NCBI RefSeq assembly: GCF_900129455.1
Contig: NZ_FQVU01000001.1
Location: 682,001 to 746,000, forward strand
DNA length: 64,000 nt
Direction of reading: 5' to 3'
From: Jatrophihabitans endophyticus
GTDB lineage: Bacteria > Actinomycetota > Actinomycetes > Mycobacteriales > Jatrophihabitantaceae
Shown here: piece after piece, positions 1 to 64,000 of the stretch
How the letters are laid out: every line of letters starts with the position of its first letter
How positions within the stretch are numbered: position 1 is the first letter of the stretch
Notes under the pieces: model-generated
Database searches by the model: none
What the model saw: only the letters and a program-made list of their open reading frames with translations
What the model was told of the DNA's origin: nothing
Position numbers and translations under genes: made by a program

Positions 1-430
1 GGACGTTCGACTGGGCGTTGGTCGTGATGAGCTTCCAGCCGTTCTTCCTCGCCGTGGCGATCTGCGACTTCGTCGAGGCGATGCGGAACGGGTTGGCCTC
101 CTTCTCCGACTGGGCCCAGCCGATGGTGTCCTTCGTGAAATCGATCTTGCCGATGCCGAGCGTCGACGCCTTGCAGATCGGGCCGTACTGCGCCGAGACG
201 CCGGTCGGCTTGGCGTTCGTCAACAGCGCGGTGCCACCCGCCGCGACGATCGCGGCCGGCACCCCGTTCTGCTCCGCACCGAGGGACTGCTGCGCCGCAG
301 TGGAACCCGACGGGCTCTTGCTGCCGCCGGCGCTGCTGCCCGAATCGCCGGTGTCGCCGGTGGTACAGCCGGTCACGAGGGCAACCGCGGCGAGGGCCGC
401 GCACGCTGCCGAGGTATGACGCCTGTTCAT
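1..430 (-). CDS. Sugar ABC transporter substrate-binding lipoprotein (partial)
   Basis: This is the N-terminal 143 codons of a periplasmic-binding-protein-type lipoprotein; the rest lies beyond the left window edge. The start ATG is at 430-428 behind a good ribosome site (GGAGGA). A short basic N-terminus, a hydrophobic core and the lipobox LVTGC put the lipidated cysteine at residue 22. A Gly/Ser/Thr linker follows. The mature start TIGWAQSEKEANPFRIA, then an ATARKNGWKLITTNAQ stretch, is the first strand and helix of the RbsB/XylF-type sugar-binding fold. It is divergent from araBDA and shares a promoter motif with it, so L-arabinose (or a related pentose) is the likely ligand. That substrate is inferred from context only. 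Confidence 0.82.
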   Translation of the reverse strand, partial: MNRRHTSAACAALAAVALVTGCTTGDTGDSGSSAGGSKSPSGSTAAQQSLGAEQNGVPAAIVAAGGTALLTNAKPTGVSAQYGPICKASTLGIGKIDFTKDTIGWAQSEKEANPFRIASTKSQIATARKNGWKLITTNAQSNV

Positions 431-511
431 CTGTGGTCCTCCGCGGTGAGTGGTCGCCGCCCCCGGGTGGGCGCCGAGGCGACGGTCCGACAAGTCGTCG
501 GGCATTCGGTG

Positions 512-526
512 AGCGATAACATCGCT
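512..526. promoter_or_regulatory. Inverted-repeat operator before the sugar-binding gene
   Basis: AGCGAT-AAC-ATCGCT is a perfect 6-base inverted repeat with a 3-base centre, about 80 bases upstream of the sugar-binding lipoprotein start. It contains GCGATAACA, which recurs near the araB start. The shape fits a LacI- or GntR-type repressor site. No such regulator gene is in the window, so the protein that binds is unknown. Confidence 0.5.
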
Positions 527-653
527 GGCTTCTGGGCCGTTGTCAAGCATTGATTTCCCCGTCGTTACGGCTTCGGTACACGACGACCCCAGCTCCTCCG
601 CCAAAGCCCGCAGCATCGGGCGATCATCGATGGGCGGCCGCGCGGGGGCGTTC

Positions 654-704
654 TTGACATCGACCGGTTCTTGCCTAAGCTCCGGTCCACTGTTTGCGAT
701 AACA
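654..704 (+). promoter_or_regulatory. araB promoter with operator half-site
   Basis: TTGACA at 654-659 and TAAGCT at 676-681, spaced by 16 bases, form a credible housekeeping promoter reading into araB. About 15 bases further on, TTGCGATAACAA repeats the core GCGATAACA (696-704) of the operator at 512-526. A repressor there would block the transcription start. The remaining part of the 431-724 gap shows no gene. Confidence 0.45.
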
Positions 705-724
705 ACGGACGGACAACCTTGACC

Positions 725-2410
725 ATGGCTGCTCGACACGGCGCCCTCACCGTGGGGATCGACTTCGGCACGCTGTCCGGACGTGCCGTGGTGGTGCGGG
801 TCGCGGACGGCGTGGAGCTCGGCACGGCGGTCCACGCCTACCGGCACGGCGTGCTCACCGAACGACTGCCCACCGATGACCGGCGGTTGCCCCCGGACTG
901 GGCGCTGCAGGTACCGCGCGACTACGTCGAGGTGCTGCAGCACGCGGTGCCCTCGGCACTGGCCGCGGCCGGGGTCGAGGCCGCCGACGTGGTCGGGGTC
1001 GCCACGGACTTCACCGCGTGCACGATGCTGCCCGTGACCGGCGACGGCACGCCGCTGTGCGAGCTCGCGGACTTCGTGGACCGGCCGCACGCCTACGTGA
1101 AGTTGTGGAAGCACCACGCGGCGCAACCCCACGCCGACCGCATCAACTCGTTGGCCGCGAAACGGAACGAGTCGTGGCTGCCGCGCTACGGCGGGCTCAT
1201 CAGCTCCGAGTGGGAGTTCGCGAAGGCGCTGCAACTCTTCGACGAGGACCGCGAGGTCTACGACGCCATGCGGTACTGGGTCGAGGCGGCCGACTGGATC
1301 GTGTGGCAGTTGTGCGGCAACTACGTGCGCAATGCCTGTACCGCGGGCTACAAGGGCATTCGGCAGGACGGTGCCTACCCGTCGCGCAGCTACCTCGCAG
1401 AGCTGGATCCCGACTTCGCCGACTTCGTGACGGCCAAGCTCGAACGCCCGATCGGCGGGCTCGGCGATATCGCCGGCCGGTTGACGTCGGAAGCCGCCGC
1501 GTGGACGGGGCTGCCCGAGGGCATCGCCGTGGCCGTCGGCAACGTCGACGCGCACGTGACGGCACCGGCCGCGCAGGCCGTCGAGGCGGGCCAGCTCGTC
1601 GCGATCATGGGAACGTCCACCTGTCACGTCATGAGCTCCGACGTGGTGCGCGAGGTACCGGGCATGTGCGGCGTCGTGGCCGACGGCATCGTGCCCGGAC
1701 TCTGGGGCTACGAGGCCGGGCAGAGCGGCGTCGGTGACATCTTCGCGTGGTTCGTCGACACCTGCGTGCCGCCGGACTACGTCGCCCGCGCCGAGGCCGA
1801 GGGACGCAGCGTGCACGATCTGCTCGCCGAGCTGGCGGCGGCGCAACCCGTCGGCGCGCACGGCCTGCTCGCGCTGGACTGGCACTCGGGCAATCGCTCG
1901 CCGCTCGTCGACCACGAGCTCTCCGGGCTCCTGCTGGGCCAGACCTTGGCGACCCGACCGGAGGACACGTACCGCGCGCTGGTCGAGTCGACCGCCTACG
2001 GCGCACGCTCGATCGTCACGGCGTTCCGCGCCGCCGGCGTGCCCGTCACCGAGTTCGTCGCCACCGGCGGGCTGGCAGCCAGCGACTTCGTCATGCAGAT
2101 CTACGCCGACGTGCTCCGGATGCCGCTGTCGGTCCTGGACTCCGGCCAGGGTCCGGCCCTCGGCTCGGCGATCTTCGCCGCCGTCGCGGCCGGGCAGTAC
2201 GAGGACATCGCCGCCGCCGCGGTGGCGATGGGTCGTCGCCGGACACGGGCGTGGGAGCCGGACGACGCGGCCGCGGACCGCTACGACGTGCTGTACGCGG
2301 AATACACCGCGCTCGTCGATCACTTCGGCCGCACCGACGACGGCGTCATGCACCGCCTGCGTCGACTGCGCCGGGACGCGTGGGCGGCGGCCGACGGAGC
2401 CGCGTCGTGA
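725..2410 (+). CDS. araB: L-ribulokinase (FGGY kinase)
   Basis: Phosphorylates L-ribulose to L-ribulose-5-phosphate, the second step of arabinose catabolism in the cytoplasm. The 561-residue product is a full-length FGGY carbohydrate kinase. The N-terminal phosphate-binding strand GIDFGTLSGR starts near residue 11. The first domain contains the ribulokinase-like DRPHAYVKLWKHHAAQP stretch. The C-terminal ATP-domain motif ATGGLAASDFVMQIYADVLR is clear. ATG 725 is preferred over an upstream in-frame TTG at 671, which lies inside the promoter; GGACGGAC at 707-714 can serve as ribosome site. Its stop overlaps the araD start by 4 bases (GTGA), so the two are translationally coupled. Confidence 0.95.
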   Translation: MAARHGALTVGIDFGTLSGRAVVVRVADGVELGTAVHAYRHGVLTERLPTDDRRLPPDWALQVPRDYVEVLQHAVPSALAAAGVEAADVVGVATDFTACTMLPVTGDGTPLCELADFVDRPHAYVKLWKHHAAQPHADRINSLAAKRNESWLPRYGGLISSEWEFAKALQLFDEDREVYDAMRYWVEAADWIVWQLCGNYVRNACTAGYKGIRQDGAYPSRSYLAELDPDFADFVTAKLERPIGGLGDIAGRLTSEAAAWTGLPEGIAVAVGNVDAHVTAPAAQAVEAGQLVAIMGTSTCHVMSSDVVREVPGMCGVVADGIVPGLWGYEAGQSGVGDIFAWFVDTCVPPDYVARAEAEGRSVHDLLAELAAAQPVGAHGLLALDWHSGNRSPLVDHELSGLLLGQTLATRPEDTYRALVESTAYGARSIVTAFRAAGVPVTEFVATGGLAASDFVMQIYADVLRMPLSVLDSGQGPALGSAIFAAVAAGQYEDIAAAAVAMGRRRTRAWEPDDAAADRYDVLYAEYTALVDHFGRTDDGVMHRLRRLRRDAWAAADGAAS

Positions 2411-3078
2411 CCGCCACCGCGCCCGCCGGGGTCGTCGATCGCGTGCGCGACGACGTCGCGGCGCTGCACGCGGAGCTCGTGCGCTACGGCCTGGTGGTGT
2501 GGACGGCGGGCAACGTGTCGGCCCGCGTCCCCGGCGCCGACCTCTTCGTGATCAAACCGTCCGGTGTCTCCTACGACGACCTGGACGCGGCCGCGATGGT
2601 GGTGTGCGACCTCGACGGAACCCTCGTCGACGGCACCCGGTCGCCGTCGTCGGACACCGCCGCGCACGCCTACGTCTACCGGCACCGGCCGGACGTCGGC
2701 GGGCAGGTGCACACGCACTCCACGTACGCCTCGGCGTGGGCCGCCCGCGGCGAGGCCATCCCCTGCGTCCTGACGGCCATGGCCGACGAGTTCGGCGGTC
2801 CGATCCCGGTCGGCCCGTTCGCCCTGATCGGCGACGACAGCATCGGGCGTGGCGTGGTCGACACGCTGGGCGGTTCCCGCTCCCCCGCCGTGCTCATGCG
2901 CAGCCACGGCGTCTTCACCGTCGGCGCCACCGCGCGCGATGCGGTCAAGGCCGCCGTGATGTGCGAGGACGTCGCCCGCACCGTCCACATCGCCCGCCAG
3001 CTCGGCGAACCGCTCGCCATCGCCGCGTCCGACATCGACCGGCTCCACGACCGCTACCAGAACGTCTACGGCCGCTGA
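2407..3078 (+). CDS. araD: L-ribulose-5-phosphate 4-epimerase
   Basis: Converts L-ribulose-5-phosphate to D-xylulose-5-phosphate, which feeds the pentose phosphate pathway. The 223-residue class II aldolase/epimerase fold shows the GNVSAR substrate loop, the zinc-binding HTHS motif (residues about 102-105) and a later SHG histidine in RSHGVFTVG. The FVIKPSGVSYDDL segment is standard for the family. The GTG start at 2407 overlaps the araB stop. Length matches the family (about 230). Gene order B-D-A with tight spacing supports co-expression. L-fuculose-phosphate aldolase is a relative, but the araB/araA neighbours decide the call. Confidence 0.93.
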   Translation: MTATAPAGVVDRVRDDVAALHAELVRYGLVVWTAGNVSARVPGADLFVIKPSGVSYDDLDAAAMVVCDLDGTLVDGTRSPSSDTAAHAYVYRHRPDVGGQVHTHSTYASAWAARGEAIPCVLTAMADEFGGPIPVGPFALIGDDSIGRGVVDTLGGSRSPAVLMRSHGVFTVGATARDAVKAAVMCEDVARTVHIARQLGEPLAIAASDIDRLHDRYQNVYGR

Positions 3079-3099
3079 ACTGTGAAAGGCACATCGACA

Positions 3100-4608
3100 A
3101 TGACCATCACCGCAGGATCACCGCAGCTGTGGTTCCTGACCGGCAGCCAGGGGCTGTACGGCGACGACGTCCTCGACCAGGTCGCCTCGCAGTCGCAGCG
3201 CGTCGCCGCCGACCTCGACGACGCCCCCGCGGTGCCGCTCCCCGTCGTCTGGCAGCCGGTGCTCACCCACGACACGGACATCCGGGCGATGATGGCGGCG
3301 GCCAACACCGATCCGCACTGCGTGGGCGTCATCGCCTGGATGCACACCTTCTCGCCGGCGAAGATGTGGATCACCGGTCTCGGCGAGCTGCGCAAACCGC
3401 TGCTGCACCTGCACACGCAGGCGAACCGGTCGCTGCCCTGGCCGACCATCGACATGGACTTCATGAACCTCAACCAGGCCGCGCACGGCGACCGCGAGTT
3501 CGGCTACGTCCAGACGCGGTTGCACGTCCCGCGCGTGACGGTGGCCGGGCACGCAACCGACGATCGCACCCGCACCGAGGTCGGCCGGTGGGCGCGCGTC
3601 GCCGCGGGTATCGCGGAGCTGCGGTCGCTGCGACTGGCGCGCTTCGGCGACAACATGCGCGACGTCGCCGTGACCGAGGGCGACAAGGTCGAGGCACAGC
3701 GAAAGTTCGGCGTGTCGGTGAACACCTACTCGGTCAACGATCTGGTCGAACGCGTCGACGCCGTCGAGGCCGCCGACATCGACAAGCTGGTCGTGGAATA
3801 CGCCGACGTGTACGACGTCGCCGTCGAGCTCCGGCCGGGAGGCGAGCGGCACGAGTCGCTGCGCTACGCCGCCCGCATCGAGGCCGGCCTGCGCGGCTTC
3901 CTGGAGGCCGGCGGTTTCCGTGCCTTCACCACCAACTTCGAGGACCTCGGTGGTTTGCGCCAGCTGCCCGGCCTGGCCGTGCAACGCCTGATGGGCGACG
4001 GGTACGGCTTCGGGGGCGAGGGCGACTGGAAGACCTCGGTGCTGCTGCGCACGCTCAAGGCCATGGCCGACGGCTTGCCGGGCGGCACCTCGTTCATGGA
4101 GGACTACACGTATCACCTCGGGCCGGGGCCACAGCGCATCCTGGGCGCGCACATGCTCGAGGTCTGCCCCAGCATCGCCGCGGGACGTCCGAGTGTCGAG
4201 ATCCACCCGCTCGGCATCGGCAACCGGGAGGACCCGGTCCGGATGCGGTTCACCGCGGCGCCGGGACCGGGCGTGGTCGTGGGCATGTGCGACCTCGGTG
4301 AGCGGTTCCGCCTCGTCGGAAACGCCGTGACGGTCGTGCCGCCCGACGCCGAGCTGGCGTCGTTGCCGGTCGCCGCCGCGGTGTGGGAACCGGCTCCCGA
4401 CCTCGCCACGTCGGCCGAGTGCTGGCTGACCGCCGGCGGGCCGCATCACACGGTGTTGAGCACGCAGCTCGACGCCGCCGCGATCGACCAATTCGCAGAG
4501 CTGACCGGGGTGGAGCTGGCGATGATCGACGACCGCACCGAGCCGCGTCGCTTCCGGCAGGAGCTGCGATGGAACGCTGCGTACCACCGGCTGGCGGCCG
4601 CCCTCTGA
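3100..4608 (+). CDS. araA: L-arabinose isomerase
   Basis: Interconverts L-arabinose and L-ribulose, the first catabolic step. The 502-residue length equals that of E. coli AraA (500). Family landmarks include [11 protein letters not shown] at the N-terminus, [12 protein letters not shown], the acidic metal ligands in [13 protein letters not shown] and FMEDYTYHL, and metal-binding histidines in [11 protein letters not shown] and [12 protein letters not shown] 3100 is chosen because GAAAGG sits about 10 bases upstream and [17 protein letters not shown] is a typical start; an in-frame GTG at 3082 is less likely. It closes the araBDA operon, 21 bases after araD. Confidence 0.96.
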
Positions 4609-4629
4609 CGACCTGGCCAGACTCACTCC

Positions 4630-4650
4630 GATATCGTAATATTCGATATC
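4630..4650. promoter_or_regulatory. Inverted-repeat operator abutting a MarR start codon
   Basis: GATATCG at 4630-4636 and CGATATC at 4644-4650 are perfect 7-base arms around TAATATT. The right arm ends directly before the GTG start of the MarR gene, and the AT-rich centre (TAATAT) could be the -10 box. This looks like an autoregulatory site for the next gene, which would then be leaderless. Confidence 0.6.
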
Positions 4651-5070
4651 GTGACCAGCGGACGATCCGTCGTGTTGGCGGTGCAGCGAGCGGCCCACCT
4701 CTCGGTGCAGCGCCTGCAGACCGACCTCGTCGACCTCGACCTCGGCCCGTCCGAGATCAACGTGCTGGCCAATCTTTCCGACGGGGTGGGTCGCACGGTC
4801 TCACAACTCGGCGCCGCCGCCGGAACCAAACCGACCACGCTGACCAGCGTGCTCGACCGGTTGGAGCGTCGCGGTCTGCTCACCCGGCTCGCCCGCGCCG
4901 AGGACCGGCGCTCGGTGCTGGTCGAGCTGACCCCGGCCGGGGTCGAGAGCGCGGCCGAGGTCATGCGCGCGGTCGCCCGGTTGGACCGCCGGCTGCTGGC
5001 CGGCGTGCCCCGCACCACGGCCGACGCCGTCCGCACCACGCTCGACTCGCTCGGAAGGGACCCGCGATGA
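4651..5070 (+). CDS. MarR family transcriptional regulator
   Basis: A 139-residue winged-helix regulator. The recognition region reads VSQLGAAAGTKPTTLTSVLDRLERRGLLTR, followed by the wing RAEDRRSVLVELTPAG, the hallmark of MarR proteins. The GTG start sits at the edge of the inverted repeat at 4630-4650, which suggests autorepression. Its stop overlaps the next ATG (GATGA), so it is coupled to a small protein of unknown function. No ligand can be inferred. Confidence 0.88.
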   Translation: MTSGRSVVLAVQRAAHLSVQRLQTDLVDLDLGPSEINVLANLSDGVGRTVSQLGAAAGTKPTTLTSVLDRLERRGLLTRLARAEDRRSVLVELTPAGVESAAEVMRAVARLDRRLLAGVPRTTADAVRTTLDSLGRDPR

Positions 5071-5489
5071 CGTCGTCCGACTCGTTCCCCGACCTGATGG
5101 CGAGAGTGATGACCGAGGCCGCGCACTTCGGGCACCGCGAGCACGTCCACCTCTCGTGGCTCGCGGTACACCTCCACGGCACCCCGACCGCGATCCGCGT
5201 CGTCAGCGAGGGCATCCGCCGTACCGCCCGGTATGTCGGCGCCCCGCAGAAGTACCACGCCACGGTCAGTCGCGCGTGGATCGAGTGCGTCGGGCACCAC
5301 GTCCACGAGCGGCCGACCGACGACTTCGCCACCTTCCTCTCGCGCAACCCCGCCCTGCTGGACAAGCGCCTGCTGCTGCGCTTCTACCGCTCGGCGACGC
5401 TCGCCGGCGAGGTGGCGCGGCGCCGCTGGACCCGTCCCGACCTGGCCCCGTTCCCGTGGCAGCGTGCGGCGCCGGGAACGTGCCGCTGA
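5067..5489 (+). CDS. Conserved hypothetical protein coupled to MarR
   Basis: A 140-residue protein with no signal peptide or membrane segment. It is rich in His, Arg and Trp (for example FGHREHVHLSWLAVHLHGTP and YHATVSRAWIECVGHHV). The regular spacing of His/Trp residues hints at a helical metal- or ligand-binding fold, but I do not recognise a family. The start overlaps the MarR stop, so the two form one operon and the protein may be the functional partner or target of that regulator. It converges with a decayed gene. Confidence 0.7.
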   Translation: MTSSDSFPDLMARVMTEAAHFGHREHVHLSWLAVHLHGTPTAIRVVSEGIRRTARYVGAPQKYHATVSRAWIECVGHHVHERPTDDFATFLSRNPALLDKRLLLRFYRSATLAGEVARRRWTRPDLAPFPWQRAAPGTCR

Positions 5490-5499
5490 CGCGGCAATC

Positions 5500-6068
5500 G
5501 CGCGAGCCGACCCGACCGCGACCGGTCGGTCGAGCAGCGCACCCGGGTCGACGTGGCGGTCGCCCAGCAACGCGGCGGTGTCGTCGATCGTGGCGTCGCG
5601 CCCGGAGGAATCCGCGCGGATGACGTCGAGGGCGTCGGCGGCGGCGAGCTGCCCGCGCTCCATCACCAGACCCACGGCCACCCGCAGTCGCTCGCGACCC
5701 TCGCGTGTTCGATCGCAGGCGTTGTCCGGTCCGGGTCGGAGTCGCGCGCGGTCCAGCTGTCGATGGATGCGGACACCAGGACCGCCAGCAACGCCGCGTC
5801 CCTGAGCCGGAGCGCCTGCCCGCCGTCGCGGTGGGTGAAGAACAGGTTGAGAGCGGCGCCGGCGGTGAACTGCAGGACCTCGGCGGCGGCGGACTCGGCG
5901 CTGTCGGAACCCAGCGGGATTCGCGCGGCTGCCGACGATGCTGATCCCCGCGCCGTCGACCGGGAGCAGTTCGACCACGCAGCGAGCGATCGAGGTCGGC
6001 AGCTCGGAACCGGAACCGTCGCCCTGTTGCCGTGCCGGCGCCGCGCGGTACCGCGATTCGAGTGTCAT
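5500..6068 (-). pseudogene. GAF-ANTAR regulator relic (two frameshifts)
   Basis: Reading on the minus strand from ATG 6068, the start MTLESRYRAAP and the stretch CVVELLPVDGAGISIVG match the beginning of a GAF sensor domain. Near 5930 the frame shifts: continuation in another frame gives AARIPLGSDSAESAAAEVLQ and LRDAALLAVLVSASIDSW, the rest of the GAF. Between about 5700 and 5760 the match returns to the first frame as RLRVAVGLVMERGQLAAADA followed by DDTAALLGD, an ANTAR RNA-binding domain. The combination is a GAF-ANTAR transcription antiterminator broken by two frameshifts. Nothing else is visible in 5490-6173. Sequencing errors are the alternative explanation. Confidence 0.6.
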
Positions 6069-6173
6069 CTCACGGCCTCGGGCGGGATGGGGCCGGTTCG
6101 GCTCCATCGAGATGGTGTCCCGCATCCCGCCGCGACGAACGCGAGGCTCCGGGGCACGGCTCGATGCGCGGCG

Positions 6174-6998
6174 TCAGGATCCGCGCAGCAGGTCGACCAC
6201 CGGGGCGAACGCGTCGACGGCCTCGGCCGGGATCGTCCAGTGGGCGACGCCGAGCGCGTCGCGGCGGCGCCGGAGCGAGTCGGCCATCTCGCGGGCCGTG
6301 CCGGTGACGACCGTGACGGCGCCGTGGGCCGCGAGCGCGGCGGGGGTCGTGCCGAGTCGGGCCGACCACGGCGTCCCCACGTCACCGACGGCGAGCAGGC
6401 CGGCAGCGAGTGCGGGCGGATCGTCGCGATCTCGCGCCGCGCGGGCGACGACGGCGACCAGCCTCGCGGCGGACTCGAGGTCGGTGTCGGGGTGCCAGCC
6501 CAGCGCGACGGTGTCGGCCTGCCGACCGGCCAGGCGCAGCATTCGTGTTCCCGACGCAGCTACCAGCAGACGCAGTCCCGGCAGCTCGTCGCGGAGGCGA
6601 CGCAGGGTCACCGTCAACCGTGCCACGCGTCCGGCGGGGTCGTCGTAGTCCACACCGAGCAGGGCGGCATCACGTTCGGCCCCGGGCCGACCGGCGCCGA
6701 GACCGAGCTCGAAGCGCTCGCCGAGCAGCTCGTGCAGCGTGCGGACGTCCCATGCGAGCAATCCCCGCGGACGCAGCGGCTCGCACAGCACCCACGACCC
6801 GACGCGCAGCGACTCGGTCGCGGCCGCGGCGGCGGCGAGAGCCGGCAGCGGCGCGGGGCCGGCCGCGACGTCGGGCAGCAGCAGCCTCGCGTAACCGAGC
6901 GACTCGACACGGCGCGCCGTCCGCGTCCACTCGGCGAGGTCGCCGGTGCGCGATGCGGTGACGCCGAACCGGAACGGGCGTGGGTCGCGGCCCGTCAC
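6174..6998 (-). CDS. LLM-class flavin/F420-dependent oxidoreductase
   Basis: A 274-residue bacterial-luciferase-like TIM barrel. Landmarks are the N-terminal strand PFRFGV, RVESLGYARLLLPDV, the segment RVGSWVLCEPLRPRGLLAWDVRTL, and LGERFELGLGAGRP, which together recall actinobacterial F420-dependent members. The GTG start at 6998 overlaps the stop of the upstream membrane-protein gene by 4 bases. Substrate is unknown. Cofactor (F420 versus FMN) cannot be settled by eye, though the family resemblance and the phylum favour F420. Confidence 0.8.
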   Translation of the reverse strand: MTGRDPRPFRFGVTASRTGDLAEWTRTARRVESLGYARLLLPDVAAGPAPLPALAAAAAATESLRVGSWVLCEPLRPRGLLAWDVRTLHELLGERFELGLGAGRPGAERDAALLGVDYDDPAGRVARLTVTLRRLRDELPGLRLLVAASGTRMLRLAGRQADTVALGWHPDTDLESAARLVAVVARAARDRDDPPALAAGLLAVGDVGTPWSARLGTTPAALAAHGAVTVVTGTAREMADSLRRRRDALGVAHWTIPAEAVDAFAPVVDLLRGS

Positions 6999-7675
6999 GC
7001 GAGGACCGATCCCGAGTCGGCGTCGCGGTGCCGTCGTGTCCGCGGCAGCGTCACGCCGAGCGCGACCAGCCACGCGAGCCCGCCGAAGCGGACCACCGGC
7101 AGCAACGGGGCCAGTGCGTCGAACAGCAGGGCGAGACCGACCACCGCCGCCACCACGGCCAACAGCAACCCCGCCCAGCCCAGCCAGCGGGGCCCCAGGC
7201 CGAGCACCAGCACCGGCACCGCCGCCCCGGCGAGGAGCAGGCCGAGCGGGGTGGCGAACCCCACCCCACCGGTGGCGAAGGCGAGATCGAGCAGGACGCG
7301 GGCCAGCGGGCCGGTCAGTGCCCCCGCCGAGTGCGCGCCGACCCAGGTGACGAGGCCTGACAACGCGAGCGAGGCGGCGGCCAGGGTGCCGCCGACCAGC
7401 GCGATGGCCGCACCGGGCGCGCTCACCCCGAGCCTGCGCAGCCGCCGGTAGGCCGTCGCCGAGTACACCGCGAGCGGGACGGCGGTCGCGAACACGAGGA
7501 ACGCGAGCAGATGCATGCGCGTGTGGTGCTCCTGCAGGTATGCGAGCGCGGCGTCCGGCGACGCGTCCGGGCGCGGCCCGGAGGCGTGGACCGCGCCGCA
7601 CGCGATCGTCAGGGCCAGTGCGACGGCGGCCGGCACCGGCAGCGGCGGGCCGGCTTGCGGGGGGTGGCGGGTCAT
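6995..7675 (-). CDS. Integral membrane protein (DUF4386-like)
   Basis: A 226-residue protein with about six hydrophobic helices. The first, near residues 14-32, is followed by a long loop containing ALAYLQEHHTRMHLLAF; the rest are closely spaced and the tail RTRRHRDADSG is charged. The layout resembles DUF4386-type membrane proteins of unknown function. It is translationally coupled to the downstream oxidoreductase and divergent from a MarR gene across a 77-base gap with a candidate operator, so it is probably controlled by that MarR. Confidence 0.7.
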   Translation of the reverse strand: MTRHPPQAGPPLPVPAAVALALTIACGAVHASGPRPDASPDAALAYLQEHHTRMHLLAFLVFATAVPLAVYSATAYRRLRRLGVSAPGAAIALVGGTLAAASLALSGLVTWVGAHSAGALTGPLARVLLDLAFATGGVGFATPLGLLLAGAAVPVLVLGLGPRWLGWAGLLLAVVAAVVGLALLFDALAPLLPVVRFGGLAWLVALGVTLPRTRRHRDADSGSVLA

Positions 7676-7718
7676 GGGTTCTCCGTCCGTCGAAAGGTTC
7701 GAGCGACAATAGTTACGT

Positions 7719-7736
7719 CTTGAAACGATAGTCAAG
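7719..7736. promoter_or_regulatory. Candidate MarR operator
   Basis: CTTGA-N8-TCAAG lies in the AT-richer divergent gap between the membrane-protein gene and the MarR gene. The GTG start of MarR follows 16 bases later. A single site could control both directions. Confidence 0.4.
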
Positions 7737-7752
7737 GTGGTATCGTCCTGCT

Positions 7753-8214
7753 GTGGCACGTTCGCGGACACAGGTGGCCTTCCGGCTCGCGCAACTCGGC
7801 GCCGTTGCGGCGGAGCAGTTCGGCGAGCGCGTCGCCGAACTCGAGCTGTCACGACCCCAGGCCGGGCTGCTGCGCCTCATCGGCCGGCGACCGGGCCAGA
7901 GCCAGCGCGCGGTCGCCGCCCAACTGGGCACGCCACCCAGCCGGCTCGTCGCGCTGCTCGACGATCTCGAGCGTCGTGACCTGCTCGAGCGCCGCAGGAA
8001 CCCGGACGACCGTCGCAACCACGAGTTGCACCTCACTCCCGCCGGCGAGCGGACGCTCGACCGCCTCGGTGTGGTCGCGGCAGATCACGAGGCCGCGGTG
8101 ACGGTCGGGTTGAGCGCGGCGGAGCGCACCCGGCTCGACGAGTTGCTCGGCAGGCTCGCCGCCGCGCACGGGCTCGCCGAGGGCGTCCACCCCGGTTACC
8201 GCAGGCCGGACTGA
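7753..8214 (+). CDS. MarR family transcriptional regulator
   Basis: A 153-residue MarR protein. The helix-turn-helix region QSQRAVAAQLGTPPSRLVAL, then LDDLERRDLLERR, and the wing NPDDRRNHELHLTPAG are diagnostic. It is divergent from the membrane protein/LLM oxidoreductase operon and likely represses both, by analogy with other MarR-oxidoreductase pairs. GTG 7753 is the start; no strong ribosome site is seen, so it may be leaderless. Confidence 0.88.
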   Translation: MARSRTQVAFRLAQLGAVAAEQFGERVAELELSRPQAGLLRLIGRRPGQSQRAVAAQLGTPPSRLVALLDDLERRDLLERRRNPDDRRNHELHLTPAGERTLDRLGVVAADHEAAVTVGLSAAERTRLDELLGRLAAAHGLAEGVHPGYRRPD

Positions 8215-8512
8215 CCACCGCATCCGGCGCCGCCCCGCGGGTTCCGCGTGCCGAGGGGCGCGGATGCCGGGACGGAGCTAGCATGGACGGGCACCCACGT
8301 GCTGGCACCCCCGGCCCCCGATGCCGTCCGCTGCTCCGTCACAGACCCACCCGACGCAGGCAGCGGGTGGACATCCGACCCGCGGCGTCGACCCTCGCGG
8401 CATGCCCCGGTCGGGGCGGCCGCCGTTCGGCGCAACCCGCGGTGTCGTCGGCCGGCCACGTGCGTGCGGTTTCGCCCGGCCCGAACGTGCCGGGCGCACG
8501 GAGGAGGAGTCT
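8215..8512. other. Intergenic leader before helicase operon
   Basis: No gene is convincing here. GCATCCG at 8220-8226 and CGGATGC at 8261-8267 can pair as an imperfect stem and may end MarR transcription. TAGCAT at 8279-8284 is a weak -10 candidate. The frame is open into the helicase gene, but the implied N-terminal extension is low complexity, and the strong ribosome site at 8501-8509 places the start at 8513. Confidence 0.35.
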
Positions 8513-10675
8513 GTGGCCCGAGCAGGCCAGCGCCAGGCGGGCGCTCGCCGTACCGGTACGTCGACGCAGCGGCAGGTCGCCGAACCGAAGGACGTCATCT
8601 CGATGCTCGCCCGCGCCGTGCGGGAGGTGGAGGCAGCGGCCGAGCGCCGCCGCGTCACCCCCGCAGTGCGCGCGAAGTTCCACGCCATCGCGCTGATCGT
8701 GCGCGACGAGCACGCCCGGATCCGCGCGGCACAACCCGCCGGGTCCGCGCGCGAGTCGAAGGACCAGAAGCGCCTGGACGGCATCGTGGCCATCCTCGCC
8801 CGGACCGCCGTCCGCGACGCGGGACTGTACGGACTGCTCGGCGAGAACGCCGTCGTGTCCGACGCCACCCGATCGCTGCGACGCGAGCTCCTGGCGCAGG
8901 TCGGCATCGAGACGGCTCCGGAGGAGCTCGCGCCGCCCGAGGCGGACACCCCGACCATCGACACCTCGCGCCGCGTCGTGCCGCAGTCGGTGCTGTCGCG
9001 GCAGCTGGCCAACCCGTTCCTCGCGCCCGACTACTCCGCCGCACGGCAGCGGTCGGCGGCGCCGCGCCGACTCTCCGGCTGGGAGCTGCTCACTCCCCTG
9101 CTGACCTCGTTCGAGCGCGCGGCGGACGGCGCGGCCGCGTGCATGCCGCTGCCCGCCCCCGACCACCCGCGGGTGCGGGGGAACCGCACGCTGATGCCGC
9201 ACCAGGAGCAGCTCGTCGCCGCGGCGGCGGACGGTCACCGCACGTTCCTGCTCGCCGACGAGCCCGGCCTGGGCAAGACCGCTCAGGCGCTGCTCGCCGC
9301 GGAGGCGGCGAACGCCTACCCGTTGCTGGTCGTGGTCCCGAGCGTCGTCAAGACCAACTGGGCCCGCGAGGCCGGCATGTGGACGCCGCACCACCCCACC
9401 ACCGTCGTCCACGGCAACGGCGAGCGGGTCGACGGCTTCGCCGACATCGTGGTCGTCAACTACGAGGTGCTCGACCGGCACGTGGGGTGGTTCGGGCAGT
9501 TCGGGTTCCGCGGCATGGTCGTCGACGAGGCCCACTTCATCAAGAACAAGAGCTCGCAGCGCTCCCGGCACGTGCTGGAGCTGTCCGAGCGCATCCGGGC
9601 CCGCACCGTGCGGCCGCTGCTGATGGCCCTGACCGGTACGCCGCTCATCAACGACATCGACGACTTCCGCGCCATCTGGCAGTTCCTCGGCTGGATCGAC
9701 GAGACCGAGCCGCGGGCCGAGCTGATGGACGCCCTCGAGGAGACCGGCCTGACCCCGGCGGACCCGGGGTTCCACGCGGCCGCCCGCCGGTGCGTCATCG
9801 ACCTGGGCATCGTCCGTCGCCGCAAGGTGGACGTGGCCGCCGACATCCCCGCCCGCCGCACCGCCGACATGCTCGTCGAGCTCGACGACACGGTGGGTCG
9901 GTCGATCCGCGCGGCCGAGCGCGATCTCGCGCGGCGCATGGTCGCCCGCTACGACACCGCGCTCGCGAACCGCCGCGAGACGGTCTCGGCCGCCGGCGGT
10001 GTCGACGGCGACGGGATCGACGTGGACCTCGTGCGCAAGGTCGCGTCGTGGGAGCAGAAGGACGCGAAGAACGCGACGGGTGGCGAGAACGTCTTCGCCA
10101 TGATGCGGCGGATCGGGCAGGCGAAGGCCGGCCTGGCCGCCGACTACGCGGCGCAGGTGGCGCGCAGCGCGGGCAAGGTCGTCTTCTTCGCCAAGCACGT
10201 CGACGTCATGGACGCCGCGGAGGAGAACTTCACCCGGCAGGGCCTGCGGTTCTCCTCGATCCGCGGGGACCAGACGCCCCGGGTGCGGCAGCGCAACATC
10301 GACGCGTTCACCAGCGACCCCGACGTCGCCGTCGCCGTCTGCTCGCTGACGGCGGCCGGCGTCGGACTCAACCTGCAGGTCGCGTCCAACATCGTGCTGG
10401 CCGAGCTGTCCTGGACCGACGCGGAGCAGACGCAGGCCATCGACCGCAGCCACCGCATCGGACAGACCGAGCCCGTCACCGCATGGCGCATCATCGCGGC
10501 GCAGACGGTCGACAGCAGGATCGCCGGTCTGATCGACAGCAAGGCCGGCCTGGCGGCGCGCGCGCTGGACGGCTCCGACGACGAGGTGTGGTCGTCGGCC
10601 GACGTGCAGCACGAGACCCTCGTCGCCCTGCTGACCGACGCGTTGCGCGATCGCCACGTCACCATGGAGGGATGA
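8513..10675 (+). CDS. SNF2-type DEAD/DEAH-box helicase
   Basis: A 720-residue ATPase. The N-terminal quarter is helical and charged without a recognised domain. The SNF2 core then shows motif I ADEPGLGKTAQAL (about residue 250), motif II VVDEAHFIKN (DEAH, about 336), motif III LMALTGTPLIN, the RecA2 strand KVVFFAKHVDVMDAAEE and motif VI QAIDRSHRIGQTEPVTAW (about 645). This arrangement recalls SMARCAL1/HARP-like bacterial remodellers that act on DNA in replication or repair. The start GTG is set by GAGGAGGAG just upstream. Its stop overlaps the next ATG, so it is coupled to a PAC2 protein. Confidence 0.9.
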   Translation: MARAGQRQAGARRTGTSTQRQVAEPKDVISMLARAVREVEAAAERRRVTPAVRAKFHAIALIVRDEHARIRAAQPAGSARESKDQKRLDGIVAILARTAVRDAGLYGLLGENAVVSDATRSLRRELLAQVGIETAPEELAPPEADTPTIDTSRRVVPQSVLSRQLANPFLAPDYSAARQRSAAPRRLSGWELLTPLLTSFERAADGAAACMPLPAPDHPRVRGNRTLMPHQEQLVAAAADGHRTFLLADEPGLGKTAQALLAAEAANAYPLLVVVPSVVKTNWAREAGMWTPHHPTTVVHGNGERVDGFADIVVVNYEVLDRHVGWFGQFGFRGMVVDEAHFIKNKSSQRSRHVLELSERIRARTVRPLLMALTGTPLINDIDDFRAIWQFLGWIDETEPRAELMDALEETGLTPADPGFHAAARRCVIDLGIVRRRKVDVAADIPARRTADMLVELDDTVGRSIRAAERDLARRMVARYDTALANRRETVSAAGGVDGDGIDVDLVRKVASWEQKDAKNATGGENVFAMMRRIGQAKAGLAADYAAQVARSAGKVVFFAKHVDVMDAAEENFTRQGLRFSSIRGDQTPRVRQRNIDAFTSDPDVAVAVCSLTAAGVGLNLQVASNIVLAELSWTDAEQTQAIDRSHRIGQTEPVTAWRIIAAQTVDSRIAGLIDSKAGLAARALDGSDDEVWSSADVQHETLVALLTDALRDRHVTMEG

Positions 10676-11562
10676 CCGTGGACCCCGAAGAGCTCTTCGA
10701 CCTCGACGCCGACCGCCCGGAGCTGTCCGGCGCGGTGCTGCTGCACGCCCTCGACGGGTTCGTCGACGCGGGATCCGCGGTGCAGCTCGCCCGCTCCGCG
10801 CTGCTGCCCGACGACGCTCCCGTGGTGGCCCGCTTCGACCTCGACCAGCTCTACGACTACCGGGCGCGTCGCCCGGTGATGCGCTTCGACGTCGACCGGT
10901 GGACCGACTACGACACCCCGCAGCTGACGGTGCGCCTGCTGCATGACCAGGACGAGACGCCCTACCTGCTGCTGGCCGGACCGGAGCCGGACCGGCAGTG
11001 GGAGCGGTACTCGGCCGCCGTCGCGCTGCTGGTGGAGCGGCTCGGCGTGCGGCTCGTCGTCGGGCTGGACGCGTTCCCGATGTCGGTGCCGCACACCCGG
11101 CCCACGCCGATCATCGTGCACGGTTCCCGCCGCGAGCTGTTCGCCGACTACCGCGCCTGGCTCGGTCAGATCATGGTGCCGGCCAGCGCCGGCCACCTGG
11201 TCGAGTACCGCCTGGGAGCGGCCGGCGTCGACACCCTGGGCATCGCCGCGCCGGTGCCGCCCTACCTGGCCCAGGCCGAGTACCCCGCCGCGGCGCTGGC
11301 CCTGCTGCGCGAGGTCGGTGCGCGCGCCGGGCTGCGCTTCGACACGAGCAGCCTCGAGGACGCCGAGGGCGTGAACCGCACCGCGATCGAGCGGCAGGTC
11401 GCCGCCTCGACGGAGCTGCAGACGCTGATCGCGGCCATCGAGCAGCAGTACGACGCCGCCGCCGAGGCCCGCGCGGCCCTCACCGACGGTGACCTGCCCT
11501 CGGCCGACGAGCTGGGCGCCGAGCTGGAGCGGTTCCTGGCCGACGAGTCACGCGGCGACTGA
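10672..11562 (+). CDS. PAC2 family protein
   Basis: A 296-residue protein of the PAC2 (proteasome assembly chaperone-like) family. It shows AVLLHALDGFVDAGSAVQLA at the N-terminus, the acidic FDLDQLYDYRARRPVMRFD segment, LVVGLDAFPMSVPHTRP, VEYRLGAAGVDTLGIAAPVPPYLAQAEYP, and a C-terminal helical tail ending SADELGAELERFLADE. Bacterial PAC2 proteins are common in actinobacteria, some of which carry a 20S proteasome; their exact role is unclear. Coupling to an SNF2 helicase is notable. ATG 10672 overlaps the helicase stop. Confidence 0.87.
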   Translation: MTVDPEELFDLDADRPELSGAVLLHALDGFVDAGSAVQLARSALLPDDAPVVARFDLDQLYDYRARRPVMRFDVDRWTDYDTPQLTVRLLHDQDETPYLLLAGPEPDRQWERYSAAVALLVERLGVRLVVGLDAFPMSVPHTRPTPIIVHGSRRELFADYRAWLGQIMVPASAGHLVEYRLGAAGVDTLGIAAPVPPYLAQAEYPAAALALLREVGARAGLRFDTSSLEDAEGVNRTAIERQVAASTELQTLIAAIEQQYDAAAEARAALTDGDLPSADELGAELERFLADESRGD

Positions 11563-11598
11563 GCGCCGCACCGTCCGACCGGTGCTGCGACCCGCCGT

Positions 11599-11617
11599 CC
11601 GGCCCGTCGCGGGCCGG
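11599..11617. terminator. Bidirectional hairpin between convergent genes
   Basis: CCGGCCCG-TCG-CGGGCCGG is a perfect 8-base stem with a 3-base loop, placed between the convergent PAC2 and hydrolase genes. There is no U-tract, as is common in high-GC actinobacteria. Confidence 0.6.
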
Positions 11618-11622
11618 TTCGG

Positions 11623-12450
11623 CTACTCCGCGACGGCGGTGATGCGGTCGAGGATCAGCTCGGCGAGCGCGTCCGGGGCCTCGTCGGGGATCCAGTGGCT
11701 CAGGCCGGGGAGCACCGCGAAGCGGTAGGGCGCGTCCACGAAACGCTCGGTGGCCTCGGCGCCGGCGCGACCCAGCGCCACGTCGCCGTCGCTCCACACG
11801 TAGGTGGTCGGCACCGTCGACCGGCGCGCGTACCCCTTCTCCCGCTGCGACCACGGCAGCGCGCGGTACCAGTTCAGCGCGCCGGTCAGCCCGTCGCGGC
11901 CGAGCGGCTCGACGTACGCCTTCATCTGCTCGGTCGTCAGTCCCTTCCCGCCGAGCAGGGCCAGGCCGCGCGGCGTGGGCAGGAACCGCTCGGGCACCGC
12001 GGGCAGCTGGAATGCCGCCATGTACCAGGACTTCAGCGCCTGGCCGCGCGGCATCGCGTAGGCGAAGGCCTTGGGGTGCGGCACGCTGACCGCGGTCAGC
12101 GTCCGCACCCGCTCGGGGTGCCGCGACGTCAGCGCCCAGGCCACGAGCGCACCCCAGTCGTGCCCGACCACGTGCACCTTCTCGACCCCCGCGGCGTCGA
12201 TCAGCGCGACCACGTCGGCGACGAGCTCGGACTGCACGTACGCCCGTCGCCCGGCCGGCCGGGCCCCGGGCGAGTAGCCGCGTTGGTCGGGGGCGAGGAC
12301 GCGGCAGCCGGCGGCGGTGAGCTGCGGCGTGACGCCGGTCCACTCGTGGCGGTTCTGCGGGAACCCGTGCAGCAGCACGACGACCTCGCCGTCGGCCGGG
12401 CCGGAGTCCGTCACGTCGAAGACGAGACCCTGTCGCGAGAAGGAGTCCAT
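11623..12450 (-). CDS. Alpha/beta hydrolase, epoxide hydrolase-like
   Basis: A 275-residue alpha/beta hydrolase. HGFP (oxyanion region, in VVLLHGFPQNRHEW) and the nucleophile elbow VVGHDWGALVAW, with Asp rather than Ser as nucleophile, are typical of epoxide hydrolases and haloacetate dehalogenases. The acid is probably Asp in YVWSDGDVALG and the catalytic His lies in LPGLSHWIPDEAPD. The cytoplasmic enzyme probably opens small epoxides or removes halide, but the substrate cannot be read. It stands alone, with a separate regulator gene upstream on the same strand. Confidence 0.85.
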   Translation of the reverse strand: MDSFSRQGLVFDVTDSGPADGEVVVLLHGFPQNRHEWTGVTPQLTAAGCRVLAPDQRGYSPGARPAGRRAYVQSELVADVVALIDAAGVEKVHVVGHDWGALVAWALTSRHPERVRTLTAVSVPHPKAFAYAMPRGQALKSWYMAAFQLPAVPERFLPTPRGLALLGGKGLTTEQMKAYVEPLGRDGLTGALNWYRALPWSQREKGYARRSTVPTTYVWSDGDVALGRAGAEATERFVDAPYRFAVLPGLSHWIPDEAPDALAELILDRITAVAE

Positions 12451-12530
12451 CGGCCCATCCTGCCGTGCCGGCCCGTCCTGCCGCGCCGACGGGGGCCGCG
12501 GATCGTCCGTCCGGCAGTCGGCCGGCGCTG

Positions 12531-12914
12531 TCACCCGGGGCAGCGGGGGGCGAGGTGCTCGTCGGCCCAGCCGGCGAGCTGGTCGAGGATCGGCAGCAAC
12601 GCGTGACCGGCCGGGGTGAGCCGGTAGGTCACGCCGGGCGGGCGGGTGTCGGTGACGCTGCGCTCGACTATCCCCGCGCCGGCGAGCTCGGTGAGCCGGT
12701 CGGACAGCATCGAGTCGGTGATGCCCGCGACGGCGCGGCGCAGGTCGGCGAAGCCGGCGTTGGTCGTCGCCAGGGTGCCGACGATCAGGCCGTTCCAGCG
12801 CTTGCCGAGGATGCCGAAGGCCGCGGCGAGGGCGGCGTCGCACCGCTCGACGGCCCCGCTGCACGCGGTGCCGTCGCGCGGCACCGCGTCCTGCCGGTCT
12901 GTCGACGACGTCAC
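12531..12914 (-). CDS. HxlR family transcriptional regulator
   Basis: A 127-residue winged helix-turn-helix protein. FGILGKRWNGLIVGTL, FADLRRAVAGITDSMLSDRL and GIVERSVTDTRPPGVTYRLT are the classical HxlR signature. Cysteines near the N-terminus (TACSGAVERCD) could sense redox or electrophile stress, as known for some HxlR proteins. It is divergent from the azoreductase gene, which it most likely controls. GTG 12914 is the start. Confidence 0.88.
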   Translation of the reverse strand: MTSSTDRQDAVPRDGTACSGAVERCDAALAAAFGILGKRWNGLIVGTLATTNAGFADLRRAVAGITDSMLSDRLTELAGAGIVERSVTDTRPPGVTYRLTPAGHALLPILDQLAGWADEHLAPRCPG

Positions 12915-12997
12915 ACGACGAGGGTATCGCTTGTATTTTCCGAGCAGCTTGCTGTTTGCTAGTTGAACTGCTCACGCATCCTCCGAAGGAGATCGTC
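12915..12997. promoter_or_regulatory. Divergent HxlR/azoR control region
   Basis: This 83-base gap is much richer in AT than its surroundings. AGCA-GCT-TGCT at 12943-12953 is a short perfect inverted repeat and a candidate HxlR site. GAAGGAG at 12985-12991 is the azoreductase ribosome site. Confidence 0.4.
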
Positions 12998-13648
12998 ATG
13001 ACCCTGTTCCGGCTCGACGCCAGCATTCGCGAGGACGGCTCGCACAGCCGCGCGATCGCCGACCTGGTCGAGGCCGAGTGGCGCGCGGCGAACCCGGCGG
13101 CCGAGATCGTCCGCCGCCACGTCGGGCTGGACCCGATCCCGGCCACCACCTGGGGCACCGCGGTCGGCGCCGCCTTCACCCCCGAGGCCGACCGCACGGC
13201 CGAGCAGCGCGACGCGGCCGCACTCGCCGCACGCGAGACCGACGCGCTCGTGGGAGCCGACGCCGCGCTCTTCGCCGTGCCCCTCTACAACTTCGGCGTC
13301 TCGCAGCACTTCAAGGCATGGGTCGACCTCGTGATCTCCGACCCGCGCATGGCCGCCGGCGTCACCCCCGCCACCGCGGGGAAGCCCGCCGTCCTCGTGA
13401 CCGTCCGCGGCGGCGCCTACGGCGCCGGCACGCCGCGCGAGGGCTGGGACCACGCGACCGGGTGGATGCGCCGCATCCTGCAGGACGTGTGGCAGCTCGA
13501 CCTCTCTGTCGTCGAGCGCGAGTTCACGCTCGTCGGGGTCAACCCCGCCCTCGACGAGTTCGCCGACCTCGCCGACGAGATGCGTGCCGAGGCCGAGCGG
13601 ATCGCGCGCGACCACGGCCGCGCCCTGGGGCCCGACCGCGCCGCCTGA
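12998..13648 (+). CDS. azoR: FMN-dependent NADH-azoreductase
   Basis: A 216-residue flavodoxin-like protein of the AzoR/NQO family, which reduces azo compounds and quinones with NAD(P)H in the cytoplasm. The N-terminal LFRLDASIREDGSHSRAIAD corresponds to the FMN phosphate-binding loop. FAVPLYNFGVSQHFKAWVD carries the conserved PLYNF substrate/flavin segment. VTVRGGAYGAG matches the isoalloxazine-contact loop. ATG 12998 has a strong ribosome site. The divergent HxlR gene fits the usual quinone/electrophile-response pairing. Confidence 0.88.
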   Translation: MTLFRLDASIREDGSHSRAIADLVEAEWRAANPAAEIVRRHVGLDPIPATTWGTAVGAAFTPEADRTAEQRDAAALAARETDALVGADAALFAVPLYNFGVSQHFKAWVDLVISDPRMAAGVTPATAGKPAVLVTVRGGAYGAGTPREGWDHATGWMRRILQDVWQLDLSVVEREFTLVGVNPALDEFADLADEMRAEAERIARDHGRALGPDRAA

Positions 13649-13664
13649 CGCCATCCGGCGTTCG

Positions 13665-14606
13665 TCAGCGGCGCAGCTGCTCTCGGACGCGATGGGGCAG
13701 CACCGCGTGCACTCCCCACGTGCGGTTCGCGATCTGGGTGATGCGCAGGTCGACGCACGTGGACGCGAGGGCGAGGACGACGGGACGAGCCAGCCCGGTG
13801 AGTCGTTCCAGCCAGTCCAGCATCGCGGCGAGGGCGTCGGCGGTCGCGGCGTTGAGGTCGGCGTCGAAGCCGAAGGTGATCAGGCCGGCCGGCGTCACGG
13901 CGTGCACGCCCGCGACCGGCGGGTCGTCGATCAGGTCGAGCGTGACCGTCGTGGTCATACCGGTCTCGATCGCGGTGCCGCCGACCTCGCCGTCGCCCTG
14001 GGCCGCGTGACCGTCACCCAGGTAGAGGTAGGCGTCCGGGACGGTCACCGGCACGAACAGGGTCGAGCCGGCGACGAGCTCGGCGCAGTCGACGTTGCCG
14101 GCGCCGGCGGCCCGCGGCGGGATGGTCGAGTGCTCGCCGTCGGCGTCGGGCGGCAGGCCGATCACGCCGAGGAACGGGCGGACGTCGACGGCGACGCCGT
14201 ACTGGTTCACCGCGACGCCCCCGGCGACGTCGTCGATGTCCCACGACAGCTGGGCGGGGTCGAGTGCGGCCGTCCCCAGTCGCCGGTGCAACAGGGTGTC
14301 GTGACCACCCGCCCGGGTGAATCCCCAGCGGTCCGGTGTCAGCGCCTCGATGCCGACCGCGAGCGTCTGCCCCGGCCGGGCGCCGACGACGGCGACGGGG
14401 CCGGCCAGGCAGTGGCCCCGCGCGCCCGGGAGGAGGCGGCGGCCACCACCGGCCGCCACGGCCGGCCCGCGATCGAGATTGCCTGCACAGTCGAGCGTGC
14501 GGACGGTCAACCGGTCCCCCGGTTGCATGCTCAGTACGGGCGGCCGGCCGCGGGTCAGCACGTCGGAGACGGTGTCGACGCTCGGTTCGAGCCGGTGGTG
14601 GGTCAC
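13665..14606 (-). CDS. Acetamidase/formamidase family protein
   Basis: A 313-residue FmdA/AmdA-type amidase predicted to hydrolyse short-chain amides to ammonia and acid. Family markers are the N-terminal LSMQPGDRLTVRTLDCAGN, GFTRAGGHDT, IPPRAAGAGNVDCAEL, and the metal-binding region LYLGDGHAAQGDGEVGGTAIE, all in the expected order. The GTG start at 14606 lies 35 bases after the end of the SDR gene upstream on the same strand, so they may be co-transcribed. No urea/amide transporter is adjacent. Confidence 0.88.
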   Translation of the reverse strand: MTHHRLEPSVDTVSDVLTRGRPPVLSMQPGDRLTVRTLDCAGNLDRGPAVAAGGGRRLLPGARGHCLAGPVAVVGARPGQTLAVGIEALTPDRWGFTRAGGHDTLLHRRLGTAALDPAQLSWDIDDVAGGVAVNQYGVAVDVRPFLGVIGLPPDADGEHSTIPPRAAGAGNVDCAELVAGSTLFVPVTVPDAYLYLGDGHAAQGDGEVGGTAIETGMTTTVTLDLIDDPPVAGVHAVTPAGLITFGFDADLNAATADALAAMLDWLERLTGLARPVVLALASTCVDLRITQIANRTWGVHAVLPHRVREQLRR

Positions 14607-14641
14607 CGCACCGTCCTACCCCGCCGTCGACGGCCGGACCA

Positions 14642-15322
14642 TCAGAACGCGATGCGGCCGTGCCGGTCGTGGAACTCGCCGGTGGGGCCGTCCGGGCCGA
14701 GCGTCGCCAGCATGACCGTCGCGTCCGTGCCCTCGGTGACCGTCTGGTGGCCGCTGTGGCGGTTGAGGTCCGTCGCGGTGTAGCCGGGGTCGGCGACGTT
14801 GACGCGGAAGTCCGGCAGGTTCTTCGCATACTGCACGGTCAGCGTGATGACGGCCGCCTTCGAGGCGGCGTAGGGGACGGCGCGCACCGGGTACTCGTCG
14901 CGGCCCGGCTCCTGCAGCGCGCGTGGCCAACCGACGCCGGACGCCACGTTGACGACGACGGGGTTGGCCGAGCGGCGCAGCAGCGGGAGCGCGGCCTGGG
15001 TCGTCCGCACGATGCCGACGACGTTGGTGTCGAGGACGGCGGTCATGGCGTCGGCATCGAGGTCGTCGAGGTCGAAGGACGTGCCGAGGACGCCGGCGTT
15101 GTTCACGAGGACGTCGAGCTCGGGCAACTCGGCGACCGCGGCGGTGACGGAGGCGGCGTCGGTCACGTCGAGTCGGACGACGCGTGCGCCCACCGCGCGG
15201 GCGGCGTCGCCGCCGGCCGGGTCACGCATCCCCGCATAGACGGTGTGGCCCGCGGCGACGAGGCGGCGCGCGGTCTCGAGGCCCAGGCCCCGATTGGCTC
15301 CGGTGATCAAGGTGGTGGTCAT
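14642..15322 (-). CDS. SDR family oxidoreductase
   Basis: A 226-residue classical short-chain dehydrogenase. The cofactor loop TGANRGLGLE at residues 7-16, the NNAG motif (LDVLVNNAGVLG), the Ser in VVVNVASGVG and the YAASK catalytic pair are present, so it should be active with NAD(P)H. The tail PDGPTGEFHDRHGRIAF is typical of carbonyl-reductase-like members. It is divergent from an XRE-MmyB regulator, an arrangement seen often in actinobacteria, where the regulator controls the SDR. Substrate unknown. Confidence 0.88.
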   Translation of the reverse strand: MTTTLITGANRGLGLETARRLVAAGHTVYAGMRDPAGGDAARAVGARVVRLDVTDAASVTAAVAELPELDVLVNNAGVLGTSFDLDDLDADAMTAVLDTNVVGIVRTTQAALPLLRRSANPVVVNVASGVGWPRALQEPGRDEYPVRAVPYAASKAAVITLTVQYAKNLPDFRVNVADPGYTATDLNRHSGHQTVTEGTDATVMLATLGPDGPTGEFHDRHGRIAF

Positions 15323-15410
15323 GGCTCCACCGTGCGCCGCGGCGCAGCAGCGGTGGGTAGGCACTGCCGGTACCACCCCCACGACGCCGCCGCCCGGCAT
15401 GCTGGTGGAC

Positions 15411-16280
15411 ATGACCGAGCTGGGTGAGGTGCTGCGGGCGTGGCGTGATCGGCTGGGCCCCGGGGACGTGGGCCTGCCGCCGGGACGCGGCCGCCGCGCC
15501 GTCGGGCTGCGTCGGGAGGAGGTCGCGATGCTCGCCGGCGTGAGCCTCGAGTACCTCGTACGGCTCGAGCAGGGCCGGGCGCGCCACCCGTCCGCGTCCC
15601 TGCTCGCCGCCCTGGCCCGCACGCTGCGGCTCACCGACGACGAGCGCGATCACCTCTACCGCGCGGGTGGCGTCGCGGTCCCGTCCCGCGGCGTCGTCCC
15701 CCAGCACGTCCTACCGGGCGTGCAGCGCATCGTCGACCGGTTGGGCGACGTGCCGCTGGCGGTCCACACCGCAGCCTGGGACGTCGTGCTGTGGAACCCG
15801 CTGTGGGCCGCGATCACCGGCGACCCGCGCGAGCGACAGGGTCTCGACCGCAACGTCGCCTGGCGCCATTTCACCGAGGCCCGCGGGGTCATCGACTTCG
15901 ACGAGCAGCACGCCGAGCAGTTCGCCGACGATCTGGCCGCCGACCTGCGCGAGGCCGCCGGTCGCTACCCGGACGACCCCGGTCTCGCCCGGTTGATCAC
16001 CCGCCTCCGCGACGAGTCACCGGACTTCGCGCGCCGGTGGGGTCGGGCCCACGTCGCGCGTCACCGGTCGAGTCGCAAGACGGCCACGTCGACCCCGGTC
16101 GGCCCGATCCGGCTGGACTGCGACGTCCTCACCGTCCCGGGCAGCGACCTGCGCATCGTCGTCTACACCGCCGCCCCGGGCACGGAGGATGCGTCGAAGC
16201 TCGAGTTGCTGGCGGTCACGGGGGTGCAGGCCGTGAGCGCGGCCGCGAGCCCCGTGAACGCGTCCGGCACGAGTGCGTAG
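15411..16280 (+). CDS. XRE regulator with MmyB-like ligand domain
   Basis: A 289-residue regulator. The N-terminal helix-turn-helix (GLRREEVAMLAGVSLEYLVR, then LEQGRARHPSASLLAALARTL) is followed by the MmyB-like ligand-binding domain, with AWDVVLWNPLWAAITGDP and WRHFTEARGVIDF. ATG 15411 gives the usual start TELGEVLRAWRDRL; ATG 15399 in frame is possible. It is divergent from the SDR across a gap holding GGTA-GGCACTGCC-GGTACC near 15356-15374, a possible operator. Its last 118 bases overlap the convergent arsR-like gene. Confidence 0.87.
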   Translation: MTELGEVLRAWRDRLGPGDVGLPPGRGRRAVGLRREEVAMLAGVSLEYLVRLEQGRARHPSASLLAALARTLRLTDDERDHLYRAGGVAVPSRGVVPQHVLPGVQRIVDRLGDVPLAVHTAAWDVVLWNPLWAAITGDPRERQGLDRNVAWRHFTEARGVIDFDEQHAEQFADDLAADLREAAGRYPDDPGLARLITRLRDESPDFARRWGRAHVARHRSSRKTATSTPVGPIRLDCDVLTVPGSDLRIVVYTAAPGTEDASKLELLAVTGVQAVSAAASPVNASGTSA

Positions 16281-16525
16281 TACGCCCACCTGCCGCGCTG
16301 CTCGCGCGTGACCAGGCCGGCGGCCGCGAGCTGTTTCATGTGATGCGAGACGGTGGGTTGGGTCAGCCCGACCGGCCCCGTCAGGTCGCAGATGCAGGCA
16401 CCGTCGTCGCCGGCGCCCACGAGCAACGACAGCAGTCGCACCCGCGTCGGGTCGCCGAGCGCCTTGCAGCGGCGAGCGAGCTCGACCGCCGCGTCCGAGT
16501 CCCACACGGCACCAGCCTGCCACAT
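16163..16525 (-). CDS. arsR: ArsR family metalloregulator
   Basis: A 120-residue winged-helix repressor. LARRCKALGDPTRVRLLSLL, then VGLTQPTVSHHMKQLAAAGL, are ArsR hallmarks. The pair C44-I-C46 in ACICDL corresponds to the CVC arsenite-binding site of E. coli-type ArsR, and Cys20 could be a third ligand. It should bind As(III) or Sb(III) and derepress arsM. ATG 16525 lies inside an inverted repeat, consistent with autoregulation. The C-terminal ~39 codons overlap the convergent MmyB gene. The core ends near ALTACTPVT, so part of the tail may be dispensable. Confidence 0.86.
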   Translation of the reverse strand: MWQAGAVWDSDAAVELARRCKALGDPTRVRLLSLLVGAGDDGACICDLTGPVGLTQPTVSHHMKQLAAAGLVTREQRGRWAYYALVPDAFTGLAAALTACTPVTASNSSFDASSVPGAAV

Positions 16526-16548
16526 CGATTGACACTCATCGATCGATG
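16523..16548. promoter_or_regulatory. ArsR operator, arsR side
   Basis: CATCGAT at 16523-16529 and ATCGATG at 16542-16548 are perfect 7-base arms with a 12-base spacer. The left arm includes the arsR start codon, so binding would block arsR transcription or translation. Confidence 0.55.
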
Positions 16549-16562
16549 GCGCAGTCTCGATC

Positions 16563-16580
16563 CATCGACGTTCGTCGATG
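16563..16580. promoter_or_regulatory. ArsR operator, arsM side
   Basis: CATCGACG-TT-CGTCGATG is a perfect 8-base inverted repeat about 20 bases before the arsM start, related to the repeat at 16523-16548. A ribosome site (GGAGGGTGAGG) follows. Confidence 0.6.
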
Positions 16581-16599
16581 AATTGATCGGAGGGTGAGG

Positions 16600-17355
16600 A
16601 TGACCGGGACCGAGCTCCGCGAGCAGGTGCGCGCGCGCTACGCCGCGGCGGCGACAGCTGTCGTGGCCGCCGACAATGCCGCGACGGCGTGTTGCCGCGG
16701 CACCTCGGGTCCGGTCGGCACGGCGTTCGGGGCACCGTCGTACTCGACGACCGAACAGGCTGAGCTCCCCGCCGCGGCCGTCGCCGCCTCGCTCGGGTGC
16801 GGGAACCCGGTGAGCACGGTCGACCTGCGGCTCGGCGAACGCGTGCTCGATCTCGGTTCGGGCGGCGGCATCGACGTCCTGCTCTCCGCCCGACGGGTCG
16901 GCCCGACCGGACACGCCTACGGCGTCGACATGACCGACGAGATGCTCGCACTCGCCGAGACGAACCGGGCGCGGGTCGGCGCGACCAACGTGACGTTCCT
17001 CCGCGGCACGATCGAGGATGTGCCGTTGCCGGCCGGCGCCGTCGACGTCGTGATCTCCAACTGCGTGATCAACCTGTCGACCGACAAGGCGGTGGCGCTG
17101 GCCGAGATGTTCCGCGTGCTGCTCCCGGGCGGACGCATCGGCATCTCCGACGTCGTGGCCGAGGACGACCTGCTGCCGGCGGACCGAGCCGACCGCGGTT
17201 CCCACGTCGGCTGCATCGCCGGTGCGTTGTCGTCGGTCGAGTACCTCGACGGCCTGACCGCGGCCGGGTTCGCCGACGCCTCGGTCACGTTCACCCACGA
17301 GGTGGCGCCGGGCATGCATGGCGCGCTCGTCCGAGCGATCAAGCCTGCCGGCTGA
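16600..17355 (+). CDS. arsM: Arsenite S-adenosylmethionine methyltransferase
   Basis: Methylates As(III) with SAM as a detoxification step. The 251-residue protein shows ACC near residue 28, the SAM-binding loop VLDLGSGGGIDVLLSA, the acidic YGVDMTDEML, and the conserved arsenic-ligand cysteines in VISNCVINLSTDKAVAL and HVGCIAGAL. This cysteine set defines ArsM rather than a generic methyltransferase. ATG 16600 is favoured over GTG 16594 by spacing to GGAGG. It pairs divergently with the ArsR gene, so it should be arsenic inducible. No arsenite efflux gene is in view. Confidence 0.93.
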   Translation: MTGTELREQVRARYAAAATAVVAADNAATACCRGTSGPVGTAFGAPSYSTTEQAELPAAAVAASLGCGNPVSTVDLRLGERVLDLGSGGGIDVLLSARRVGPTGHAYGVDMTDEMLALAETNRARVGATNVTFLRGTIEDVPLPAGAVDVVISNCVINLSTDKAVALAEMFRVLLPGGRIGISDVVAEDDLLPADRADRGSHVGCIAGALSSVEYLDGLTAAGFADASVTFTHEVAPGMHGALVRAIKPAG

Positions 17356-17364
17356 GCGCACTCG

Positions 17365-17552
17365 TCGCTGCGACAGCGACGAACCGACCCGGATCTCCGT
17401 GCCGTCGGGGTCGATATACGCGAACTCGCGCAGACGATCGAGCGTGTCGTGCAGATCGGTGAAGCGACCCTCGACGCCGGCGCCGGACCGGTTCTCGGTG
17501 GACGCGGTCGGCGTCGGAGACGTAGAGACAGACGCTCGCCCCGGTGCTCAGG
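17365..17552 (-). pseudogene. VOC/glyoxalase family C-terminal relic
   Basis: On the minus strand, SVCLYVSDADRVHRE reads in one frame, and after a frameshift near 17490 GRFTDLHDTLDRLREFAYI and DPDGTEIRVGSSL continue in another. These match the last half of glyoxalase/bleomycin-resistance (VOC) proteins, including the metal-ligand Glu region. The N-terminal half is absent, replaced by the end of the MarR gene that abuts it. A decayed fragment, not a functional gene. Confidence 0.6.
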
Positions 17553-17973
17553 GCGTGAGATCGCGGATCGTCGACCAGAACGGGTTGACCGATGACCGGG
17601 GGGTCCGTGTCAGAAGTGCACCGCGGACAGCGTTGGCATGCGCTGCCCGCGCTGCTGTAGCCGCTCGTCTCCCGTTGGGCGTCGCGCGCACGACGCGTTC
17701 GTTGCCCTCACCGACCCGCTCGACGAGGTCTCGATCTGCCATCCGAGTCAGCTGGCGGGACAGCCGACTCCGCTGCCAGCCCAAGGCGTCTGCCAGTTGC
17801 TGCTGACGCGGTAGATCGTCAGTCTCCACCACACGGGTGAGCACCGAGAAGTCGGCCGCGGACAGGCCGGTTGCGGCCAGGATCTCGCTGACCACCTGCC
17901 CCCATACTGCATCGGTCGCCCGCTTCCACGCCTCCCAACGCTGCATCTCCTCACCGCTCAACAGCTCGCCCAC
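17548..17973 (-). CDS. MarR family transcriptional regulator
   Basis: A 141-residue MarR protein. LPRQQQLADALGWQRSRLSR forms the recognition helices, QLTRMADRDLVERV the linker and wing. VWGQVVSEILAATGLSAADF at the N-terminus is the dimer region seen in this subgroup. GTG 17973 is the start. A perfect 14-base inverted repeat fills the gap to the divergent SDR gene, so autoregulation plus control of that SDR is very likely. The C-terminus runs into a VOC relic, so the last residues may be affected by that junction. Confidence 0.85.
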   Translation of the reverse strand: MGELLSGEEMQRWEAWKRATDAVWGQVVSEILAATGLSAADFSVLTRVVETDDLPRQQQLADALGWQRSRLSRQLTRMADRDLVERVGEGNERVVRATPNGRRAATAARAAHANAVRGALLTRTPRSSVNPFWSTIRDLTP

Positions 17974-17995
17974 GCCACCACGCTAGACCGGCTCT

Positions 17996-18041
17996 GTTGT
18001 CATGTAAACACGTCTCGAGGCATAGTTGTTTACATGACAAC
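17996..18041. promoter_or_regulatory. Paired 14-bp MarR operator, overlapping SDR start
   Basis: GTTGTCATGTAAAC at 17996-18009 and GTTTACATGACAAC at 18028-18041 are exact reverse complements separated by 18 bases. The right arm contains the ATG (18034) of the divergent SDR gene, which would therefore be leaderless and blocked by repressor. The left arm lies 23 bases before the MarR start. Each arm is about the size of a MarR dimer site. Confidence 0.75.
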
Positions 18042-18789
18042 TCGACGAACAGTGTTGATCACCGGCGGCACCCGAGGCATCGGGAACGGATTGGCCCGAC
18101 GGTTCGCAGCTCGGGGCGACCGGGTCATGATCACCGGGCGTGACCGACGACGCCTGGCGGAGGCGGGCCGCCAGACACCCGGCTTGCTGACCGCTCAGAG
18201 CGACATCTCCTCACCCCGAGACCGCGAACAGCTCGCCACTCACGTCGTCGAACAACTGCCGACGCTGGACCTGCTGATCAACAACGCCGGCGTCCAACGT
18301 CGAGTCTCCCTTGCCGACGACGACGCATCCTGGCCCGAGCGACAAGCCGAGCTCGACGCGCTTCTCAGCGGTCCTGTTCACCTGAACCACCTTCTCATTC
18401 CGATCATGCTCAACCACGGCAATACCGCCACCATCGTCAACGTCACCTCCGGCGGTGCGCTCATCCCGCAACCCTTCGCCCCGCTCTACAGCGCCGCCAA
18501 AGCCGCCCTGCACAGCTACACGATGACCCTGCGGCACGCCCTGGCCGACACCGCGATCGACGTCCTGGAACTCATGCCGCCCGCCGTCGCCACCGGCCTC
18601 TCGGGCTCACCCACACCGCACGGAGCAGACATCAACGCCTTCTGTGACGCCGCGTTCGCAGGTATCCAAGCCCGCCAACCGGTCGTCAGCTTCGGATCCA
18701 CCGCTACCGACCAGGTCCAACAACGACTGAGGAGCGAGCAAGACATGTTCGAAACGAACAGCGCCCGCTTTCCCGTCATCGTCTACTGA
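18034..18789 (+). CDS. SDR family oxidoreductase (DltE-like)
   Basis: A 251-residue short-chain dehydrogenase. TGGTRGIGNGLARRF is the cofactor loop, LDLLINNAGVQRR the NNAG motif, IVNVTSGGAL supplies the Ser, and LYSAAKAAL the Tyr-x-x-x-Lys pair, so it should be catalytically competent. The mid-region (QAELDALLSGPVHLNHLLIP) recalls DltE-type SDRs. More A/T in third positions than in the flanking operons suggests later acquisition. The ATG lies within the MarR operator; no ribosome site is seen, consistent with a leaderless transcript. Confidence 0.87.
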   Translation: MTTRRTVLITGGTRGIGNGLARRFAARGDRVMITGRDRRRLAEAGRQTPGLLTAQSDISSPRDREQLATHVVEQLPTLDLLINNAGVQRRVSLADDDASWPERQAELDALLSGPVHLNHLLIPIMLNHGNTATIVNVTSGGALIPQPFAPLYSAAKAALHSYTMTLRHALADTAIDVLELMPPAVATGLSGSPTPHGADINAFCDAAFAGIQARQPVVSFGSTATDQVQQRLRSEQDMFETNSARFPVIVY

Positions 18790-19009
18790 GCCCGCGCCGG
18801 CTGAACGAATCCGCCCGGTCGTCGCTGCCCGGGTCGCTGGAGCTGGGGAGGTACGGGCGCAGCAGGCGGGTGTCTTCGTTGGCGCCACGCTGCCAAGGGC
18901 TGCTGGGGGCGCAGGGCCAGTACCGCTGCACGCGCTGTCCGCACCCCGAGACCCTCCCGGACCCATCCTCGACACCGTTTGATGCGTTGGCCGGTTGAGA
19001 CTGCCGTCG

Positions 19010-19903
19010 TCAAGCGGTGCGGGTTCGGGGGAGCGTCGGCACGCCGTTCGCCACCAGGTCGGCGACGAACGTCATCGTCAGCGGATCGTCCGTTGCGGTG
19101 AGGGCGACGATGTCGCGTCCGCGCTTGGGGCGTAGCGGCCGCACCACGCCCGGATAGCGCGGGGGCAGCGCGGTCAACGGGACGAGCGCAGGACCGATCC
19201 CGGTGGCCGCCAGCAGCGCCGCGGCGCTCGTCTGCCCGGTCCGCACCACGACACGGGAGTGCAGGCCGGCCGCGGCGAACGTCGCGTCGACCCAGCCGCT
19301 GAGCGCGTGGCCGGAGGTGAAGTGGACGAGCCCGCGATCGGCAAGTCTGGTCAACGGGACGGACGCCGAGCTCGCGAGCGGATCGTTGACCGCCATCGCG
19401 ACGACCATCTCCTCCCAGCCGAGCGTCGTCGTCCGTCCGTCCCAGGCTGAGGGCGTCGGCGCCACGCCGAGATCGGCGTCCCCGGCTCGCACCGCTGCGG
19501 CGACGCGGTCGGCGCTGTCGAACTCCGACACGAAGATCGTGACGTCAGGGTGCCTGCGCTGCCAGTGGCGCAGCACCCTGGGCAGCAGGCCGGCCGTGAC
19601 CGACTGGGCGCAGCAGACGCGTAGCTCGCCGATGCGCAGGCCGGCGACCCGGCGTGCCTGCTCGGTGAAGGCGTGTTCGGCGTCGACGCAGGTCAGCGCG
19701 TAGGGCAGCAGCGCACGCCCGGCCGGCGTCAGCCGGGATCCGCGTTGCTGCCGGTCGAGCACGGCAACGCCGAGTTCGCGTTCCAGCGCCGTGATCTGGT
19801 GCGACAGTGCCGGCTGGGTGATGCCGAGATGGACGGCGGCCGCGGTCACGGTGTCGTGCTCTGCGACGGCGGTGAAGCACTGCAGGGCGCGCAACGATGG
19901 CAT
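19010..19903 (-). CDS. LysR family transcriptional regulator
   Basis: A 297-residue LysR protein. The N-terminal helix-turn-helix (LQCFTAVAEHDTVTAAAVHL, then GITQPALSHQITALERELG) is followed by the effector domain from about residue 90 (IGELRVCCAQSVTAGLLPRV). ATG 19903. It is divergent from a secreted SnoaL-like gene. ATGA-CACC-TCAT at 19915-19926 in the gap is a short inverted repeat of LysR-box type. The 220 bases downstream (18790-19009) hold no recognisable gene. Confidence 0.87.
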   Translation of the reverse strand: MPSLRALQCFTAVAEHDTVTAAAVHLGITQPALSHQITALERELGVAVLDRQQRGSRLTPAGRALLPYALTCVDAEHAFTEQARRVAGLRIGELRVCCAQSVTAGLLPRVLRHWQRRHPDVTIFVSEFDSADRVAAAVRAGDADLGVAPTPSAWDGRTTTLGWEEMVVAMAVNDPLASSASVPLTRLADRGLVHFTSGHALSGWVDATFAAAGLHSRVVVRTGQTSAAALLAATGIGPALVPLTALPPRYPGVVRPLRPKRGRDIVALTATDDPLTMTFVADLVANGVPTLPRTRTA

Positions 19904-20009
19904 GCACAGAATCTATGACACCTCATGAAGTCGTGCACTGTTGTCGCAGTGCGGCACGACCTGGAATTAGCTGGAGGAGCCGCAATTCCTAGGCGAAGGA
20001 GTCAACGCC

Positions 20010-20618
20010 ATGCGCAAGTCCACGCGTCTCGTGGCCGCGGGTCTCGCCGCGCTCGCCCTCGCCGGTGCCGCCCCGGCGACGGGCGCAAGCGCAGCCGGTC
20101 ATCCCGTCGACCGGATCACCACCGGTGGGCAGTCGAAAGTCGCGACGGCCTCAGATCCTCATCTCGTGCACTTCCAGCACCTCAGCATCGACCAGGGCCT
20201 GTCCCCAGACCGCGCCCGGCTCGTGGTGCGCAGAATCCGCGAGCTCTATACGTTCTGGGACACCGGCGACGTGCGCTACCTGCACCGCGCGGACAGCCCG
20301 GCGTTCGTGGACCGCACGCTCCCGACCGGCCGACCGCAGGGGCTGCGCGGCATCGAGCAGGCGTCGCGGACCTTCCGCGCCGCCGTCCCCGACCTGCGCT
20401 GCACGGTCGCCGACGTCCTGATCGCTGGTGACCGCGTCTCCGTCCGGCAGGTCTACTCCGGGCACTTCACCGGCACTTACAACGGCGCTAGGGGGCACGG
20501 CCAGGGCGTGCGCTTCAACGCCTTCGACATTCAGCAGGTTGGTGCCCGGCAGATCGTCGGTGACTGGCACCTCGAGGACAACATGACCTTTTCGAAGCAG
20601 ATCGGAGCACTGTCATGA
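20010..20618 (+). CDS. Secreted SnoaL/NTF2-like protein
   Basis: A 202-residue exported protein. A Sec signal peptide (MRKSTRLVAAGLAALALAGA) ends with an ASAA cleavage site near residue 28. The mature part has the alpha+beta cone pattern of SnoaL-like polyketide-cyclase/NTF2 proteins: LYTFWDTGDVRYLHR, the GLRGIEQASRTFRAAVPDL helix, VADVLIAGDRVSVRQVYSG and GQGVRFNAFDIQQV. AAGGAG precedes the ATG. The divergent LysR is its probable regulator. Function outside the cell is unknown. The stop overlaps the start of a broken deacetylase gene. Confidence 0.8.
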   Translation: MRKSTRLVAAGLAALALAGAAPATGASAAGHPVDRITTGGQSKVATASDPHLVHFQHLSIDQGLSPDRARLVVRRIRELYTFWDTGDVRYLHRADSPAFVDRTLPTGRPQGLRGIEQASRTFRAAVPDLRCTVADVLIAGDRVSVRQVYSGHFTGTYNGARGHGQGVRFNAFDIQQVGARQIVGDWHLEDNMTFSKQIGALS

Positions 20619-21110
20619 CCGAGTTCTGACCCAACGGCGCTCGTCTTGCCGTCAGCGTCTCCGTGCAGTTCGAGGCCGGCAGTCAGCCGATCAGCGGCGC
20701 GGGAGGCCCGATCACCGAGCCCATCCTGCCCAGGCTCCCCGACCTCGGACAGGACAGCTTCTCCGAGTACCTCGCGCGAGGGCGTCCCGCGCATCCTCGA
20801 CCTGCTCGACGAGCACATCCTCCCGATGACGTCGTTCATGATCGGCGACGACGTTCGCCGGCATCCCGATATGGCGGCAGATGGCGTCCGCCGCGGCCAC
20901 GAGGCCGGCACTCACGGGCGGCGCTGGGAGCGGCAGTACGAGCAGAGCCGGCCCGAGGAGGCCGCCCTGGATCGCCGACAACGTCACCGCGTGTGGTGGG
21001 CCAGCAAGGACGACATCGCGCAGTCGATCATCCTCGATCACCCCGACACCGCGACCTGGGTCGAGCGCGACCCCGCACCCGTCAGCGGCCTACCCGGCCG
21101 CAACATCTGA
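20615..21110 (+). pseudogene. Polysaccharide deacetylase relic
   Basis: ATG 20615 overlaps the preceding stop, but translation halts after four codons (MTEF-stop) where family members continue W-PNGARLAVSVSVQFE. After the nonsense codon, PNGARLAVSVSVQFEAGSQP runs to about 20775; a frameshift then brings EGVPRILDLLDEHILPMTSF and VRRGHEAGTHGRRWERQYE, clear polysaccharide-deacetylase (allantoinase-like) sequence. The catalytic centre is missing: the text jumps to VWWASKDDIAQSIILDHPDT and PAPVSGLPGR, which resembles the C-terminus. So the gene has a nonsense mutation, a frameshift and an internal deletion. Confidence 0.65.
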
Positions 21111-21123
21111 AAGGGCCAATGAC

Positions 21124-21834
21124 ATGAGCAACGAGCCTCGCAACACCGAGCTTGCAGACAAGACCATCCTTCTTGTCGGCGGACGATCCGGCATCGCGGC
21201 GACGCTTGCCGCCGACATCAGCGAGGCCGGCGGTGTGCCCGTCCTCGCCGGCCGAACGCCGGTGACCCACGGCGACCTGCGCTGGGTCCATCTCGATCTG
21301 CAAGACGAAGCGACCATCAAAGCCGCCGCCGCGGAGCTCGGCGAGGTCGACCACGTGATCAGCCTCGCCGCCGCGCACGCCAACGGCCCGGTCGCCGACC
21401 TAGAGCGCGACGCCGTCATCGGCGCCTTCGAGGCGAAGGTGATCGGCCCCATCCTGCTTGCCAAGCACTTCGGCGCCAGGGTGCGCGAGGGCGGCTCGTT
21501 CCTCTTCTTTTCCGGCGTGGCCGCTTGGAAGCCAGCCCCGGGGCTGTCGGTCATGGCCACCACCAACGCTGCGGTTGCCTTCCTCGCCGAGGCCCTCGCG
21601 GTCGAGCTGGCAACCGTGCGCGTCAACGCGCTCTCACCCGGCATCATCGACTCCGGCGCCTGGGACGCCATGGGTGATGCCAAGGACGAGCTGTTCCGCA
21701 CGACCGCCGCCTCGAACCCCGCGCGACGCGTCGGGACGCCAGCCGACATCAGCGCCGCCGCAATCGCGCTGCTCACGAACACCTTCATCACCGGCACGGT
21801 GCTGCACGTCGACGGCGGGGGACGGCTCAGCTGA
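21124..21834 (+). CDS. Atypical SDR oxidoreductase lacking YxxxK
   Basis: A 236-residue short-chain-dehydrogenase fold. The cofactor loop is VGGRSGIAATLAADI, and the late segment VRVNALSPGIIDSGAWDAMG and C-terminal FITGTVLHVDGGGRLS are standard. However, the active-site Tyr-x-x-x-Lys is replaced by M-ATTN in SVMATTNAAVAFLAEAL, and the NNAG motif reads SLAAAH. It may bind cofactor without classical catalysis, or use another mechanism. Similar divergent SDRs seem common, so this need not mean decay. GAAAGG precedes ATG 21124. Confidence 0.82.
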   Translation: MSNEPRNTELADKTILLVGGRSGIAATLAADISEAGGVPVLAGRTPVTHGDLRWVHLDLQDEATIKAAAAELGEVDHVISLAAAHANGPVADLERDAVIGAFEAKVIGPILLAKHFGARVREGGSFLFFSGVAAWKPAPGLSVMATTNAAVAFLAEALAVELATVRVNALSPGIIDSGAWDAMGDAKDELFRTTAASNPARRVGTPADISAAAIALLTNTFITGTVLHVDGGGRLS

Positions 21835-21904
21835 CGAGGCAAACGGCATCCGCCCAACCCCCAGGTAGCTCTGTCCGATAGCCAACCCGCTTGTGTGCTT
21901 GACC

Positions 21905-22180
21905 AAGTGATTCAAGAGCTGGCCGGTTGGATGAGTGGCAGCGTCGCGGAGCACGAGCCGCCTCTCGAGCCGGCAACACCCTCGTCGTCACCAAGCTCGA
22001 CCGTCTCGCCCTATCGCTGCCCGACGCCCGCGGCATCGCCGATGACCTGACCACCCGTCAGATCAAGCTCAGCCTCGGCGGCTCGGTCCGCGACCCCACC
22101 GACGCGATCGGCAATTGCGGTTCGACGTCTTGGCCATGGTCGCTCAGTTCGAAGGTGGTGACCTCACCGCATGCCGACGG
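21905..22180 (+). pseudogene. Serine recombinase (resolvase) relic
   Basis: Within the 426-base gap before hrpB, GNTLVVTKLDRLALSLPDAR and DDLTTRQIKLSLGGSV-RDPTD match the catalytic domain of Tn3/Hin-type resolvases. Near 22110 the frame shifts and continues as LRFDVLAMVAQFEGGDLTA, the next resolvase segment. The Arg-Ser nucleophile region at the N-terminus and the DNA-binding C-terminus are missing. It is a dead fragment of a mobile element. No terminal repeats were found around it. Confidence 0.65.
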
Positions 22181-22260
22181 CAACCACCGCACAGCGGCAC
22201 GGCCGCACGCCCGCACGCCCGCCCACCGCACCGCGGCGCCGCCACGGCTAGCGTCACGAC

Positions 22261-24765
22261 GTGCCGTCGCTGCTGCCCACCACGGACGTGCCCGGGGCCG
22301 ACCTGCCGGTCCGGGCCGCGCTGGCGGCGACGGTCGACGCGCTGCGCGACGCCGGCAGCGCGGTGCTCGTGGCCCCGCCCGGCTCGGGCAAGACGTCGCT
22401 GCTGCCGCTCGCGCTCGCCGACTCGCGGGACGGTCGGATCGTCGTCGCCGAGCCACGTCGCATCGCCACCCGCGCCGCCGCCGTGCGGCTGGCCGGGTTG
22501 CTCGGCGAGCGCCCGGGCGACCGGGTCGGCTACGCGATGCGCGGCGAGCGGGTCGGTGGCGCGGACGTGCGGGTCGAGGTCGTGACGACCGGGCTGCTGG
22601 TGCGGCGCCTGCAGCGCGACCCCGACCTGCCCGGGGTCGCGGCCGTCGTGCTCGACGAGTGCCACGAGCGGCACCTCGACGCCGACCTGCTCCTCGCGTT
22701 CTGCGTGGACGTGCGGGCCGCGCTGCGCCCGGACCTCGCGCTCGTGGCCACGTCGGCGACGCCGGACACCGACGCGCTCGGTCGCGTGCTCGGCGCGCCG
22801 GTCGTCACGACGACCGCGGTGGGCCACCCGGTGGACGTCGTCTGGGCGCCCCCACCCCGGCCACTGCCGCTGCTGCCCGGCTCCCGCGTCGACCCACGCC
22901 TGCTCGACCATGTGGCGCAGGTGACCCGCCGTGCCCTCGCCGAGGGTGACGGCGACGTGCTGGTGTTCGTGCCCGGCGAGCGGGAGATCGCGGCGGTCGG
23001 CGCCGCGCTCGCGGGCGCGGCCGCGGAAGTCCGGCCGCTGTACGGCCGGCAGACCCGCGCGGAGCAGGACCTCGCGCTGACGCCCGGGCCGCGGCGGCGA
23101 GTCGTCGTGACCACGGCGGTTGCCGAGAGCTCGCTGACCGTCGCCGGCGTCCGGGCGGTCGTCGACGCGGGGCTGTCGCGCGAGCCGCGCACGGACCAGG
23201 CCCGTGGGCTCGGCGCGCTCGTCACCACGAGGGTGTCGCGGGCATCGGCCGACCAGCGGGCCGGCCGGGCGGGACGGGAGGCGCCGGGCCGCGCCTACCG
23301 CTGCTGGTCGGCCGACGAGCACGGGCACCTCGCCGCGCACGCGCTGCCCGAGATCGCCACCGCCGACCTCGCCGGTTTCGCGCTCGCGGCTGCGGCGTGG
23401 GGAACCCCCCGCGGCGCCGGCCTGGCCCTGCTCGACCCTCCCCCGGACGCCGCGCTCGAGGCCGCGACCACCCTGCTGCGACGCCTCGACGCGACCGACG
23501 CCGACGGCCGCATCACCGCACGCGGGCGGCGGATGGCCGCGGTCGGCGCGCACCCCCGACTGGCCCGGGCCGTCCTCGACGGCGCCGACCTCGTCGGCGG
23601 CGACCGGGCGCGGGAGGTGGTGGCGCTGCTGTCCGACGACTCGCTCACCGGCCGCGACGACGACCTCGCCGCCCGGTACCGGGCCCTGCGCGACGGCCGG
23701 GACCGCGCCACCGCGCACCGATGGCGGCAGGAGGCCGATCGGCTCGGCCGCGGCGGGCCGGCCCGGACCCCGATGCCCGACGACCTCGCCGTCGGCACCG
23801 TCGTCGGTCTCGCCTACCCCGACCGGATCGCGCGCGCCCGGGGTGCGGACGCGGTGACGTACCGGATGGCCGGCGGCACCGGCGCCCGGGTCGGCGAGTC
23901 GTCGGGCCTGCGCCGCACGCCGTGGCTCGCCGTCGCCGTGGCCGACCGGCCGCCCGGCCACGCCGACGCGCGGGTGCGCGCGGCGGCCCCGATCGACGAG
24001 CCCACGGCCCGCGCGGTCGCCGCCGACCTCGTCACCACCGTCGACGAGATCGAGTGGTCCGACGGCGCGCTCGTCGCGCGTCGGGTGGAACGCCTCGGCG
24101 CGATCGAGCTGGCGTCCACGGCGCTCCGCGACCCCGACCCGCTGCAGGTGCGGGCCGACGTGCGCGACGGGCTGCGGGCACAGGGGCTGTCCGCGCTGAC
24201 CTGGACGGACGGCGCGGGCGACCTCCGCTCGCGCCTCGCCTTCCTGCACGCGGTGCTCGGCGAGCCGTGGCCCGACGTCGCCGACGCCGCCCTGCTCGCG
24301 AGGTTGGACGACTGGGTGGATCTCGGCGACGTGCGGCGCACCGCCGACCTGCACCGCATCGACGTCGCCGCCGCCCTGCGGCGCCTGCTGCCGTGGCCCG
24401 CGGCGACCAGGTTGGCCGAGCTCGCCCCGGACCGGCTGCGCGTGCCCTCGGGCTCCCACGTCCGGGTCGCCTACGACGGTGGCGACCCGCCGGTGATCGC
24501 GGTGAAGCTGCAGGAGACGTTCGGCTGGACGCAGGCGCCGGCGCTCGCGGACGGCCGGGCCCCGGTCGTCGTGCACCTGCTCTCCCCCGCGGGCCGGCCG
24601 GTCGCCGTCACCGGTGACCTCGCGTCGTTCTGGCGGCAGGGCTACCCGCAGGTGCGCGCCGAGCTGCGGGCGCGATACCCGAAGCACCCGTGGCCCGAGG
24701 ATCCGCTCGCCGCCGAACCGACCGCGCGCACCACCCACCGCCGCCCGGGTCACGCGTCCAGTTGA
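22261..24765 (+). CDS. hrpB: ATP-dependent helicase HrpB
   Basis: An 834-residue DEAH-type RNA helicase. Motif I LVAPPGSGKTSLLPLAL (about residues 36-52), the EPRRIATRAAAVRLAG motif Ia, motif II VVLDECHERHLDADLLL (DECH, about 133), motif III ATSATPD, and in RecA2 VVTTAVAESSLTVAGV and RASADQRAGRAGR are in order. The long C-terminal part with LAVGTVVGLAYPDRIARARG and the final VKLQETFGWTQAP, then FWRQGYPQVRAELRARYPKH, is specific to HrpB. RNA target unknown. GTG 22261 is the start. Confidence 0.95.
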   Translation: MPSLLPTTDVPGADLPVRAALAATVDALRDAGSAVLVAPPGSGKTSLLPLALADSRDGRIVVAEPRRIATRAAAVRLAGLLGERPGDRVGYAMRGERVGGADVRVEVVTTGLLVRRLQRDPDLPGVAAVVLDECHERHLDADLLLAFCVDVRAALRPDLALVATSATPDTDALGRVLGAPVVTTTAVGHPVDVVWAPPPRPLPLLPGSRVDPRLLDHVAQVTRRALAEGDGDVLVFVPGEREIAAVGAALAGAAAEVRPLYGRQTRAEQDLALTPGPRRRVVVTTAVAESSLTVAGVRAVVDAGLSREPRTDQARGLGALVTTRVSRASADQRAGRAGREAPGRAYRCWSADEHGHLAAHALPEIATADLAGFALAAAAWGTPRGAGLALLDPPPDAALEAATTLLRRLDATDADGRITARGRRMAAVGAHPRLARAVLDGADLVGGDRAREVVALLSDDSLTGRDDDLAARYRALRDGRDRATAHRWRQEADRLGRGGPARTPMPDDLAVGTVVGLAYPDRIARARGADAVTYRMAGGTGARVGESSGLRRTPWLAVAVADRPPGHADARVRAAAPIDEPTARAVAADLVTTVDEIEWSDGALVARRVERLGAIELASTALRDPDPLQVRADVRDGLRAQGLSALTWTDGAGDLRSRLAFLHAVLGEPWPDVADAALLARLDDWVDLGDVRRTADLHRIDVAAALRRLLPWPAATRLAELAPDRLRVPSGSHVRVAYDGGDPPVIAVKLQETFGWTQAPALADGRAPVVVHLLSPAGRPVAVTGDLASFWRQGYPQVRAELRARYPKHPWPEDPLAAEPTARTTHRRPGHASS

Positions 24766-24850
24766 CCGGCGGATGCCGAACGGGTGAACGCTCGCCGACG
24801 TCGGCCGCGTCGACTTGCCCGGGGGCCGTCCTCCTTGGCAACGTCCGCGC

Positions 24851-26914
24851 GTGACCGCGATCCGGCCCGTCGCAGCCGCCCGTCCCGAAGCCCCGGCCGC
24901 CACCCCACCCCGCCGCACCCCGGCGCGGGTCCGGCGCGACCTCGAGGGCCTGCGGGCCGTCGCCGTCCTCGGCGTCGTCGCGTTCCACGTCCACCCGTCC
25001 TGGCTGCCCGGCGGCTTCGCGGGCGTGGACGTCTTCTTCGTCCTCAGCGGGTTCCTCATCACCGGCCTGCTGCTGGCCGAGCTGCGCACGACCGGGCGCA
25101 TCGACCTGCGGGCGTTCTGGGGGCGCCGCGCGCGGCGGCTGCTGCCGGCGTCGGCGCTCGTCGCCGTGCTGACGATGCTCGCCTCGCTACTGCTCGTCGA
25201 CTCCATCGACGCGGCGCGGTTCGCCGAGGACGGCGTCTGGGTGGCGCTGTTCAGCGTCAACTGGCACTACGCCGACGAGCGGACGAGCTACTTCGCCGAC
25301 AACGGCGCGACCCCGTTCACCCACTACTGGTCGCTCGGCCTGGAGGAGCAGTTCTACCTGGTCTGGCCGGTGCTGCTGCTCGGCCTGGGCCTGCTCGTCG
25401 CGCGCCGCCGGACGCGCGCGGTGGGGGTGCTCGCCGCCGCCGTGGCCGGTGGCTCCTTCGTGCTCGCCGTGTCGCTCACCACCACCTCGCAGCCCTACGC
25501 GTACTTCGCCACGTACTCGCGGGTCTGGCAGCTGGCGCTCGGGGCGCTGCTCGCCGTCGCCGCGACGCGCCTGACACCGCCCCGTCGCGCCGCGCTGGCC
25601 GCGCGCTGGGCGGGAACCGCCGCGGTGGTCGGCTTCTACCTGCTCGCCGCGCCGGACGCCGACAGCTACTACCCCGGCTGGTACGCACTGGTCCCCACGC
25701 TCGGCGCCGCGCTCGTCATCGCCGGCGGCCTGCCCGGCCCGGCCGCCGCCCGCGCGGCGCGCGACCCGCTGCTCACAGCGCTGTGTTCCCGGCCGGCGCA
25801 GCTCCTCGGTCGCTATTCCTACGGCTGGTACCTGTGGCACTGGCCGCCCCTCGTGCTCGTGCCGCTCTGGCACGGTCACCCGCTGTCGGCCCGCTCGGCC
25901 GTGGCGCTCGCACTGCTCTCGCTGCTGCTCGCCGCCGTCGGCTACCACCTCGTCGAACACCCGGTGCGGGCGACGCCGCGGCTCGTCGCACACCGCGGCC
26001 GGTCGCTCGCCCTCGGTGCCGTCCTCGTCGTCGTCGGCGCGAGCGTGGCCGTGGCGGTCGGTGCCGCGGCCGACCACCGCACCGACACCGCGCGGGTCAC
26101 CGACGCGTCCGGTCGCGTCCTCGTCCCGCAGCCGGGCACGGCCGCTGCCGAGATCCCGCAGCCGACGCGGGACGGCTGCGAGGTGGGCATGCGCGCGAAC
26201 GCGCTGTCCGGCGAGTGCCGCTACCTGCCCGACCGCGGTCGCGGCGACGTCGTGCTGGTCGGCGACTCGCACGCCGCGCAGTGGTTCGGCGCCGTGCGCG
26301 ACGTCGCACGCTCCCGCGACTGGGGCCTGCGCGTCTGGACGCGCGCGTCGTGCCCGCTGGCCGAGGTCACCAAGATGATCGACGGCGCCCCGTCGGCCTC
26401 GTGCAACCGGTGGCGCGACGACGTCATGCGCCGCCTCGTCGCCGCCCGCCCGAGCCTCGTCGTCGTGGCGGGCTACGTCAGCAAGATCCCGTCGCTCTAC
26501 GACCCACGGACGCGCGGTCTCGTCGGCGGCAACGGCGCCCGGGCCCTCTACGAGACCGGTCTCGTCCGGCAGCTGCAGCGTCTGCGCGGAGCCGGCAGCC
26601 GGGTGCTGGTCATCCGCGACAACCCGTCGTTCGACGAGCGCGTGCCCACGTGCGTGCTGAGCCACGCGCGAAAGCTGAGTAAATGCGCGGAGACGCGCAA
26701 ACACGCGTTGCGCAGCGCGTCGGACCTGCACGCCGCGCGACGCGTACCCGGCGTCGACGTGCTGGACCTGACCACCACGTACTGTCCGGGCGGCCACTGC
26801 CCGGCGACGCTCGACGGCACCCTCGCCTACCGCGACGACAACCACCTGACCCTCGAGATGATCGACCGGCTCCGGCCGGCTCTGCGCGGGGCGCTCACGC
26901 GGGCGATGGCCTGA
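24851..26914 (+). CDS. Acyltransferase-3/SGNH membrane protein (OafA-like)
   Basis: A 687-residue inner-membrane protein that should O-acetylate a cell-surface glycan. RDLEGLRAVAVLGVVAFHVH opens the acyltransferase-3 domain, with the conserved His; GVDVFFVLSGFLITGLLL, WSLGLEEQFYLVWPVLLLG and YSYGWYLWHWPPLVL are its membrane helices (about residues 30-375). After a final helix, an extracytoplasmic SGNH domain has the Ser in VVLVGDSHAAQWFGAV and the Asp-His pair in YRDDNHLTLEM. GTG 24851 is chosen; an in-frame TTG at 24815 would add 12 residues. It appears to be a single-gene unit. Confidence 0.92.
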   Translation: MTAIRPVAAARPEAPAATPPRRTPARVRRDLEGLRAVAVLGVVAFHVHPSWLPGGFAGVDVFFVLSGFLITGLLLAELRTTGRIDLRAFWGRRARRLLPASALVAVLTMLASLLLVDSIDAARFAEDGVWVALFSVNWHYADERTSYFADNGATPFTHYWSLGLEEQFYLVWPVLLLGLGLLVARRRTRAVGVLAAAVAGGSFVLAVSLTTTSQPYAYFATYSRVWQLALGALLAVAATRLTPPRRAALAARWAGTAAVVGFYLLAAPDADSYYPGWYALVPTLGAALVIAGGLPGPAAARAARDPLLTALCSRPAQLLGRYSYGWYLWHWPPLVLVPLWHGHPLSARSAVALALLSLLLAAVGYHLVEHPVRATPRLVAHRGRSLALGAVLVVVGASVAVAVGAAADHRTDTARVTDASGRVLVPQPGTAAAEIPQPTRDGCEVGMRANALSGECRYLPDRGRGDVVLVGDSHAAQWFGAVRDVARSRDWGLRVWTRASCPLAEVTKMIDGAPSASCNRWRDDVMRRLVAARPSLVVVAGYVSKIPSLYDPRTRGLVGGNGARALYETGLVRQLQRLRGAGSRVLVIRDNPSFDERVPTCVLSHARKLSKCAETRKHALRSASDLHAARRVPGVDVLDLTTTYCPGGHCPATLDGTLAYRDDNHLTLEMIDRLRPALRGALTRAMA

Positions 26915-26945
26915 CACCGCGTGGGGGCGACGGCGGCGGACGGCC

Positions 26946-28169
26946 TCACAGCTGTCCGTGGTTGGGCGGCAGCACCCCGTCGAGCAGGTAGGCGCCCACG
27001 TGGTGGTACTTCCAGTCGACGGGGTCGTGCGCCGAGTGCGTGCGCGCGTTGCGCCAGTGCCGGCCGAGGTCGTACTTCTCGTCGGTGGCCGAGGCACCCG
27101 ACAGCGAGAACAGCTCGGACGACACCTCGACGGCGACCTCGGACGCGAACGCCTTGGCCTGCGCCACCGCGACCGAGCCGCGGGCCGCGTCGTCGGCGGA
27201 CGTCGGCGTCAACCCGATCCCCTCCAGCGTGGCGGCCGCGCGGGCCACGAGCGACTCGGCCGCGGCCACCCTCGTGGCCATGACGCCGAAGCGGTGGACG
27301 ACGTGTGGGTCGTCGGCGGCCCGGGTCGCCCAGCCCCGCTGCGCCGCCTCGAAGAACGGCCGCGCCTTCTCGGTGACGAACCACCGGGCGTCGCGCAGCA
27401 CGCCGGCGGCGATGCCGGCCTCGATCGAGGCGTGGTAGAGCTGGGCGCGGGCACCGAGCTGCTGCGGCCCCTCGAAGCAGCGCCAGTACGGCAGCACGAG
27501 CTCCGGGTCGACGGCGACGTCCGCGAGCAGGACGCTGCCCGACACGGTCGCCCGCTGCCCCAGGGTGTCCCAGTCGGTGTCGAGCGTGACGCCCGCCGCC
27601 TCGCGTTCCACGAACGCGACGACCAGCCGGTCGTTCTCGTCCAGGGCCGAGACCGCGATCCAGTGCGCGGTGAGCGCACCGGTCGCGTAGTACTTGCGGC
27701 CGGACAGCCTGCCCGCGGTGAGCCGCGTCCGCAGCGCCTGGGCGTCGCCGCCGCCGCGTTCGGCGAGCGCGTTCGCGATCCGCCGCCCGGCCAGCACCTC
27801 GGCCGCCAGCCGGCGCCGCGCACCCTCGGCCGCGTACGCGATGAGCACGTCGAGGAACAGGTAGTGACCCTGCGGCGCCTGCGCGATCGCCGGATCGACC
27901 GCGGCGACCGTGCGGCACACCTGCGAGAGCACGGCAGGCCCGAGCCCCGCGCCACCGTCGGCGACCGGCAGCGTGATCGCGAGCAGCCCGGACGCGTCGT
28001 AGGCCGCGAGCTCGGCGACGGGTACGCGCGCGGCGCCGGCACGATCGCGGGTCACCACACCGTCGGCGATGCCCGCCGCGTAGGCCTCGGCGGCCGCCAC
28101 GGCGGCGGCGGCGTCGCGCAGCACGGGCGGCGGACCCACGGTCACCGGCGCCGCTTCGCGCGTCGTCAT
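26946..28169 (-). CDS. Acyl-CoA dehydrogenase-like monooxygenase (SfnB/DszC type)
   Basis: A 407-residue flavoenzyme of the acyl-CoA dehydrogenase fold. ITLPVADGGAGLGPAVLSQV, LSGRKYYATGALTAHWIAVS and DTDWDTLGQRATVSGSVLL are the SfnB/DszC pattern. The C-terminal YDLGRHWRNARTHSAHDPV is the signature of sulfur-acquisition members, which use FMNH2 to oxygenate sulfones or dibenzothiophene-like compounds. It is the last gene of the sulfur operon, overlapping the SsuD-like stop by 4 bases. Confidence 0.88.
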   Translation of the reverse strand: MTTREAAPVTVGPPPVLRDAAAAVAAAEAYAAGIADGVVTRDRAGAARVPVAELAAYDASGLLAITLPVADGGAGLGPAVLSQVCRTVAAVDPAIAQAPQGHYLFLDVLIAYAAEGARRRLAAEVLAGRRIANALAERGGGDAQALRTRLTAGRLSGRKYYATGALTAHWIAVSALDENDRLVVAFVEREAAGVTLDTDWDTLGQRATVSGSVLLADVAVDPELVLPYWRCFEGPQQLGARAQLYHASIEAGIAAGVLRDARWFVTEKARPFFEAAQRGWATRAADDPHVVHRFGVMATRVAAAESLVARAAATLEGIGLTPTSADDAARGSVAVAQAKAFASEVAVEVSSELFSLSGASATDEKYDLGRHWRNARTHSAHDPVDWKYHHVGAYLLDGVLPPNHGQL

Positions 28170-29302
28170 GCGTCCACCGTGACCGGCGCGACCGGGTTCG
28201 GGTCCGTCGCCAGCAGACCGCGGCGGCGCAGCACCGGCAGCAGCCCCTCGCCGACGCGGTACGCCTCCTCCAGGTGCGGATAGCCCGAGAGGACGAACTC
28301 CTCGAGCCCCAGTGCGTGGTACTCCGCGATGCGGTCGGCGACCTCCTCGTGGCTGCCGACCAGCGCGGTACCGGCGCCCCCACGGACGAGACCCACGCCG
28401 GCCCAGAGATTCGGATAGACCTCGAGCCCGTCCGTGCGGCCGTGATGCAGCGCGACCATGCGGGCCTGCCCGACGGACTGCGAGGCCCGCTGCACCCGCT
28501 GGGCCCGCTCGATCTGCTCGGGGGTGAGCCCGTCGACCAGACGCTGCGCCTCGCCCCACGCCTCGGCCGCGGTGTCGCGGGTGATCACGTGCAACCGGAT
28601 GCCCAAGCGGATGCGGCGCCCGGCCGCGCGGCGCCGCACCGCGGCGATCTTCTCCGCCACCTGCGCGGGCGGTTCGCCCCAGGTCAGGTAGACGTCGGCG
28701 TGACGCGCGGCGACGTCGATCGCCTCCGGCGACGAACCGCCGAGGTAGATGTCGGGACGGACGGCGTGCGGCACGATCCGCGCGTCCCGGACGTCGACGT
28801 GGCGGCCCCGGAAGGTGACCGGCTCGCCCGTCCACAGTTCGTGGAAGACGTGCAGCTCCTCGTCGGCGCGGGCGTAGCGCTCGGCCTTGGTCAGGTGATC
28901 GCCGAAGCGTTGCTGCTCGACGTCGTCGCCGCCGGTCACGACGTTGAGCAGCAGCCGACCGCCGGTCAGGCGCTGATAGGTGGCCGCCATCTGCGCCGTC
29001 AGGGTCGGTGAGACCAGGCCGGGACGGAACGCGACGAGGAAGCGGAACGTGTCGGTGGCCTGCGCGAGCGCCGAGGTCACCACCCAGGCGTCCTCGCACC
29101 AGCTCGACGTCGGTGTCAGGGCGCCCACGAAGCCGTTGGCCTCTGCCGCGCGGGCCACCTGCTGCAGGTAGGCCAGGCTGGGCGCGCGTTCGCTGCTGCC
29201 CTGCTCGACGCGTGTGCCCTCCGCCCCCACCGCGTTGCCCAGGCTGAGGTCGGACCGGGAGTCGCCGTTCGTCGGCAGGAACCAGTGCGCGATGACCGCC
29301 AC
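28166..29302 (-). CDS. ssuD: FMNH2-dependent alkanesulfonate monooxygenase
   Basis: A 378-residue LLM-class enzyme. The start AVIAHWFLPTNGDSRSDL corresponds to the SsuD N-terminus; ATDTFRFLVAFRPGLVSPTL, LTGGRLLLNVVTGGDDVEQQ and DIYLGGSSPEAIDVAARHAD are family blocks. SsuD-type enzymes cleave alkanesulfonates to aldehyde and sulfite with reduced flavin. C-terminal VLSGYPHLEEAYRVGEGLLP is diagnostic. GTG 29302 starts 10 bases after the preceding stop. No flavin reductase is in the operon, so reduced FMN must come from elsewhere. Confidence 0.9.
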   Translation of the reverse strand: MAVIAHWFLPTNGDSRSDLSLGNAVGAEGTRVEQGSSERAPSLAYLQQVARAAEANGFVGALTPTSSWCEDAWVVTSALAQATDTFRFLVAFRPGLVSPTLTAQMAATYQRLTGGRLLLNVVTGGDDVEQQRFGDHLTKAERYARADEELHVFHELWTGEPVTFRGRHVDVRDARIVPHAVRPDIYLGGSSPEAIDVAARHADVYLTWGEPPAQVAEKIAAVRRRAAGRRIRLGIRLHVITRDTAAEAWGEAQRLVDGLTPEQIERAQRVQRASQSVGQARMVALHHGRTDGLEVYPNLWAGVGLVRGGAGTALVGSHEEVADRIAEYHALGLEEFVLSGYPHLEEAYRVGEGLLPVLRRRGLLATDPNPVAPVTVDA

Positions 29303-29312
29303 GGCCGCCGCC

Positions 29313-30557
29313 TCAGCCGACCCGCGCCGGCGGCGCGGGACGCGTCGAGGACAGCGTGCCGTTGACGAGGTACTCGCCGACGAGGCGTGCCTTGTAGATC
29401 GACGGGTTGTGCGACGAGACCGTGCGGGCGTTGCGCCAGTGCCGGTCCAGGGCCAGGGCGGTGTCGAGCGCGCCGGCGCTGCCCGCGTCGAAGAGCAGCC
29501 AGCCGGCCTCCCCCGCCAGTCTGGAGTTCACGACCTGGGTGGCGGCCGACTCGACGACGGCCCGCTCCAGCGCGGCATCGCGCGACTCGCCGACGGCCGC
29601 GAGGTAGGCGTCGAGAGCGGCGCCGAGCGCGAGCACCGTGGCGCGCGTGGTGAGCGCGCGGCTCGCGACCTCGCCGACGACGGCCAGCACCTGCGGGTCG
29701 TGTCTCGGCTCCGGCGCGGCGGCGAGGGGGTAGCTGCGTCGACGTCCCTTCACCAGGGCGGCCAGGTCGTCGGCGGCGCGCCGGGTGATGCCGGCCTGGG
29801 TCGCGGAGTGCACGAACTGGTAGAACGCGCCGAGGAACTCCGGCAGCGCCGGGTCGGTGTGCGGCAGCACCAGGTCGGCACGCACCGGCACCGCGTCGAA
29901 CCTCGCGGTGCCGCTGGCGGTGAGTCGCTGCCCGAAGCCGGACCAGTCGTCGACGACGGTGACGCCCGGGTCGTGACGCCGCACGACCACCTCGACGAAG
30001 CCGTCGCCGTCGGGCACCAGCACGTTGATCCAGTCCGCGAACAGGCTGCCGGTCGTGTAGTACTTGACGCCCGAGAGCCGGAGCCCGGCGCCCTCGTCGT
30101 GCAGCCACACCCCGTCGGTCAGTGCCGGTGGACCGTCACCGGCGCGTTGCGCCGCCGCCGCTCCCGGCGACGACGCGGCGGGCCCGAAGAACTCGCCGCG
30201 GCCCGCCGCGGTGAGCAGCTCGGCGGTCACCGGGTCGTCGCCGCGCTGCAGCAGGAACTCCACGAACCCCAGGTGCCCGCGCACGATCTGGGCCAGGTTG
30301 GAGTCGGCGGTCGCGACCTCCACCAGCAGGGCGCCGAGATCGGCGACGTGCCCCTCCGCGCCGCCGAAGCGGCGCGGCACGCGCACCCGACCGATGCCGG
30401 TGGCGAGCAGGTCGGCCACCAGCTCGGCGAAGACCTCGGCGACGACGGGATCGCCGGCGCCGTGTTCGCGCTCGCGGGCGACGGCGTCGGTGCGGGCACG
30501 CTGCGCGAAGGCCCGGACGGCGGCCTGCACCTCGGTCAGGGCGGACGGTTCGCTCAT
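29313..30557 (-). CDS. Acyl-CoA dehydrogenase-like monooxygenase (DszC type)
   Basis: A 414-residue paralogue-like companion of the 26946-28169 gene. It shows RVPRRFGGAEGHVADLGALL, LAQIVRGHLGFVEFLLQRGD, LSGVKYYTTGSLFADWINVL, VVDDWSGFGQRLTASGT and, near the end, LDRHWRNARTVSSHNPSIYK. These fit DszC-type flavin monooxygenases acting on organosulfur substrates. Two divergent copies in one operon suggest two substrates or two successive steps. Its ATG overlaps the ATPase stop. Confidence 0.87.
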   Translation of the reverse strand: MSEPSALTEVQAAVRAFAQRARTDAVAREREHGAGDPVVAEVFAELVADLLATGIGRVRVPRRFGGAEGHVADLGALLVEVATADSNLAQIVRGHLGFVEFLLQRGDDPVTAELLTAAGRGEFFGPAASSPGAAAAQRAGDGPPALTDGVWLHDEGAGLRLSGVKYYTTGSLFADWINVLVPDGDGFVEVVVRRHDPGVTVVDDWSGFGQRLTASGTARFDAVPVRADLVLPHTDPALPEFLGAFYQFVHSATQAGITRRAADDLAALVKGRRRSYPLAAAPEPRHDPQVLAVVGEVASRALTTRATVLALGAALDAYLAAVGESRDAALERAVVESAATQVVNSRLAGEAGWLLFDAGSAGALDTALALDRHWRNARTVSSHNPSIYKARLVGEYLVNGTLSSTRPAPPARVG

Positions 30558-32281
30558 CGGTGCGACGACACCGCCTCGCGCAGCGCGGCGTACTCGAGCC
30601 GCGGCAGCGACTCCAGCAACGTGCGGGTGTAGGGCTGCTGCGGGTCCGTGAAGATCTGGTCCGCGGTGCCCTGCTCGACGGCGAAGCCGTTCTCCATGAC
30701 GAGGACGCGGTCGCTCATGTGGTGGATGACTCCCAGGTCGTGCGAGATGAACAGGTAGCTGACGTCGAGCTGGCGCTGCAGGTCGGCGAGGAGGTCGAGG
30801 ATCTGCGCCTGCACCGACACGTCCAGCGCCGACACCGCCTCGTCGAGGACGATCACCTCGGGGTTCGTCGCGATGGCGCGCGCGATGGCGACCCGTTGCC
30901 GCTGCCCGCCCGACAGCCGCAGCGGCCACGCGTCGAGGTGCTCCTCCCCCAGCCCGACGGCCCGCAGCAGGTCGACGGCGCGCCCACGCGCCCGGCCGGC
31001 GTGCACCGGATCGCCGAGCTCGATCGCGTCGGTGAGGATGCGCGAGACGCGCCAGCGCGGGTCGAACGAGCTGAGCGGGTCCTGGTACACCACCGAGATC
31101 CGCCGTCGCGCCGCCCGGCGCTGCGCGGGCGTGGCCGCGCTCCACGGTCGGCCGAGGAAGCTGACGTCGCCGCTGTCGGGCGTCTCCAGCGACAACGCGA
31201 TGCGCGCGAGCGTGCTCTTTCCCGACCCGGACTCCCCGACCATGCCGAGGGTCTCGCCGCGGTCGAGACGGAACGACACCCCGTTGACCACCGTCCGCCG
31301 CACCTTGTCCGGGCCCACGAAGCTCTTCACGACGTCGCGCCCCTCGAGCAGCACCGCGCCGTCGTCCGACCCCGCGTCGCGGCTCGCGGGGAACAGTTCG
31401 CGGGCCGACACCTGCGCGGTGCCGGACAACCGGGTGCCCTTCGTGTGCTCGCTCGGTACGGCGTCGATCAGCTGCTGCGTGTACGCGTGCTGCGGGTCGC
31501 GCAACACCGTCGTGGCGGGCCCGGACTCGACGATCCGGCCGCCCTGCATGACCAGGATGTGATCGGCGAGCTTGGCCACGACCGCCAGGTCGTGGCTGAT
31601 GAGCACGACACTGGTGCCGTCGGCGAGCATCCGCTTGAGGACGTCGAGCACCTGCGCCTGCACCGTCACGTCGAGGGCGGTGGTGGGCTCGTCGGCGATC
31701 ACGATCTCGGGGTCGAGCGCGATGGCCGACGCGATCAGCGCGCGCTGCCGCAGGCCACCGGACAGCTCGCCCGGACGCTGCCGGGCCCGCATCGCGGGCT
31801 CGGGCACCCCGACGCGGCCGAGGAGCTCCAGCACCCGCCGGCCGCGGGTCGACCGGTTGCCCTGCCGGTGCAGCCGCAGCGCCTCGGCGACCTCCTTGCC
31901 CACCGGGCGCAGCGGGTCCAGCGACACGAGCGCGTCCTGCAGGATGTAGCCGATGCGCCGGCCGCGCACCCGACGCCACCAGGAGTCCGAGCGTCCGAGC
32001 AGCGTCTCGCCGTGCAGTGCGAGGGTCGTGGCCGAGACGTCGGCGGTGTCCCCCGCCAGGCCGAGGACGGTGCGCGCGGTGACGCTCTTGCCCGAGCCGG
32101 ACTCGCCGACGAGCGCGACGCACTGACCGGCGAGCAGCTCGAAGCCGACGTCCTTCACGACGTGGTGACGGCCGCCGCGGCCGTCCGCGAACGACACGTC
32201 GAGGCCCTCGACCTCGAGCACGCGCTCGCCGAGGACGGCGCCCTCACGGTTGCGGGCGCCCTTCGGGGTCACGGTCGTCAC
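30554..32281 (-). CDS. ABC transporter with two fused ATPase domains (DppDF-like)
   Basis: A 575-residue cytoplasmic protein with two nucleotide-binding domains in tandem. Domain 1 (about residues 20-270) has Walker A GESGSGKSVTAR, signature LSGGLRQRALIASAIALDP and Walker B IVIADEPTTALD. Domain 2 (about 310-560) has GESGSGKSTLAR, LSGGQRQRVAIARAIA and VIVLDEAVSALD, where the second domain carries EAVSALD instead of the usual EPTSALD. The peptide/opine/nickel (oligopeptide-type) family normally encodes these as two proteins; fusions are known. It energises the adjacent permeases. GTG 32281 overlaps the permease stop. Confidence 0.93.
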   Translation of the reverse strand: MTTVTPKGARNREGAVLGERVLEVEGLDVSFADGRGGRHHVVKDVGFELLAGQCVALVGESGSGKSVTARTVLGLAGDTADVSATTLALHGETLLGRSDSWWRRVRGRRIGYILQDALVSLDPLRPVGKEVAEALRLHRQGNRSTRGRRVLELLGRVGVPEPAMRARQRPGELSGGLRQRALIASAIALDPEIVIADEPTTALDVTVQAQVLDVLKRMLADGTSVVLISHDLAVVAKLADHILVMQGGRIVESGPATTVLRDPQHAYTQQLIDAVPSEHTKGTRLSGTAQVSARELFPASRDAGSDDGAVLLEGRDVVKSFVGPDKVRRTVVNGVSFRLDRGETLGMVGESGSGKSTLARIALSLETPDSGDVSFLGRPWSAATPAQRRAARRRISVVYQDPLSSFDPRWRVSRILTDAIELGDPVHAGRARGRAVDLLRAVGLGEEHLDAWPLRLSGGQRQRVAIARAIATNPEVIVLDEAVSALDVSVQAQILDLLADLQRQLDVSYLFISHDLGVIHHMSDRVLVMENGFAVEQGTADQIFTDPQQPYTRTLLESLPRLEYAALREAVSSHR

Positions 32282-33141
32282 AGCCGACCTCCTTCCACCA
32301 CGTCCTGCAGGTGCCGGCCGATCAGCGTGAACGACAGGGCGACGAGGACGATGGCGATGCCGGGGAAGATCTCGAGCCACCACGCCACGGTGATGTTGGC
32401 GCGGCCGTCGCTGAGCAGCAGGCCCCACTCCGGCGACGGCGGCGCGACGCCGAGACCGAGGAACGACAGGCCCGAGGCCCACACGATGGACGTCCCGATG
32501 CCGAGGGCGACGAGCGCGACGAGCGGCCGGAAGGCGTTCGGGGCGATGTGCTGGACGAGGATCGTGCGCCGCGAGTGCCCGAGCGCGCGGGCCGCCTCGA
32601 CATACGCGGAGCCCTTCACGCTGAGCGTCTGGGCCCGGATGAGCCGGGCGTACCCCGGGGCGGTGCTGATGCCGACCGCCACGATGAGGCTGGTGGCGGA
32701 CGGGCCGAGCAGCGCGACGAACAGCAGTCCGAGCAGCAGGGTGGGGAACGCGAGCAGCACCTCGAGGACGCGGTTCACCGGCTGCGCGAGCCATCGCGGA
32801 CCGAGCCCCGACGCGAAGCCGAGCACGACCGCGACGGCGAGGCCGAGAGCCATGACGCCGAGCCCGATCAGCAGCGAGGGGCGGGTGCCGTAGACGATGC
32901 GGCTGTACACGTCACGGCCGACCGCGTCGGTGCCGAGCCAATGGCTCCCCGACGGCGCCTGCAGCGTGCTGAGGATGTCGGCGTGGCTCGGGTCGTGCGT
33001 CGCGAGCAGCGCCGGCCACACGATCGCCAGCACGAAGAACAGCACGACCAGGCCGGAGCCGATCACCGACGCCGGGACGCGCGCGGGCCGACCCCGGCGG
33101 CGCACCGGGCGGGCGAGCAGCTCGGTCGTGGGGACGCTCAC
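32278..33141 (-). CDS. ABC transporter permease (DppC-like)
   Basis: A 287-residue permease with an N-terminal helix (VIGSGLVVLFFVLAIVWPAL), a short periplasmic part LGTDAVGRDVYSRIVYGTRP that is the DppC hallmark, then about five more helices. The EAA-type coupling loop is YVEAARALGHSRRTILVQHI. FLGLGVAPPSPEWGLLLSDG is also typical. It pairs with the downstream-transcribed ATPase and the preceding DppB-like permease via 4-base overlaps. Confidence 0.93.
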   Translation of the reverse strand: MSVPTTELLARPVRRRGRPARVPASVIGSGLVVLFFVLAIVWPALLATHDPSHADILSTLQAPSGSHWLGTDAVGRDVYSRIVYGTRPSLLIGLGVMALGLAVAVVLGFASGLGPRWLAQPVNRVLEVLLAFPTLLLGLLFVALLGPSATSLIVAVGISTAPGYARLIRAQTLSVKGSAYVEAARALGHSRRTILVQHIAPNAFRPLVALVALGIGTSIVWASGLSFLGLGVAPPSPEWGLLLSDGRANITVAWWLEIFPGIAIVLVALSFTLIGRHLQDVVEGGRL

Positions 33142-34154
33142 AGCGCGCCCCGCAGCCGAGGGTCGACGAGCGCGTAGACGACGTCCACGAGCAGGTTGAT
33201 CACCACGTAGAGCAGGCTGATCAGGATCACGATCCCCGACACCACGGCGAAGTCCTTCTGGCTGACCGCCGTGACCAGGACGGCCCCGAGACCGGGGCGG
33301 GCGTACACCGTCTCGACCAGCACCGCACCCGAGAGCAGCGAACCCATGGCCCACCCCGACAGCGTGATGCCGGGGATCAGGGCGTGACGCAACACGTGCC
33401 GCGCCCGCACCGCGAGGTCGCTCATCCCCCGGGCCCGGGCCGAGACGGCGAACGGCTCGCGGATCGCCCGGTCGAACTCCGAACGCGTCGCCTGCCCGAG
33501 GAAGCCGGCGAGCGGGATCGCCAGGGTGGCGACGGGCAGCACCGTCCCGGTGAGCGACGTGCCGCCGATGACCGGGAACCAGCCCAGCTGCGCCGCGAAG
33601 ACGATGAGCAGCAGGATGCCGACCCAGTACTGCGGCAGCCCGGCCGAGATCGTCTCCACCGCCGAGCCGAGCGAGCGCAGCCGCACGCTGCGCCCGGCGG
33701 TCAGCAGCGTCCACCCGACGGTGAGCAGCCACGCCAGTACGAGCGCGGCCAGCGCGAGCGTGAACGTCGGCGCGATCTGCTCGCCGATGATCGTCGAGAC
33801 CGGCCGGTCGGACTGGTAGGAGATCCCGAGGTCGCCGTGCAGCAGGTCGCCGAGGTAGCGGACGTACTGCACGACGACCGACCGGTCGAACCCGAACTCG
33901 TGGTTGATCGGCGCGAGCTCGGCGGCGGAGCGCGGGATCTGTTGCCCGGACCGCACGTTGAGCAGGATCGTCGCGCGGTCGCCGGGCAGGACGGCGAGCA
34001 CGACGAAGGTCACCGTGACCGTGCCCCACAGCACGAAGACCGCCGACGCCAGCTTGGACGCCACGAGACGCACACCGAGTCGGCCGGAGCGCCCGACGGG
34101 GGCGTCCCCCGCGGGCAACGCCTCCGTCAGCGTCGGCTTGTCGATGACGGACAT
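33138..34154 (-). CDS. ABC transporter permease (DppB-like)
   Basis: A 338-residue permease. After a soluble N-terminus, the first helix region ASAVFVLWGTVTVTFVVLAV precedes a periplasmic loop with FGFDRSVVVQYVRYLGDLLH and GDLGISYQSDRPV, the DppB signature. The coupling loop is FAVSARARGMSDLAVRARHVL, and the end, VYALVDPRLRGAL, is conserved. ATG 34154 lies 1 base after the binding-protein stop. Substrate is set by the binding protein; operon context suggests an organosulfur compound. Confidence 0.92.
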   Translation of the reverse strand: MSVIDKPTLTEALPAGDAPVGRSGRLGVRLVASKLASAVFVLWGTVTVTFVVLAVLPGDRATILLNVRSGQQIPRSAAELAPINHEFGFDRSVVVQYVRYLGDLLHGDLGISYQSDRPVSTIIGEQIAPTFTLALAALVLAWLLTVGWTLLTAGRSVRLRSLGSAVETISAGLPQYWVGILLLIVFAAQLGWFPVIGGTSLTGTVLPVATLAIPLAGFLGQATRSEFDRAIREPFAVSARARGMSDLAVRARHVLRHALIPGITLSGWAMGSLLSGAVLVETVYARPGLGAVLVTAVSQKDFAVVSGIVILISLLYVVINLLVDVVYALVDPRLRGAL

Positions 34155-34155
34155 G

Positions 34156-35772
34156 TCAGGACACGAAGTAGGCGTCGTTGAAGTTGAGCAGCCCGTTGCT
34201 GTTCTGGTCCTGCCAGACACCCTTGAGCTTCGGCGAGATCGCGACGTTGTAGGTCTGGTCGTACACGCCGACCGCGATCGCCTGGTCGGTGAACCACTGC
34301 TGCAGCTGCGCGTACTCCTGCTTGCGCTTCGCCGGGTCCGTCTCGATCTGCGCCGCCTTGATGCGCGCCTCGATGGCCGGGTCGTCGAAGAACGACGTGT
34401 TGTTGCCGTTCGCCACCCCGCCCTGCTTGGCCGCGAAGTTGATGTCGAGGATGTTGGGTGCGCCCCAGACCCAGTAGCCGAAGCTCAGCTCCTTGTCCGT
34501 CGGCGCGGACTTCGCGCCCGAGAAGAGCTGCGTCTGCGTGAGCGGGATGAGCTGCAGGTCGAAGCCCACGGCCTTGACCTGGTCCTGGATGGCCTGCAGC
34601 ACCGCCGAGCCCTCGGCCGTCACGATCGACCCGTTGCCGTACGGCAGTCGGATGGTCAGCGCCTGCCCGTTCTTCGTCCGGACGCCGTCACCGTTGCGCG
34701 TCGTCCACCCCGCCTGGTCGAGCAGCTGGTTGGCCTTGGCGACGTCGAAGGGGTAGGCGCTGTCGACGTCGTGGTAGCCCACCGTCGAGCTCGCGAGCGC
34801 GCCGTTGCCCTCGAACGGCACCGACCCCTTGAACACCGCCTCGACGGTCTTCTGCCGGTCGGACGCGTAGAGGAACGCCTGCCGCACCCGCTTGTCGGTG
34901 AACGGCCCGCGCTGCACGTTGAACGAGAAGCCCTGCGGGCGGCCGCCGGCCACGAAGTTGAGCACCTGGTAGCTCTTCTTCGCGGTCTGCCACTGCACCG
35001 CCGGCACGTCGTAGACGACGTCGGCCTGCCCGGTCGTCAGCGCGGTCCATCGAGTCGTCGCGTCGGGGACGAACTTCCAGCGCAGCTCCTTCTCGTACGC
35101 CGGGCCGTTGTGATGGGCGTTCGCCGGAGCGGAGTCGTACTTGTCGTTGCGGGCGAAGACGATCTCGTTGCCGACCTTCCACTCCTTGACGATCCACGGC
35201 CCGGACCCGACGGGCTGGTGGCAGTTCTGCGCCGTGGAGCGCGTCGCGAGCGCGGTCGGCGACTGCAGGCCGTAGTGGCCGTTGGACAGTTCTTGGAAGA
35301 TCTCCGGATTGCGCTGCGACAGGTGCAGCGCCACGGTGTAGGCACCCGTCGCGGTGGCGCCGGTCAGGTAGGTGAAGCTGTGCCAGCTGATGCCCTTGGC
35401 CCAGTTCGCGTAGTTCGCCACGACGGCCTTGGCGTCGAAGCGCGTGCCGTCGGTGAAGCGGACGTCCTTGCGGAGCTGGAAGGTGACCGTCTTCCCGTCA
35501 CGCGACGTGCTCCACGAGGTGGCGAGCCACGGGACGATCGTGCCGTCGTCGTAGCTGACGAGCGAGTCGAAGACCTGCCGCGACAGGTACGCCTGCTGCA
35601 CCCAACCGCCCCAGAGGCACGGCGGCTCCTGCTCGTGCGCGTACGTGATGGTCTGGTTCAGCAGGCGTTTCCCGCTGCCGGACGCGGTGCCGGACGATCC
35701 CCCGTCGCAGCCGGTGAGGGCCAGCCCCGCGAACGCGAGCGTCGCCACCAGTGCTGCCAGCTTCCTTCTCAC
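34156..35772 (-). CDS. ABC substrate-binding lipoprotein (SBP family 5)
   Basis: A 538-residue lipoprotein. The signal VRRKLAALVATLAFAGLALT ends in lipobox LTGC (Cys22). The mature part opens ITYAHEQEPPCLWGGWVQQA, then the family-5 stretches LATSWSTSRDGKTVTFQLRK and DVRFTDGTRFDAKAVV. Such proteins usually bind peptides, nickel or other small solutes. Here the genes around encode organosulfur monooxygenases, so sulfonated or sulfone compounds are the likely ligands. GTG 35772 is 44 bases from the preceding gene. Confidence 0.9.
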   Translation of the reverse strand: MRRKLAALVATLAFAGLALTGCDGGSSGTASGSGKRLLNQTITYAHEQEPPCLWGGWVQQAYLSRQVFDSLVSYDDGTIVPWLATSWSTSRDGKTVTFQLRKDVRFTDGTRFDAKAVVANYANWAKGISWHSFTYLTGATATGAYTVALHLSQRNPEIFQELSNGHYGLQSPTALATRSTAQNCHQPVGSGPWIVKEWKVGNEIVFARNDKYDSAPANAHHNGPAYEKELRWKFVPDATTRWTALTTGQADVVYDVPAVQWQTAKKSYQVLNFVAGGRPQGFSFNVQRGPFTDKRVRQAFLYASDRQKTVEAVFKGSVPFEGNGALASSTVGYHDVDSAYPFDVAKANQLLDQAGWTTRNGDGVRTKNGQALTIRLPYGNGSIVTAEGSAVLQAIQDQVKAVGFDLQLIPLTQTQLFSGAKSAPTDKELSFGYWVWGAPNILDINFAAKQGGVANGNNTSFFDDPAIEARIKAAQIETDPAKRKQEYAQLQQWFTDQAIAVGVYDQTYNVAISPKLKGVWQDQNSNGLLNFNDAYFVS

Positions 35773-35816
35773 TTCGTCTCCTCGATTGTGCACGTGCCGA
35801 TTGCCGGCGGGGTCGT

Positions 35817-37208
35817 TCAGGTCAGGGCGGGCGCGAGGCCGAGGGCGCGGCCGTGATGGGTCACCGGCAGCCGGTCGCCCTGGCCGAACAGCTTCTGCCG
35901 CAGCGTCCCCTCGGCGTACTCGGTCTGCGCGAGGCCGCGGGCCTGCAGGACGGGCACCACGTGGTCGACCCACTCGCCCCACCAGCCGAGCGTGGTGATG
36001 GGGACGACGTTGAAGCCGTCCACCCCCGCCTCGACCCAGCCCTGGACGTGGTCGGCGATCTGCTCGGGCGTGCCGGCGAACCGACCCGGCAGCAACGCGT
36101 GCTCGAGCAGGTACTCGCGCCAGGTGAGCTCGCGGCCACGGCCGAGGTCGGCATCGACGATGGCCCGGAAGATCGAGCGGACGTGATCGCCGAGCGCAAC
36201 GCGGTCGCGCAGTTCGGTGAGGGGCGTCTCGGGGTCGATCGAGGTGAAGTCGATGCCCGAACCGCCGCTGTAGAAGCCGATCAGGCCGTCGAAGTCGATG
36301 TTGTCGTGCAGGTGCTGCTGCTTGCGACGCGCCTCCTCCTCGGTCGAGCCGATCACCGTGGACAGCTGCACGAGCGTCTTGAGGCTGCCGGGTGCGCGCC
36401 CGGCCGCGCGAGCCTGCTCCTGCAGCTCGCGCACGTCCTTGCGGGCGGCCTCCGGGGTGACCGAGGGCAGGAAGGTGACCTCGGCGTTGCGCACCGCGAA
36501 CTCGCGGCCCGCCGTCGAGTTGCCGGCCTGGAACAGCACCGGCGTCCGCTGCGGCGACGGCTCGACGATGTGGGGGCCCTGCACCTTGTACCGGGGCCCG
36601 ACGTGGTCGATGGTGTGGATCTTGTCCGGGTCGAACAGCGTCCCGCTGGCGGCGTCGGCGACGACGGCGCCGTCCTCCCAGGAGTGCTCCCAGAGCTTGT
36701 AGGTGACGTCGAGGTACTCCTGCGCCCACTCGTAGCGCTCGTCGTGCGAGGTGATGCCGTTGTGGCCGAAGTTGCGGAAGCCGTTGCTCAGGTAGGACGT
36801 CACGATGTTCCAGCCCACCCGGCCGTGCGTGTAGTGGTCCAGCGAGGACAGCTTGCGGGCGAACGAGAACGGGTGGTCCTGGATGATGTTGCTGGTGATC
36901 GCGAGCCCGAGGTGCTCGGTGACGTAGCCGAGCGCCGAGACGATGGCCGCCGGGTCGTTCTCGGGGAACTGCGAGCCCGCGCGGATCGTGCCGGTGCCGT
37001 CGCCGTACTCGAGGTCGTAGACGCCGACGACGTCGGCGATGAACAGCGAGTCGAACCGGCCGCGTTCCAGAGTCCTGACGACGTCGATGTAGGGGTCGAG
37101 GTCCTTGTAGCCGAGCTGGATGCGCCCCTCGTCGGTGCGCCAGTAGCCGTGGCTGTGGTGGTTCGGGGTCAGGTGGAGAAAGCCGTTGTAGATCGGCGGA
37201 CGGGGCAT
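35817..37208 (-). CDS. FMN-dependent monooxygenase (NtaA/SnaA/DszA family)
   Basis: A 463-residue LLM-class oxygenase, first gene of the operon. YNGFLHLTPNHHSHGYWRTD, FDSLFIADVVGVYDLEYGDG, NIIQDHPFSFARKLSSLDHY, HGRVGWNIVTSYLSNGFRNF and PVLFQAGNSTAGREFAVRNA are blocks of the NtaA/SnaA/DszA family, which includes the DBT-sulfone monooxygenase DszA. With two DszC-type genes downstream, a DszC-then-DszA style oxidation of an organosulfur substrate is plausible. A partner reductase is not encoded here. Confidence 0.9.
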   Translation of the reverse strand: MPRPPIYNGFLHLTPNHHSHGYWRTDEGRIQLGYKDLDPYIDVVRTLERGRFDSLFIADVVGVYDLEYGDGTGTIRAGSQFPENDPAAIVSALGYVTEHLGLAITSNIIQDHPFSFARKLSSLDHYTHGRVGWNIVTSYLSNGFRNFGHNGITSHDERYEWAQEYLDVTYKLWEHSWEDGAVVADAASGTLFDPDKIHTIDHVGPRYKVQGPHIVEPSPQRTPVLFQAGNSTAGREFAVRNAEVTFLPSVTPEAARKDVRELQEQARAAGRAPGSLKTLVQLSTVIGSTEEEARRKQQHLHDNIDFDGLIGFYSGGSGIDFTSIDPETPLTELRDRVALGDHVRSIFRAIVDADLGRGRELTWREYLLEHALLPGRFAGTPEQIADHVQGWVEAGVDGFNVVPITTLGWWGEWVDHVVPVLQARGLAQTEYAEGTLRQKLFGQGDRLPVTHHGRALGLAPALT

Positions 37209-37292
37209 GACGGACGGACTTCCTTCGACACGGTGGCGGGGTCGTCGCTCGCGCACCCGACACGGGCGTCGCGAGATAAGTCGACCATGGCG

Positions 37293-37310
37293 ATAGGAAA
37301 CCTAGGCTAT
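37293..37310. promoter_or_regulatory. Candidate LysR box of the sulfur operon
   Basis: ATAG-GAAACCTAGG-CTAT has 4-base inverted arms around a CCTAGG palindrome in the 231-base divergent gap. It lies about 85 bases upstream of the monooxygenase start and about 130 before the LysR start. An AT-richer island in a GC-rich gap supports a control site. Confidence 0.4.
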
Positions 37311-37439
37311 GCGGGCCGGGCCCGCAGTGCCGCTTGTCACTCGCGTCGACGGAATACCGGTGGGGGTGATCGCGAAAGCCGCGCACCCCTGCCGCTCCAC
37401 CCAGCCGGCACCTCGGCGCGGTGAGGAAGGATCACGACG

Positions 37440-38357
37440 GTGCGAACAGAGCAGCTCGAATACCTCGCGGCCGTGACGAGGTACGGCTCACTGCGCCGCG
37501 CCAGCGACGAGCTGCACGTGTCGCAGTCCGCGCTGAGCGCGGCGATCCGCAGTCTCGAGCACGAGCTCGGCGTGCCACTGCTCGAGCGTCGTCGCGCGGG
37601 GGCGAAGGTGAGCCGCGAGGGCGGCGACATCCTGCCCATCGTCACCGAGATCCTCGGCGGGGTCGCCGAGCTGCGGGCGGCCGCGAGCGCGGCGAGCCGG
37701 GCCAGCCGCACCATCCGCGTCGGCACGGTGCACGCCGGCACCTCGGCGCTGCTGGTGCCCGCGGTGCGCTCCTTCGCCACCGAGCAGCCGACGACGACCG
37801 TCGACGTCGCGACGATGTTCCAGTCACGCATCCACGAGCGGCTGCTCGAGGGGCGGTTGGAGATCGGCCTGGTGAACATGTTCCCCGGCGACGACGTGCC
37901 CACCGGACTCACGCCCACGCCACTGCTGCTCGGACGGCCGGCCGTGTGCTGCCGCACCGACGACCCGCTGGCGGCCAAGTCCGAGATCACCGCGGCCGAC
38001 CTGCGCGAGCGCCCGTTCGTCAGCTCGCGCCCCGGGTATTTGATGCACCGGCTCGCGCAGCGCCTCTTCGGTGACGACCACCCCGTCGAGAGCTTCCGCG
38101 CCGACGGCGCCGAGATGGTGAAGCTGCTGGTGGCGAACGGCGTGGGGCCCTCGCTGCTGCCCGACTACAGCATCCACGGCGACCCGCTCGTCGAGGCCGG
38201 CGTCATCACCGCCCGACCGTTGGCCGGCGCGCTGCCGCGCGTGGCGATGCTGCTGCTGCGCCGCACGCTGCACCGGGTGCCGGCCAGCATCGCCGCGTTC
38301 GAGCGGACGATCGTGCGCATCGCGCAGGAGCATCCGCAGAGCGACGTCGGCGCATGA
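37440..38357 (+). CDS. LysR family regulator of the sulfur operon
   Basis: A 305-residue LysR protein. LEYLAAVTRYGSLRRASDEL, then HVSQSALSAAIRSLEHELG is the helix-turn-helix; the effector domain begins near residue 93 with TIRVGTVHAGTSALLVPAV. It is divergent from the eight-gene organosulfur operon, which it very likely regulates, as CbsR/SsuR-type LysR proteins do. GTG 37440 follows GAGGAAGGATC. Its stop overlaps the GDPD-like gene start, so they are co-transcribed. Confidence 0.88.
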   Translation: MRTEQLEYLAAVTRYGSLRRASDELHVSQSALSAAIRSLEHELGVPLLERRRAGAKVSREGGDILPIVTEILGGVAELRAAASAASRASRTIRVGTVHAGTSALLVPAVRSFATEQPTTTVDVATMFQSRIHERLLEGRLEIGLVNMFPGDDVPTGLTPTPLLLGRPAVCCRTDDPLAAKSEITAADLRERPFVSSRPGYLMHRLAQRLFGDDHPVESFRADGAEMVKLLVANGVGPSLLPDYSIHGDPLVEAGVITARPLAGALPRVAMLLLRRTLHRVPASIAAFERTIVRIAQEHPQSDVGA

Positions 38358-38995
38358 CCGGTCCGTTCCTCGTCGCCCACCGCACGGACACGGCATCCCG
38401 TGCCCGGTCGAGCGTCGCGGCCGGCGCGCGCTACCTCGAGGTCGACGTGCGGCTCGTGGCCGGGCAGGCGGTGGTCACCCACTTCCGCCCGGTCGCGTGG
38501 GCCGGCGGGCGCTGGGAGCGCGACAACGCCCGGGTCCGCCGGCGTCGCACGCCGTCGCCCGACCTGCCCGTCGCGGAGCTGCTGGACGCCGCCGGAACGG
38601 CGGCGGTCCTGTTCGATCCGAAGGATCGCGACCCCACCGCCCGGGTCCGGCTCGTCGCGGCCCTCGCCGGCCTGGTGCCCGACCCGGCCGCGCACGTCGT
38701 GAGCACCCGCGACCCGGTCGACCTCGCCCGCTTCGCCGACGCGGGCTTTCGGACCTGGCGGACCCTCGACACCGCGCGCCAGGTGATCGCGGCCGGTCGC
38801 GCTCCCCTCGCCGCCGACGGCGTGACCGTGCGCCACCGCGCCCTGACCGGGAACAGCGTGCGCGCACTGCACGTTGTTACGGACACCGTCGTCGGGTGGA
38901 CCGTCAACAGCGCCGTGCGGGCGCGGGAGCTCGTCGCCATGGGTGTCGACGGCATCACCACGGATCGCGTGACAACGGTGGCCGACGTTCTATAG
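38354..38995 (+). CDS. Glycerophosphodiester phosphodiesterase-like protein
   Basis: A 213-residue GDPD-fold protein. The HR pair in FLVAHRTDTASRAR, the ExD pair in RYLEVDVRLVAGQAVVTH with the downstream His, and the late VGWTVNSAVRARELVAMGVD then GITTDR are recognisable. It is shorter than usual (about 240-260): the HDxxLxRTT loop is altered (THFRPV), and the usual Glu-x-Lys strand reads LFDPK. Activity on glycerophosphodiesters is therefore uncertain. ATG 38354 overlaps the LysR stop. Confidence 0.75.
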   Translation: MTGPFLVAHRTDTASRARSSVAAGARYLEVDVRLVAGQAVVTHFRPVAWAGGRWERDNARVRRRRTPSPDLPVAELLDAAGTAAVLFDPKDRDPTARVRLVAALAGLVPDPAAHVVSTRDPVDLARFADAGFRTWRTLDTARQVIAAGRAPLAADGVTVRHRALTGNSVRALHVVTDTVVGWTVNSAVRARELVAMGVDGITTDRVTTVADVL

Positions 38996-38996
38996 T
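38969..38996 (+). promoter_or_regulatory. Promoter of the PAP2 gene
   Basis: GTGACA at 38969-38974 and TATAGT at 38991-38996, 16 bases apart, give a good promoter. The ATG at 39004 is only 7 bases after the -10 box, so the transcript would be leaderless. Confidence 0.55.
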
Positions 38997-39003
38997 GATC
39001 GCT

Positions 39004-39861
39004 ATGAAACCGGGGGGACGTCTCGCGCACCTCCGGTTCCCGCCGTGGTTGCGCGAGATCCTGCTCGTGCTCGGCGTCTTCGCCGTCTATGACCTGACCC
39101 GCGGCCTGAGCCGCGGCTCGATCGCCGCCGCCGTCGACCGCGGCAACGCCATCCTGCACGGCGAGCGGGTGCTGCACCTCGCCCCCGAGCAGTGGCTCGA
39201 CGGCGAGCTGCACCAGCTGACACCGCTCGCCGTCGGCGCCGCCTATTACTACTCCACCCTGCACTTCGTCGTCACACCCGCCGTGCTCGTCTGGCTCTAC
39301 CGCAGTCACCGGCCGCACTACGCGTCGGCGCGCACGTGGCTCGCGATCGCCTCCCTCGTCGCCCTGCTCGGCTTCTGCCTGCTGCCCGTCGCGCCGCCCC
39401 GGTTGCTGCCCGGCGCCGGCATCCACGACGTCGTCGCCGAGGTGCACCGCTGGGGGTGGTGGAGCGACAACTCGGCCGCGCCGCGGGGCCTCGCCGGGCT
39501 GACGAACGAGTACGCGGCCATGCCGTCGCTGCACGCCGGGTGGGCGCTGTGGTGCGGCTGGCTGATGCTGCGGCACGCCCGGCACCGCGCGGTGCGGATC
39601 GCGGGCGTGCTGTACCCGGTCGTCACCACGCTCGTGATCCTCGGCACCGGCAACCACTACCTGCTCGACGCCGTCGTCGGGCTGGCCCTGGTGGCGCTCG
39701 TCGGCGCGGGCAACGGCCTCGTCCGGCGGCGGGTGGCGGCGGCGCGTGCCGCGACCGGTCCCGTCCGCTTCGCGACCCGGCGCTGCCACGCCGTTCGTCC
39801 GGTGGCCGGCCGCGCCACCAGGGCGCCGGCCCATCCCCGCGTCCACCGCGCCGAGCTGTAG
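39004..39861 (+). CDS. PAP2 superfamily membrane phosphatase
   Basis: A 285-residue integral membrane protein with about six helices. The PAP2 catalytic motifs are MPSLHAGWALWCGWL (C2, with the active His) and GTGNHYLLDAVVGLAL (C3), and the YSTLHF stretch lies before. This matches the AUR1/inositol-phosphotransferase-like PAP2 subgroup of actinobacteria, which act on lipid-linked phosphates. The C-terminal tail is Arg/Ala rich and cytoplasmic. Substrate unknown; the adjacent GDPD-like gene might share phospholipid turnover. Confidence 0.87.
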   Translation: MKPGGRLAHLRFPPWLREILLVLGVFAVYDLTRGLSRGSIAAAVDRGNAILHGERVLHLAPEQWLDGELHQLTPLAVGAAYYYSTLHFVVTPAVLVWLYRSHRPHYASARTWLAIASLVALLGFCLLPVAPPRLLPGAGIHDVVAEVHRWGWWSDNSAAPRGLAGLTNEYAAMPSLHAGWALWCGWLMLRHARHRAVRIAGVLYPVVTTLVILGTGNHYLLDAVVGLALVALVGAGNGLVRRRVAAARAATGPVRFATRRCHAVRPVAGRATRAPAHPRVHRAEL

Positions 39862-39896
39862 CGTCGATGGTGTCGGGAAACGTGCCGGAGGTTCGG

Positions 39897-40505
39897 ATGC
39901 CCGGTGGCCGGCCGCGCGGCTTCGACCAGGACACCGCCCTCGAGGCGGCGATGCAGCTGTTCTGGGCGAAGGGCTACGAGGCGACCGGCGTCGCCGAGCT
40001 GACCGAGGCCATGGGCATCACCCCGCCGAGCCTCTACGCCGCCTTCGGCAACAAGGAGGAGCTCTTCCGCCGGGCGGTCGACCGCTACGTCACCGGCCCC
40101 GCGAGCCACCTCGCCGTCGCGTTGGACCAGCCGACGGCACGCGCCGTCGCCGAGCACCTCCTGCGCGGCATGGTCGCGCTCGCGGCGGGCGTCGGCACGC
40201 CCACCGGGTGCATGACGGTGCAGGGGGCGCTCCCGGCGTCCGACCGCAACCGGGCCGCGCACGAGCACCTCGCGGCCCGACGCCGTCAGGGTGAGGCCAT
40301 GCTCGCCGAGCGACTCGGCCGCGCCGCCCCCGCCGAGCTGCCCGGCGGCCAGGACGCGACCGCCGTCGCCCGCTACCTGTTCGCGGTGCGCTTCGGGCTG
40401 GCCGTGCAGGCGGCCGGCGGGGCGAGCGCCGCCGAGCTGCAGGAGGTCGTCGACGTCGTGCTCGCGCAATGGCCGTCCTGCGACGCCCTGACGAACGGCG
40501 GCTGA
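39897..40505 (+). CDS. TetR family transcriptional regulator
   Basis: A 202-residue TetR protein. GRPRGFDQDTALEAAMQLFW starts the HTH domain; VAELTEAMGITPPSLYAAFG, then NKEELFRRAVDRY is the recognition helix. The C-terminal domain (MVALAAGVGTPTGCMTVQGA) belongs to the TetR_C_16/AcrR-like set. No divergent target is adjacent, so regulon and ligand are unknown. ATG 39897 follows GCCGGAGG; an upstream in-frame ATG at 39867 would add ten residues. Confidence 0.87.
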   Translation: MPGGRPRGFDQDTALEAAMQLFWAKGYEATGVAELTEAMGITPPSLYAAFGNKEELFRRAVDRYVTGPASHLAVALDQPTARAVAEHLLRGMVALAAGVGTPTGCMTVQGALPASDRNRAAHEHLAARRRQGEAMLAERLGRAAPAELPGGQDATAVARYLFAVRFGLAVQAAGGASAAELQEVVDVVLAQWPSCDALTNGG

Positions 40506-40624
40506 CGCGTCGCGTCCGGAGCGCTCAAGTCCGGTCCGGACGCGTCGATGATCATCGCGATGAGCACCATCGGCAGCACGCCAGCGGTATGCGCCTCCCG
40601 CACCATCGCGGTGAGGTGCCGCTG

Positions 40625-42850
40625 ATGCACGCCATGGACCGGCTGGCCGCGGTCGTCGCCCTGCAGTCCGCCGTCGCCGAGGTGCCCGCCGGCGACCTGG
40701 ACCGGCTGCTGCAGCTCGTCGCCGACCACTCGCTCGCCGCGTTCCCCCGCGCCCGCGGCGCCGTCGTGGCGACGACGGCCGACGGCCGGCTCCACGCGCA
40801 CGCCGTCGCGGGGTCGTCGGCCACGGTAGCGGGCGCCGCCATCGACGAGTCGGGGTCGCTGACCGGACGCGCCATGGCCGAACGCACCACCCTGCTGTCG
40901 CGCGACACCGCCTCCGATCCGCGCATCGACCGCGCGATCGCCACCGCCGCCGACATGGCCTCGGCGGTGGCGGCGCCCCTCGTCGCCGGCGACCGGGTGG
41001 TCGGCGCCGTCACCCTGAGCAGCGACCTCGTCAACGCGTTCGGCCGGGCCGACGCCGACCAGCTCTGCCTGTTCGCGCAGGCGCTCGGCGGGGTGCTGCG
41101 CCACTGGTCGGACAGCGCCCGCAACGCCGAGCTGCTGGCCGACACCCGGCGCGCGCTCGCCGTGGTCGAGGAGAGCGAGGCCCGCTTCCGGGCCACCTTC
41201 GACGGCAGTCCGCTCGGCATGGCCGTGATCCGGGCCGACGCCGAGCAGGGGTGGCCGGTGGTGCGGGTGAACCCGGCCATGTCGACGCTGTTCGGTCACC
41301 CGGCCACGACCCTGCTCGGCATGTCGCTGGACGGGCTCATCGGCGTGCCCGCGAGCTCCGACGTGCCGTCGAGCGGCCTGTACGACCTCGTCGTGCACCA
41401 CCGCCCGGTGACCCTCGAACGGCTGTTCCGCCGCGCGGACGGGCGTCAGGTGTGGACGACCTGGCGGGTCGTGCCGATGACGAACGGGCCGGACGACGAG
41501 CTGCATCTGCTCGCGCAGATCACCGACGTCACCGCGCGTCGCCGCGCCGAGCAGCGCGCGCGGCGCCAGGCACGCCTGCTCGACCTCATCCCCGAGCCGG
41601 TCATCGTCCGGTCGCTCGACGGCACGATCCGGTTCTGGAACGACGGCGCCGTCGCGACCTACGGCTTCCGGGCACAGGATGCGATCGGGCGCCGCACCCA
41701 CGACCTGCTGCACACCGAGTTCGTCGGCGTGACGCTGCCCGAGCTGGAGGACCGGCTCGCGAGCGCCGGCAGTTGGCGCGGTCAGCTCGAGCATCGCCAC
41801 GCGGACGGCCGCACCCTGCGCATGACGTCCCAGCACGTCCTCGACAGCCACGGTGACGGCGAGCCGGTGATCCTCGAGATCAACGTCGACGTGACCGAGC
41901 GGGTCGAGGCCGAACGGGCCCTCGCGGCCAGCGAGGCCAAGTTCCGCTCGCAGTTCCGGCATTCCACGGTCGGGCAGCTGATCCGCCGGGTGGACGGCAC
42001 GATCGAGGACGTCAACCCCGCCCTGGCCCGGATGCTCGGCTACCGGGCCGAGGAGCTGGTGGGCGCGTCGGTCGACCTGCTGCTCGCGCCGGCGATCGCG
42101 GAGCTACGCCGCGCCACCCTGACGCGGTTGCTGAACGGCGAGGACGACGCGACCACCACCGAGGGCGTGCTCGTGCGCAAGGACGGCAGCCTGCTCGACG
42201 TCGAGGCGAACATGTCGGTGGCCCGCGGCCCGGACGGCAGCGTGCAGCAGGTCATCGGCATCTACCAGGACATCACCGCCCGCAAGATCGCCGAGGACAC
42301 CCTGCACCACCGGGCCCTGCACGACTCGCTGACCGGACTCGCCAATCGCGCGCTGCTCGGCGAGCGGTTGTCCCGCGCGCTGGGCGAGGCCCCGGGCTCG
42401 GGCCGCACCGTGGGCCTGCTCTTCCTCGACCTGGACGGCTTCAAGGCCGTCAACGACGGCTTCGGCCACGACACCGGCGACGCGCTGCTCGTCGAGGTCG
42501 CGCGACGTCTCGACGGCGTCGTCCGCGCAGGGGACACGGTGGCCCGGCTCGGCGGCGACGAGTTCGTCGTGCTCTGCCCGGACCTCGAGGCTCCGGAGCA
42601 GCTGCACATCGTCGCGCAGCGCGCGCTGGACCGGGTCGCCGCGCCGTACGTGGTGGGTGGCGCGTGCATCACCACCGTCTCGGCCAGCATCGGCATGAGC
42701 CTGCCCGGGCACGCCACCGACCCCCACCAGGCGCTGGCCGACGCCGACCGGGCGATGTACCAGGTCAAGAAGTCCGGCAAGAACCGGATCGGCATGCTCG
42801 CCGAGCCGGCTCCCGCGCCGGGTGGTGCGGGGCAGCGGCTCAGCGCCTGA
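40625..42850 (+). CDS. GAF-PAS-PAS-PAS-GGDEF diguanylate cyclase
   Basis: A 741-residue soluble signalling protein that should make cyclic di-GMP. A GAF domain (about 15-160) is followed by three PAS domains (about 180-300, 315-430, 440-555; for example EARFRATFDGSPLGMAV and LLDLIPEPVIVRSLDGTIRF) and a GGDEF domain (560-725). VARLGGDEFVVLCPD is intact near residue 642, and RAGD five residues upstream is the inhibitory I-site. No EAL domain or membrane segment exists. GAGGTG precedes ATG 40625. The 119 bases upstream show nothing clear. Confidence 0.92.
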   Translation: MHAMDRLAAVVALQSAVAEVPAGDLDRLLQLVADHSLAAFPRARGAVVATTADGRLHAHAVAGSSATVAGAAIDESGSLTGRAMAERTTLLSRDTASDPRIDRAIATAADMASAVAAPLVAGDRVVGAVTLSSDLVNAFGRADADQLCLFAQALGGVLRHWSDSARNAELLADTRRALAVVEESEARFRATFDGSPLGMAVIRADAEQGWPVVRVNPAMSTLFGHPATTLLGMSLDGLIGVPASSDVPSSGLYDLVVHHRPVTLERLFRRADGRQVWTTWRVVPMTNGPDDELHLLAQITDVTARRRAEQRARRQARLLDLIPEPVIVRSLDGTIRFWNDGAVATYGFRAQDAIGRRTHDLLHTEFVGVTLPELEDRLASAGSWRGQLEHRHADGRTLRMTSQHVLDSHGDGEPVILEINVDVTERVEAERALAASEAKFRSQFRHSTVGQLIRRVDGTIEDVNPALARMLGYRAEELVGASVDLLLAPAIAELRRATLTRLLNGEDDATTTEGVLVRKDGSLLDVEANMSVARGPDGSVQQVIGIYQDITARKIAEDTLHHRALHDSLTGLANRALLGERLSRALGEAPGSGRTVGLLFLDLDGFKAVNDGFGHDTGDALLVEVARRLDGVVRAGDTVARLGGDEFVVLCPDLEAPEQLHIVAQRALDRVAAPYVVGGACITTVSASIGMSLPGHATDPHQALADADRAMYQVKKSGKNRIGMLAEPAPAPGGAGQRLSA

Positions 42851-42851
42851 G

Positions 42852-42868
42852 CCGTCCGAGCCGGACGG
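42852..42868. terminator. Hairpin between convergent genes
   Basis: CCGTCCG-AGC-CGGACGG is a perfect 7-base stem right after the GGDEF stop and before the end of the convergent aldo/keto reductase, so it can serve both. Confidence 0.6.
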
Positions 42869-42879
42869 TCGGGCCGCCG

Positions 42880-43764
42880 TCAGCCGCGGTCGAGGCGCGC
42901 GAGCTGGTCGTCGCCGAGCCGCAGGTCGGCGGCCGCGGCGGAGTCGGCGATCGACTGCGGTCGTTTCGCGCCGGGGATGGGGACGACGACCGGCGCCTGC
43001 GCGAGCTCCCAGGCGAGCGCCACCTGCTGCGCGCTCACCCCGAGCTCACCGGCGACCTCGGCGAAGGCCGGGTGCGCCTCGGCGAGCCCCTTCGCGTCGG
43101 TGAGGCCGCCGAGGGGGCTCCACGGCAGGAAGGCCAGCCCGAGCTCGTCGCACACCTCGATCTCGGGACGACTGCTGCGAAACGCCGGCGAGAACTGGTT
43201 CTGCACGCTGACCAGCGCGTCACCGAGGATCTCGTGCGCCTGACGGATCTGCTGCGGGTCGGCGTTGGACAGCCCGACCATCGCGACGCGACCGGACTCG
43301 TACACCTCCTTCAGCGCACCGAGCGTCACGGCGTAGTCGACGGCCGGATCGGGGCGGTGGTGCTGCCAGAGCGCGATCTGCTCGACGTCGAGCCGCCGCA
43401 GGCTGGCGTCGACCGCGGCGTGCAGGTGCTCCGGTGAGCCGGCCAGTGCCCAGCCACCGCCGTCGGTGCGGACGTGCCCGGCCTTGGTGGCCAGGAGCAC
43501 CCGGTCGCGCACGCCGAGCTCGTCGAGCAGTCCCGCGACGAGCGTCTCGTTCGCGCCCTGGGCCCGCTCGCCCAACTCGTCGCCGGGGCCGTAGGCGTCC
43601 GCGGTGTCGAAGAGCGTCACGCCCGCGTCGAGGGCGGCCCGGACGGTGTCGAGCAGCTGCTCGCGCGGCTGCGCGCCGGTCTGGTCGAAGGTCATCAGCC
43701 CGAGGCCGATCGCCCCCACCTCGTGCCGCCCGACGGTGTCGTTGCCCAGAGAACGTGTCTGCAT
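42880..43764 (-). CDS. Aldo/keto reductase
   Basis: A 294-residue NADPH-dependent TIM-barrel reductase. The catalytic tetrad is visible: Asp and Tyr in TLFDTADAYGPGDELG, Lys in VLLATKAGHV, and His in IALWQHHRPDPAVDY. VGLSNADPQQIRQA and VVVPIPGAKRPQSIADSAAA (NADPH site) are typical. Substrate unknown. ATG 43764. It lies on the same strand as the PucR gene, 45 bases downstream, and may be co-transcribed with it. Confidence 0.9.
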   Translation of the reverse strand: MQTRSLGNDTVGRHEVGAIGLGLMTFDQTGAQPREQLLDTVRAALDAGVTLFDTADAYGPGDELGERAQGANETLVAGLLDELGVRDRVLLATKAGHVRTDGGGWALAGSPEHLHAAVDASLRRLDVEQIALWQHHRPDPAVDYAVTLGALKEVYESGRVAMVGLSNADPQQIRQAHEILGDALVSVQNQFSPAFRSSRPEIEVCDELGLAFLPWSPLGGLTDAKGLAEAHPAFAEVAGELGVSAQQVALAWELAQAPVVVPIPGAKRPQSIADSAAAADLRLGDDQLARLDRG

Positions 43765-43809
43765 GCGTCGAGGGTGCCCCGAACCGCCCCCGGCGATCAC
43801 CCACGCGCA

Positions 43810-45489
43810 TCAGGACGCGATGACGCGCAACTGCAGCATGGCGACGAACCTGGCATCGGCGTCGGCGAGGTCGATGCCGCCGACCTCGCCGAGCCGGCGC
43901 AGCCGGTACCGGAACGTGTTGGGGTGCACGTGCACCGCGGCCGACGCCGCCACGACGTCGCCGAACGCGTCCAGCCAGGCGCGCAGCGTGTCGACGAGGC
44001 TGGAGCCGTGCTCGGCGTCGTAGGCGAGCAGCCGGGCGACGGATCCGGTGGGCCGGTCGCCCCGCGCGTTCACCATGTCGCGCAGCTCGATGAGCAGTGA
44101 CTCGACGTGGACGTCGGCCAGCCGCGCGGCCGCGCTCGCTCCCGAGCGGCTGCCGCGCTCGCGCAGCGCCCGCAGGGCGCGGTCGGCGCAGCTCTTGGCG
44201 TAGGCGAGCCCGACGACGTCCTCGGCGACCGGGCCCACGCCGACCACCGCGTGCACCTTCCTGCCGACCCGCTCGAGGAAGTCGCCCGCGATCTGCACGG
44301 CCCGCTCCTCGGCCAGCGTCCCGTCGCCGTGACGCACCGGCACGAGGCCGTAGGACACGCCGGCGATGAGGGCGACGGCGGCCCGCGGGTGGAAGGCGCT
44401 CAGGTGCATCGCGAACGCGTCGCTGATGCGCTGCCGCTCGTTGGCCAGCGCGGCGTCGGCGCTCATCACGTCGCTGCCGTCGCCGGTGCCGTCCGCCTCG
44501 GGCTGGACGACCGAGAGCGCCAGCACGACCACGGGCTGGTCGACGAGGCCGAGGCGGCGTAGCGCGCCCGGTGCGCCGCTGCCGCCCTCGAGCGCGGTAC
44601 CGAGCAGGTCGGCACGCAACCGTCGCTCGACGTCGGCCCCGGCCCGGACCCGCAGCATGTGCAGGGCGACGAGCTTGGCGGCGTCCTGGAGCGCGGTCGC
44701 GCGATCCTCGGTCAGCGGCTCGCGCACCGCCGCCCAGATCGAACCCAGCAGCTCGCTGCCCGCGCGGACGCCGGCGGCGACCCGCGGCACCGAGAAGCCG
44801 CCGTCGCCCATCGGCACCGGGTCGACGTGCACCGGCCGGTCGCTGCGCGCCAGGTCGCGGAACACGCCGCGTTCGACGAGCACGCGCAGGTAGCGCTCGG
44901 GCACCTGCCGGCCCAGGATGGTCTCGACGCGTGACGAGTCGGCCTCGTCCTGCCGACCGGAGAACGCGAGCACCCGCGAACCGCGGTCCTCGATCGTCAC
45001 CGGTGCGTCCAGCAGGGCCGCGACGGCGTTGGCGAGCGCGAAGAGGTCCCCGGCGGGCAGCCCGCCCAACGACTCCGCGTCGTCGACGCCGACGTCCCCC
45101 TCGGCCACCAGCACCCGCAGCATCGCCGCGAGCTGCGTCCAGGACGCGCCGCGGGCGAGCTCGAGCAGGGCGACGCCGGCCTCGCGGGCCGCCGTCATCA
45201 CCTCGGCGGTGGCGACGAGGGGCGCGCGCAGGACCACGCCGACCGCGCCCTGCTCCCCCACCTGCCGGACGAGGCGCACCACGTCGTCGCCGGTGCCGAC
45301 GCCGACCGCGAGCACCAGTGAACGTGGCGGCAGCGCGGTGTCGTCGAGGGGATCGTGGATGGTGATGCCGCCGAGCTCCGCGGCGTCGTCCGGATCGCCG
45401 TGGACGAGCGTGAGCAGCGTGCCCCCGAGGTCGTGCAGCACCCGGGCGAGGCTGGTGCGGGCGAGAGCGGGCACGGACGCGAGCACCAC
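43810..45489 (-). CDS. PucR family transcriptional regulator
   Basis: A 559-residue regulator. The N-terminal PucR domain (LARVLHDLGGTLLTLVHGDP and DVGGITIHDP-like ELGGITIHDPLDD) is followed by a GGDEF-like middle region and the C-terminal HTH_30 (LRAWLDAFGDVVAASAAVHV, then HPNTFRYRLRRLGEVGG). PucR proteins activate purine, amino-acid or amide catabolic genes. It is divergent from the D-aminoacylase-like gene and near the D-amino-acid operon, so it is their probable regulator. GTG 45489. Confidence 0.88.
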   Translation of the reverse strand: MVLASVPALARTSLARVLHDLGGTLLTLVHGDPDDAAELGGITIHDPLDDTALPPRSLVLAVGVGTGDDVVRLVRQVGEQGAVGVVLRAPLVATAEVMTAAREAGVALLELARGASWTQLAAMLRVLVAEGDVGVDDAESLGGLPAGDLFALANAVAALLDAPVTIEDRGSRVLAFSGRQDEADSSRVETILGRQVPERYLRVLVERGVFRDLARSDRPVHVDPVPMGDGGFSVPRVAAGVRAGSELLGSIWAAVREPLTEDRATALQDAAKLVALHMLRVRAGADVERRLRADLLGTALEGGSGAPGALRRLGLVDQPVVVLALSVVQPEADGTGDGSDVMSADAALANERQRISDAFAMHLSAFHPRAAVALIAGVSYGLVPVRHGDGTLAEERAVQIAGDFLERVGRKVHAVVGVGPVAEDVVGLAYAKSCADRALRALRERGSRSGASAAARLADVHVESLLIELRDMVNARGDRPTGSVARLLAYDAEHGSSLVDTLRAWLDAFGDVVAASAAVHVHPNTFRYRLRRLGEVGGIDLADADARFVAMLQLRVIAS

Positions 45490-45602
45490 CTGACAGTAGG
45501 GCGGGTGTCGTCGAGCCTAGTTCATCCGCCGCCACCAACCGGGACCGCGAATTGGTACGCGCCGACGACCTCGGGCGGCCCGCGGTGCACTTGACTGGCG
45601 GG

Positions 45603-47069
45603 GTGCTGATCCTGCGAGGGGGCCGGGTGATCGACCCCGGCTCGGACTTCGACGCCGTGGCCGACGTGACGATCGACGGCGCGACCGTGACGGCGGTGGG
45701 GCCGGCGACGGCCGGGCCGGGCGACACCGTCGTCGACGTGGCCGGGTACGTCGTGGGGCCCGGGTTCGTCGACCTGCACAGCCACGTGCACTCGGTGGCC
45801 GGCCAACGGCTGCAGGCCATGGACGGCGTCACCACCGCGCTCGACCTGGAGGCCGGGCTCATGCCCGTCGAGCGGGCCTACGACGAGGCGGCCCGCGCCG
45901 GCCGGCCACTGCACTACGGCTTCTCGGCGTCGTGGGCGGCGGCGCGGGCGCAGGTGCTGCTCGGTGACGAGCCCGACGCGTCGATCTGGACCACGCTCGC
46001 CCTGCTCGGCCGCACGGACTGGCAGCGTTCGTCGTCGGTCGCCGAGCGGGAGCGCTGGCTCGGCCTGCTCGAGCGCGAGCTGGCCGGCGGCGCGCTCGGC
46101 ATCGGCATCCTGCAGGGGTACGCGCCGCGCACCGACCCGGCGGAGTTCACCGCGGTGGCGGCACTGGCCGCCCGCGCCGGCGCCCCCACGTTCACGCACG
46201 TGCGGGAGCTCGTCGAGGCCGACCCCACCACTCCCGTCGACGGGTCGCACGAGATCGTGCGCGCGGCCGCGGAGACCGGCGCGGCCATGCACCACTGCCA
46301 CGTCAACAGCACGTCGCGCCGGCACGTCGAGCGCGTCCTCGCGCTGCTCGACGACGCCCGCGCGGCCGGGTCGCGGGTCAGCGTCGAGTGCTACCCCTAC
46401 GGTGCGGGCGCGACCGCGATCGGCGCCGCCTTCCTCGCTCCGGAACGGCTGCCGGCGTGGGGGCTGCAGCCGTCGGACCTGGTCGTCGTCGAGACCGGCG
46501 AGCGCGTCGCGGACGAGGCGCGGCTGCGCGCGTTGCGCCGGGACCAGCCGGAGATCGAGTGCCTGGTCGAGTTCCTCGACGAGGACGACCCGGCCGACCT
46601 CGCCCACCTGGAGCGCGCGCTCGCCTACCCCGACGCCATCGTGGCCAGCGACGCCGGTCCGGTGCTGTGGGCCGATGCGCGCGACACCCGGGCCTGGCCG
46701 CTGCCGCCCGGCGGCCGCACCCACCCCCGGACCGCCGGCACCTACGCCCGGTCGCTGCGGGTGATGGTGCGCGAGACGGGTACGTGGAGCTGGCCCGACG
46801 CCTTCCGGCGCTGCTCCTACCTGCCCGCCCGGCTGCTCGACGAGGTCGCGCCGGCGGCCCGCACCAAGGGCGTGCTCCGCGCCGGCGGCGACGCCGACGT
46901 CGTGGTGCTCGACCCCGACGCCGTCACCGACACCGCGACGTACGCCGACGGCGCCCGGCCCTCCCGCGGCGTGCGGCACCTGCTGGTCGCCGGCACCTTC
47001 GTCGTCCGCGACGGCGAGCTGCAGCCCGACGCGTACCCCGGCCGCGGCCTGCGCGGCGTGCCCCGCTGA
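45603..47069 (+). CDS. N-acyl-D-amino-acid deacylase family amidohydrolase
   Basis: A 488-residue metal-dependent amidohydrolase. VLILRGGRVIDPGSDFDAVA opens the composite beta-sandwich; FVDLHSHVHSVAGQR carries the metal HxH. Later ligands lie in FTHVRELVE, AMHHCHVNSTSRRHVER and IVASDAGPVLW (catalytic Asp). The position of the bridging Cys of classical D-aminoacylase reads LDLEAG, so it is nearer D-glutamate-deacylase-like members. It should release D-amino acids from N-acyl or related forms. GTG 45603 is chosen; TTG 45552 would extend the protein by 17 residues without family support. Confidence 0.85.
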   Translation: MLILRGGRVIDPGSDFDAVADVTIDGATVTAVGPATAGPGDTVVDVAGYVVGPGFVDLHSHVHSVAGQRLQAMDGVTTALDLEAGLMPVERAYDEAARAGRPLHYGFSASWAAARAQVLLGDEPDASIWTTLALLGRTDWQRSSSVAERERWLGLLERELAGGALGIGILQGYAPRTDPAEFTAVAALAARAGAPTFTHVRELVEADPTTPVDGSHEIVRAAAETGAAMHHCHVNSTSRRHVERVLALLDDARAAGSRVSVECYPYGAGATAIGAAFLAPERLPAWGLQPSDLVVVETGERVADEARLRALRRDQPEIECLVEFLDEDDPADLAHLERALAYPDAIVASDAGPVLWADARDTRAWPLPPGGRTHPRTAGTYARSLRVMVRETGTWSWPDAFRRCSYLPARLLDEVAPAARTKGVLRAGGDADVVVLDPDAVTDTATYADGARPSRGVRHLLVAGTFVVRDGELQPDAYPGRGLRGVPR

Positions 47070-47082
47070 GCGCGCCGGCGGG

Positions 47083-48189
47083 TCAGCAGGGCAGCCAGGT
47101 GGTCGACGTCGTGACCTCGGCGAGCCGCTCGGGAACCGGGACGACGCCGATGCCGGGCCCGCGCGGCACCGCGAGGTGGCCGTCGGCGAGCACGAACGGC
47201 TCGGTGACGTCGGTGCGGTAGTAGCGGTCCGAGGCCGAGGTGTCGCCGGGCAGCGTGAAGCCCGGCAGCGCGGCGAGGGCGACGTTGGCCGCGCGCCCGA
47301 GCCCCGTCTCGAGCATGCCGCCGCACCACACCGCCACGCCGTGCGCACGGCAGACGTCGTGGATGCGCCGTGCCTCGAGGTACCCGCCGACCCGCCCGGG
47401 CTTGATGTTGACGATCCGGCAGGCGCCGAGCGCGATCGCGGCCGCGGCCGAACGGGCCGAGGTGATGGACTCGTCCAGGCAGACGGGGGTGCGGACGAGG
47501 CGGGCGAGCTCGGCGTGGCCGAGCACGTCGTCCTCGTCGAGCGGCTGCTCGATCAGCAGCAGGTCGAACGGGTCGAGCAGGGCCAGGTGCCGGGCGTCGT
47601 CGAGGGTGTAGGCGGTGTTGGCGTCGACCTGCAGCGCCACGTCGTCACCGAAGCGCTCCCGGACGGCACGCACCGGCTCGACGTCCCAGCCCGGTTCGAT
47701 CTTGAGCTTGATGCGCAGGTAGCCGGCGTCCAGGTACCCGGCGACCGCGTCGAGCAGCTGCGGTATCGAGTCCATGATGCCGACGGACACCCCGGCCGGC
47801 ACGGCGTCGCGCACCGCGCCCAGCTCGCGGGCGAGCGGCCGGCCGAGCGCGCGCAGCTCGGCGTCCAGCAGCGCCGTCTCGAGCGCCGCCTTGGCCATCG
47901 GATGCCCCTTGAACCGGGCGAGCAGCGGCCCGACGCGCTGCGCGTCGAGCTCCGGCGCGGCGGCGAGGGCCGGGACCAGGAAGCGGGTGAGGACGTCCGC
48001 GGCGGCGTCGACGTACTCCGGTGAGTAGGCCGGGTCCGCCATCGCGACGCACTCGCCCCACCCCTCGGCGTCGTCGGTCACCGCGCGGACGAGCAGCACG
48101 TCGCGGTCGGTCTGCGTGCCGAACGACGTCCGGAACGGTGCGACGAGCGGCAGCGCGATGCGCCGCAGCTCCACCCCGACGAGCTTCAC
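47083..48189 (-). CDS. Enolase-superfamily N-acylamino acid racemase (MenC-like)
   Basis: A 368-residue member of the OSBS/N-succinylamino-acid racemase subgroup. RTSFGTQTDRDVLLVRAV is the substrate-capping 20s loop region; catalytic lysines lie in YLRIKLKIEPGWD (KxK) and RIVNIKPGRVGGY; metal ligands are Asp in LQVDANTAYT, Glu in LLLIEQPLDEDD and Asp in VCLDESITSA. As no other men genes are present, and GNAT plus M20 genes are coupled upstream, racemisation of N-succinyl (or N-acyl) amino acids is favoured over menaquinone synthesis. GTG 48189 overlaps the GNAT stop. Confidence 0.88.
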   Translation of the reverse strand: MKLVGVELRRIALPLVAPFRTSFGTQTDRDVLLVRAVTDDAEGWGECVAMADPAYSPEYVDAAADVLTRFLVPALAAAPELDAQRVGPLLARFKGHPMAKAALETALLDAELRALGRPLARELGAVRDAVPAGVSVGIMDSIPQLLDAVAGYLDAGYLRIKLKIEPGWDVEPVRAVRERFGDDVALQVDANTAYTLDDARHLALLDPFDLLLIEQPLDEDDVLGHAELARLVRTPVCLDESITSARSAAAAIALGACRIVNIKPGRVGGYLEARRIHDVCRAHGVAVWCGGMLETGLGRAANVALAALPGFTLPGDTSASDRYYRTDVTEPFVLADGHLAVPRGPGIGVVPVPERLAEVTTSTTWLPC

Positions 48190-49163
48190 GATGCGGTCCC
48201 TTCTCCCGACGCCGCGGCGGATCCGCGACGCACGACGTACCACCCGGCGCGGTCGAAGCCCGCGACGTGCGCGCCGTCGGCCAGCAGCACGCCCAGCGTG
48301 TCGCGCAGCGCCTGCCGCCACCGTCGGGCGACCGCGGGCGACGCCGCGCGCAGGGCCTCGACGTCCGCGGGCACGGCGACGAGCAGGGTGTCGCCGTCGA
48401 GGGACCCGACGACCGGCTCGCCGCCCTCGGACACCGCGAGCGCCGTGACGACCCCCTGCCGCCGCATCGTGCCGACGTCGACCGGCGCCGGCCGGCCCTC
48501 ACCCGCCCGGCGTGCGGCGGGCGACGTGAGGTGCCAGTGCACGAGGAGGCGGTCGGTGTCGTCGTCGCTGTTCAGCGCGTCGCGCATCGGACCGTAGAAG
48601 TTCGGCAGGTACTCGACCGGCCGGGCCCCCAGCTTCACCAGGTTGAAGTAGGCGTTGCGACCCACGAGCGGGTCGAAGGTCCATCCCACGACCGAGACGC
48701 CGTGCGCCAGCGCCCACGCCCGCTGGTGCAGCTTCAACGCGAAGCCGACGCTGCGGGCACGGGCGTCGGGCGACACCCCGGCGATGTGGCTGTGCAACGC
48801 GTCATGCGACGGCGCGGCGAAGAAGCCGACGCACGCGCCGACCAGCGTCTCGCCGTCGAACGCGGCGGCGACGTAGTTGCCCGCCTTGCCGAAGGCACGC
48901 ATCAGCTCGGTCGTCACCGGCGGGTGCTTGCCCGGTTGCCAGATGGCCTCGAACAGTCGGTCGACGGCGTCGAGCTCGGCCAGGCTGCCGACCTGGCGCA
49001 CGCGGACGCCGGACGCGCGTGCCGCGGCATCGGCGACGCGGATCGCGTCGGCGAGCGCGGCGTCGGCCGGGACCGACGGCAGGGCGGGCCGAGCCGTCAC
49101 GGTCGGTGCGTCGTCGAGATCGGTCATGCGCTTCATCCTGATCACGTGCTCGGCGCCGGTCAT
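48186..49163 (-). CDS. GNAT acyltransferase (COG3375-like)
   Basis: A 325-residue acyl-CoA-dependent transferase. LDAVDRLFEAIWQPGKHPPV, YVAAAFDGETLVGACVGFFA, HSHIAGVSPDARARSVGFAL (acyl-CoA loop) and WTFDPLVGRNAYFNLVKLGA are the COG3375 pattern. In Geobacillus, a GNAT of this operon type succinylates D-amino acids before racemisation. ATG 49163 is set by the ATGA overlap with the M20 gene; later in-frame ATGs at 49136 and 49127 are possible. It is coupled on both sides. Confidence 0.85.
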   Translation of the reverse strand: MTGAEHVIRMKRMTDLDDAPTVTARPALPSVPADAALADAIRVADAAARASGVRVRQVGSLAELDAVDRLFEAIWQPGKHPPVTTELMRAFGKAGNYVAAAFDGETLVGACVGFFAAPSHDALHSHIAGVSPDARARSVGFALKLHQRAWALAHGVSVVGWTFDPLVGRNAYFNLVKLGARPVEYLPNFYGPMRDALNSDDDTDRLLVHWHLTSPAARRAGEGRPAPVDVGTMRRQGVVTALAVSEGGEPVVGSLDGDTLLVAVPADVEALRAASPAVARRWRQALRDTLGVLLADGAHVAGFDRAGWYVVRRGSAAASGEGTAS

Positions 49164-50410
49164 GGTCGCGGCCCACGAGTTCGTGCCGTCGCGCTGGTCG
49201 GGGCGGACGGGACGCCGGTCACCCCCGGCTCGGCCGACGGGTCGGTGGGCGGGTCCGTGTGCGGGTTGGTGGGCGGGTCGGCGAGCAGATCGGCGACGAG
49301 CGCGCTCAGCAGCGCGGTGCGGGGAGCGAGCTCGGCGACGAGGACGTGCTCGTCGTCGGCGTGCGCGCCCCCGCCGGCCGCGCCCAGCCCGTCGAGCGTC
49401 GGCACGCCCAGCGCGGCGGTGATGTTGCCGTCCGACGCGCCGCCCACCGCGACGCGGCGCAGCGGCGGCGAGCCGAGCGCGTCGGCGAGCCGCGCCGCGC
49501 GGTCGAACAGCGCCGTCGAGACCCCGGCCTCGAGCGGCACGCGATTGGGTCCCCCGTCCACCACGACGGTGGTGCCGGGCGTGCGGGCCGGCAATCCGCG
49601 GATCGCGGCGTCCACCCGCTGCTGCTCGGCCGCGCTCGGGACGCGGACGTCGACGCGGACCTCGCCGAGGGCCGGGACGGTGTTGGTCGTCGTGCCCGCG
49701 GCGAGGAGCGTCGGCGTCACCGTCGTCCCGGCCACGGGATCGGCGAGCTCGGTGATCGCGAGCACCTGGTGGGCGAGCTCGACGGTGGCGTTGGCGCCGT
49801 CCTGCGGCGCGAGCCCCGCGTGGGCCGCCCGACCGTGCACCCGCACCGTGTAGAGCGAGACGCCCTTGCGTTCGGTCTTCAGTGCGCCGTCGTCGGCCGC
49901 CGCCTCCAGGACGAGCACGGCGCGGGCCCCGCGCGCCTCGTCCTCGATCAGCCCGCGCGAGGTCGGCGAGCCGACCTCCTCGTCACCGGTGACGAGGATC
50001 GTGACGCCGTCACGCTCGGGCAGCGCCGCCACCGCGTGGAAGGCCATCACCAGCCCGGCCTTCATGTCGAAGCAGCCGGGCCCGCGCAGCACCCCGTCGT
50101 GCGTGGTGCTCGGATGACGCTCCAGGGTGCCGAGCGGCCACACCGTGTCGTGGTGCCCGAGCAGCAGCACGCGGGTCGCCGCGTTCCCGAGGCGCCAGAC
50201 GAGGTGCGCGCACCCGTCGCGCTCGACGCGGATCGGGGCGGCGCCGAGCACGGCCGTCCCGACCTCGGCCACGACGTCGGCGCTGCGCGTCACCGCGGCC
50301 GGGTCGGCCGACGGCGACTCGCACCCCACGAGCGTGCCGATGTCGGCGACGATCGCGTCGGTCACGGCGCGGAATCGCTCGACCAGCTCGGGGGACGGCA
50401 GCACACCCAC
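49160..50410 (-). CDS. M20 family metallo-amidohydrolase
   Basis: A 416-residue zinc-dependent peptidase/deacylase of the carboxypeptidase G2-like M20 group. VLLLGHHDTVWPLGTL (His, Asp), GPGCFDMKAGLVMAFHAV, ILVTGDEEVGSPTSRG (Glu-Glu) and AAGGGAHADDEHVLV (His) are the metal and catalytic sites; VRVHGRAAHAGLAPQDGANA begins the dimerisation domain. With the racemase and GNAT it probably removes the N-succinyl group from L-amino acids. The last ~40 residues are a Pro/Thr-rich tail from a 12-base repeat. GTG 50410. Confidence 0.87.
   Translation of the reverse strand: MGVLPSPELVERFRAVTDAIVADIGTLVGCESPSADPAAVTRSADVVAEVGTAVLGAAPIRVERDGCAHLVWRLGNAATRVLLLGHHDTVWPLGTLERHPSTTHDGVLRGPGCFDMKAGLVMAFHAVAALPERDGVTILVTGDEEVGSPTSRGLIEDEARGARAVLVLEAAADDGALKTERKGVSLYTVRVHGRAAHAGLAPQDGANATVELAHQVLAITELADPVAGTTVTPTLLAAGTTTNTVPALGEVRVDVRVPSAAEQQRVDAAIRGLPARTPGTTVVVDGGPNRVPLEAGVSTALFDRAARLADALGSPPLRRVAVGGASDGNITAALGVPTLDGLGAAGGGAHADDEHVLVAELAPRTALLSALVADLLADPPTNPHTDPPTDPSAEPGVTGVPSAPTSATARTRGPRP
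49239..49286. repeat. Tandem 12-bp repeat in the M20 gene
   Basis: Four imperfect 12-base units (GGGTCGGTGGGC, GGGTCCGTGTGC, GGGTTGGTGGGC, GGGTCGGCGAGC) encode the C-terminal tetrapeptide repeat [D/N]-P-x-[T/A] of the M20 protein. A slippage-prone minisatellite outside the catalytic fold. Confidence 0.75.
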
Positions 50411-50411
50411 G

Positions 50412-51179
50412 TCAACCCACCTGCCCCGTCGGGACCGAGCGGCGCGTGAACTCGGGCACCGCTGCCAGCAGCTCGCGCGTGTACTCGTGCTGCGGATCGG
50501 CGAGCAGCTCGGCGGCCGGCCCGAACTCCACCACGCGACCGAGGTACATGACGGCGATGTGGCTCGCGACGTACCGCACGACGGCGAGATTGTGCGCGAT
50601 GAACAGCATCGTCGTCCCCAGCTCCTGCTGCAGCGTGCGGACGAGGTTCAGGATCGTGCCCTGCACCGAGACGTCGAGGGCCGACGTGATCTCGTCGGCG
50701 ACGAGGACGTCCGGGCGCGCGGCGAGCGCCCTGGCGATCGCCACCCGCTGCCGCTGGCCGCCGGAGAGCTGGGCGGGGTAGGCGTCGACGTGCTCGGCGA
50801 GCAGGCCCACGTGCTCGAGGGTCTCGACCACGGTGGCGCGCCGCTGCGCGCTCGTGCCGGTCCCGATCGCCTCGGCCACCGAGCGACCGATCGTCATGCG
50901 CGGGTCGAGGGAGGCGTACGGGTCCTGGAACACCAGCTGCAGCGGACGCGGGCCGCGACGGGGAACCGGTCTCCCGTCGAGCAGGATGCGCCCGGCGGTG
51001 ACCGGCGTGAGCCCGACCGCGGCGCGGGCGAGCGTCGACTTGCCCGACCCGGACTCGCCGACCAGGCCCACGACTCCGCCGTCGGGCACCACGAGATCGA
51101 CCGCGTCGACCGCCGTGTGCGCGTGTCGGCCGGTGCCGTAGCGCACGGTCACCGCCTCGAAGCGCAGCTCGCCGCTCAC
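50412..51179 (-). CDS. ABC transporter ATP-binding protein (OppF/DppF-like)
   Basis: A 255-residue ATPase. VVGLVGESGSGKSTLARAAV (Walker A), VFQDPYASLDPRMTIG (Q-loop), LSGGQRQRVAIARALAARPD (signature) and VLVADEITSALDVSV (Walker B) are intact. It supplies the second ATPase for the peptide importer, whose first ATPase is fused to a permease next door. GTG 51179 overlaps that gene's stop; the M20 start follows directly after its own stop. Confidence 0.93.
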   Translation of the reverse strand: MSGELRFEAVTVRYGTGRHAHTAVDAVDLVVPDGGVVGLVGESGSGKSTLARAAVGLTPVTAGRILLDGRPVPRRGPRPLQLVFQDPYASLDPRMTIGRSVAEAIGTGTSAQRRATVVETLEHVGLLAEHVDAYPAQLSGGQRQRVAIARALAARPDVLVADEITSALDVSVQGTILNLVRTLQQELGTTMLFIAHNLAVVRYVASHIAVMYLGRVVEFGPAAELLADPQHEYTRELLAAVPEFTRRSVPTGQVG

Positions 51180-53164
51180 GAGCGCTCCTCCCCCGCGTGC
51201 CAGCAGGCGACCCGTCGCCCGGGGCCGGCGGCGACGAGCGCCGGATCGTCGCGGCGGCAGCGGTCGTCGGCGAGCGGGCACCGGGGCGCGAAGGCGCAGC
51301 CGGGCGGCAGGTCCGCCGGGTCGGCCGGGCGGCCGGGGATGGCCGGCAGCGGTCGGTCGAGCGGCGTGGTCATGTCCGGCACGGCGGCGACCAGTGCGCG
51401 GGTGTAGGGGTGCAGCCCGCCACCGCCCAGCTCGTCGGCCGGCAGCTCCTCGACGATGCGCCCGGCGTACATGACGAGCACGCGGTCGCAGACCTGCGCG
51501 ATCACGCTGACGTCGTGACTGATGAGCAGCAGCGCGGCGTCCTGCTCGCGCCGGATCGAGGCGAGCAGGTCGAGCACCTGCTGCTGCACGGTGACGTCGA
51601 GCGCGGTCGTCGGCTCGTCGGCGACGATGAGGGCGGGGCGGCCCATCAGCCCCAGGCCGATCATCGCGCGCTGTCGCATGCCCCCGCTGAACTCGTGCGG
51701 CAACTGCCGCGCCCGCCGTTCGGGTGCGGGGATGCGCACCGCGCGCAGCCGGTCGACCGCACGCTCACGGGCGGTGCGGCGCGAGGCGCCGTGGTGCGCC
51801 CGGGCCAGCTCGGCGAGCTGCGCGCCGACCCGCTGCGTCGGGTTGAACGAGGTCGCCGGGTCCTGGAAGACCAGGGCGAACTTCGTCCCGAGCAGGGTGC
51901 GGTGTGCGCGTGGGCCGCCGCGCAGGTCGGTGCCCAGGAAGCGCAGCCGGCCCGCCCCGACGCGCAGCGGGTGCTCGACGAGCTGCGCGACGGCGAGCGC
52001 GGTGAGCGACTTGCCCGAGCCGGACTCGCCGACGACGCCGACCGCGTCGGCCGGGCCGATGGTGAAGCCGACGCCGCGCACGAGCTCGACCGGGCCGTCG
52101 ACACCCGGCCGGGTGACACGTAGGTCGGCGACGTCGAGGACGGCGTTCTCGTCGGGTGCCGAGCCGTCGTCGGCTGCGCCGGCGTCGGCCGGCCGGCCGG
52201 CACCGGCGGCGCCTCGCCTGCTCCGACCGGACGTCCGGCCGAGCGTCGTCGGCGCGCCGATGGCCGTCGCCACCGCCTCGCCGAAGAGGTTGAACGCCAA
52301 CCCGGTGACCAGGACGGCGGCACCGGGCAGCAGGGCCTGCCCCGGGTTCTCGTAGATGCGGTCGAGCCCGTCCTTGAGCAGCCGTCCCCAGTCGTAGTCG
52401 GGCGGCTGCACGCCGAGGCCGAGGAAGGACAGGCCGGCGAAGGACAGCAGCGCCGAGCCCGCGCCGATGGTGGCGTTGACGACGAGCGGACCGGCCACGT
52501 TGGGCAGCATGTGCCGTCCCAGCACCCGCAGCCGGCCGACCCCGGCGACCCGCGCCGCCGCCACGAAGTCGCGCTCCGCCACCGCCGCGAGCAGGGTCTG
52601 CACGAGTCGGGCGTACGCGGGGACGCCGGCCACGCCGATGGCGAGCACCGCACCCTTCACGCCCACCCCGAAGACGACGGCGAAGAAGAGCGCGACGAGC
52701 AGCGGCGGGAACGCCACCGCGACGTTGACGACGGCGTCGCATACCCGCCCGGCACGGCGGCCGACCAGCGCCGGCAGGCTGCCGAGCAACAGCCCCCCGC
52801 CGACGGTGATCGCGGTGGCCAGCAGCGCCAGCGCGACCGACAACCGGGTGCCGACCAGCGTGCGGTAGAACAGGTCGCGGCCGAGGTTGTCGGTGCCGAT
52901 CAGGTGGCTGCCGGACGCGCCCTCGAGCATGTGCGAGACGTCGACGGCGTCGGCCCGCCCGCTCCACGCCAGCGGCGCCACGACCGCGAGCACCAGCACC
53001 GCGAGCAGGATGACCGCCGCCGTGGCGCCGACCGGGGTACGGAAGGCGCGCCACCATCGCGCGCGCGGCCGCGCCCGTCGCGACGCCGCGCGGCCGGGCT
53101 CCGGTTCCGCGGGCTCGAGCCGGACGGGCTGCGGTTGCGCGAGCTGCGGTTGGGAGATCGTCAT
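51176..53164 (-). CDS. Fused ABC permease-ATPase (DppC-DppD)
   Basis: A 662-residue two-part protein. Residues about 1-310 form a DppC permease: first helix GATAAVILLAVLVLAVVAPL, LIGTDNLGRDLFYRTLVGTR, coupling loop FVAAARVAGVGRLRVLGRHM and FLGLGVQPPDYDWGRLLKDG. After a Gly/Ala/Asp-rich linker (about 310-345) comes a DppD ATPase: GESGSGKSLTALAVA, FSGGMRQRAMIGLGLMGRPA, IVADEPTTALDV, and the C-terminal Cys-rich DLPPGCAFAPRCPLADDRCR. No stop or frameshift lies in the linker, so the fusion is genuine. ATG 53164. Confidence 0.93.
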   Translation of the reverse strand: MTISQPQLAQPQPVRLEPAEPEPGRAASRRARPRARWWRAFRTPVGATAAVILLAVLVLAVVAPLAWSGRADAVDVSHMLEGASGSHLIGTDNLGRDLFYRTLVGTRLSVALALLATAITVGGGLLLGSLPALVGRRAGRVCDAVVNVAVAFPPLLVALFFAVVFGVGVKGAVLAIGVAGVPAYARLVQTLLAAVAERDFVAAARVAGVGRLRVLGRHMLPNVAGPLVVNATIGAGSALLSFAGLSFLGLGVQPPDYDWGRLLKDGLDRIYENPGQALLPGAAVLVTGLAFNLFGEAVATAIGAPTTLGRTSGRSRRGAAGAGRPADAGAADDGSAPDENAVLDVADLRVTRPGVDGPVELVRGVGFTIGPADAVGVVGESGSGKSLTALAVAQLVEHPLRVGAGRLRFLGTDLRGGPRAHRTLLGTKFALVFQDPATSFNPTQRVGAQLAELARAHHGASRRTARERAVDRLRAVRIPAPERRARQLPHEFSGGMRQRAMIGLGLMGRPALIVADEPTTALDVTVQQQVLDLLASIRREQDAALLLISHDVSVIAQVCDRVLVMYAGRIVEELPADELGGGGLHPYTRALVAAVPDMTTPLDRPLPAIPGRPADPADLPPGCAFAPRCPLADDRCRRDDPALVAAGPGRRVACWHAGEERS

Positions 53165-54159
53165 CAGCTGTCCCGGATGGTGGAGCGGGGGTCGAGCAGC
53201 GCGAGGGCGACGTCCACCACGGTGTTCACCAGCAGCACGCCGAGGCCGTAGACGAGCACGATGCCCTGCACGAGCGGGTAGTCCTTGTTCAGGATCGACT
53301 CCACGATCGTCTGCCCGATGCCGTGCCAGTTGAAGACGCTCTCGACGAGCACGGTGCCGGCCACCATCGCGCTGAGCAGCAACCCCGCCAGCGTCAGCGA
53401 TGCGGTCAGCGCGTTGGGCAGCGCGTGGCGCAGGTAGACCCGCGCCCGCGACAGCCGCTTGGCCCGCGCGGTGCGGACGTAGTCGGCGCCCAGCACGCCG
53501 ACCATCTCCACGCGCACGATGCGCGCGAGGATGGCCGCCGGCCCGACGGCGAGCGAGATCACGGGCAGCACGTACGAGCTCGCGCCCACACGTTCGCCGA
53601 CCGGCAGCCAGCCCAACCGAATGCCGAAGACGTAGACGAGCACGACCCCGAGGACGAAGTCGGGGATGCTCGCGACGACGACGCTGCCCGTGGTGAACGC
53701 GAGCTCGGTCCGCCGGCGGCGGCCGTGACCCGTCAGCACGCCCGCGACGACGCCGATCGGCACGGCGAGGACGACGGCCAGCAGGAAGGCCAGCACCGCG
53801 AGTGCGAGCGTCGCGCCCAACCGGTCGCCGATCACCTGCGAGACCGGCAGGCCCTTGCCCGTCGACGTCCCCATCCGGCCGTGCAGCAGCCCGTTCAGGT
53901 AGCGGCCGTACTGCACCGCCAGCGGTTCGTCGAGGCCGAGCTGGTGCCGGCGGGCCCGGACCAGCGCCGCCGGCGCGGTCGGCCCGAGCGCGGCGCGGAC
54001 CGGGTCGCCCGGCACCAGATGGATCATCGCGAACGACGCGGTGACGAGCACCCACACCGAGGCGACGAGCCGCACTGTGCGCCGGAGCGCGAACCGCACC
54101 CACGGGTTGTCGCGCACCCGGTCGGCCGGCTCGGCGGCCGGGGTCGCCACCGCGGTCAC
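53164..54159 (-). CDS. ABC transporter permease (DppB-like)
   Basis: A 331-residue permease with VRLVASVWVLVTASFAMIHL as first helix, VPGDPVRAALGPTA, LGLDEPLAVQYGRYLNGLLH and GRMGTSTGKGLPVSQVIGDR, the DppB periplasmic signature. The coupling loop is YVRTARAKRLSRARVYLRHA. Its stop and the next ATG share one base (TGATG). GTG 54159 is 19 bases after the binding-protein stop. Confidence 0.92.
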   Translation of the reverse strand: MTAVATPAAEPADRVRDNPWVRFALRRTVRLVASVWVLVTASFAMIHLVPGDPVRAALGPTAPAALVRARRHQLGLDEPLAVQYGRYLNGLLHGRMGTSTGKGLPVSQVIGDRLGATLALAVLAFLLAVVLAVPIGVVAGVLTGHGRRRRTELAFTTGSVVVASIPDFVLGVVLVYVFGIRLGWLPVGERVGASSYVLPVISLAVGPAAILARIVRVEMVGVLGADYVRTARAKRLSRARVYLRHALPNALTASLTLAGLLLSAMVAGTVLVESVFNWHGIGQTIVESILNKDYPLVQGIVLVYGLGVLLVNTVVDVALALLDPRSTIRDS

Positions 54160-54178
54160 GTCGACCGCCCGCCGCCGG

Positions 54179-55771
54179 TCAACTCGCGCGCATCCTGATG
54201 CTGGTCGGCACCAGCACGCCGGGCGTCTCGAAGGTCGCCTTGCTGCCGTAGGTCTTGAGCACCTGATCGGCGAAGGGCACCGCGTCGGCGTTGCGGACGA
54301 GGTTCGCCTCGGCCGCGAGCCACGCCGCGCACCCCCGCTGGCCCTGCTGCTTGGAGGCCTGCGCGACGCCGGCCTGGTACGCCTTGTTCTGGATGTGCGC
54401 GAAGTTGGTGCCGTCCGGCGGCACGGCGCCGGACAGGAAGGGCACGAGCTGGTCGGGGCTGCTGACGTTCACCGCGAGCCACGCGACGTCCCAGTCACCA
54501 CTGCCGAAGATGGTCTGCGACAGCGCCGCGGAGTCCTGCGACTTGAACGTGATCGCGGCGCCGAGCTGCTTCCACGTCTGCTGCGCGAGCTCGGCCGCCG
54601 ACGAGCCGGCCGAGCCGAGGGCTGCGTTGATCAGGAACGTCAGCTGCAGCTTTTTCCCGCCCTTGCTGCGGACCCCGCCCGCGCCGGCCCGCCATCCCGC
54701 GGCGTCCAGCGCGCGCTTGGCGGCGGCCAGGTCGTGCTTGGGCAGGGCGGCCGCGACCGAGTTGCCCCGGCATGCCACCGGCGGGTTCGCGGCGAACACG
54801 GTGCCCGGGGTGCCGCGGCCGGAGGTGACGACCTTGGCCAGCTCGGCGAGGTCGACGGCCTGCGTGAGGGCCTTGCGCACGGCGGGGTCCGCTCCGGGGC
54901 GCGAGCCGCCCTGGTTGAACCACATCTCGCCGGCGACGCTGCTGGTCTTGGTGCTGAACAGCCCGGCGCGGTCGAGCCGCTGGGAGTCCGGGCCGGCGAT
55001 CGCCGCCGCGTTCAGTCCACCCGAGGTGAGCAGGTTCGCCGCCGTGCTCTCGTTGGCGACGACCTTGGCGACGATCTTCGCCGGGATCCCCGCCGTGGCG
55101 GTGGTGGCCCCGGCCGGCCCCCAGCGGTACCCCTTGCGCACGGCGTAGGTGTACTGGTCACCGCTCGCGGAGGTGAGCTGGAACGGGCCGGTACCGCTGG
55201 TCTTGCGGGCGAGCAGGCCGCGGTTCTTCATGCCCGCGGCGCACACGATCGGCAGGTTGGCCAGGCCTTCGAGCAGGAACGGTGCCTGCTGCGGCGTGGT
55301 GAGGGTGACCGTGCCCGTCCCGGTCGCCTTCGCCGTCGCCCCGGCGGGGATGTAGGTGCCGGCCAGCGGGCTCTTGTTCTTGGGATTCGCGACGTAGGTC
55401 AGGTTCGCCGCGACGTCGGCGGCGGTGAGCGGCGTGCCGTCGGCACACGTGACGCCCCGGGTCAGCGTGAACGTCGCGGTGGCGCCGGCGACCTGCCACT
55501 TCGCGGCGAGCCCGGAGCTGATCTTGCCGTCGTTGCCGAGGTGCACCAGCGGGTCGTAGGCGAACTGCGCCAGTTGGATGTTGCCGTTGACGACGCTCGC
55601 CTGCGGGTCCAGGTTGCCGGGGTCGGCGGTGAGTGCGTAGGCGAACGTCGCGCCGGAGACGACCTTGCCGCCGCCCTTGCTGCTGTCGGCCGGGCGCGAG
55701 GTCGACCCGCAGCCGGCAAGCACCGCACCCGCGAGCCCGACGGCGACCGCGGTGACGAGGGCGCGTCTCAT
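54179..55771 (-). CDS. ABC substrate-binding lipoprotein (SBP family 5)
   Basis: A 530-residue lipoprotein. Signal MRRALVTAVAVGLAGAVLAG with lipobox LAGC (Cys21). The mature part, FAYALTADPGNLDPQASVVN, LAAKWQVAGATATFTLTRGV and CADGTPLTAADVAANLTYVA, is family-5 (DppA/OppA). Operon context with D-amino-acid enzymes suggests peptides containing D-residues, or N-acylated amino acids, as ligands. ATG 55771 overlaps the serine-hydrolase stop. Confidence 0.9.
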   Translation of the reverse strand: MRRALVTAVAVGLAGAVLAGCGSTSRPADSSKGGGKVVSGATFAYALTADPGNLDPQASVVNGNIQLAQFAYDPLVHLGNDGKISSGLAAKWQVAGATATFTLTRGVTCADGTPLTAADVAANLTYVANPKNKSPLAGTYIPAGATAKATGTGTVTLTTPQQAPFLLEGLANLPIVCAAGMKNRGLLARKTSGTGPFQLTSASGDQYTYAVRKGYRWGPAGATTATAGIPAKIVAKVVANESTAANLLTSGGLNAAAIAGPDSQRLDRAGLFSTKTSSVAGEMWFNQGGSRPGADPAVRKALTQAVDLAELAKVVTSGRGTPGTVFAANPPVACRGNSVAAALPKHDLAAAKRALDAAGWRAGAGGVRSKGGKKLQLTFLINAALGSAGSSAAELAQQTWKQLGAAITFKSQDSAALSQTIFGSGDWDVAWLAVNVSSPDQLVPFLSGAVPPDGTNFAHIQNKAYQAGVAQASKQQGQRGCAAWLAAEANLVRNADAVPFADQVLKTYGSKATFETPGVLVPTSIRMRAS

Positions 55772-57180
55772 CGCGCGGGCTCCGGCGTCGCGTCCGCCGA
55801 CACCCACGGCAGCGCCCGGCCGATGTGCAGGTACGCCACGTGCCCACGTCCGTCGTCGCCGACGAAGACGTGCGGCAGGTGCATGCCGCGATCGGGCTCG
55901 AGTGGGATGAACGTGTCGTTCTCGAAGTGGACGAGCTCGCGCCGCTCCGGTTCCTCGCCCATCTCGGCGAAGATGCCCTTGGGGATCTGGTCGAGCCAGA
56001 TGCGGCCCTCGTCGTCCTCGCTGACGACCACGTCGGCGACCTGGATGGAGTAGGTGCCCACGTAGCGCGACATGTCGACGCGCTTCGGCTCGGCGGGCGG
56101 CACGGTCAGCGGGGGCAGCTCGACGCCCGCGAGGTCGGCCAGGATCTTGCCGACGACGTCGCGGTAGAGCGCGTGCGAGTCGCCGCCGTTGCACAGCAGC
56201 GCCACCGCGACGTCGCTGTCCGGGGAGATGCGCAGGAAGCCGGCCTGCCCGATGGTGTTGCCGTCGTGGCCGATCACGGTGCCGCCGTCGAGGTCGAAGA
56301 TCTCCCAGCCGAGCCCCCAGGCGTTGCCCAGGACCTTGAAGCCGGGCAGCTCGACCTGCCGCTGCGTCATCGCCGCCACGGTGTCGGCCGCCAGCACCTG
56401 CGTGCCGTCCGCGGCCGCGCCCTGCGACAGGTGCATCCGGGCGAAGGCCACGAGGTCGCGGGGGCGCATGCTCAGCATCGCGCCGGCCGGGCCGTTGGAG
56501 CGCGGCAGCGCCCAGACCGGCGCGACCTGCTGCGGGGCGTCGGGCGAGAGCTTCACGTGACCGATCGCGGCGCGGTAGCGGATGGCGTCGTACGGTCCGG
56601 TGGCCGCGTGCTCGAGCCCGAGCGGCGCGAAGAGGTACTCGCGCAGACACTCGTCGTACGTCTTGCCGCGCAGCACCTCGACGAGGCGGCCGAGCACGCA
56701 GTACCCGGCGTTGTTGTACGAGAACCGCTCGCCCGGCGCGAACAGCTGCGGCACGTCGGTCAGCTGCGTCACGAACTTCTCGACGCAGTCGTCGCCCGGG
56801 CCGGTGTCGGTGAAGATGTCGCCCTCGAAGCCGCCGGTGTGGCTGAGCAGCTGGCGCACCGTGACGCGGCGGGCGGCCTCGGCGTCGGCGAGGCCCAGGT
56901 CGGGCACGTACGTGACGACCGGGGCGTCGACGTCGACCAGGCCCTCGTCGGCCAGCTGCAGCACGAGGGAGGCCGTCCAGACCTTGGTGATCGAGCCGAT
57001 CTGGAACACCGAGTCCGGGGTGGCCTCGACACCGGTGTCGGTGTTGAGGACGCCCGCGGCGTGATCCACGACGTCGTCGCCGACGGCCACGGCGACGGCG
57101 GCGCCGGGGACGTCGTGCTTCGACAACAGGGCGGGGAGTTCGTCGTCGAGCCAGGCACTGACCTCGCTGAGGTTCGTCAT
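55768..57180 (-). CDS. Serine hydrolase, beta-lactamase/D-aminopeptidase-like
   Basis: A 470-residue class C beta-lactamase-fold enzyme. The nucleophile motif is S63-I-T-K66, the YxN motif is Y155-N-N157 in RFSYNNAGYCVLG, and the third motif is HDG in VIGHDGNTIGQAG. A C-terminal beta-barrel-like domain (RYVGTYSIQVADVVV) resembles D-aminopeptidase/Pab87-type enzymes. There is no signal peptide, so it should work on imported peptides. It heads the operon with the peptide importer and D-amino-acid genes, consistent with a D-specific amino- or carboxypeptidase. ATG 57180 starts 99 bases after the ubiquitin-like gene. Confidence 0.87.
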   Translation of the reverse strand: MTNLSEVSAWLDDELPALLSKHDVPGAAVAVAVGDDVVDHAAGVLNTDTGVEATPDSVFQIGSITKVWTASLVLQLADEGLVDVDAPVVTYVPDLGLADAEAARRVTVRQLLSHTGGFEGDIFTDTGPGDDCVEKFVTQLTDVPQLFAPGERFSYNNAGYCVLGRLVEVLRGKTYDECLREYLFAPLGLEHAATGPYDAIRYRAAIGHVKLSPDAPQQVAPVWALPRSNGPAGAMLSMRPRDLVAFARMHLSQGAAADGTQVLAADTVAAMTQRQVELPGFKVLGNAWGLGWEIFDLDGGTVIGHDGNTIGQAGFLRISPDSDVAVALLCNGGDSHALYRDVVGKILADLAGVELPPLTVPPAEPKRVDMSRYVGTYSIQVADVVVSEDDEGRIWLDQIPKGIFAEMGEEPERRELVHFENDTFIPLEPDRGMHLPHVFVGDDGRGHVAYLHIGRALPWVSADATPEPAR

Positions 57181-57279
57181 CGCCTGAACGTAGGAGCGTG
57201 TCGCCGCCCGGTGTTCGTCGCGCACGACAAGACCCGCGGGGACGATGTGTCGACCCGCACCAAGCGCGGGCCGGGCGCC

Positions 57280-57900
57280 TCAGTGCTGTCGGGCGCGGCA
57301 GGGGCGCAGCCGTTCCTTGGACGCGGCGAGCAGGACGGCGACACCGACGAGCACGGCGCCGGCGCCGACGGCCGCGGTCGCCGTCACCTGACCGGCTCCG
57401 GTGTCGGCCAGCCCGGCGCCCTGCGCGACGGCCGAGGCGGACGCGACGAGGGGCGCGGCGCCCTCGGACGAGCGGGCCGACGTCGTGCCGGGGTCGACGG
57501 TCGTGGTGGCCGCCGCCGCGGTCGTGGTGGTCGTCGTCGCGGTCGTGGTGGTCGTCGTCGTGCTCGTCGGCGTCGGGGCCGTGGCGGTGGTCGGGGCAAC
57601 CGACACGGTGGCCGTCGGGACGGCGGTGGTCGTCGGGTCGGTGGGGGCCGTCGTCGTCGGGGAGGGCGTCGGCGTGCTCGTCGAGGCGAGCACCAGCCGG
57701 ATCGTGCTCTCCTTCTGGATGTTGTAGTCCGACAGCGTGCGGCCGTCCTCGAGCTCCTTGCCCATGAACACCAGCGTCTGCTGCTCGGGTGGGAAGCCCG
57801 CCTGGTCCTGGATCTTGGCCTTGACGTTCTCGATCGAGTCGCTGGGCTCGACGTCCAGCGTGATGGTCGCGCTGCTGGGCAGCTGGACGAAGATCTGCAT
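57280..57900 (-). CDS. Ubiquitin-domain protein with Thr-rich linker and LAxTG-like anchor
   Basis: A 206-residue protein. Residues 1-71 align without gaps to eukaryotic ubiquitin ([38 protein letters not shown]), about 53 of 71 identical by eye. K27, K29, K48 and K63 are kept; K6, K11 and K33 are lost; the hydrophobic patch is P8-V44-V70 instead of L8-I44-V70. The LRLRGG tail is absent, so it cannot be conjugated in the usual way. Residues 72-160 are a Thr/Ala/Pro linker, 164-168 is LADTG (like the LAxTG of sortase E substrates), 173-194 is hydrophobic, and the end is basic. AGGAG sits 7 bases before ATG 57900; no signal peptide can be found upstream. Codon use matches the host. Function unknown. 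Confidence 0.88.
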
Positions 57901-57995
57901 GCGCTCGCTCCTGCGCACGGTCGGCGCACGTCTGTCGTGGGGTTCGTGCGGACCATCGGCAGGTCGGCGCGGTACCTGAACGCGCTCTGCCGGGT

Positions 57996-58050
57996 TGGCC
58001 CCACGCGAGCGCGGTCGATCGATCGTCGTGACCGCGCTCGCATGGGGCCA
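57996..58050. terminator. Long near-perfect hairpin upstream of the ubiquitin-like gene
   Basis: A 20-base arm at 57997-58016 (GGCCCCACGCGAGCGCGGTC) pairs with 58030-58049 with one mismatch and a 13-base loop that includes GATCGATC; one more A-T pair extends it to 57996/58050. It lies after the DUF2255 stop and about 95 bases before the ubiquitin-like start. Most simply it is the DUF2255 terminator; a regulatory hairpin is possible. Confidence 0.6.
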
Positions 58051-58074
58051 GCGGGCGCGGCGTAGGCGCTGGGG

Positions 58075-58458
58075 TCAGGACGACGCGTCGAGCCGGAGCG
58101 TCGCGGCTGCGGCCTCGTCGCCGGTCATGCGGTCGACGGTCGCCGCGCCGTACTGCCCGTACTTCACGCGGTACGCGGCGTCGATCCGCGCGCGCAGGCC
58201 GCCGTCGTCCCGGCCGACGTCGGTGACGATGGCGTCCCGCTCCACGCCGGGCACCCGGACGTGCGCGCGTCCCGAACGCAGCACGTGACCGAACCAGCCG
58301 GTGTCGCGCCGGTGCCACGTGCGCACGTAGGCGGTCCGGTCGATCTGGACCACCCAGACCGGCAGCGGCCTCGCGAGCGTGCCATCGGCCCGCAACGCGG
58401 CGAGGTGCAGTTCCTCGGCCCGGGCGAGCCTCGCGAGCTCCTCCGTCGACCACGCCAC
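58075..58458 (-). CDS. DUF2255 family protein
   Basis: A 127-residue cytoplasmic protein. LHLAALRADGTLARPLPVWV, VQIDRTAYVRTWHRRDTGWF and HVRVPGVERDAIVTDVG form the split-barrel-like pattern of DUF2255, related in shape to flavin/F420-binding pyridoxamine-oxidase-like folds. No function is established. GTG 58458. It is on the same strand as the ubiquitin-like gene but separated by the strong hairpin. Confidence 0.75.
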   Translation of the reverse strand: MAWSTEELARLARAEELHLAALRADGTLARPLPVWVVQIDRTAYVRTWHRRDTGWFGHVLRSGRAHVRVPGVERDAIVTDVGRDDGGLRARIDAAYRVKYGQYGAATVDRMTGDEAAAATLRLDASS

Positions 58459-58551
58459 CGACCCACCGCCTTTCCCCCGCCCTCGCGTCCAGGATGTCAG
58501 CCGTCCGTGGCGGAACCGCGGATCAGACCGCCGCCGTGCGACGCTGCCCGG

Positions 58552-58842
58552 ATGGGCGTCGTCCGTGTCTCCTGCGATCGATGGCTGGGGCTGGGTGCGA
58601 AGTACGTGGCGTCAGTGGACGGCCGGGAGGTCGGGCGGCTCGGTCGCCGCGTCGAGACGGTGTCGGCGTCGGTCGACGTCGGGTCGCATCGCGTGACGGT
58701 CGAGTACGCCGGCAACCGCACCGCTCCCGTCGACGTAAACGTCACGGCCGGCACGGAGGTGCGCCTCGAACTCGTCTTCGCGTCACGCCGGCCCCGTCAG
58801 GCCAGGGCCCAGCTTCACCCGGGCACGAGGGCAGAGCTCTGA
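58552..58842 (+). CDS. Small beta-rich hypothetical protein
   Basis: A 96-residue protein with alternating hydrophobic strands (YVASVDGREVGRLGRRVETV, then SASVDVGSHRVTVEYAGNRT and VDVNVTAGTEVRLELVF), which suggests a small beta-sandwich reminiscent of PEGA-type domains. It has no signal peptide or membrane helix. The basic C-terminal tail RRPRQARAQLHPGTR may bind nucleic acid or phosphate. I do not recognise a family. ATG 58552 has no strong ribosome site. Confidence 0.55.
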   Translation: MGVVRVSCDRWLGLGAKYVASVDGREVGRLGRRVETVSASVDVGSHRVTVEYAGNRTAPVDVNVTAGTEVRLELVFASRRPRQARAQLHPGTRAEL

Positions 58843-58896
58843 GCCGGGGTTGTCCACAGGCTGCGTTCGACGATCGTCGGGTGTCGGTCCCGACAG

Positions 58897-58907
58897 TAGA
58901 ATCGAAC
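58897..58907 (+). promoter_or_regulatory. -10 box and LexA-like half-site of the HNH gene
   Basis: TAGAAT at 58897-58902 lies 7 bases before ATG 58910, which implies a leaderless transcript. TCGAAC at 58902-58907 is one half of the actinobacterial SOS box (TCGAAC-N4-GTTCGA). The other half, GAGCAG, is degenerate, so LexA control is only possible. Confidence 0.4.
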
Positions 58908-58909
58908 GT

Positions 58910-60160
58910 ATGAGCAGCGTTGTCGACGACCTGGTGCCGGTCGATCTGGCGCGCTGCGACGACGACGTCCTGCTCGCGTCGTGGCGGGAGCTGGAGCGCA
59001 CGCGCAACCGGCTGGCGGCGATGGAGCACCGGTTGATCGCCGAGGTCGAGCGGCGGGGGTTGCCGTTCACCTATGGGGCGCGGAACACGGCGGCGTTCGT
59101 GCGGGCGTTGCTGCGGGTGCATCCGCGCGAGGCCGTGGCGCGGGTGCGGGCGTCGGCTGCGGCCGCGCCGATCACCACGTTGACCGGTGAGGTCGTGCCG
59201 GCGCCGTTCCCGGTCGTGGCGGCGGCGCAGGCGGCCGGCACCATCTCACCCCGGCACGCGCAGGTGATCGTCGCCGCGGTGCAGCGGCTGCCCGACGTGG
59301 TGCAGGTCGAGCACGGCGCCCGCGTCGAGGCCGACCTCGTCGGGTACGCGACGCAGTTCGATCCGTACCAACTCGGCACGCTGGCGCTGCGGGTGACGAC
59401 GCTGCTCGATCAGGACGGCGCCCTGGCCGACGTCGCCTACCGCGAGCGGCACCGGGACCTGACGATCCGGCAACGCCCCGACGGGTCCGCCAGCATCAGC
59501 GGGGAGGCCACCGCCGAGCTCGCCGAACGGCTGCTCACCGTCCTCGACGCGCTCGCCGCACCCAAGCCTTCTATCGACGGCACGAAGGACCCGCGCACCG
59601 CCGGCCAACGCCGCCACGACGGCCTGCTCGACGCACTCGACCTCGTCCAACGCGCCGAACTACTCCCGTCGGTGGCCGGGATCAGCGCCACCGTCCTGCT
59701 CACCACCACCGCGGCCAACTGGTCCAGCGGTGACGGCGTGACGACGACCGGGCACGGCGCGCTCCTGCCCACCCGCGAAGCGGTCCGCATCGCCGGCGGC
59801 GACGCCCGCACCATGACCATCCAGCTCGACGACCAGGGCGCCGTCGTGACTCACACCGACGCGCGCAGACTGTTCACCGAGACCCAGCGGCTCGCCCTGA
59901 TCGCCCGCGACGGCGGCTGCACCTTCCCCGGCTGCGACACCCCACCCGCCTGGACCCAAGCCCACCACGTGACCGACCACGCCCGAGGCGGCCCCACCAC
60001 CATCGCCAACGGCACCCTCGTCTGCGGCCACCACCACCGACAACACCAGAGACAAGGCTGGCGATCCGTCATCAACGACGGCCGCCCCGCCTGGCTCCCC
60101 CCACCCTGGCTCGACCCCCAGCAACGCCCCCGCACCAACCCCCACGTCAGCCCCGGCTGA
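58910..60160 (+). CDS. DUF222/HNH endonuclease (13E12-like)
   Basis: A 416-residue protein of the actinobacterial 13E12/DUF222-HNH family. The N-terminal DUF222 helices (RNRLAAMEHRLIAEVERRGL, then YGARNTAAFVRALLRVHPRE and AGTISPRHAQVIVAAVQRLP) precede the C-terminal HNH nuclease: DGGCTFPGCDTPPAWTQAHH, HVTDHARGGPTTIANGTLVC and GHHHRQHQRQGW hold the metal and catalytic residues and zinc-type cysteines. Such genes are multi-copy in many actinobacteria and may be intron-like or DNA-damage linked. The 3' end is strongly C-rich, as in family members elsewhere. Confidence 0.92.
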   Translation: MSSVVDDLVPVDLARCDDDVLLASWRELERTRNRLAAMEHRLIAEVERRGLPFTYGARNTAAFVRALLRVHPREAVARVRASAAAAPITTLTGEVVPAPFPVVAAAQAAGTISPRHAQVIVAAVQRLPDVVQVEHGARVEADLVGYATQFDPYQLGTLALRVTTLLDQDGALADVAYRERHRDLTIRQRPDGSASISGEATAELAERLLTVLDALAAPKPSIDGTKDPRTAGQRRHDGLLDALDLVQRAELLPSVAGISATVLLTTTAANWSSGDGVTTTGHGALLPTREAVRIAGGDARTMTIQLDDQGAVVTHTDARRLFTETQRLALIARDGGCTFPGCDTPPAWTQAHHVTDHARGGPTTIANGTLVCGHHHRQHQRQGWRSVINDGRPAWLPPPWLDPQQRPRTNPHVSPG

Positions 60161-60181
60161 CGATCCGAGCGCGGGGTCTTC

Positions 60182-60199
60182 GCAGAACGCTCGTTCTGC
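60182..60199. promoter_or_regulatory. TetR operator copy 1
   Basis: GCAGAACG-CT-CGTTCTGC has perfect 8-base inverted arms. It matches a second site at 60225-60242 at 15 of 18 positions. Their centres are 43 bases apart, about four helical turns. Confidence 0.7.
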
Positions 60200-60224
60200 T
60201 GGACAAGTCAGTCGATCCGTCCAA

Positions 60225-60242
60225 GCCGAACGTTCGTTTTGC
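60225..60242. promoter_or_regulatory. TetR operator copy 2
   Basis: GCCGAACGTTCGTTTTGC is the second copy of the site at 60182-60199, with a perfect CGAACGTTCG core. It ends 15 bases before the TetR start, within the likely promoter, so it should mediate autoregulation. Confidence 0.65.
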
Positions 60243-60257
60243 TATTACGCTGACCCG

Positions 60258-60842
60258 GTGCCCAAGGTCAGCCAGCAGTACCGCGACGCGCGGCGGGCGC
60301 AGATCCTCGACGCCGCGAAACGCTGCTTCCTGCGCCACGGGTTCCGCGGGACGTCGATGCAGCAGCTGTTCGCCGAGGCGGGGCTCTCCTCCGGCGCGTT
60401 CTACGGCTACTTCGCCAGCAAGGAGGACGTCGTCCTCGCCGTCGCCGAGGAGAACCTGCTCGACGTCGCCAGCCTGCTGCGCCGGCTCGCCGCCCACACC
60501 GATCGCGCCGGACTCGGCGACGCGGTCGCGGCGGTGCTCACGCTCGTCCGCGACAAGCATCGCCGCGGTGACGTCGGATCCCTCGCCGTGCTCGTGTGGG
60601 CCGAGGCCCTGCGCGACCCGCGCATCGCCGAGCGGCAACGGGCCGCGCTCGCCCGCATGCGCGCCGACCTCGCCGAGGTCGTCCGGCGGCGCTCGGCCGA
60701 CACCACGGCGGGCGCCGATCCCGACGTGGTCGCCGGCCTGGTGACGAGCGTCGTCTCGGGCTACCTGCTGCAGCTGGCGGTGTTCGGCGAGGACGCCGTC
60801 GTCGGGATCCCCGAGGCGGTCCGCACGCTCTGGGCGGCCTGA
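60258..60842 (+). CDS. TetR family transcriptional regulator
   Basis: A 194-residue TetR protein. RRAQILDAAKRCFLRHGFRG, SMQQLFAEAGLSSGAFYGYF and ASKEDVVLAVAEEN are the DNA-binding domain; the ligand domain ends VVSGYLLQLAVFGEDAVVG. Two matching operators lie directly upstream. No efflux or enzyme gene is next to it in the same direction except another TetR gene 87 bases on, so its target may be itself or distant. GTG 60258. Confidence 0.88.
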   Translation: MPKVSQQYRDARRAQILDAAKRCFLRHGFRGTSMQQLFAEAGLSSGAFYGYFASKEDVVLAVAEENLLDVASLLRRLAAHTDRAGLGDAVAAVLTLVRDKHRRGDVGSLAVLVWAEALRDPRIAERQRAALARMRADLAEVVRRRSADTTAGADPDVVAGLVTSVVSGYLLQLAVFGEDAVVGIPEAVRTLWAA

Positions 60843-60929
60843 GCCGTCGCCGCCGGAACGGCCGGACGGGGGCAGGGAGGATGGTCACGGACTCGGCTGC
60901 ACCGGCAGCCGGGCGGAAAGGAGGAGCGC

Positions 60930-61607
60930 GTGGACGATCCGAGGACGCCACACCGGTCCGCGGCCGCGGCCACCGGCCGCGCGGCAGCCGACTCGACCGG
61001 CCGCGACCGGCCGATGCAGCAGCGTGCCGCGCGCACCCGCGCTCGGTTGCTCGCAGCGGCGGCCGAGGTGTTCGACGAGGTCGGCTACCTCGCGGCGACC
61101 CTCGACGAGATCGTGTCCCGGGCGGGCGTGGCCAAGGGCGCGCTGTACTTCCATTTCGGCTCCAAGGGCGAGCTGGCCGCGGCCGTGGTGACCGCCCACC
61201 ACACCGCCTGGGCGGCGCTGGCCCAGGACGCCGCGGCGGGTGCGCCCGACGCCTTGACCGGGCTGGACCGGATGATCGACGGCGTCACGCAGCTGTTCGT
61301 CGCCAGCCCCGTCACCCGCGCGGCCACGCGGCTGGCCAACGAGCACCACGTCATCGACACGCCGGTCGCGGAGCCCTTCGTCGGGTGGATCGGCCGCGTG
61401 ACGGAGACGCTGCGCGCGGGCAAGCGGGACGGTTCGGTCGCCGCTCACGTCGTGTGCGCGCCGGCCGCGCGCTCGATCGTCGCGTCGTACTACGGGGTGC
61501 AGGCCGTGTCGTTCCGACTGACGCGCGGCAGCGACCTGCCGGCCCGCGTCACCGAGTGGTGGGCGATGCTGCGCCCGACCGTCGCCGCGCAGCCCGCGTC
61601 AGCATGA
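60930..61607 (+). CDS. TetR regulator, gamma-butyrolactone-receptor-like
   Basis: A 225-residue TetR protein. After an Arg/Ala-rich extension, TRARLLAAAAEVFDEVGYLA, TLDEIVSRAGVAKGALYFHF and GSKGELAAAVVTAHH form the HTH, with the ALYFHF form common in ScbR/ArpA-type receptors. The C-terminus holds PFVGWIGRVTETLRAGKRDG and RVTEWWAMLRP, also of that group. GTG 60930 has the excellent ribosome site AAAGGAGG; ATG 61014 is an alternative start near the HTH. It converges with, and overlaps by 9 bases, the CPBP-fusion gene, whose promoter carries a candidate TetR operator. Confidence 0.83.
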   Translation: MDDPRTPHRSAAAATGRAAADSTGRDRPMQQRAARTRARLLAAAAEVFDEVGYLAATLDEIVSRAGVAKGALYFHFGSKGELAAAVVTAHHTAWAALAQDAAAGAPDALTGLDRMIDGVTQLFVASPVTRAATRLANEHHVIDTPVAEPFVGWIGRVTETLRAGKRDGSVAAHVVCAPAARSIVASYYGVQAVSFRLTRGSDLPARVTEWWAMLRPTVAAQPASA

Positions 61608-63140
61608 CTGCGCCTGCCCGGCGACCCAGGCGGTCCGGGCCTGCGACTCGAGCGTCGCGCGCATCCGCGTCAGCAGCGGCGCGAAGTCGCCCCCACGGCT
61701 GATCAGCTCGCCGATGCGGTCCGTGTTCGGATCGGTGCGGGCGATCCCGCACTCGAGGGCCAGCACGACGAACGCGGCGCCGGCCGAGTCCATCTGCTCC
61801 CGTCCACCCTGTGCGGCCCGCGCCACCGCCGCGACGAGTCGCTCGGCGTGGCCGGGGTCGACGTCGGTGTAGCGGGTGCGGCCGAAGCGCGTCACCCGCC
61901 GCAGCACCCCCGCGGCGACGAGATCGTCGAGCACCAGGTGCAGGGTCGGCTGCCCGCGCTGCAGCAGGACCTCGAGGGGCGGAGTGGGCCGCGAGATCAG
62001 CGCCTCGACGAGGCGCCGCGCTGCCGGCATGCGGGTCCATGCGCTGCCCGGGACGAACGCGTCGGCCGTGCCGTGCACGACGTCGGTGCGCAGCAGGTCG
62101 ACGATGAGCGCGGCGCGGGCCGCACGGGCCACCGCCGCGTGGTTGCCGATCCGGCCGCGGCCACGGTGCAGGACCGCGCGCAGCAGATCGCTGCACACAC
62201 TGTTGGTCCAGGTGAACTCGACGGCCGGCCGGTTCGGGTAGGACCCGCCGCCGCCCCATCGCGTCGTGGCCGGCGCCGCGAGGTAGGGCACGGCCTGGCC
62301 GGGCGGCAGGGCGATGCCCGCGCCGTGGCCGGCCGCCACCGGGTACGGGGCCGCCGGGCGGGGCGCTCCCGGGGCCGGGACCGGCGCGGTGCCGTAACGC
62401 GCCCAGCGCGACACGAGAACGGTGGCCTGCAACATCGCCTGCACCAGCACCGGCAGCACCAGGCTGCCGGTGCTCAGATAGAGGCCGGCGGTGAACAGGC
62501 CCAGCGCGGCGACGAAGGTGACGGAGCGGGGGCCGTGGCGCACCGCCGCCAGGGCGTACACCGCCGACACGAGCACGACCCCGAGCACGGGGGCGAGCCC
62601 GGCCGGGCCGACGAGCACACCGAGCAGCAGGCCGCGGAACAGCAGTTCCTGCTGCAGCGGCACCAGCACGACGGCGATGACGACCAGCGACCAGGTGAGT
62701 GGCTGCGTCTGCGCCCATGCCACCCGCGCCGACGACGCCCGCGACGGCTGCGACGCCTGCGGTCGCGGCGCCGTCGACCCGACCGCCGTGCTGCGGGTGC
62801 GCAGCAGCAGCCGTCCCAGCCCGATGCCGAGCGGGAAGGCGGCCACGAGCGCCACCGTGGCGACGAGACCGGTGTGGGACGGCGTCCGGATGCCGATCGC
62901 GCTCGCCCGCAACCGCGAATCGGCCGCGACCGCGCCGAGGACGAGTCCCAACGTGACCACCTGACCGATACCCACCGCGGGCGCGGTCACGGGTCGTCTC
63001 GACGCGGCGTCGCGATGACCCGCGAGCGCCAGGCCGAGCTGGTAGAACGGCGTCCAGCCGACCAGCACCACCAGGAACCGGAGCGAGAGCAGCACGATCG
63101 CCATCGCTCCGAAGCGTGGTTCGATCCACTCGAAGGTCAC
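61599..63140 (-). CDS. CPBP-like membrane domain fused to GPP34-like domain
   Basis: A 513-residue protein. Residues about 10-290 hold seven or eight membrane helices of a CPBP (CAAX-protease/bacteriocin-processing) type domain, with VPLQQELLFRGLLLGVLVG. The EExxxR motif reads Q164-E-L-L-F-R169, and the usual FxxxH and HxxxN/D sites appear lost, so it may be a pseudo-protease. A Pro/Ala linker leads to a soluble domain (about 340-500) with AALIVDLLRTDVVHGTADAF, LVLDDLVAAGVLRRVTRFGR and TRYTDVDPGHAERLVAAVAR, the pattern of actinobacterial GPP34 (GOLPH3-like) proteins. GTG 63140 follows GGGGAG; an in-frame ATG at 63215 is an alternative. Confidence 0.72.
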   Translation of the reverse strand: MTFEWIEPRFGAMAIVLLSLRFLVVLVGWTPFYQLGLALAGHRDAASRRPVTAPAVGIGQVVTLGLVLGAVAADSRLRASAIGIRTPSHTGLVATVALVAAFPLGIGLGRLLLRTRSTAVGSTAPRPQASQPSRASSARVAWAQTQPLTWSLVVIAVVLVPLQQELLFRGLLLGVLVGPAGLAPVLGVVLVSAVYALAAVRHGPRSVTFVAALGLFTAGLYLSTGSLVLPVLVQAMLQATVLVSRWARYGTAPVPAPGAPRPAAPYPVAAGHGAGIALPPGQAVPYLAAPATTRWGGGGSYPNRPAVEFTWTNSVCSDLLRAVLHRGRGRIGNHAAVARAARAALIVDLLRTDVVHGTADAFVPGSAWTRMPAARRLVEALISRPTPPLEVLLQRGQPTLHLVLDDLVAAGVLRRVTRFGRTRYTDVDPGHAERLVAAVARAAQGGREQMDSAGAAFVVLALECGIARTDPNTDRIGELISRGGDFAPLLTRMRATLESQARTAWVAGQAQSC

Positions 63141-63233
63141 GACCCGCTCCCCGTACGCCGCGCCGGGTGCGTCACGCACGGACCACCCTCGACCCGCCTC
63201 GCGGACGGGCCGCATCGAATCTAGCAGAGAACA

Positions 63234-63249
63234 AACCGACCAGTCGGTT
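63234..63249. promoter_or_regulatory. TetR-type operator
   Basis: AACCGAC-CA-GTCGGTT has perfect 7-base arms and lies upstream of a TAGATT -10 box (minus strand, 63223-63218) for the CPBP-fusion gene. The convergent TetR gene at 60930-61607 is a plausible source of the repressor. Confidence 0.6.
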
Positions 63250-63272
63250 ATGGTTCGGAGTGACGGGCGAGG

Positions 63273-63383
63273 TCAGCCGGCGACCACGCGGGTGACGACG
63301 GCGGCGGCCGGTACGTCCGCCACGAGGGCCGAGGTGTCGACGTAACCGCGCCACCAACGTCGCAGCCAGCGCCGAGCGGTCAT
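63273..63383 (-). CDS. Possible small protein coupled to LLM gene
   Basis: A 36-codon frame whose ATG overlaps the LLM oxidoreductase stop (ATGA), the same coupling used throughout the window. The product starts MTARRWLRRWWRGYVDTSAL: a Trp/Arg-rich amphipathic N-terminus followed by an Ala/Val-rich tail. It is too short for homology judgement and may be chance, but the overlap and lack of other content make it worth noting. Confidence 0.35.
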   Translation of the reverse strand: MTARRWLRRWWRGYVDTSALVADVPAAAVVTRVVAG

Positions 63384-64000
63384 CGTCGGTCCCACTCCTC
63401 GGCCAGCAGCGCGAAGGAGCGGACGCGGTCGGCGTGCCCGTGCGTGATGGTGGTGACGAGCAGCTCGTCGGCGCCGGTGGCGTCGCGCAGCCGTTCCAGC
63501 TGGTCGGCGACCTGGGAGGCGGTGCCGACGAACTGCGTCTCGATGCGGTCGGTGACGAGGTCGCGGTCGGCGTCGGTCCAGCCGTGCCGGCGCGCCTCGT
63601 CCGGCGTGGGGAACCGGATCGCACCCTCACCGCTGCGGATGCTGCGCACCCACAGCGCGTACCCGGTCGCGAGCTCGCGGGCGGTCGCCTCGTCCGGGCC
63701 GACCACGACGTCGGCCGACACCGTGACGTAGGGGCGGTCGAGCTCGGTCGAGGGACGGAACGCCGCGCGGTACCCGTCCACCGCCTCGAGCACGCTGCCG
63801 GGGCTCACGTGGTAGTTCGCGCCGAAGCGCAGGCCCCGCTCCCCCGCCACCGTCGCACTCTCGCCGCCGCTGCTGCCGAGGACCCACACCTGCACCGCCG
63901 CGTGCTCGCCCGGGACGACGTGCGCCTCCTGCCCGTCCTTGACGTAGCGGCCCGCGAGCAGGTCCAGGATGTCGCCGACCTGTTCGGTGTAGTTCTGCGG
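63380..64000 (-). CDS. LLM-class flavin-dependent oxidoreductase (partial)
   Basis: The C-terminal 206 residues of a luciferase-like monooxygenase; the N-terminus lies beyond the window. VWVLGSSGGESATVAGERGL, RFGANYHVSPGSVLEAVDGY, VVVGPDEATARELATGYALW and FVGTASQVADQLERLRDATG, then ELLVTTITHGHADRVRSF, are typical of the single-chain FMN-dependent luciferase-like group (MsnO8-type). The intact TIM-barrel end suggests an active enzyme. Substrate unknown. Confidence 0.87.
   Translation of the reverse strand, partial: PQNYTEQVGDILDLLAGRYVKDGQEAHVVPGEHAAVQVWVLGSSGGESATVAGERGLRFGANYHVSPGSVLEAVDGYRAAFRPSTELDRPYVTVSADVVVGPDEATARELATGYALWVRSIRSGEGAIRFPTPDEARRHGWTDADRDLVTDRIETQFVGTASQVADQLERLRDATGADELLVTTITHGHADRVRSFALLAEEWDRR

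Follow-up and report, generated by a model that had tools for sequence, protein, structure and literature searches.

A leaderless ubiquitin-family protein of Jatrophihabitans endophyticus with a class E sortase-type C-terminal signal, possibly displayed outside the cell

A gene in the window analysed here (the whole 64,000-nt stretch of DNA at positions 682001-746000 of contig C1 of genome G000) encodes a protein in which a ubiquitin domain is followed by a long stalk and an apparent sorting signal. We tentatively propose, with a probability of about 0.4, that this protein is a ubiquitin mimic displayed outside the cell and joined to the wall by a class E sortase through its LADTG motif. Surface display is the best reading of the data, although it would require membrane crossing without a signal peptide. 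The features of the gene, in positions of the window and with the basis of each in brackets, are:

57280..57900, minus strand: whole gene, 206 amino acids and stop (ubiquitin domain, Thr/Pro/Ala stalk, LADTG, membrane segment and basic tail)
57908..57912, minus strand: ribosome binding site AGGAG, 7-nt spacer to the ATG (sequence)
57685..57900, minus strand: ubiquitin domain, residues 1-72, with Met1 as the translation start (PF00240, identity, AF2, Foldseek)
57412..57684, minus strand: low-charge Thr/Ala/Pro stalk, residues 73-163 (composition; AF2 pLDDT mostly 38-60, disordered)
57397..57411, minus strand: LADTG, residues 164-168, which fits the LAXTG of class E sortases (motif; PMC5148588)
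57322..57378, minus strand: hydrophobic membrane segment, about residues 175-193 (19-residue hydropathy 2.27; AF2 helix 182-197, low confidence)
57283..57321, minus strand: positively charged C-terminal tail of 13 residues (protein sequence)

The likeness of residues 1-71 to ubiquitin cannot be chance. An ungapped pairwise alignment to human ubiquitin gives 53 identities over these 71 residues, exactly the number that a preliminary description of this DNA had estimated by eye. The Pfam profile PF00240 matches the protein with E=1e-22 and 80.1 bits (cut-off 25.4). The structure prediction suggested in that description also gave the ubiquitin fold: AF2 models residues 1-70 with a pLDDT of about 90-94 and the strand and helix order of ubiquitin, and when this model was used in Foldseek, ubiquitin structures ranked first, with an rmsd of 0.6 Å over 71 columns and a TM of 0.92 by target length for 1ubq. 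These results support that the domain is a true member of the ubiquitin family. A Rad23-type UBL protein was considered and rejected (NCBIfam rad23, 60.6 bits, below the cut-off of 207.3). The start codon is ATG (open reading frame 57900..57280, minus strand), preceded by the AGGAG site that had already been noted.

Lysines K27, K29, K48 and K63 are retained relative to human ubiquitin, as the preliminary description had stated, and K6, K11 and K33 are lost (K6Q, K11A, K33Q). The substitutions L8P, R42T, I44V, H68R and R72A lie on the surfaces through which ubiquitin is usually bound. We take these positions to touch the Ile44 patch and the E1 contacts, and the domain, if bound by ubiquitin readers, may therefore be selective in its binding. 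L8P, I44V and H68R would be expected to weaken recognition by Ile44-patch readers. The earlier observation of a replaced conjugation tail is borne out: LRLRGG is absent, residues 71-76 read LASTST (RLRG at 72-75 is changed to ASTS), and a Thr-rich stretch follows. Since the C-terminal Gly-Gly is missing, the data support that this ubiquitin is not conjugable in the normal way, and of the proposed re-use as a non-conjugable display or decoy domain, display or mimicry fits best. A search of the genome with PF00179 (E2) gave no match; the control genomes also gave none.

The stalk is rich in Thr, Ala and Pro (35, 20 and 11 of residues 73-165, respectively, with 4 charged residues), and the C-terminus that follows contains an LAXTG motif, a membrane segment and a basic tail, all three being present. 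LAXTG is the motif on which class E sortases act (PMC5148588). The genome encodes a class E sortase (NF033747, E=6.6e-73; 245 bits, cut-off 160) and a second sortase with a score just below the class F cut-off. Judged by its sequence, the C-terminus is better read as a putative class E sortase-type signal than as a plain tail anchor; the earlier term “tail-anchored” was right about the membrane segment but had overlooked LADTG. By the positive-inside rule, the basic tail would lie in the cytosol. The PF00746 profile gave no report on the protein, and no sequence in the genome exceeded the cut-off of this profile. A pattern search found 158 LAXTG-coding sites in the genome. No second full LAXTG signal was seen among the 30 loci and about a dozen other sites inspected, the latter selected largely on account of an acidic residue in third position. 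From this partial survey of the 158 sites we have no indication that the organism commonly anchors proteins through LAXTG. A search of 31 genomes for relatives of the C-terminal half returned the gene itself only.

No signal peptide was found in any of the three frames over 240 nt upstream of the gene, where the maximum 10-residue hydropathy in all frames is 0.79; here and throughout, signal peptides were judged by a simple hydropathy rule and a –3/–1 check, not by SignalP. The protein thus shows neither a signal peptide cut at ubiquitin Met1, as in BfUbb of Bacteroides fragilis, nor the N-terminal export signal of a class E sortase substrate. It is an exception among its relatives, since a leader is present in all 12 of those whose C-terminus combines a membrane segment with a basic tail. 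Ubiquitin, once folded, would be ill suited to translocation without a leader.

Under surface display, the ubiquitin domain, folded and with its Met1 free, would be exposed outside the cell, the flexible Thr-rich stalk would keep it away from the membrane, and the class E sortase of the genome would join the protein to the wall through LADTG. It would act only through being bound, the conceivable partners including ubiquitin-binding proteins or deubiquitinases of protist grazers or of other cells. Export, attachment to the wall and any partner are what we infer; the complete sorting-signal anatomy, the class E sortase and the recurrence of leader-bearing, anchored ubiquitins in other bacteria argue for this reading. 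Against it stand the absent leader, the lack of a second full LAXTG signal among the sites of the partial survey and changes in the domain at K6, K11, A46 and H68, positions nearly fixed in other sequences.

The missing leader would be accommodated if the protein were tethered to the membrane and its ubiquitin domain pointed into the cytosol; the C-terminal segment would then be a tail anchor, LADTG would stay uncut and the partners would be bacterial ones inside the cell. A strong ribosome binding site is placed exactly for Met1, in agreement with such an arrangement, and the actinobacterial ubiquitin genes of L034, L054, L056 and L066 are leaderless too. Nevertheless, we consider it rather unlikely: the strongly basic tail favors a cytosolic C-terminus, and an LADTG motif ahead of the membrane segment together with a long stalk would make little sense inside the cell.

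Homologues turned out to be far more numerous than the “few” of the preliminary description. A scan with residues 1-71 found 271 relatives in one genome collection, and we examined the best 80 of these together with 7 of 10 loci on viral contigs, 87 in all. The best 80 of the 271 are spread over about a dozen phyla; MAG contigs account for many of them, and some belong to named isolates, namely of Saccharibacillus, Cohnella, Paracidovorax, Dyella, Rhodoferax, Neptunomonas, Loktanella, Pseudovibrio, Carboxylicivirga, Ruminococcus albus, Rhodopirellula and Aquiluna. A hydrophobic leader is present in 71 of the 87 relatives. In 70 of these 71 leaders, the predicted cleavage is exactly before ubiquitin Met1 and the –3/–1 residues fit signal peptidase I, so that the mature proteins should begin with ubiquitin Met1, and export that leaves Met1 free is predicted to be the usual design of the relatives. 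A scan for C-terminal domains in 78 proteins (the window protein, bacterial relatives and a few from viral contigs) gave 26 Autotransporter, 5 SLH and 4 IPTL-CTERM matches and 3 T9SS tails. A few Gram-positive relatives end with sortase-like signals; L045, L064 and L070 carry such a C-terminal signal together with a signal peptide. Ubiquitin genes with a signal peptide were also seen on contigs classed as viral (L108, L109, L113, L114 and L116), which may be proviruses or bacterial DNA wrongly classed. Another viral contig carries a leaderless ubiquitin fused to a protein of ∼170 amino acids (L117:4001-4738), along with genes for a DnaB-like helicase and a primase; a short open reading frame just upstream (L117:3662-3898) is similar, judged by eye, to the portion that follows the ubiquitin.

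The leaderless loci L024, L027 and L055 have an LRLRGG ending or encode polyubiquitin; they may represent binned contigs of eukaryotes or viruses, and the argument gives them no weight. In L102, L103 and L104, a short open reading frame beginning with a twin-arginine-like signal shares an ATGA overlap at its end with a leaderless ubiquitin open reading frame:

L102:9314-10113, L103:9593-10407 and L104 about 8174-9078 (minus): ATGA-overlap pairs, from three actinobacterial genomes of two families

The short open reading frame of L102 matches Pfam TAT_signal with E=0.0034, below the cut-off. Such arrangements are hints that actinobacteria may pair an export signal with a ubiquitin starting at or near its own Met1 in other ways. 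No short twin-arginine reading frame of the ATGA type adjoins the window gene. In genome G490, the L102 pair is followed directly by another leaderless ubiquitin gene (L102:10132-10707), and in the actinobacterial gene at L060:1595 the leader is in another frame, due to a frameshift or a sequencing error.

The preliminary description had proposed direct transfer from a eukaryote, which the comparison does not show. Of 71 positions, the domain shares 54-55 with several bacterial ubiquitins and 53 with human ubiquitin, and its D16 and S22 are the bacterial majority residues. Because of this slightly higher identity and the two shared residues, we lean toward a bacterium as the possible donor, the difference being small. 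For the group as a whole, sequence identity makes a eukaryotic or viral root likely. The homologue search with phylogeny recommended earlier yielded close bacterial relatives, but the window sequence, which sits on a long branch (0.37), could not be placed in a tree built from 86 domains and 72 columns.

The distribution of the gene is patchy. A ubiquitin match above the family cut-off was found in 1 of 399 genomes sampled in the order (the window genome only), in 4 of 395 in the class and in 3 of 396 in the phylum, the window genome being counted. Two loci of the same order, L002 in G146 and L003 in G129, show weak matches to the ubiquitin profile within long open frames (E about 1e-4, below the cut-off), which probably represent a different ubiquitin-like domain. 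In genome G006 of the same family, a relative of the downstream hydrolase (62%) has no ubiquitin gene adjoining it. A sole carrier in the order, leaders in all 12 anchored relatives and a long branch would also suit a captured gene in decay, in which a bacterial gene for a signal peptide, ubiquitin and anchor would have lost its leader, so that export ended and the gene is on its way out. This we regard as unlikely, given the intact frame, the kept fold positions (pLDDT about 90-94) and a good ribosome binding site at the ATG, by which the present start looks used. In addition, GC3 is host-like, with 0.99 in the ubiquitin part and 0.95 in the remainder compared to 0.90-0.97 in the neighboring genes, in line with the host-like GC-rich codons described before.

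Very unlikely, in our view, is an antibacterial protein like BfUbb, a ubiquitin homologue that is secreted by B. fragilis and inhibits other strains of its own species (PMC5705921). BfUbb is small, soluble and secreted with a signal peptide, whereas the window protein is stalked, anchored and leaderless.

The gene is located inside a 1.12-Mb contig of a 4.48-Mb genome (10 contigs, completeness 98.54%, contamination 0.28%). Its neighbors are bacterial, as had been noted: based on Pfam, a beta-lactamase-family hydrolase is encoded downstream and a DUF2255 protein upstream, followed by DUF222/HNH and TetR genes. The DUF222/HNH gene is at 58850-60160, near the ubiquitin gene. Between the DUF2255 stop and the ubiquitin gene we found:

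57996..58050, minus strand: 21-bp near-perfect inverted repeat/hairpin (fold z=-6.67)

This hairpin is terminator-like but has no T run, and neither a consensus terminator nor an Rfam match was found for it; likewise, no tRNA, Rfam family or sigma-70 promoter was found near the ubiquitin gene. Phage records contained no match that could indicate a phage source. Three plasmid records match, one of Ruminococcus albus 7 and two of Pseudoalteromonas, none of them close to the window gene. The 420-kb plasmid of R. albus 7 carries a gene annotated “ubiquitin family protein” (H1, NC_014824.1:388210-388422), and such ubiquitin genes can therefore sit on plasmids. Contamination or a chimeric assembly, the objection that the preliminary description had raised against itself, is scarcely credible: we found no point in its favor, and the long contig, the clean genome, the host-like GC3, the bacterial flanking genes and a bacterial-type anchor in the same frame as ubiquitin speak against it.

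In usual teaching, ubiquitin belongs to the eukaryotes and B. fragilis is the one departure from the rule. In the open-licence literature, we found no paper on exported ubiquitins across bacterial phyla or on a form with a sortase signal; bacterial ubiquitin homologues as such were already known from B. fragilis (PMC3352274, PMC5705921). The relatives collected here point to leader-bearing, often anchored ubiquitin across many bacterial lineages, with the native N-terminus almost always freed by predicted cleavage and the conjugation tail replaced, a combination that calls for a partner recognizing folded ubiquitin outside the bacterial cell. To this pattern, the window protein adds a form with a class E sortase signal and a puzzle of export. 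It is, as far as the compared sequences indicate, not a lone curiosity but an instance of a general design common to many unrelated bacteria. More broadly, many phyla might have fitted a eukaryote-like ubiquitin, nearly always with a free Met1, to their own envelope anchors, so as to display it to the ubiquitin-binding proteins of hosts or of eukaryotic grazers; the window protein would then be the actinobacterial version, with a class E sortase signal and a leaderless route to the surface. Taken as a whole, we hold this to be doubtful.

Among known systems, ThiS and MoaD share the beta-grasp fold with ubiquitin but have no such sequence identity to it. Pup is unrelated to ubiquitin in sequence (PMC3352274). 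BfUbb and the window protein are alike in being near-eukaryotic ubiquitins of bacteria with a patchy occurrence and no C-terminal Gly-Gly (PMC3352274, PMC5705921). The mature BfUbb is reported to begin with ubiquitin Met1 (PMC5705921); it differs in its 76 amino acids, its signal peptide, its terminal Cys and its E1-binding and antibacterial activity (PMC3352274, PMC5705921), whereas the window protein has a membrane anchor and lacks a leader. The proteins of Saccharibacillus (L008), Ruminococcus albus (L043), Paracidovorax (L016) and Prochlorococcus (L037) likewise have ubiquitin at the mature N-terminus, followed by a further part that is often envelope-anchoring, but their signal peptides are cut at Met1 and their anchors are of other kinds, while the window protein is translated from Met1. 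In the leaderless actinobacterial genes of L034, L054, L056, L066 and L084, translation also begins at or near ubiquitin Met1 with no leader in the reading frame; these proteins differ in carrying another domain (fn3-like in L034 and L054) and no stalk or sortase signal. We know of no class E sortase substrate with a ubiquitin domain. Known substrates of these enzymes are exported through a signal peptide, and one group of them, the chaplins of Streptomyces, shares with the window protein the succession of LAXTG, membrane segment and basic tail.
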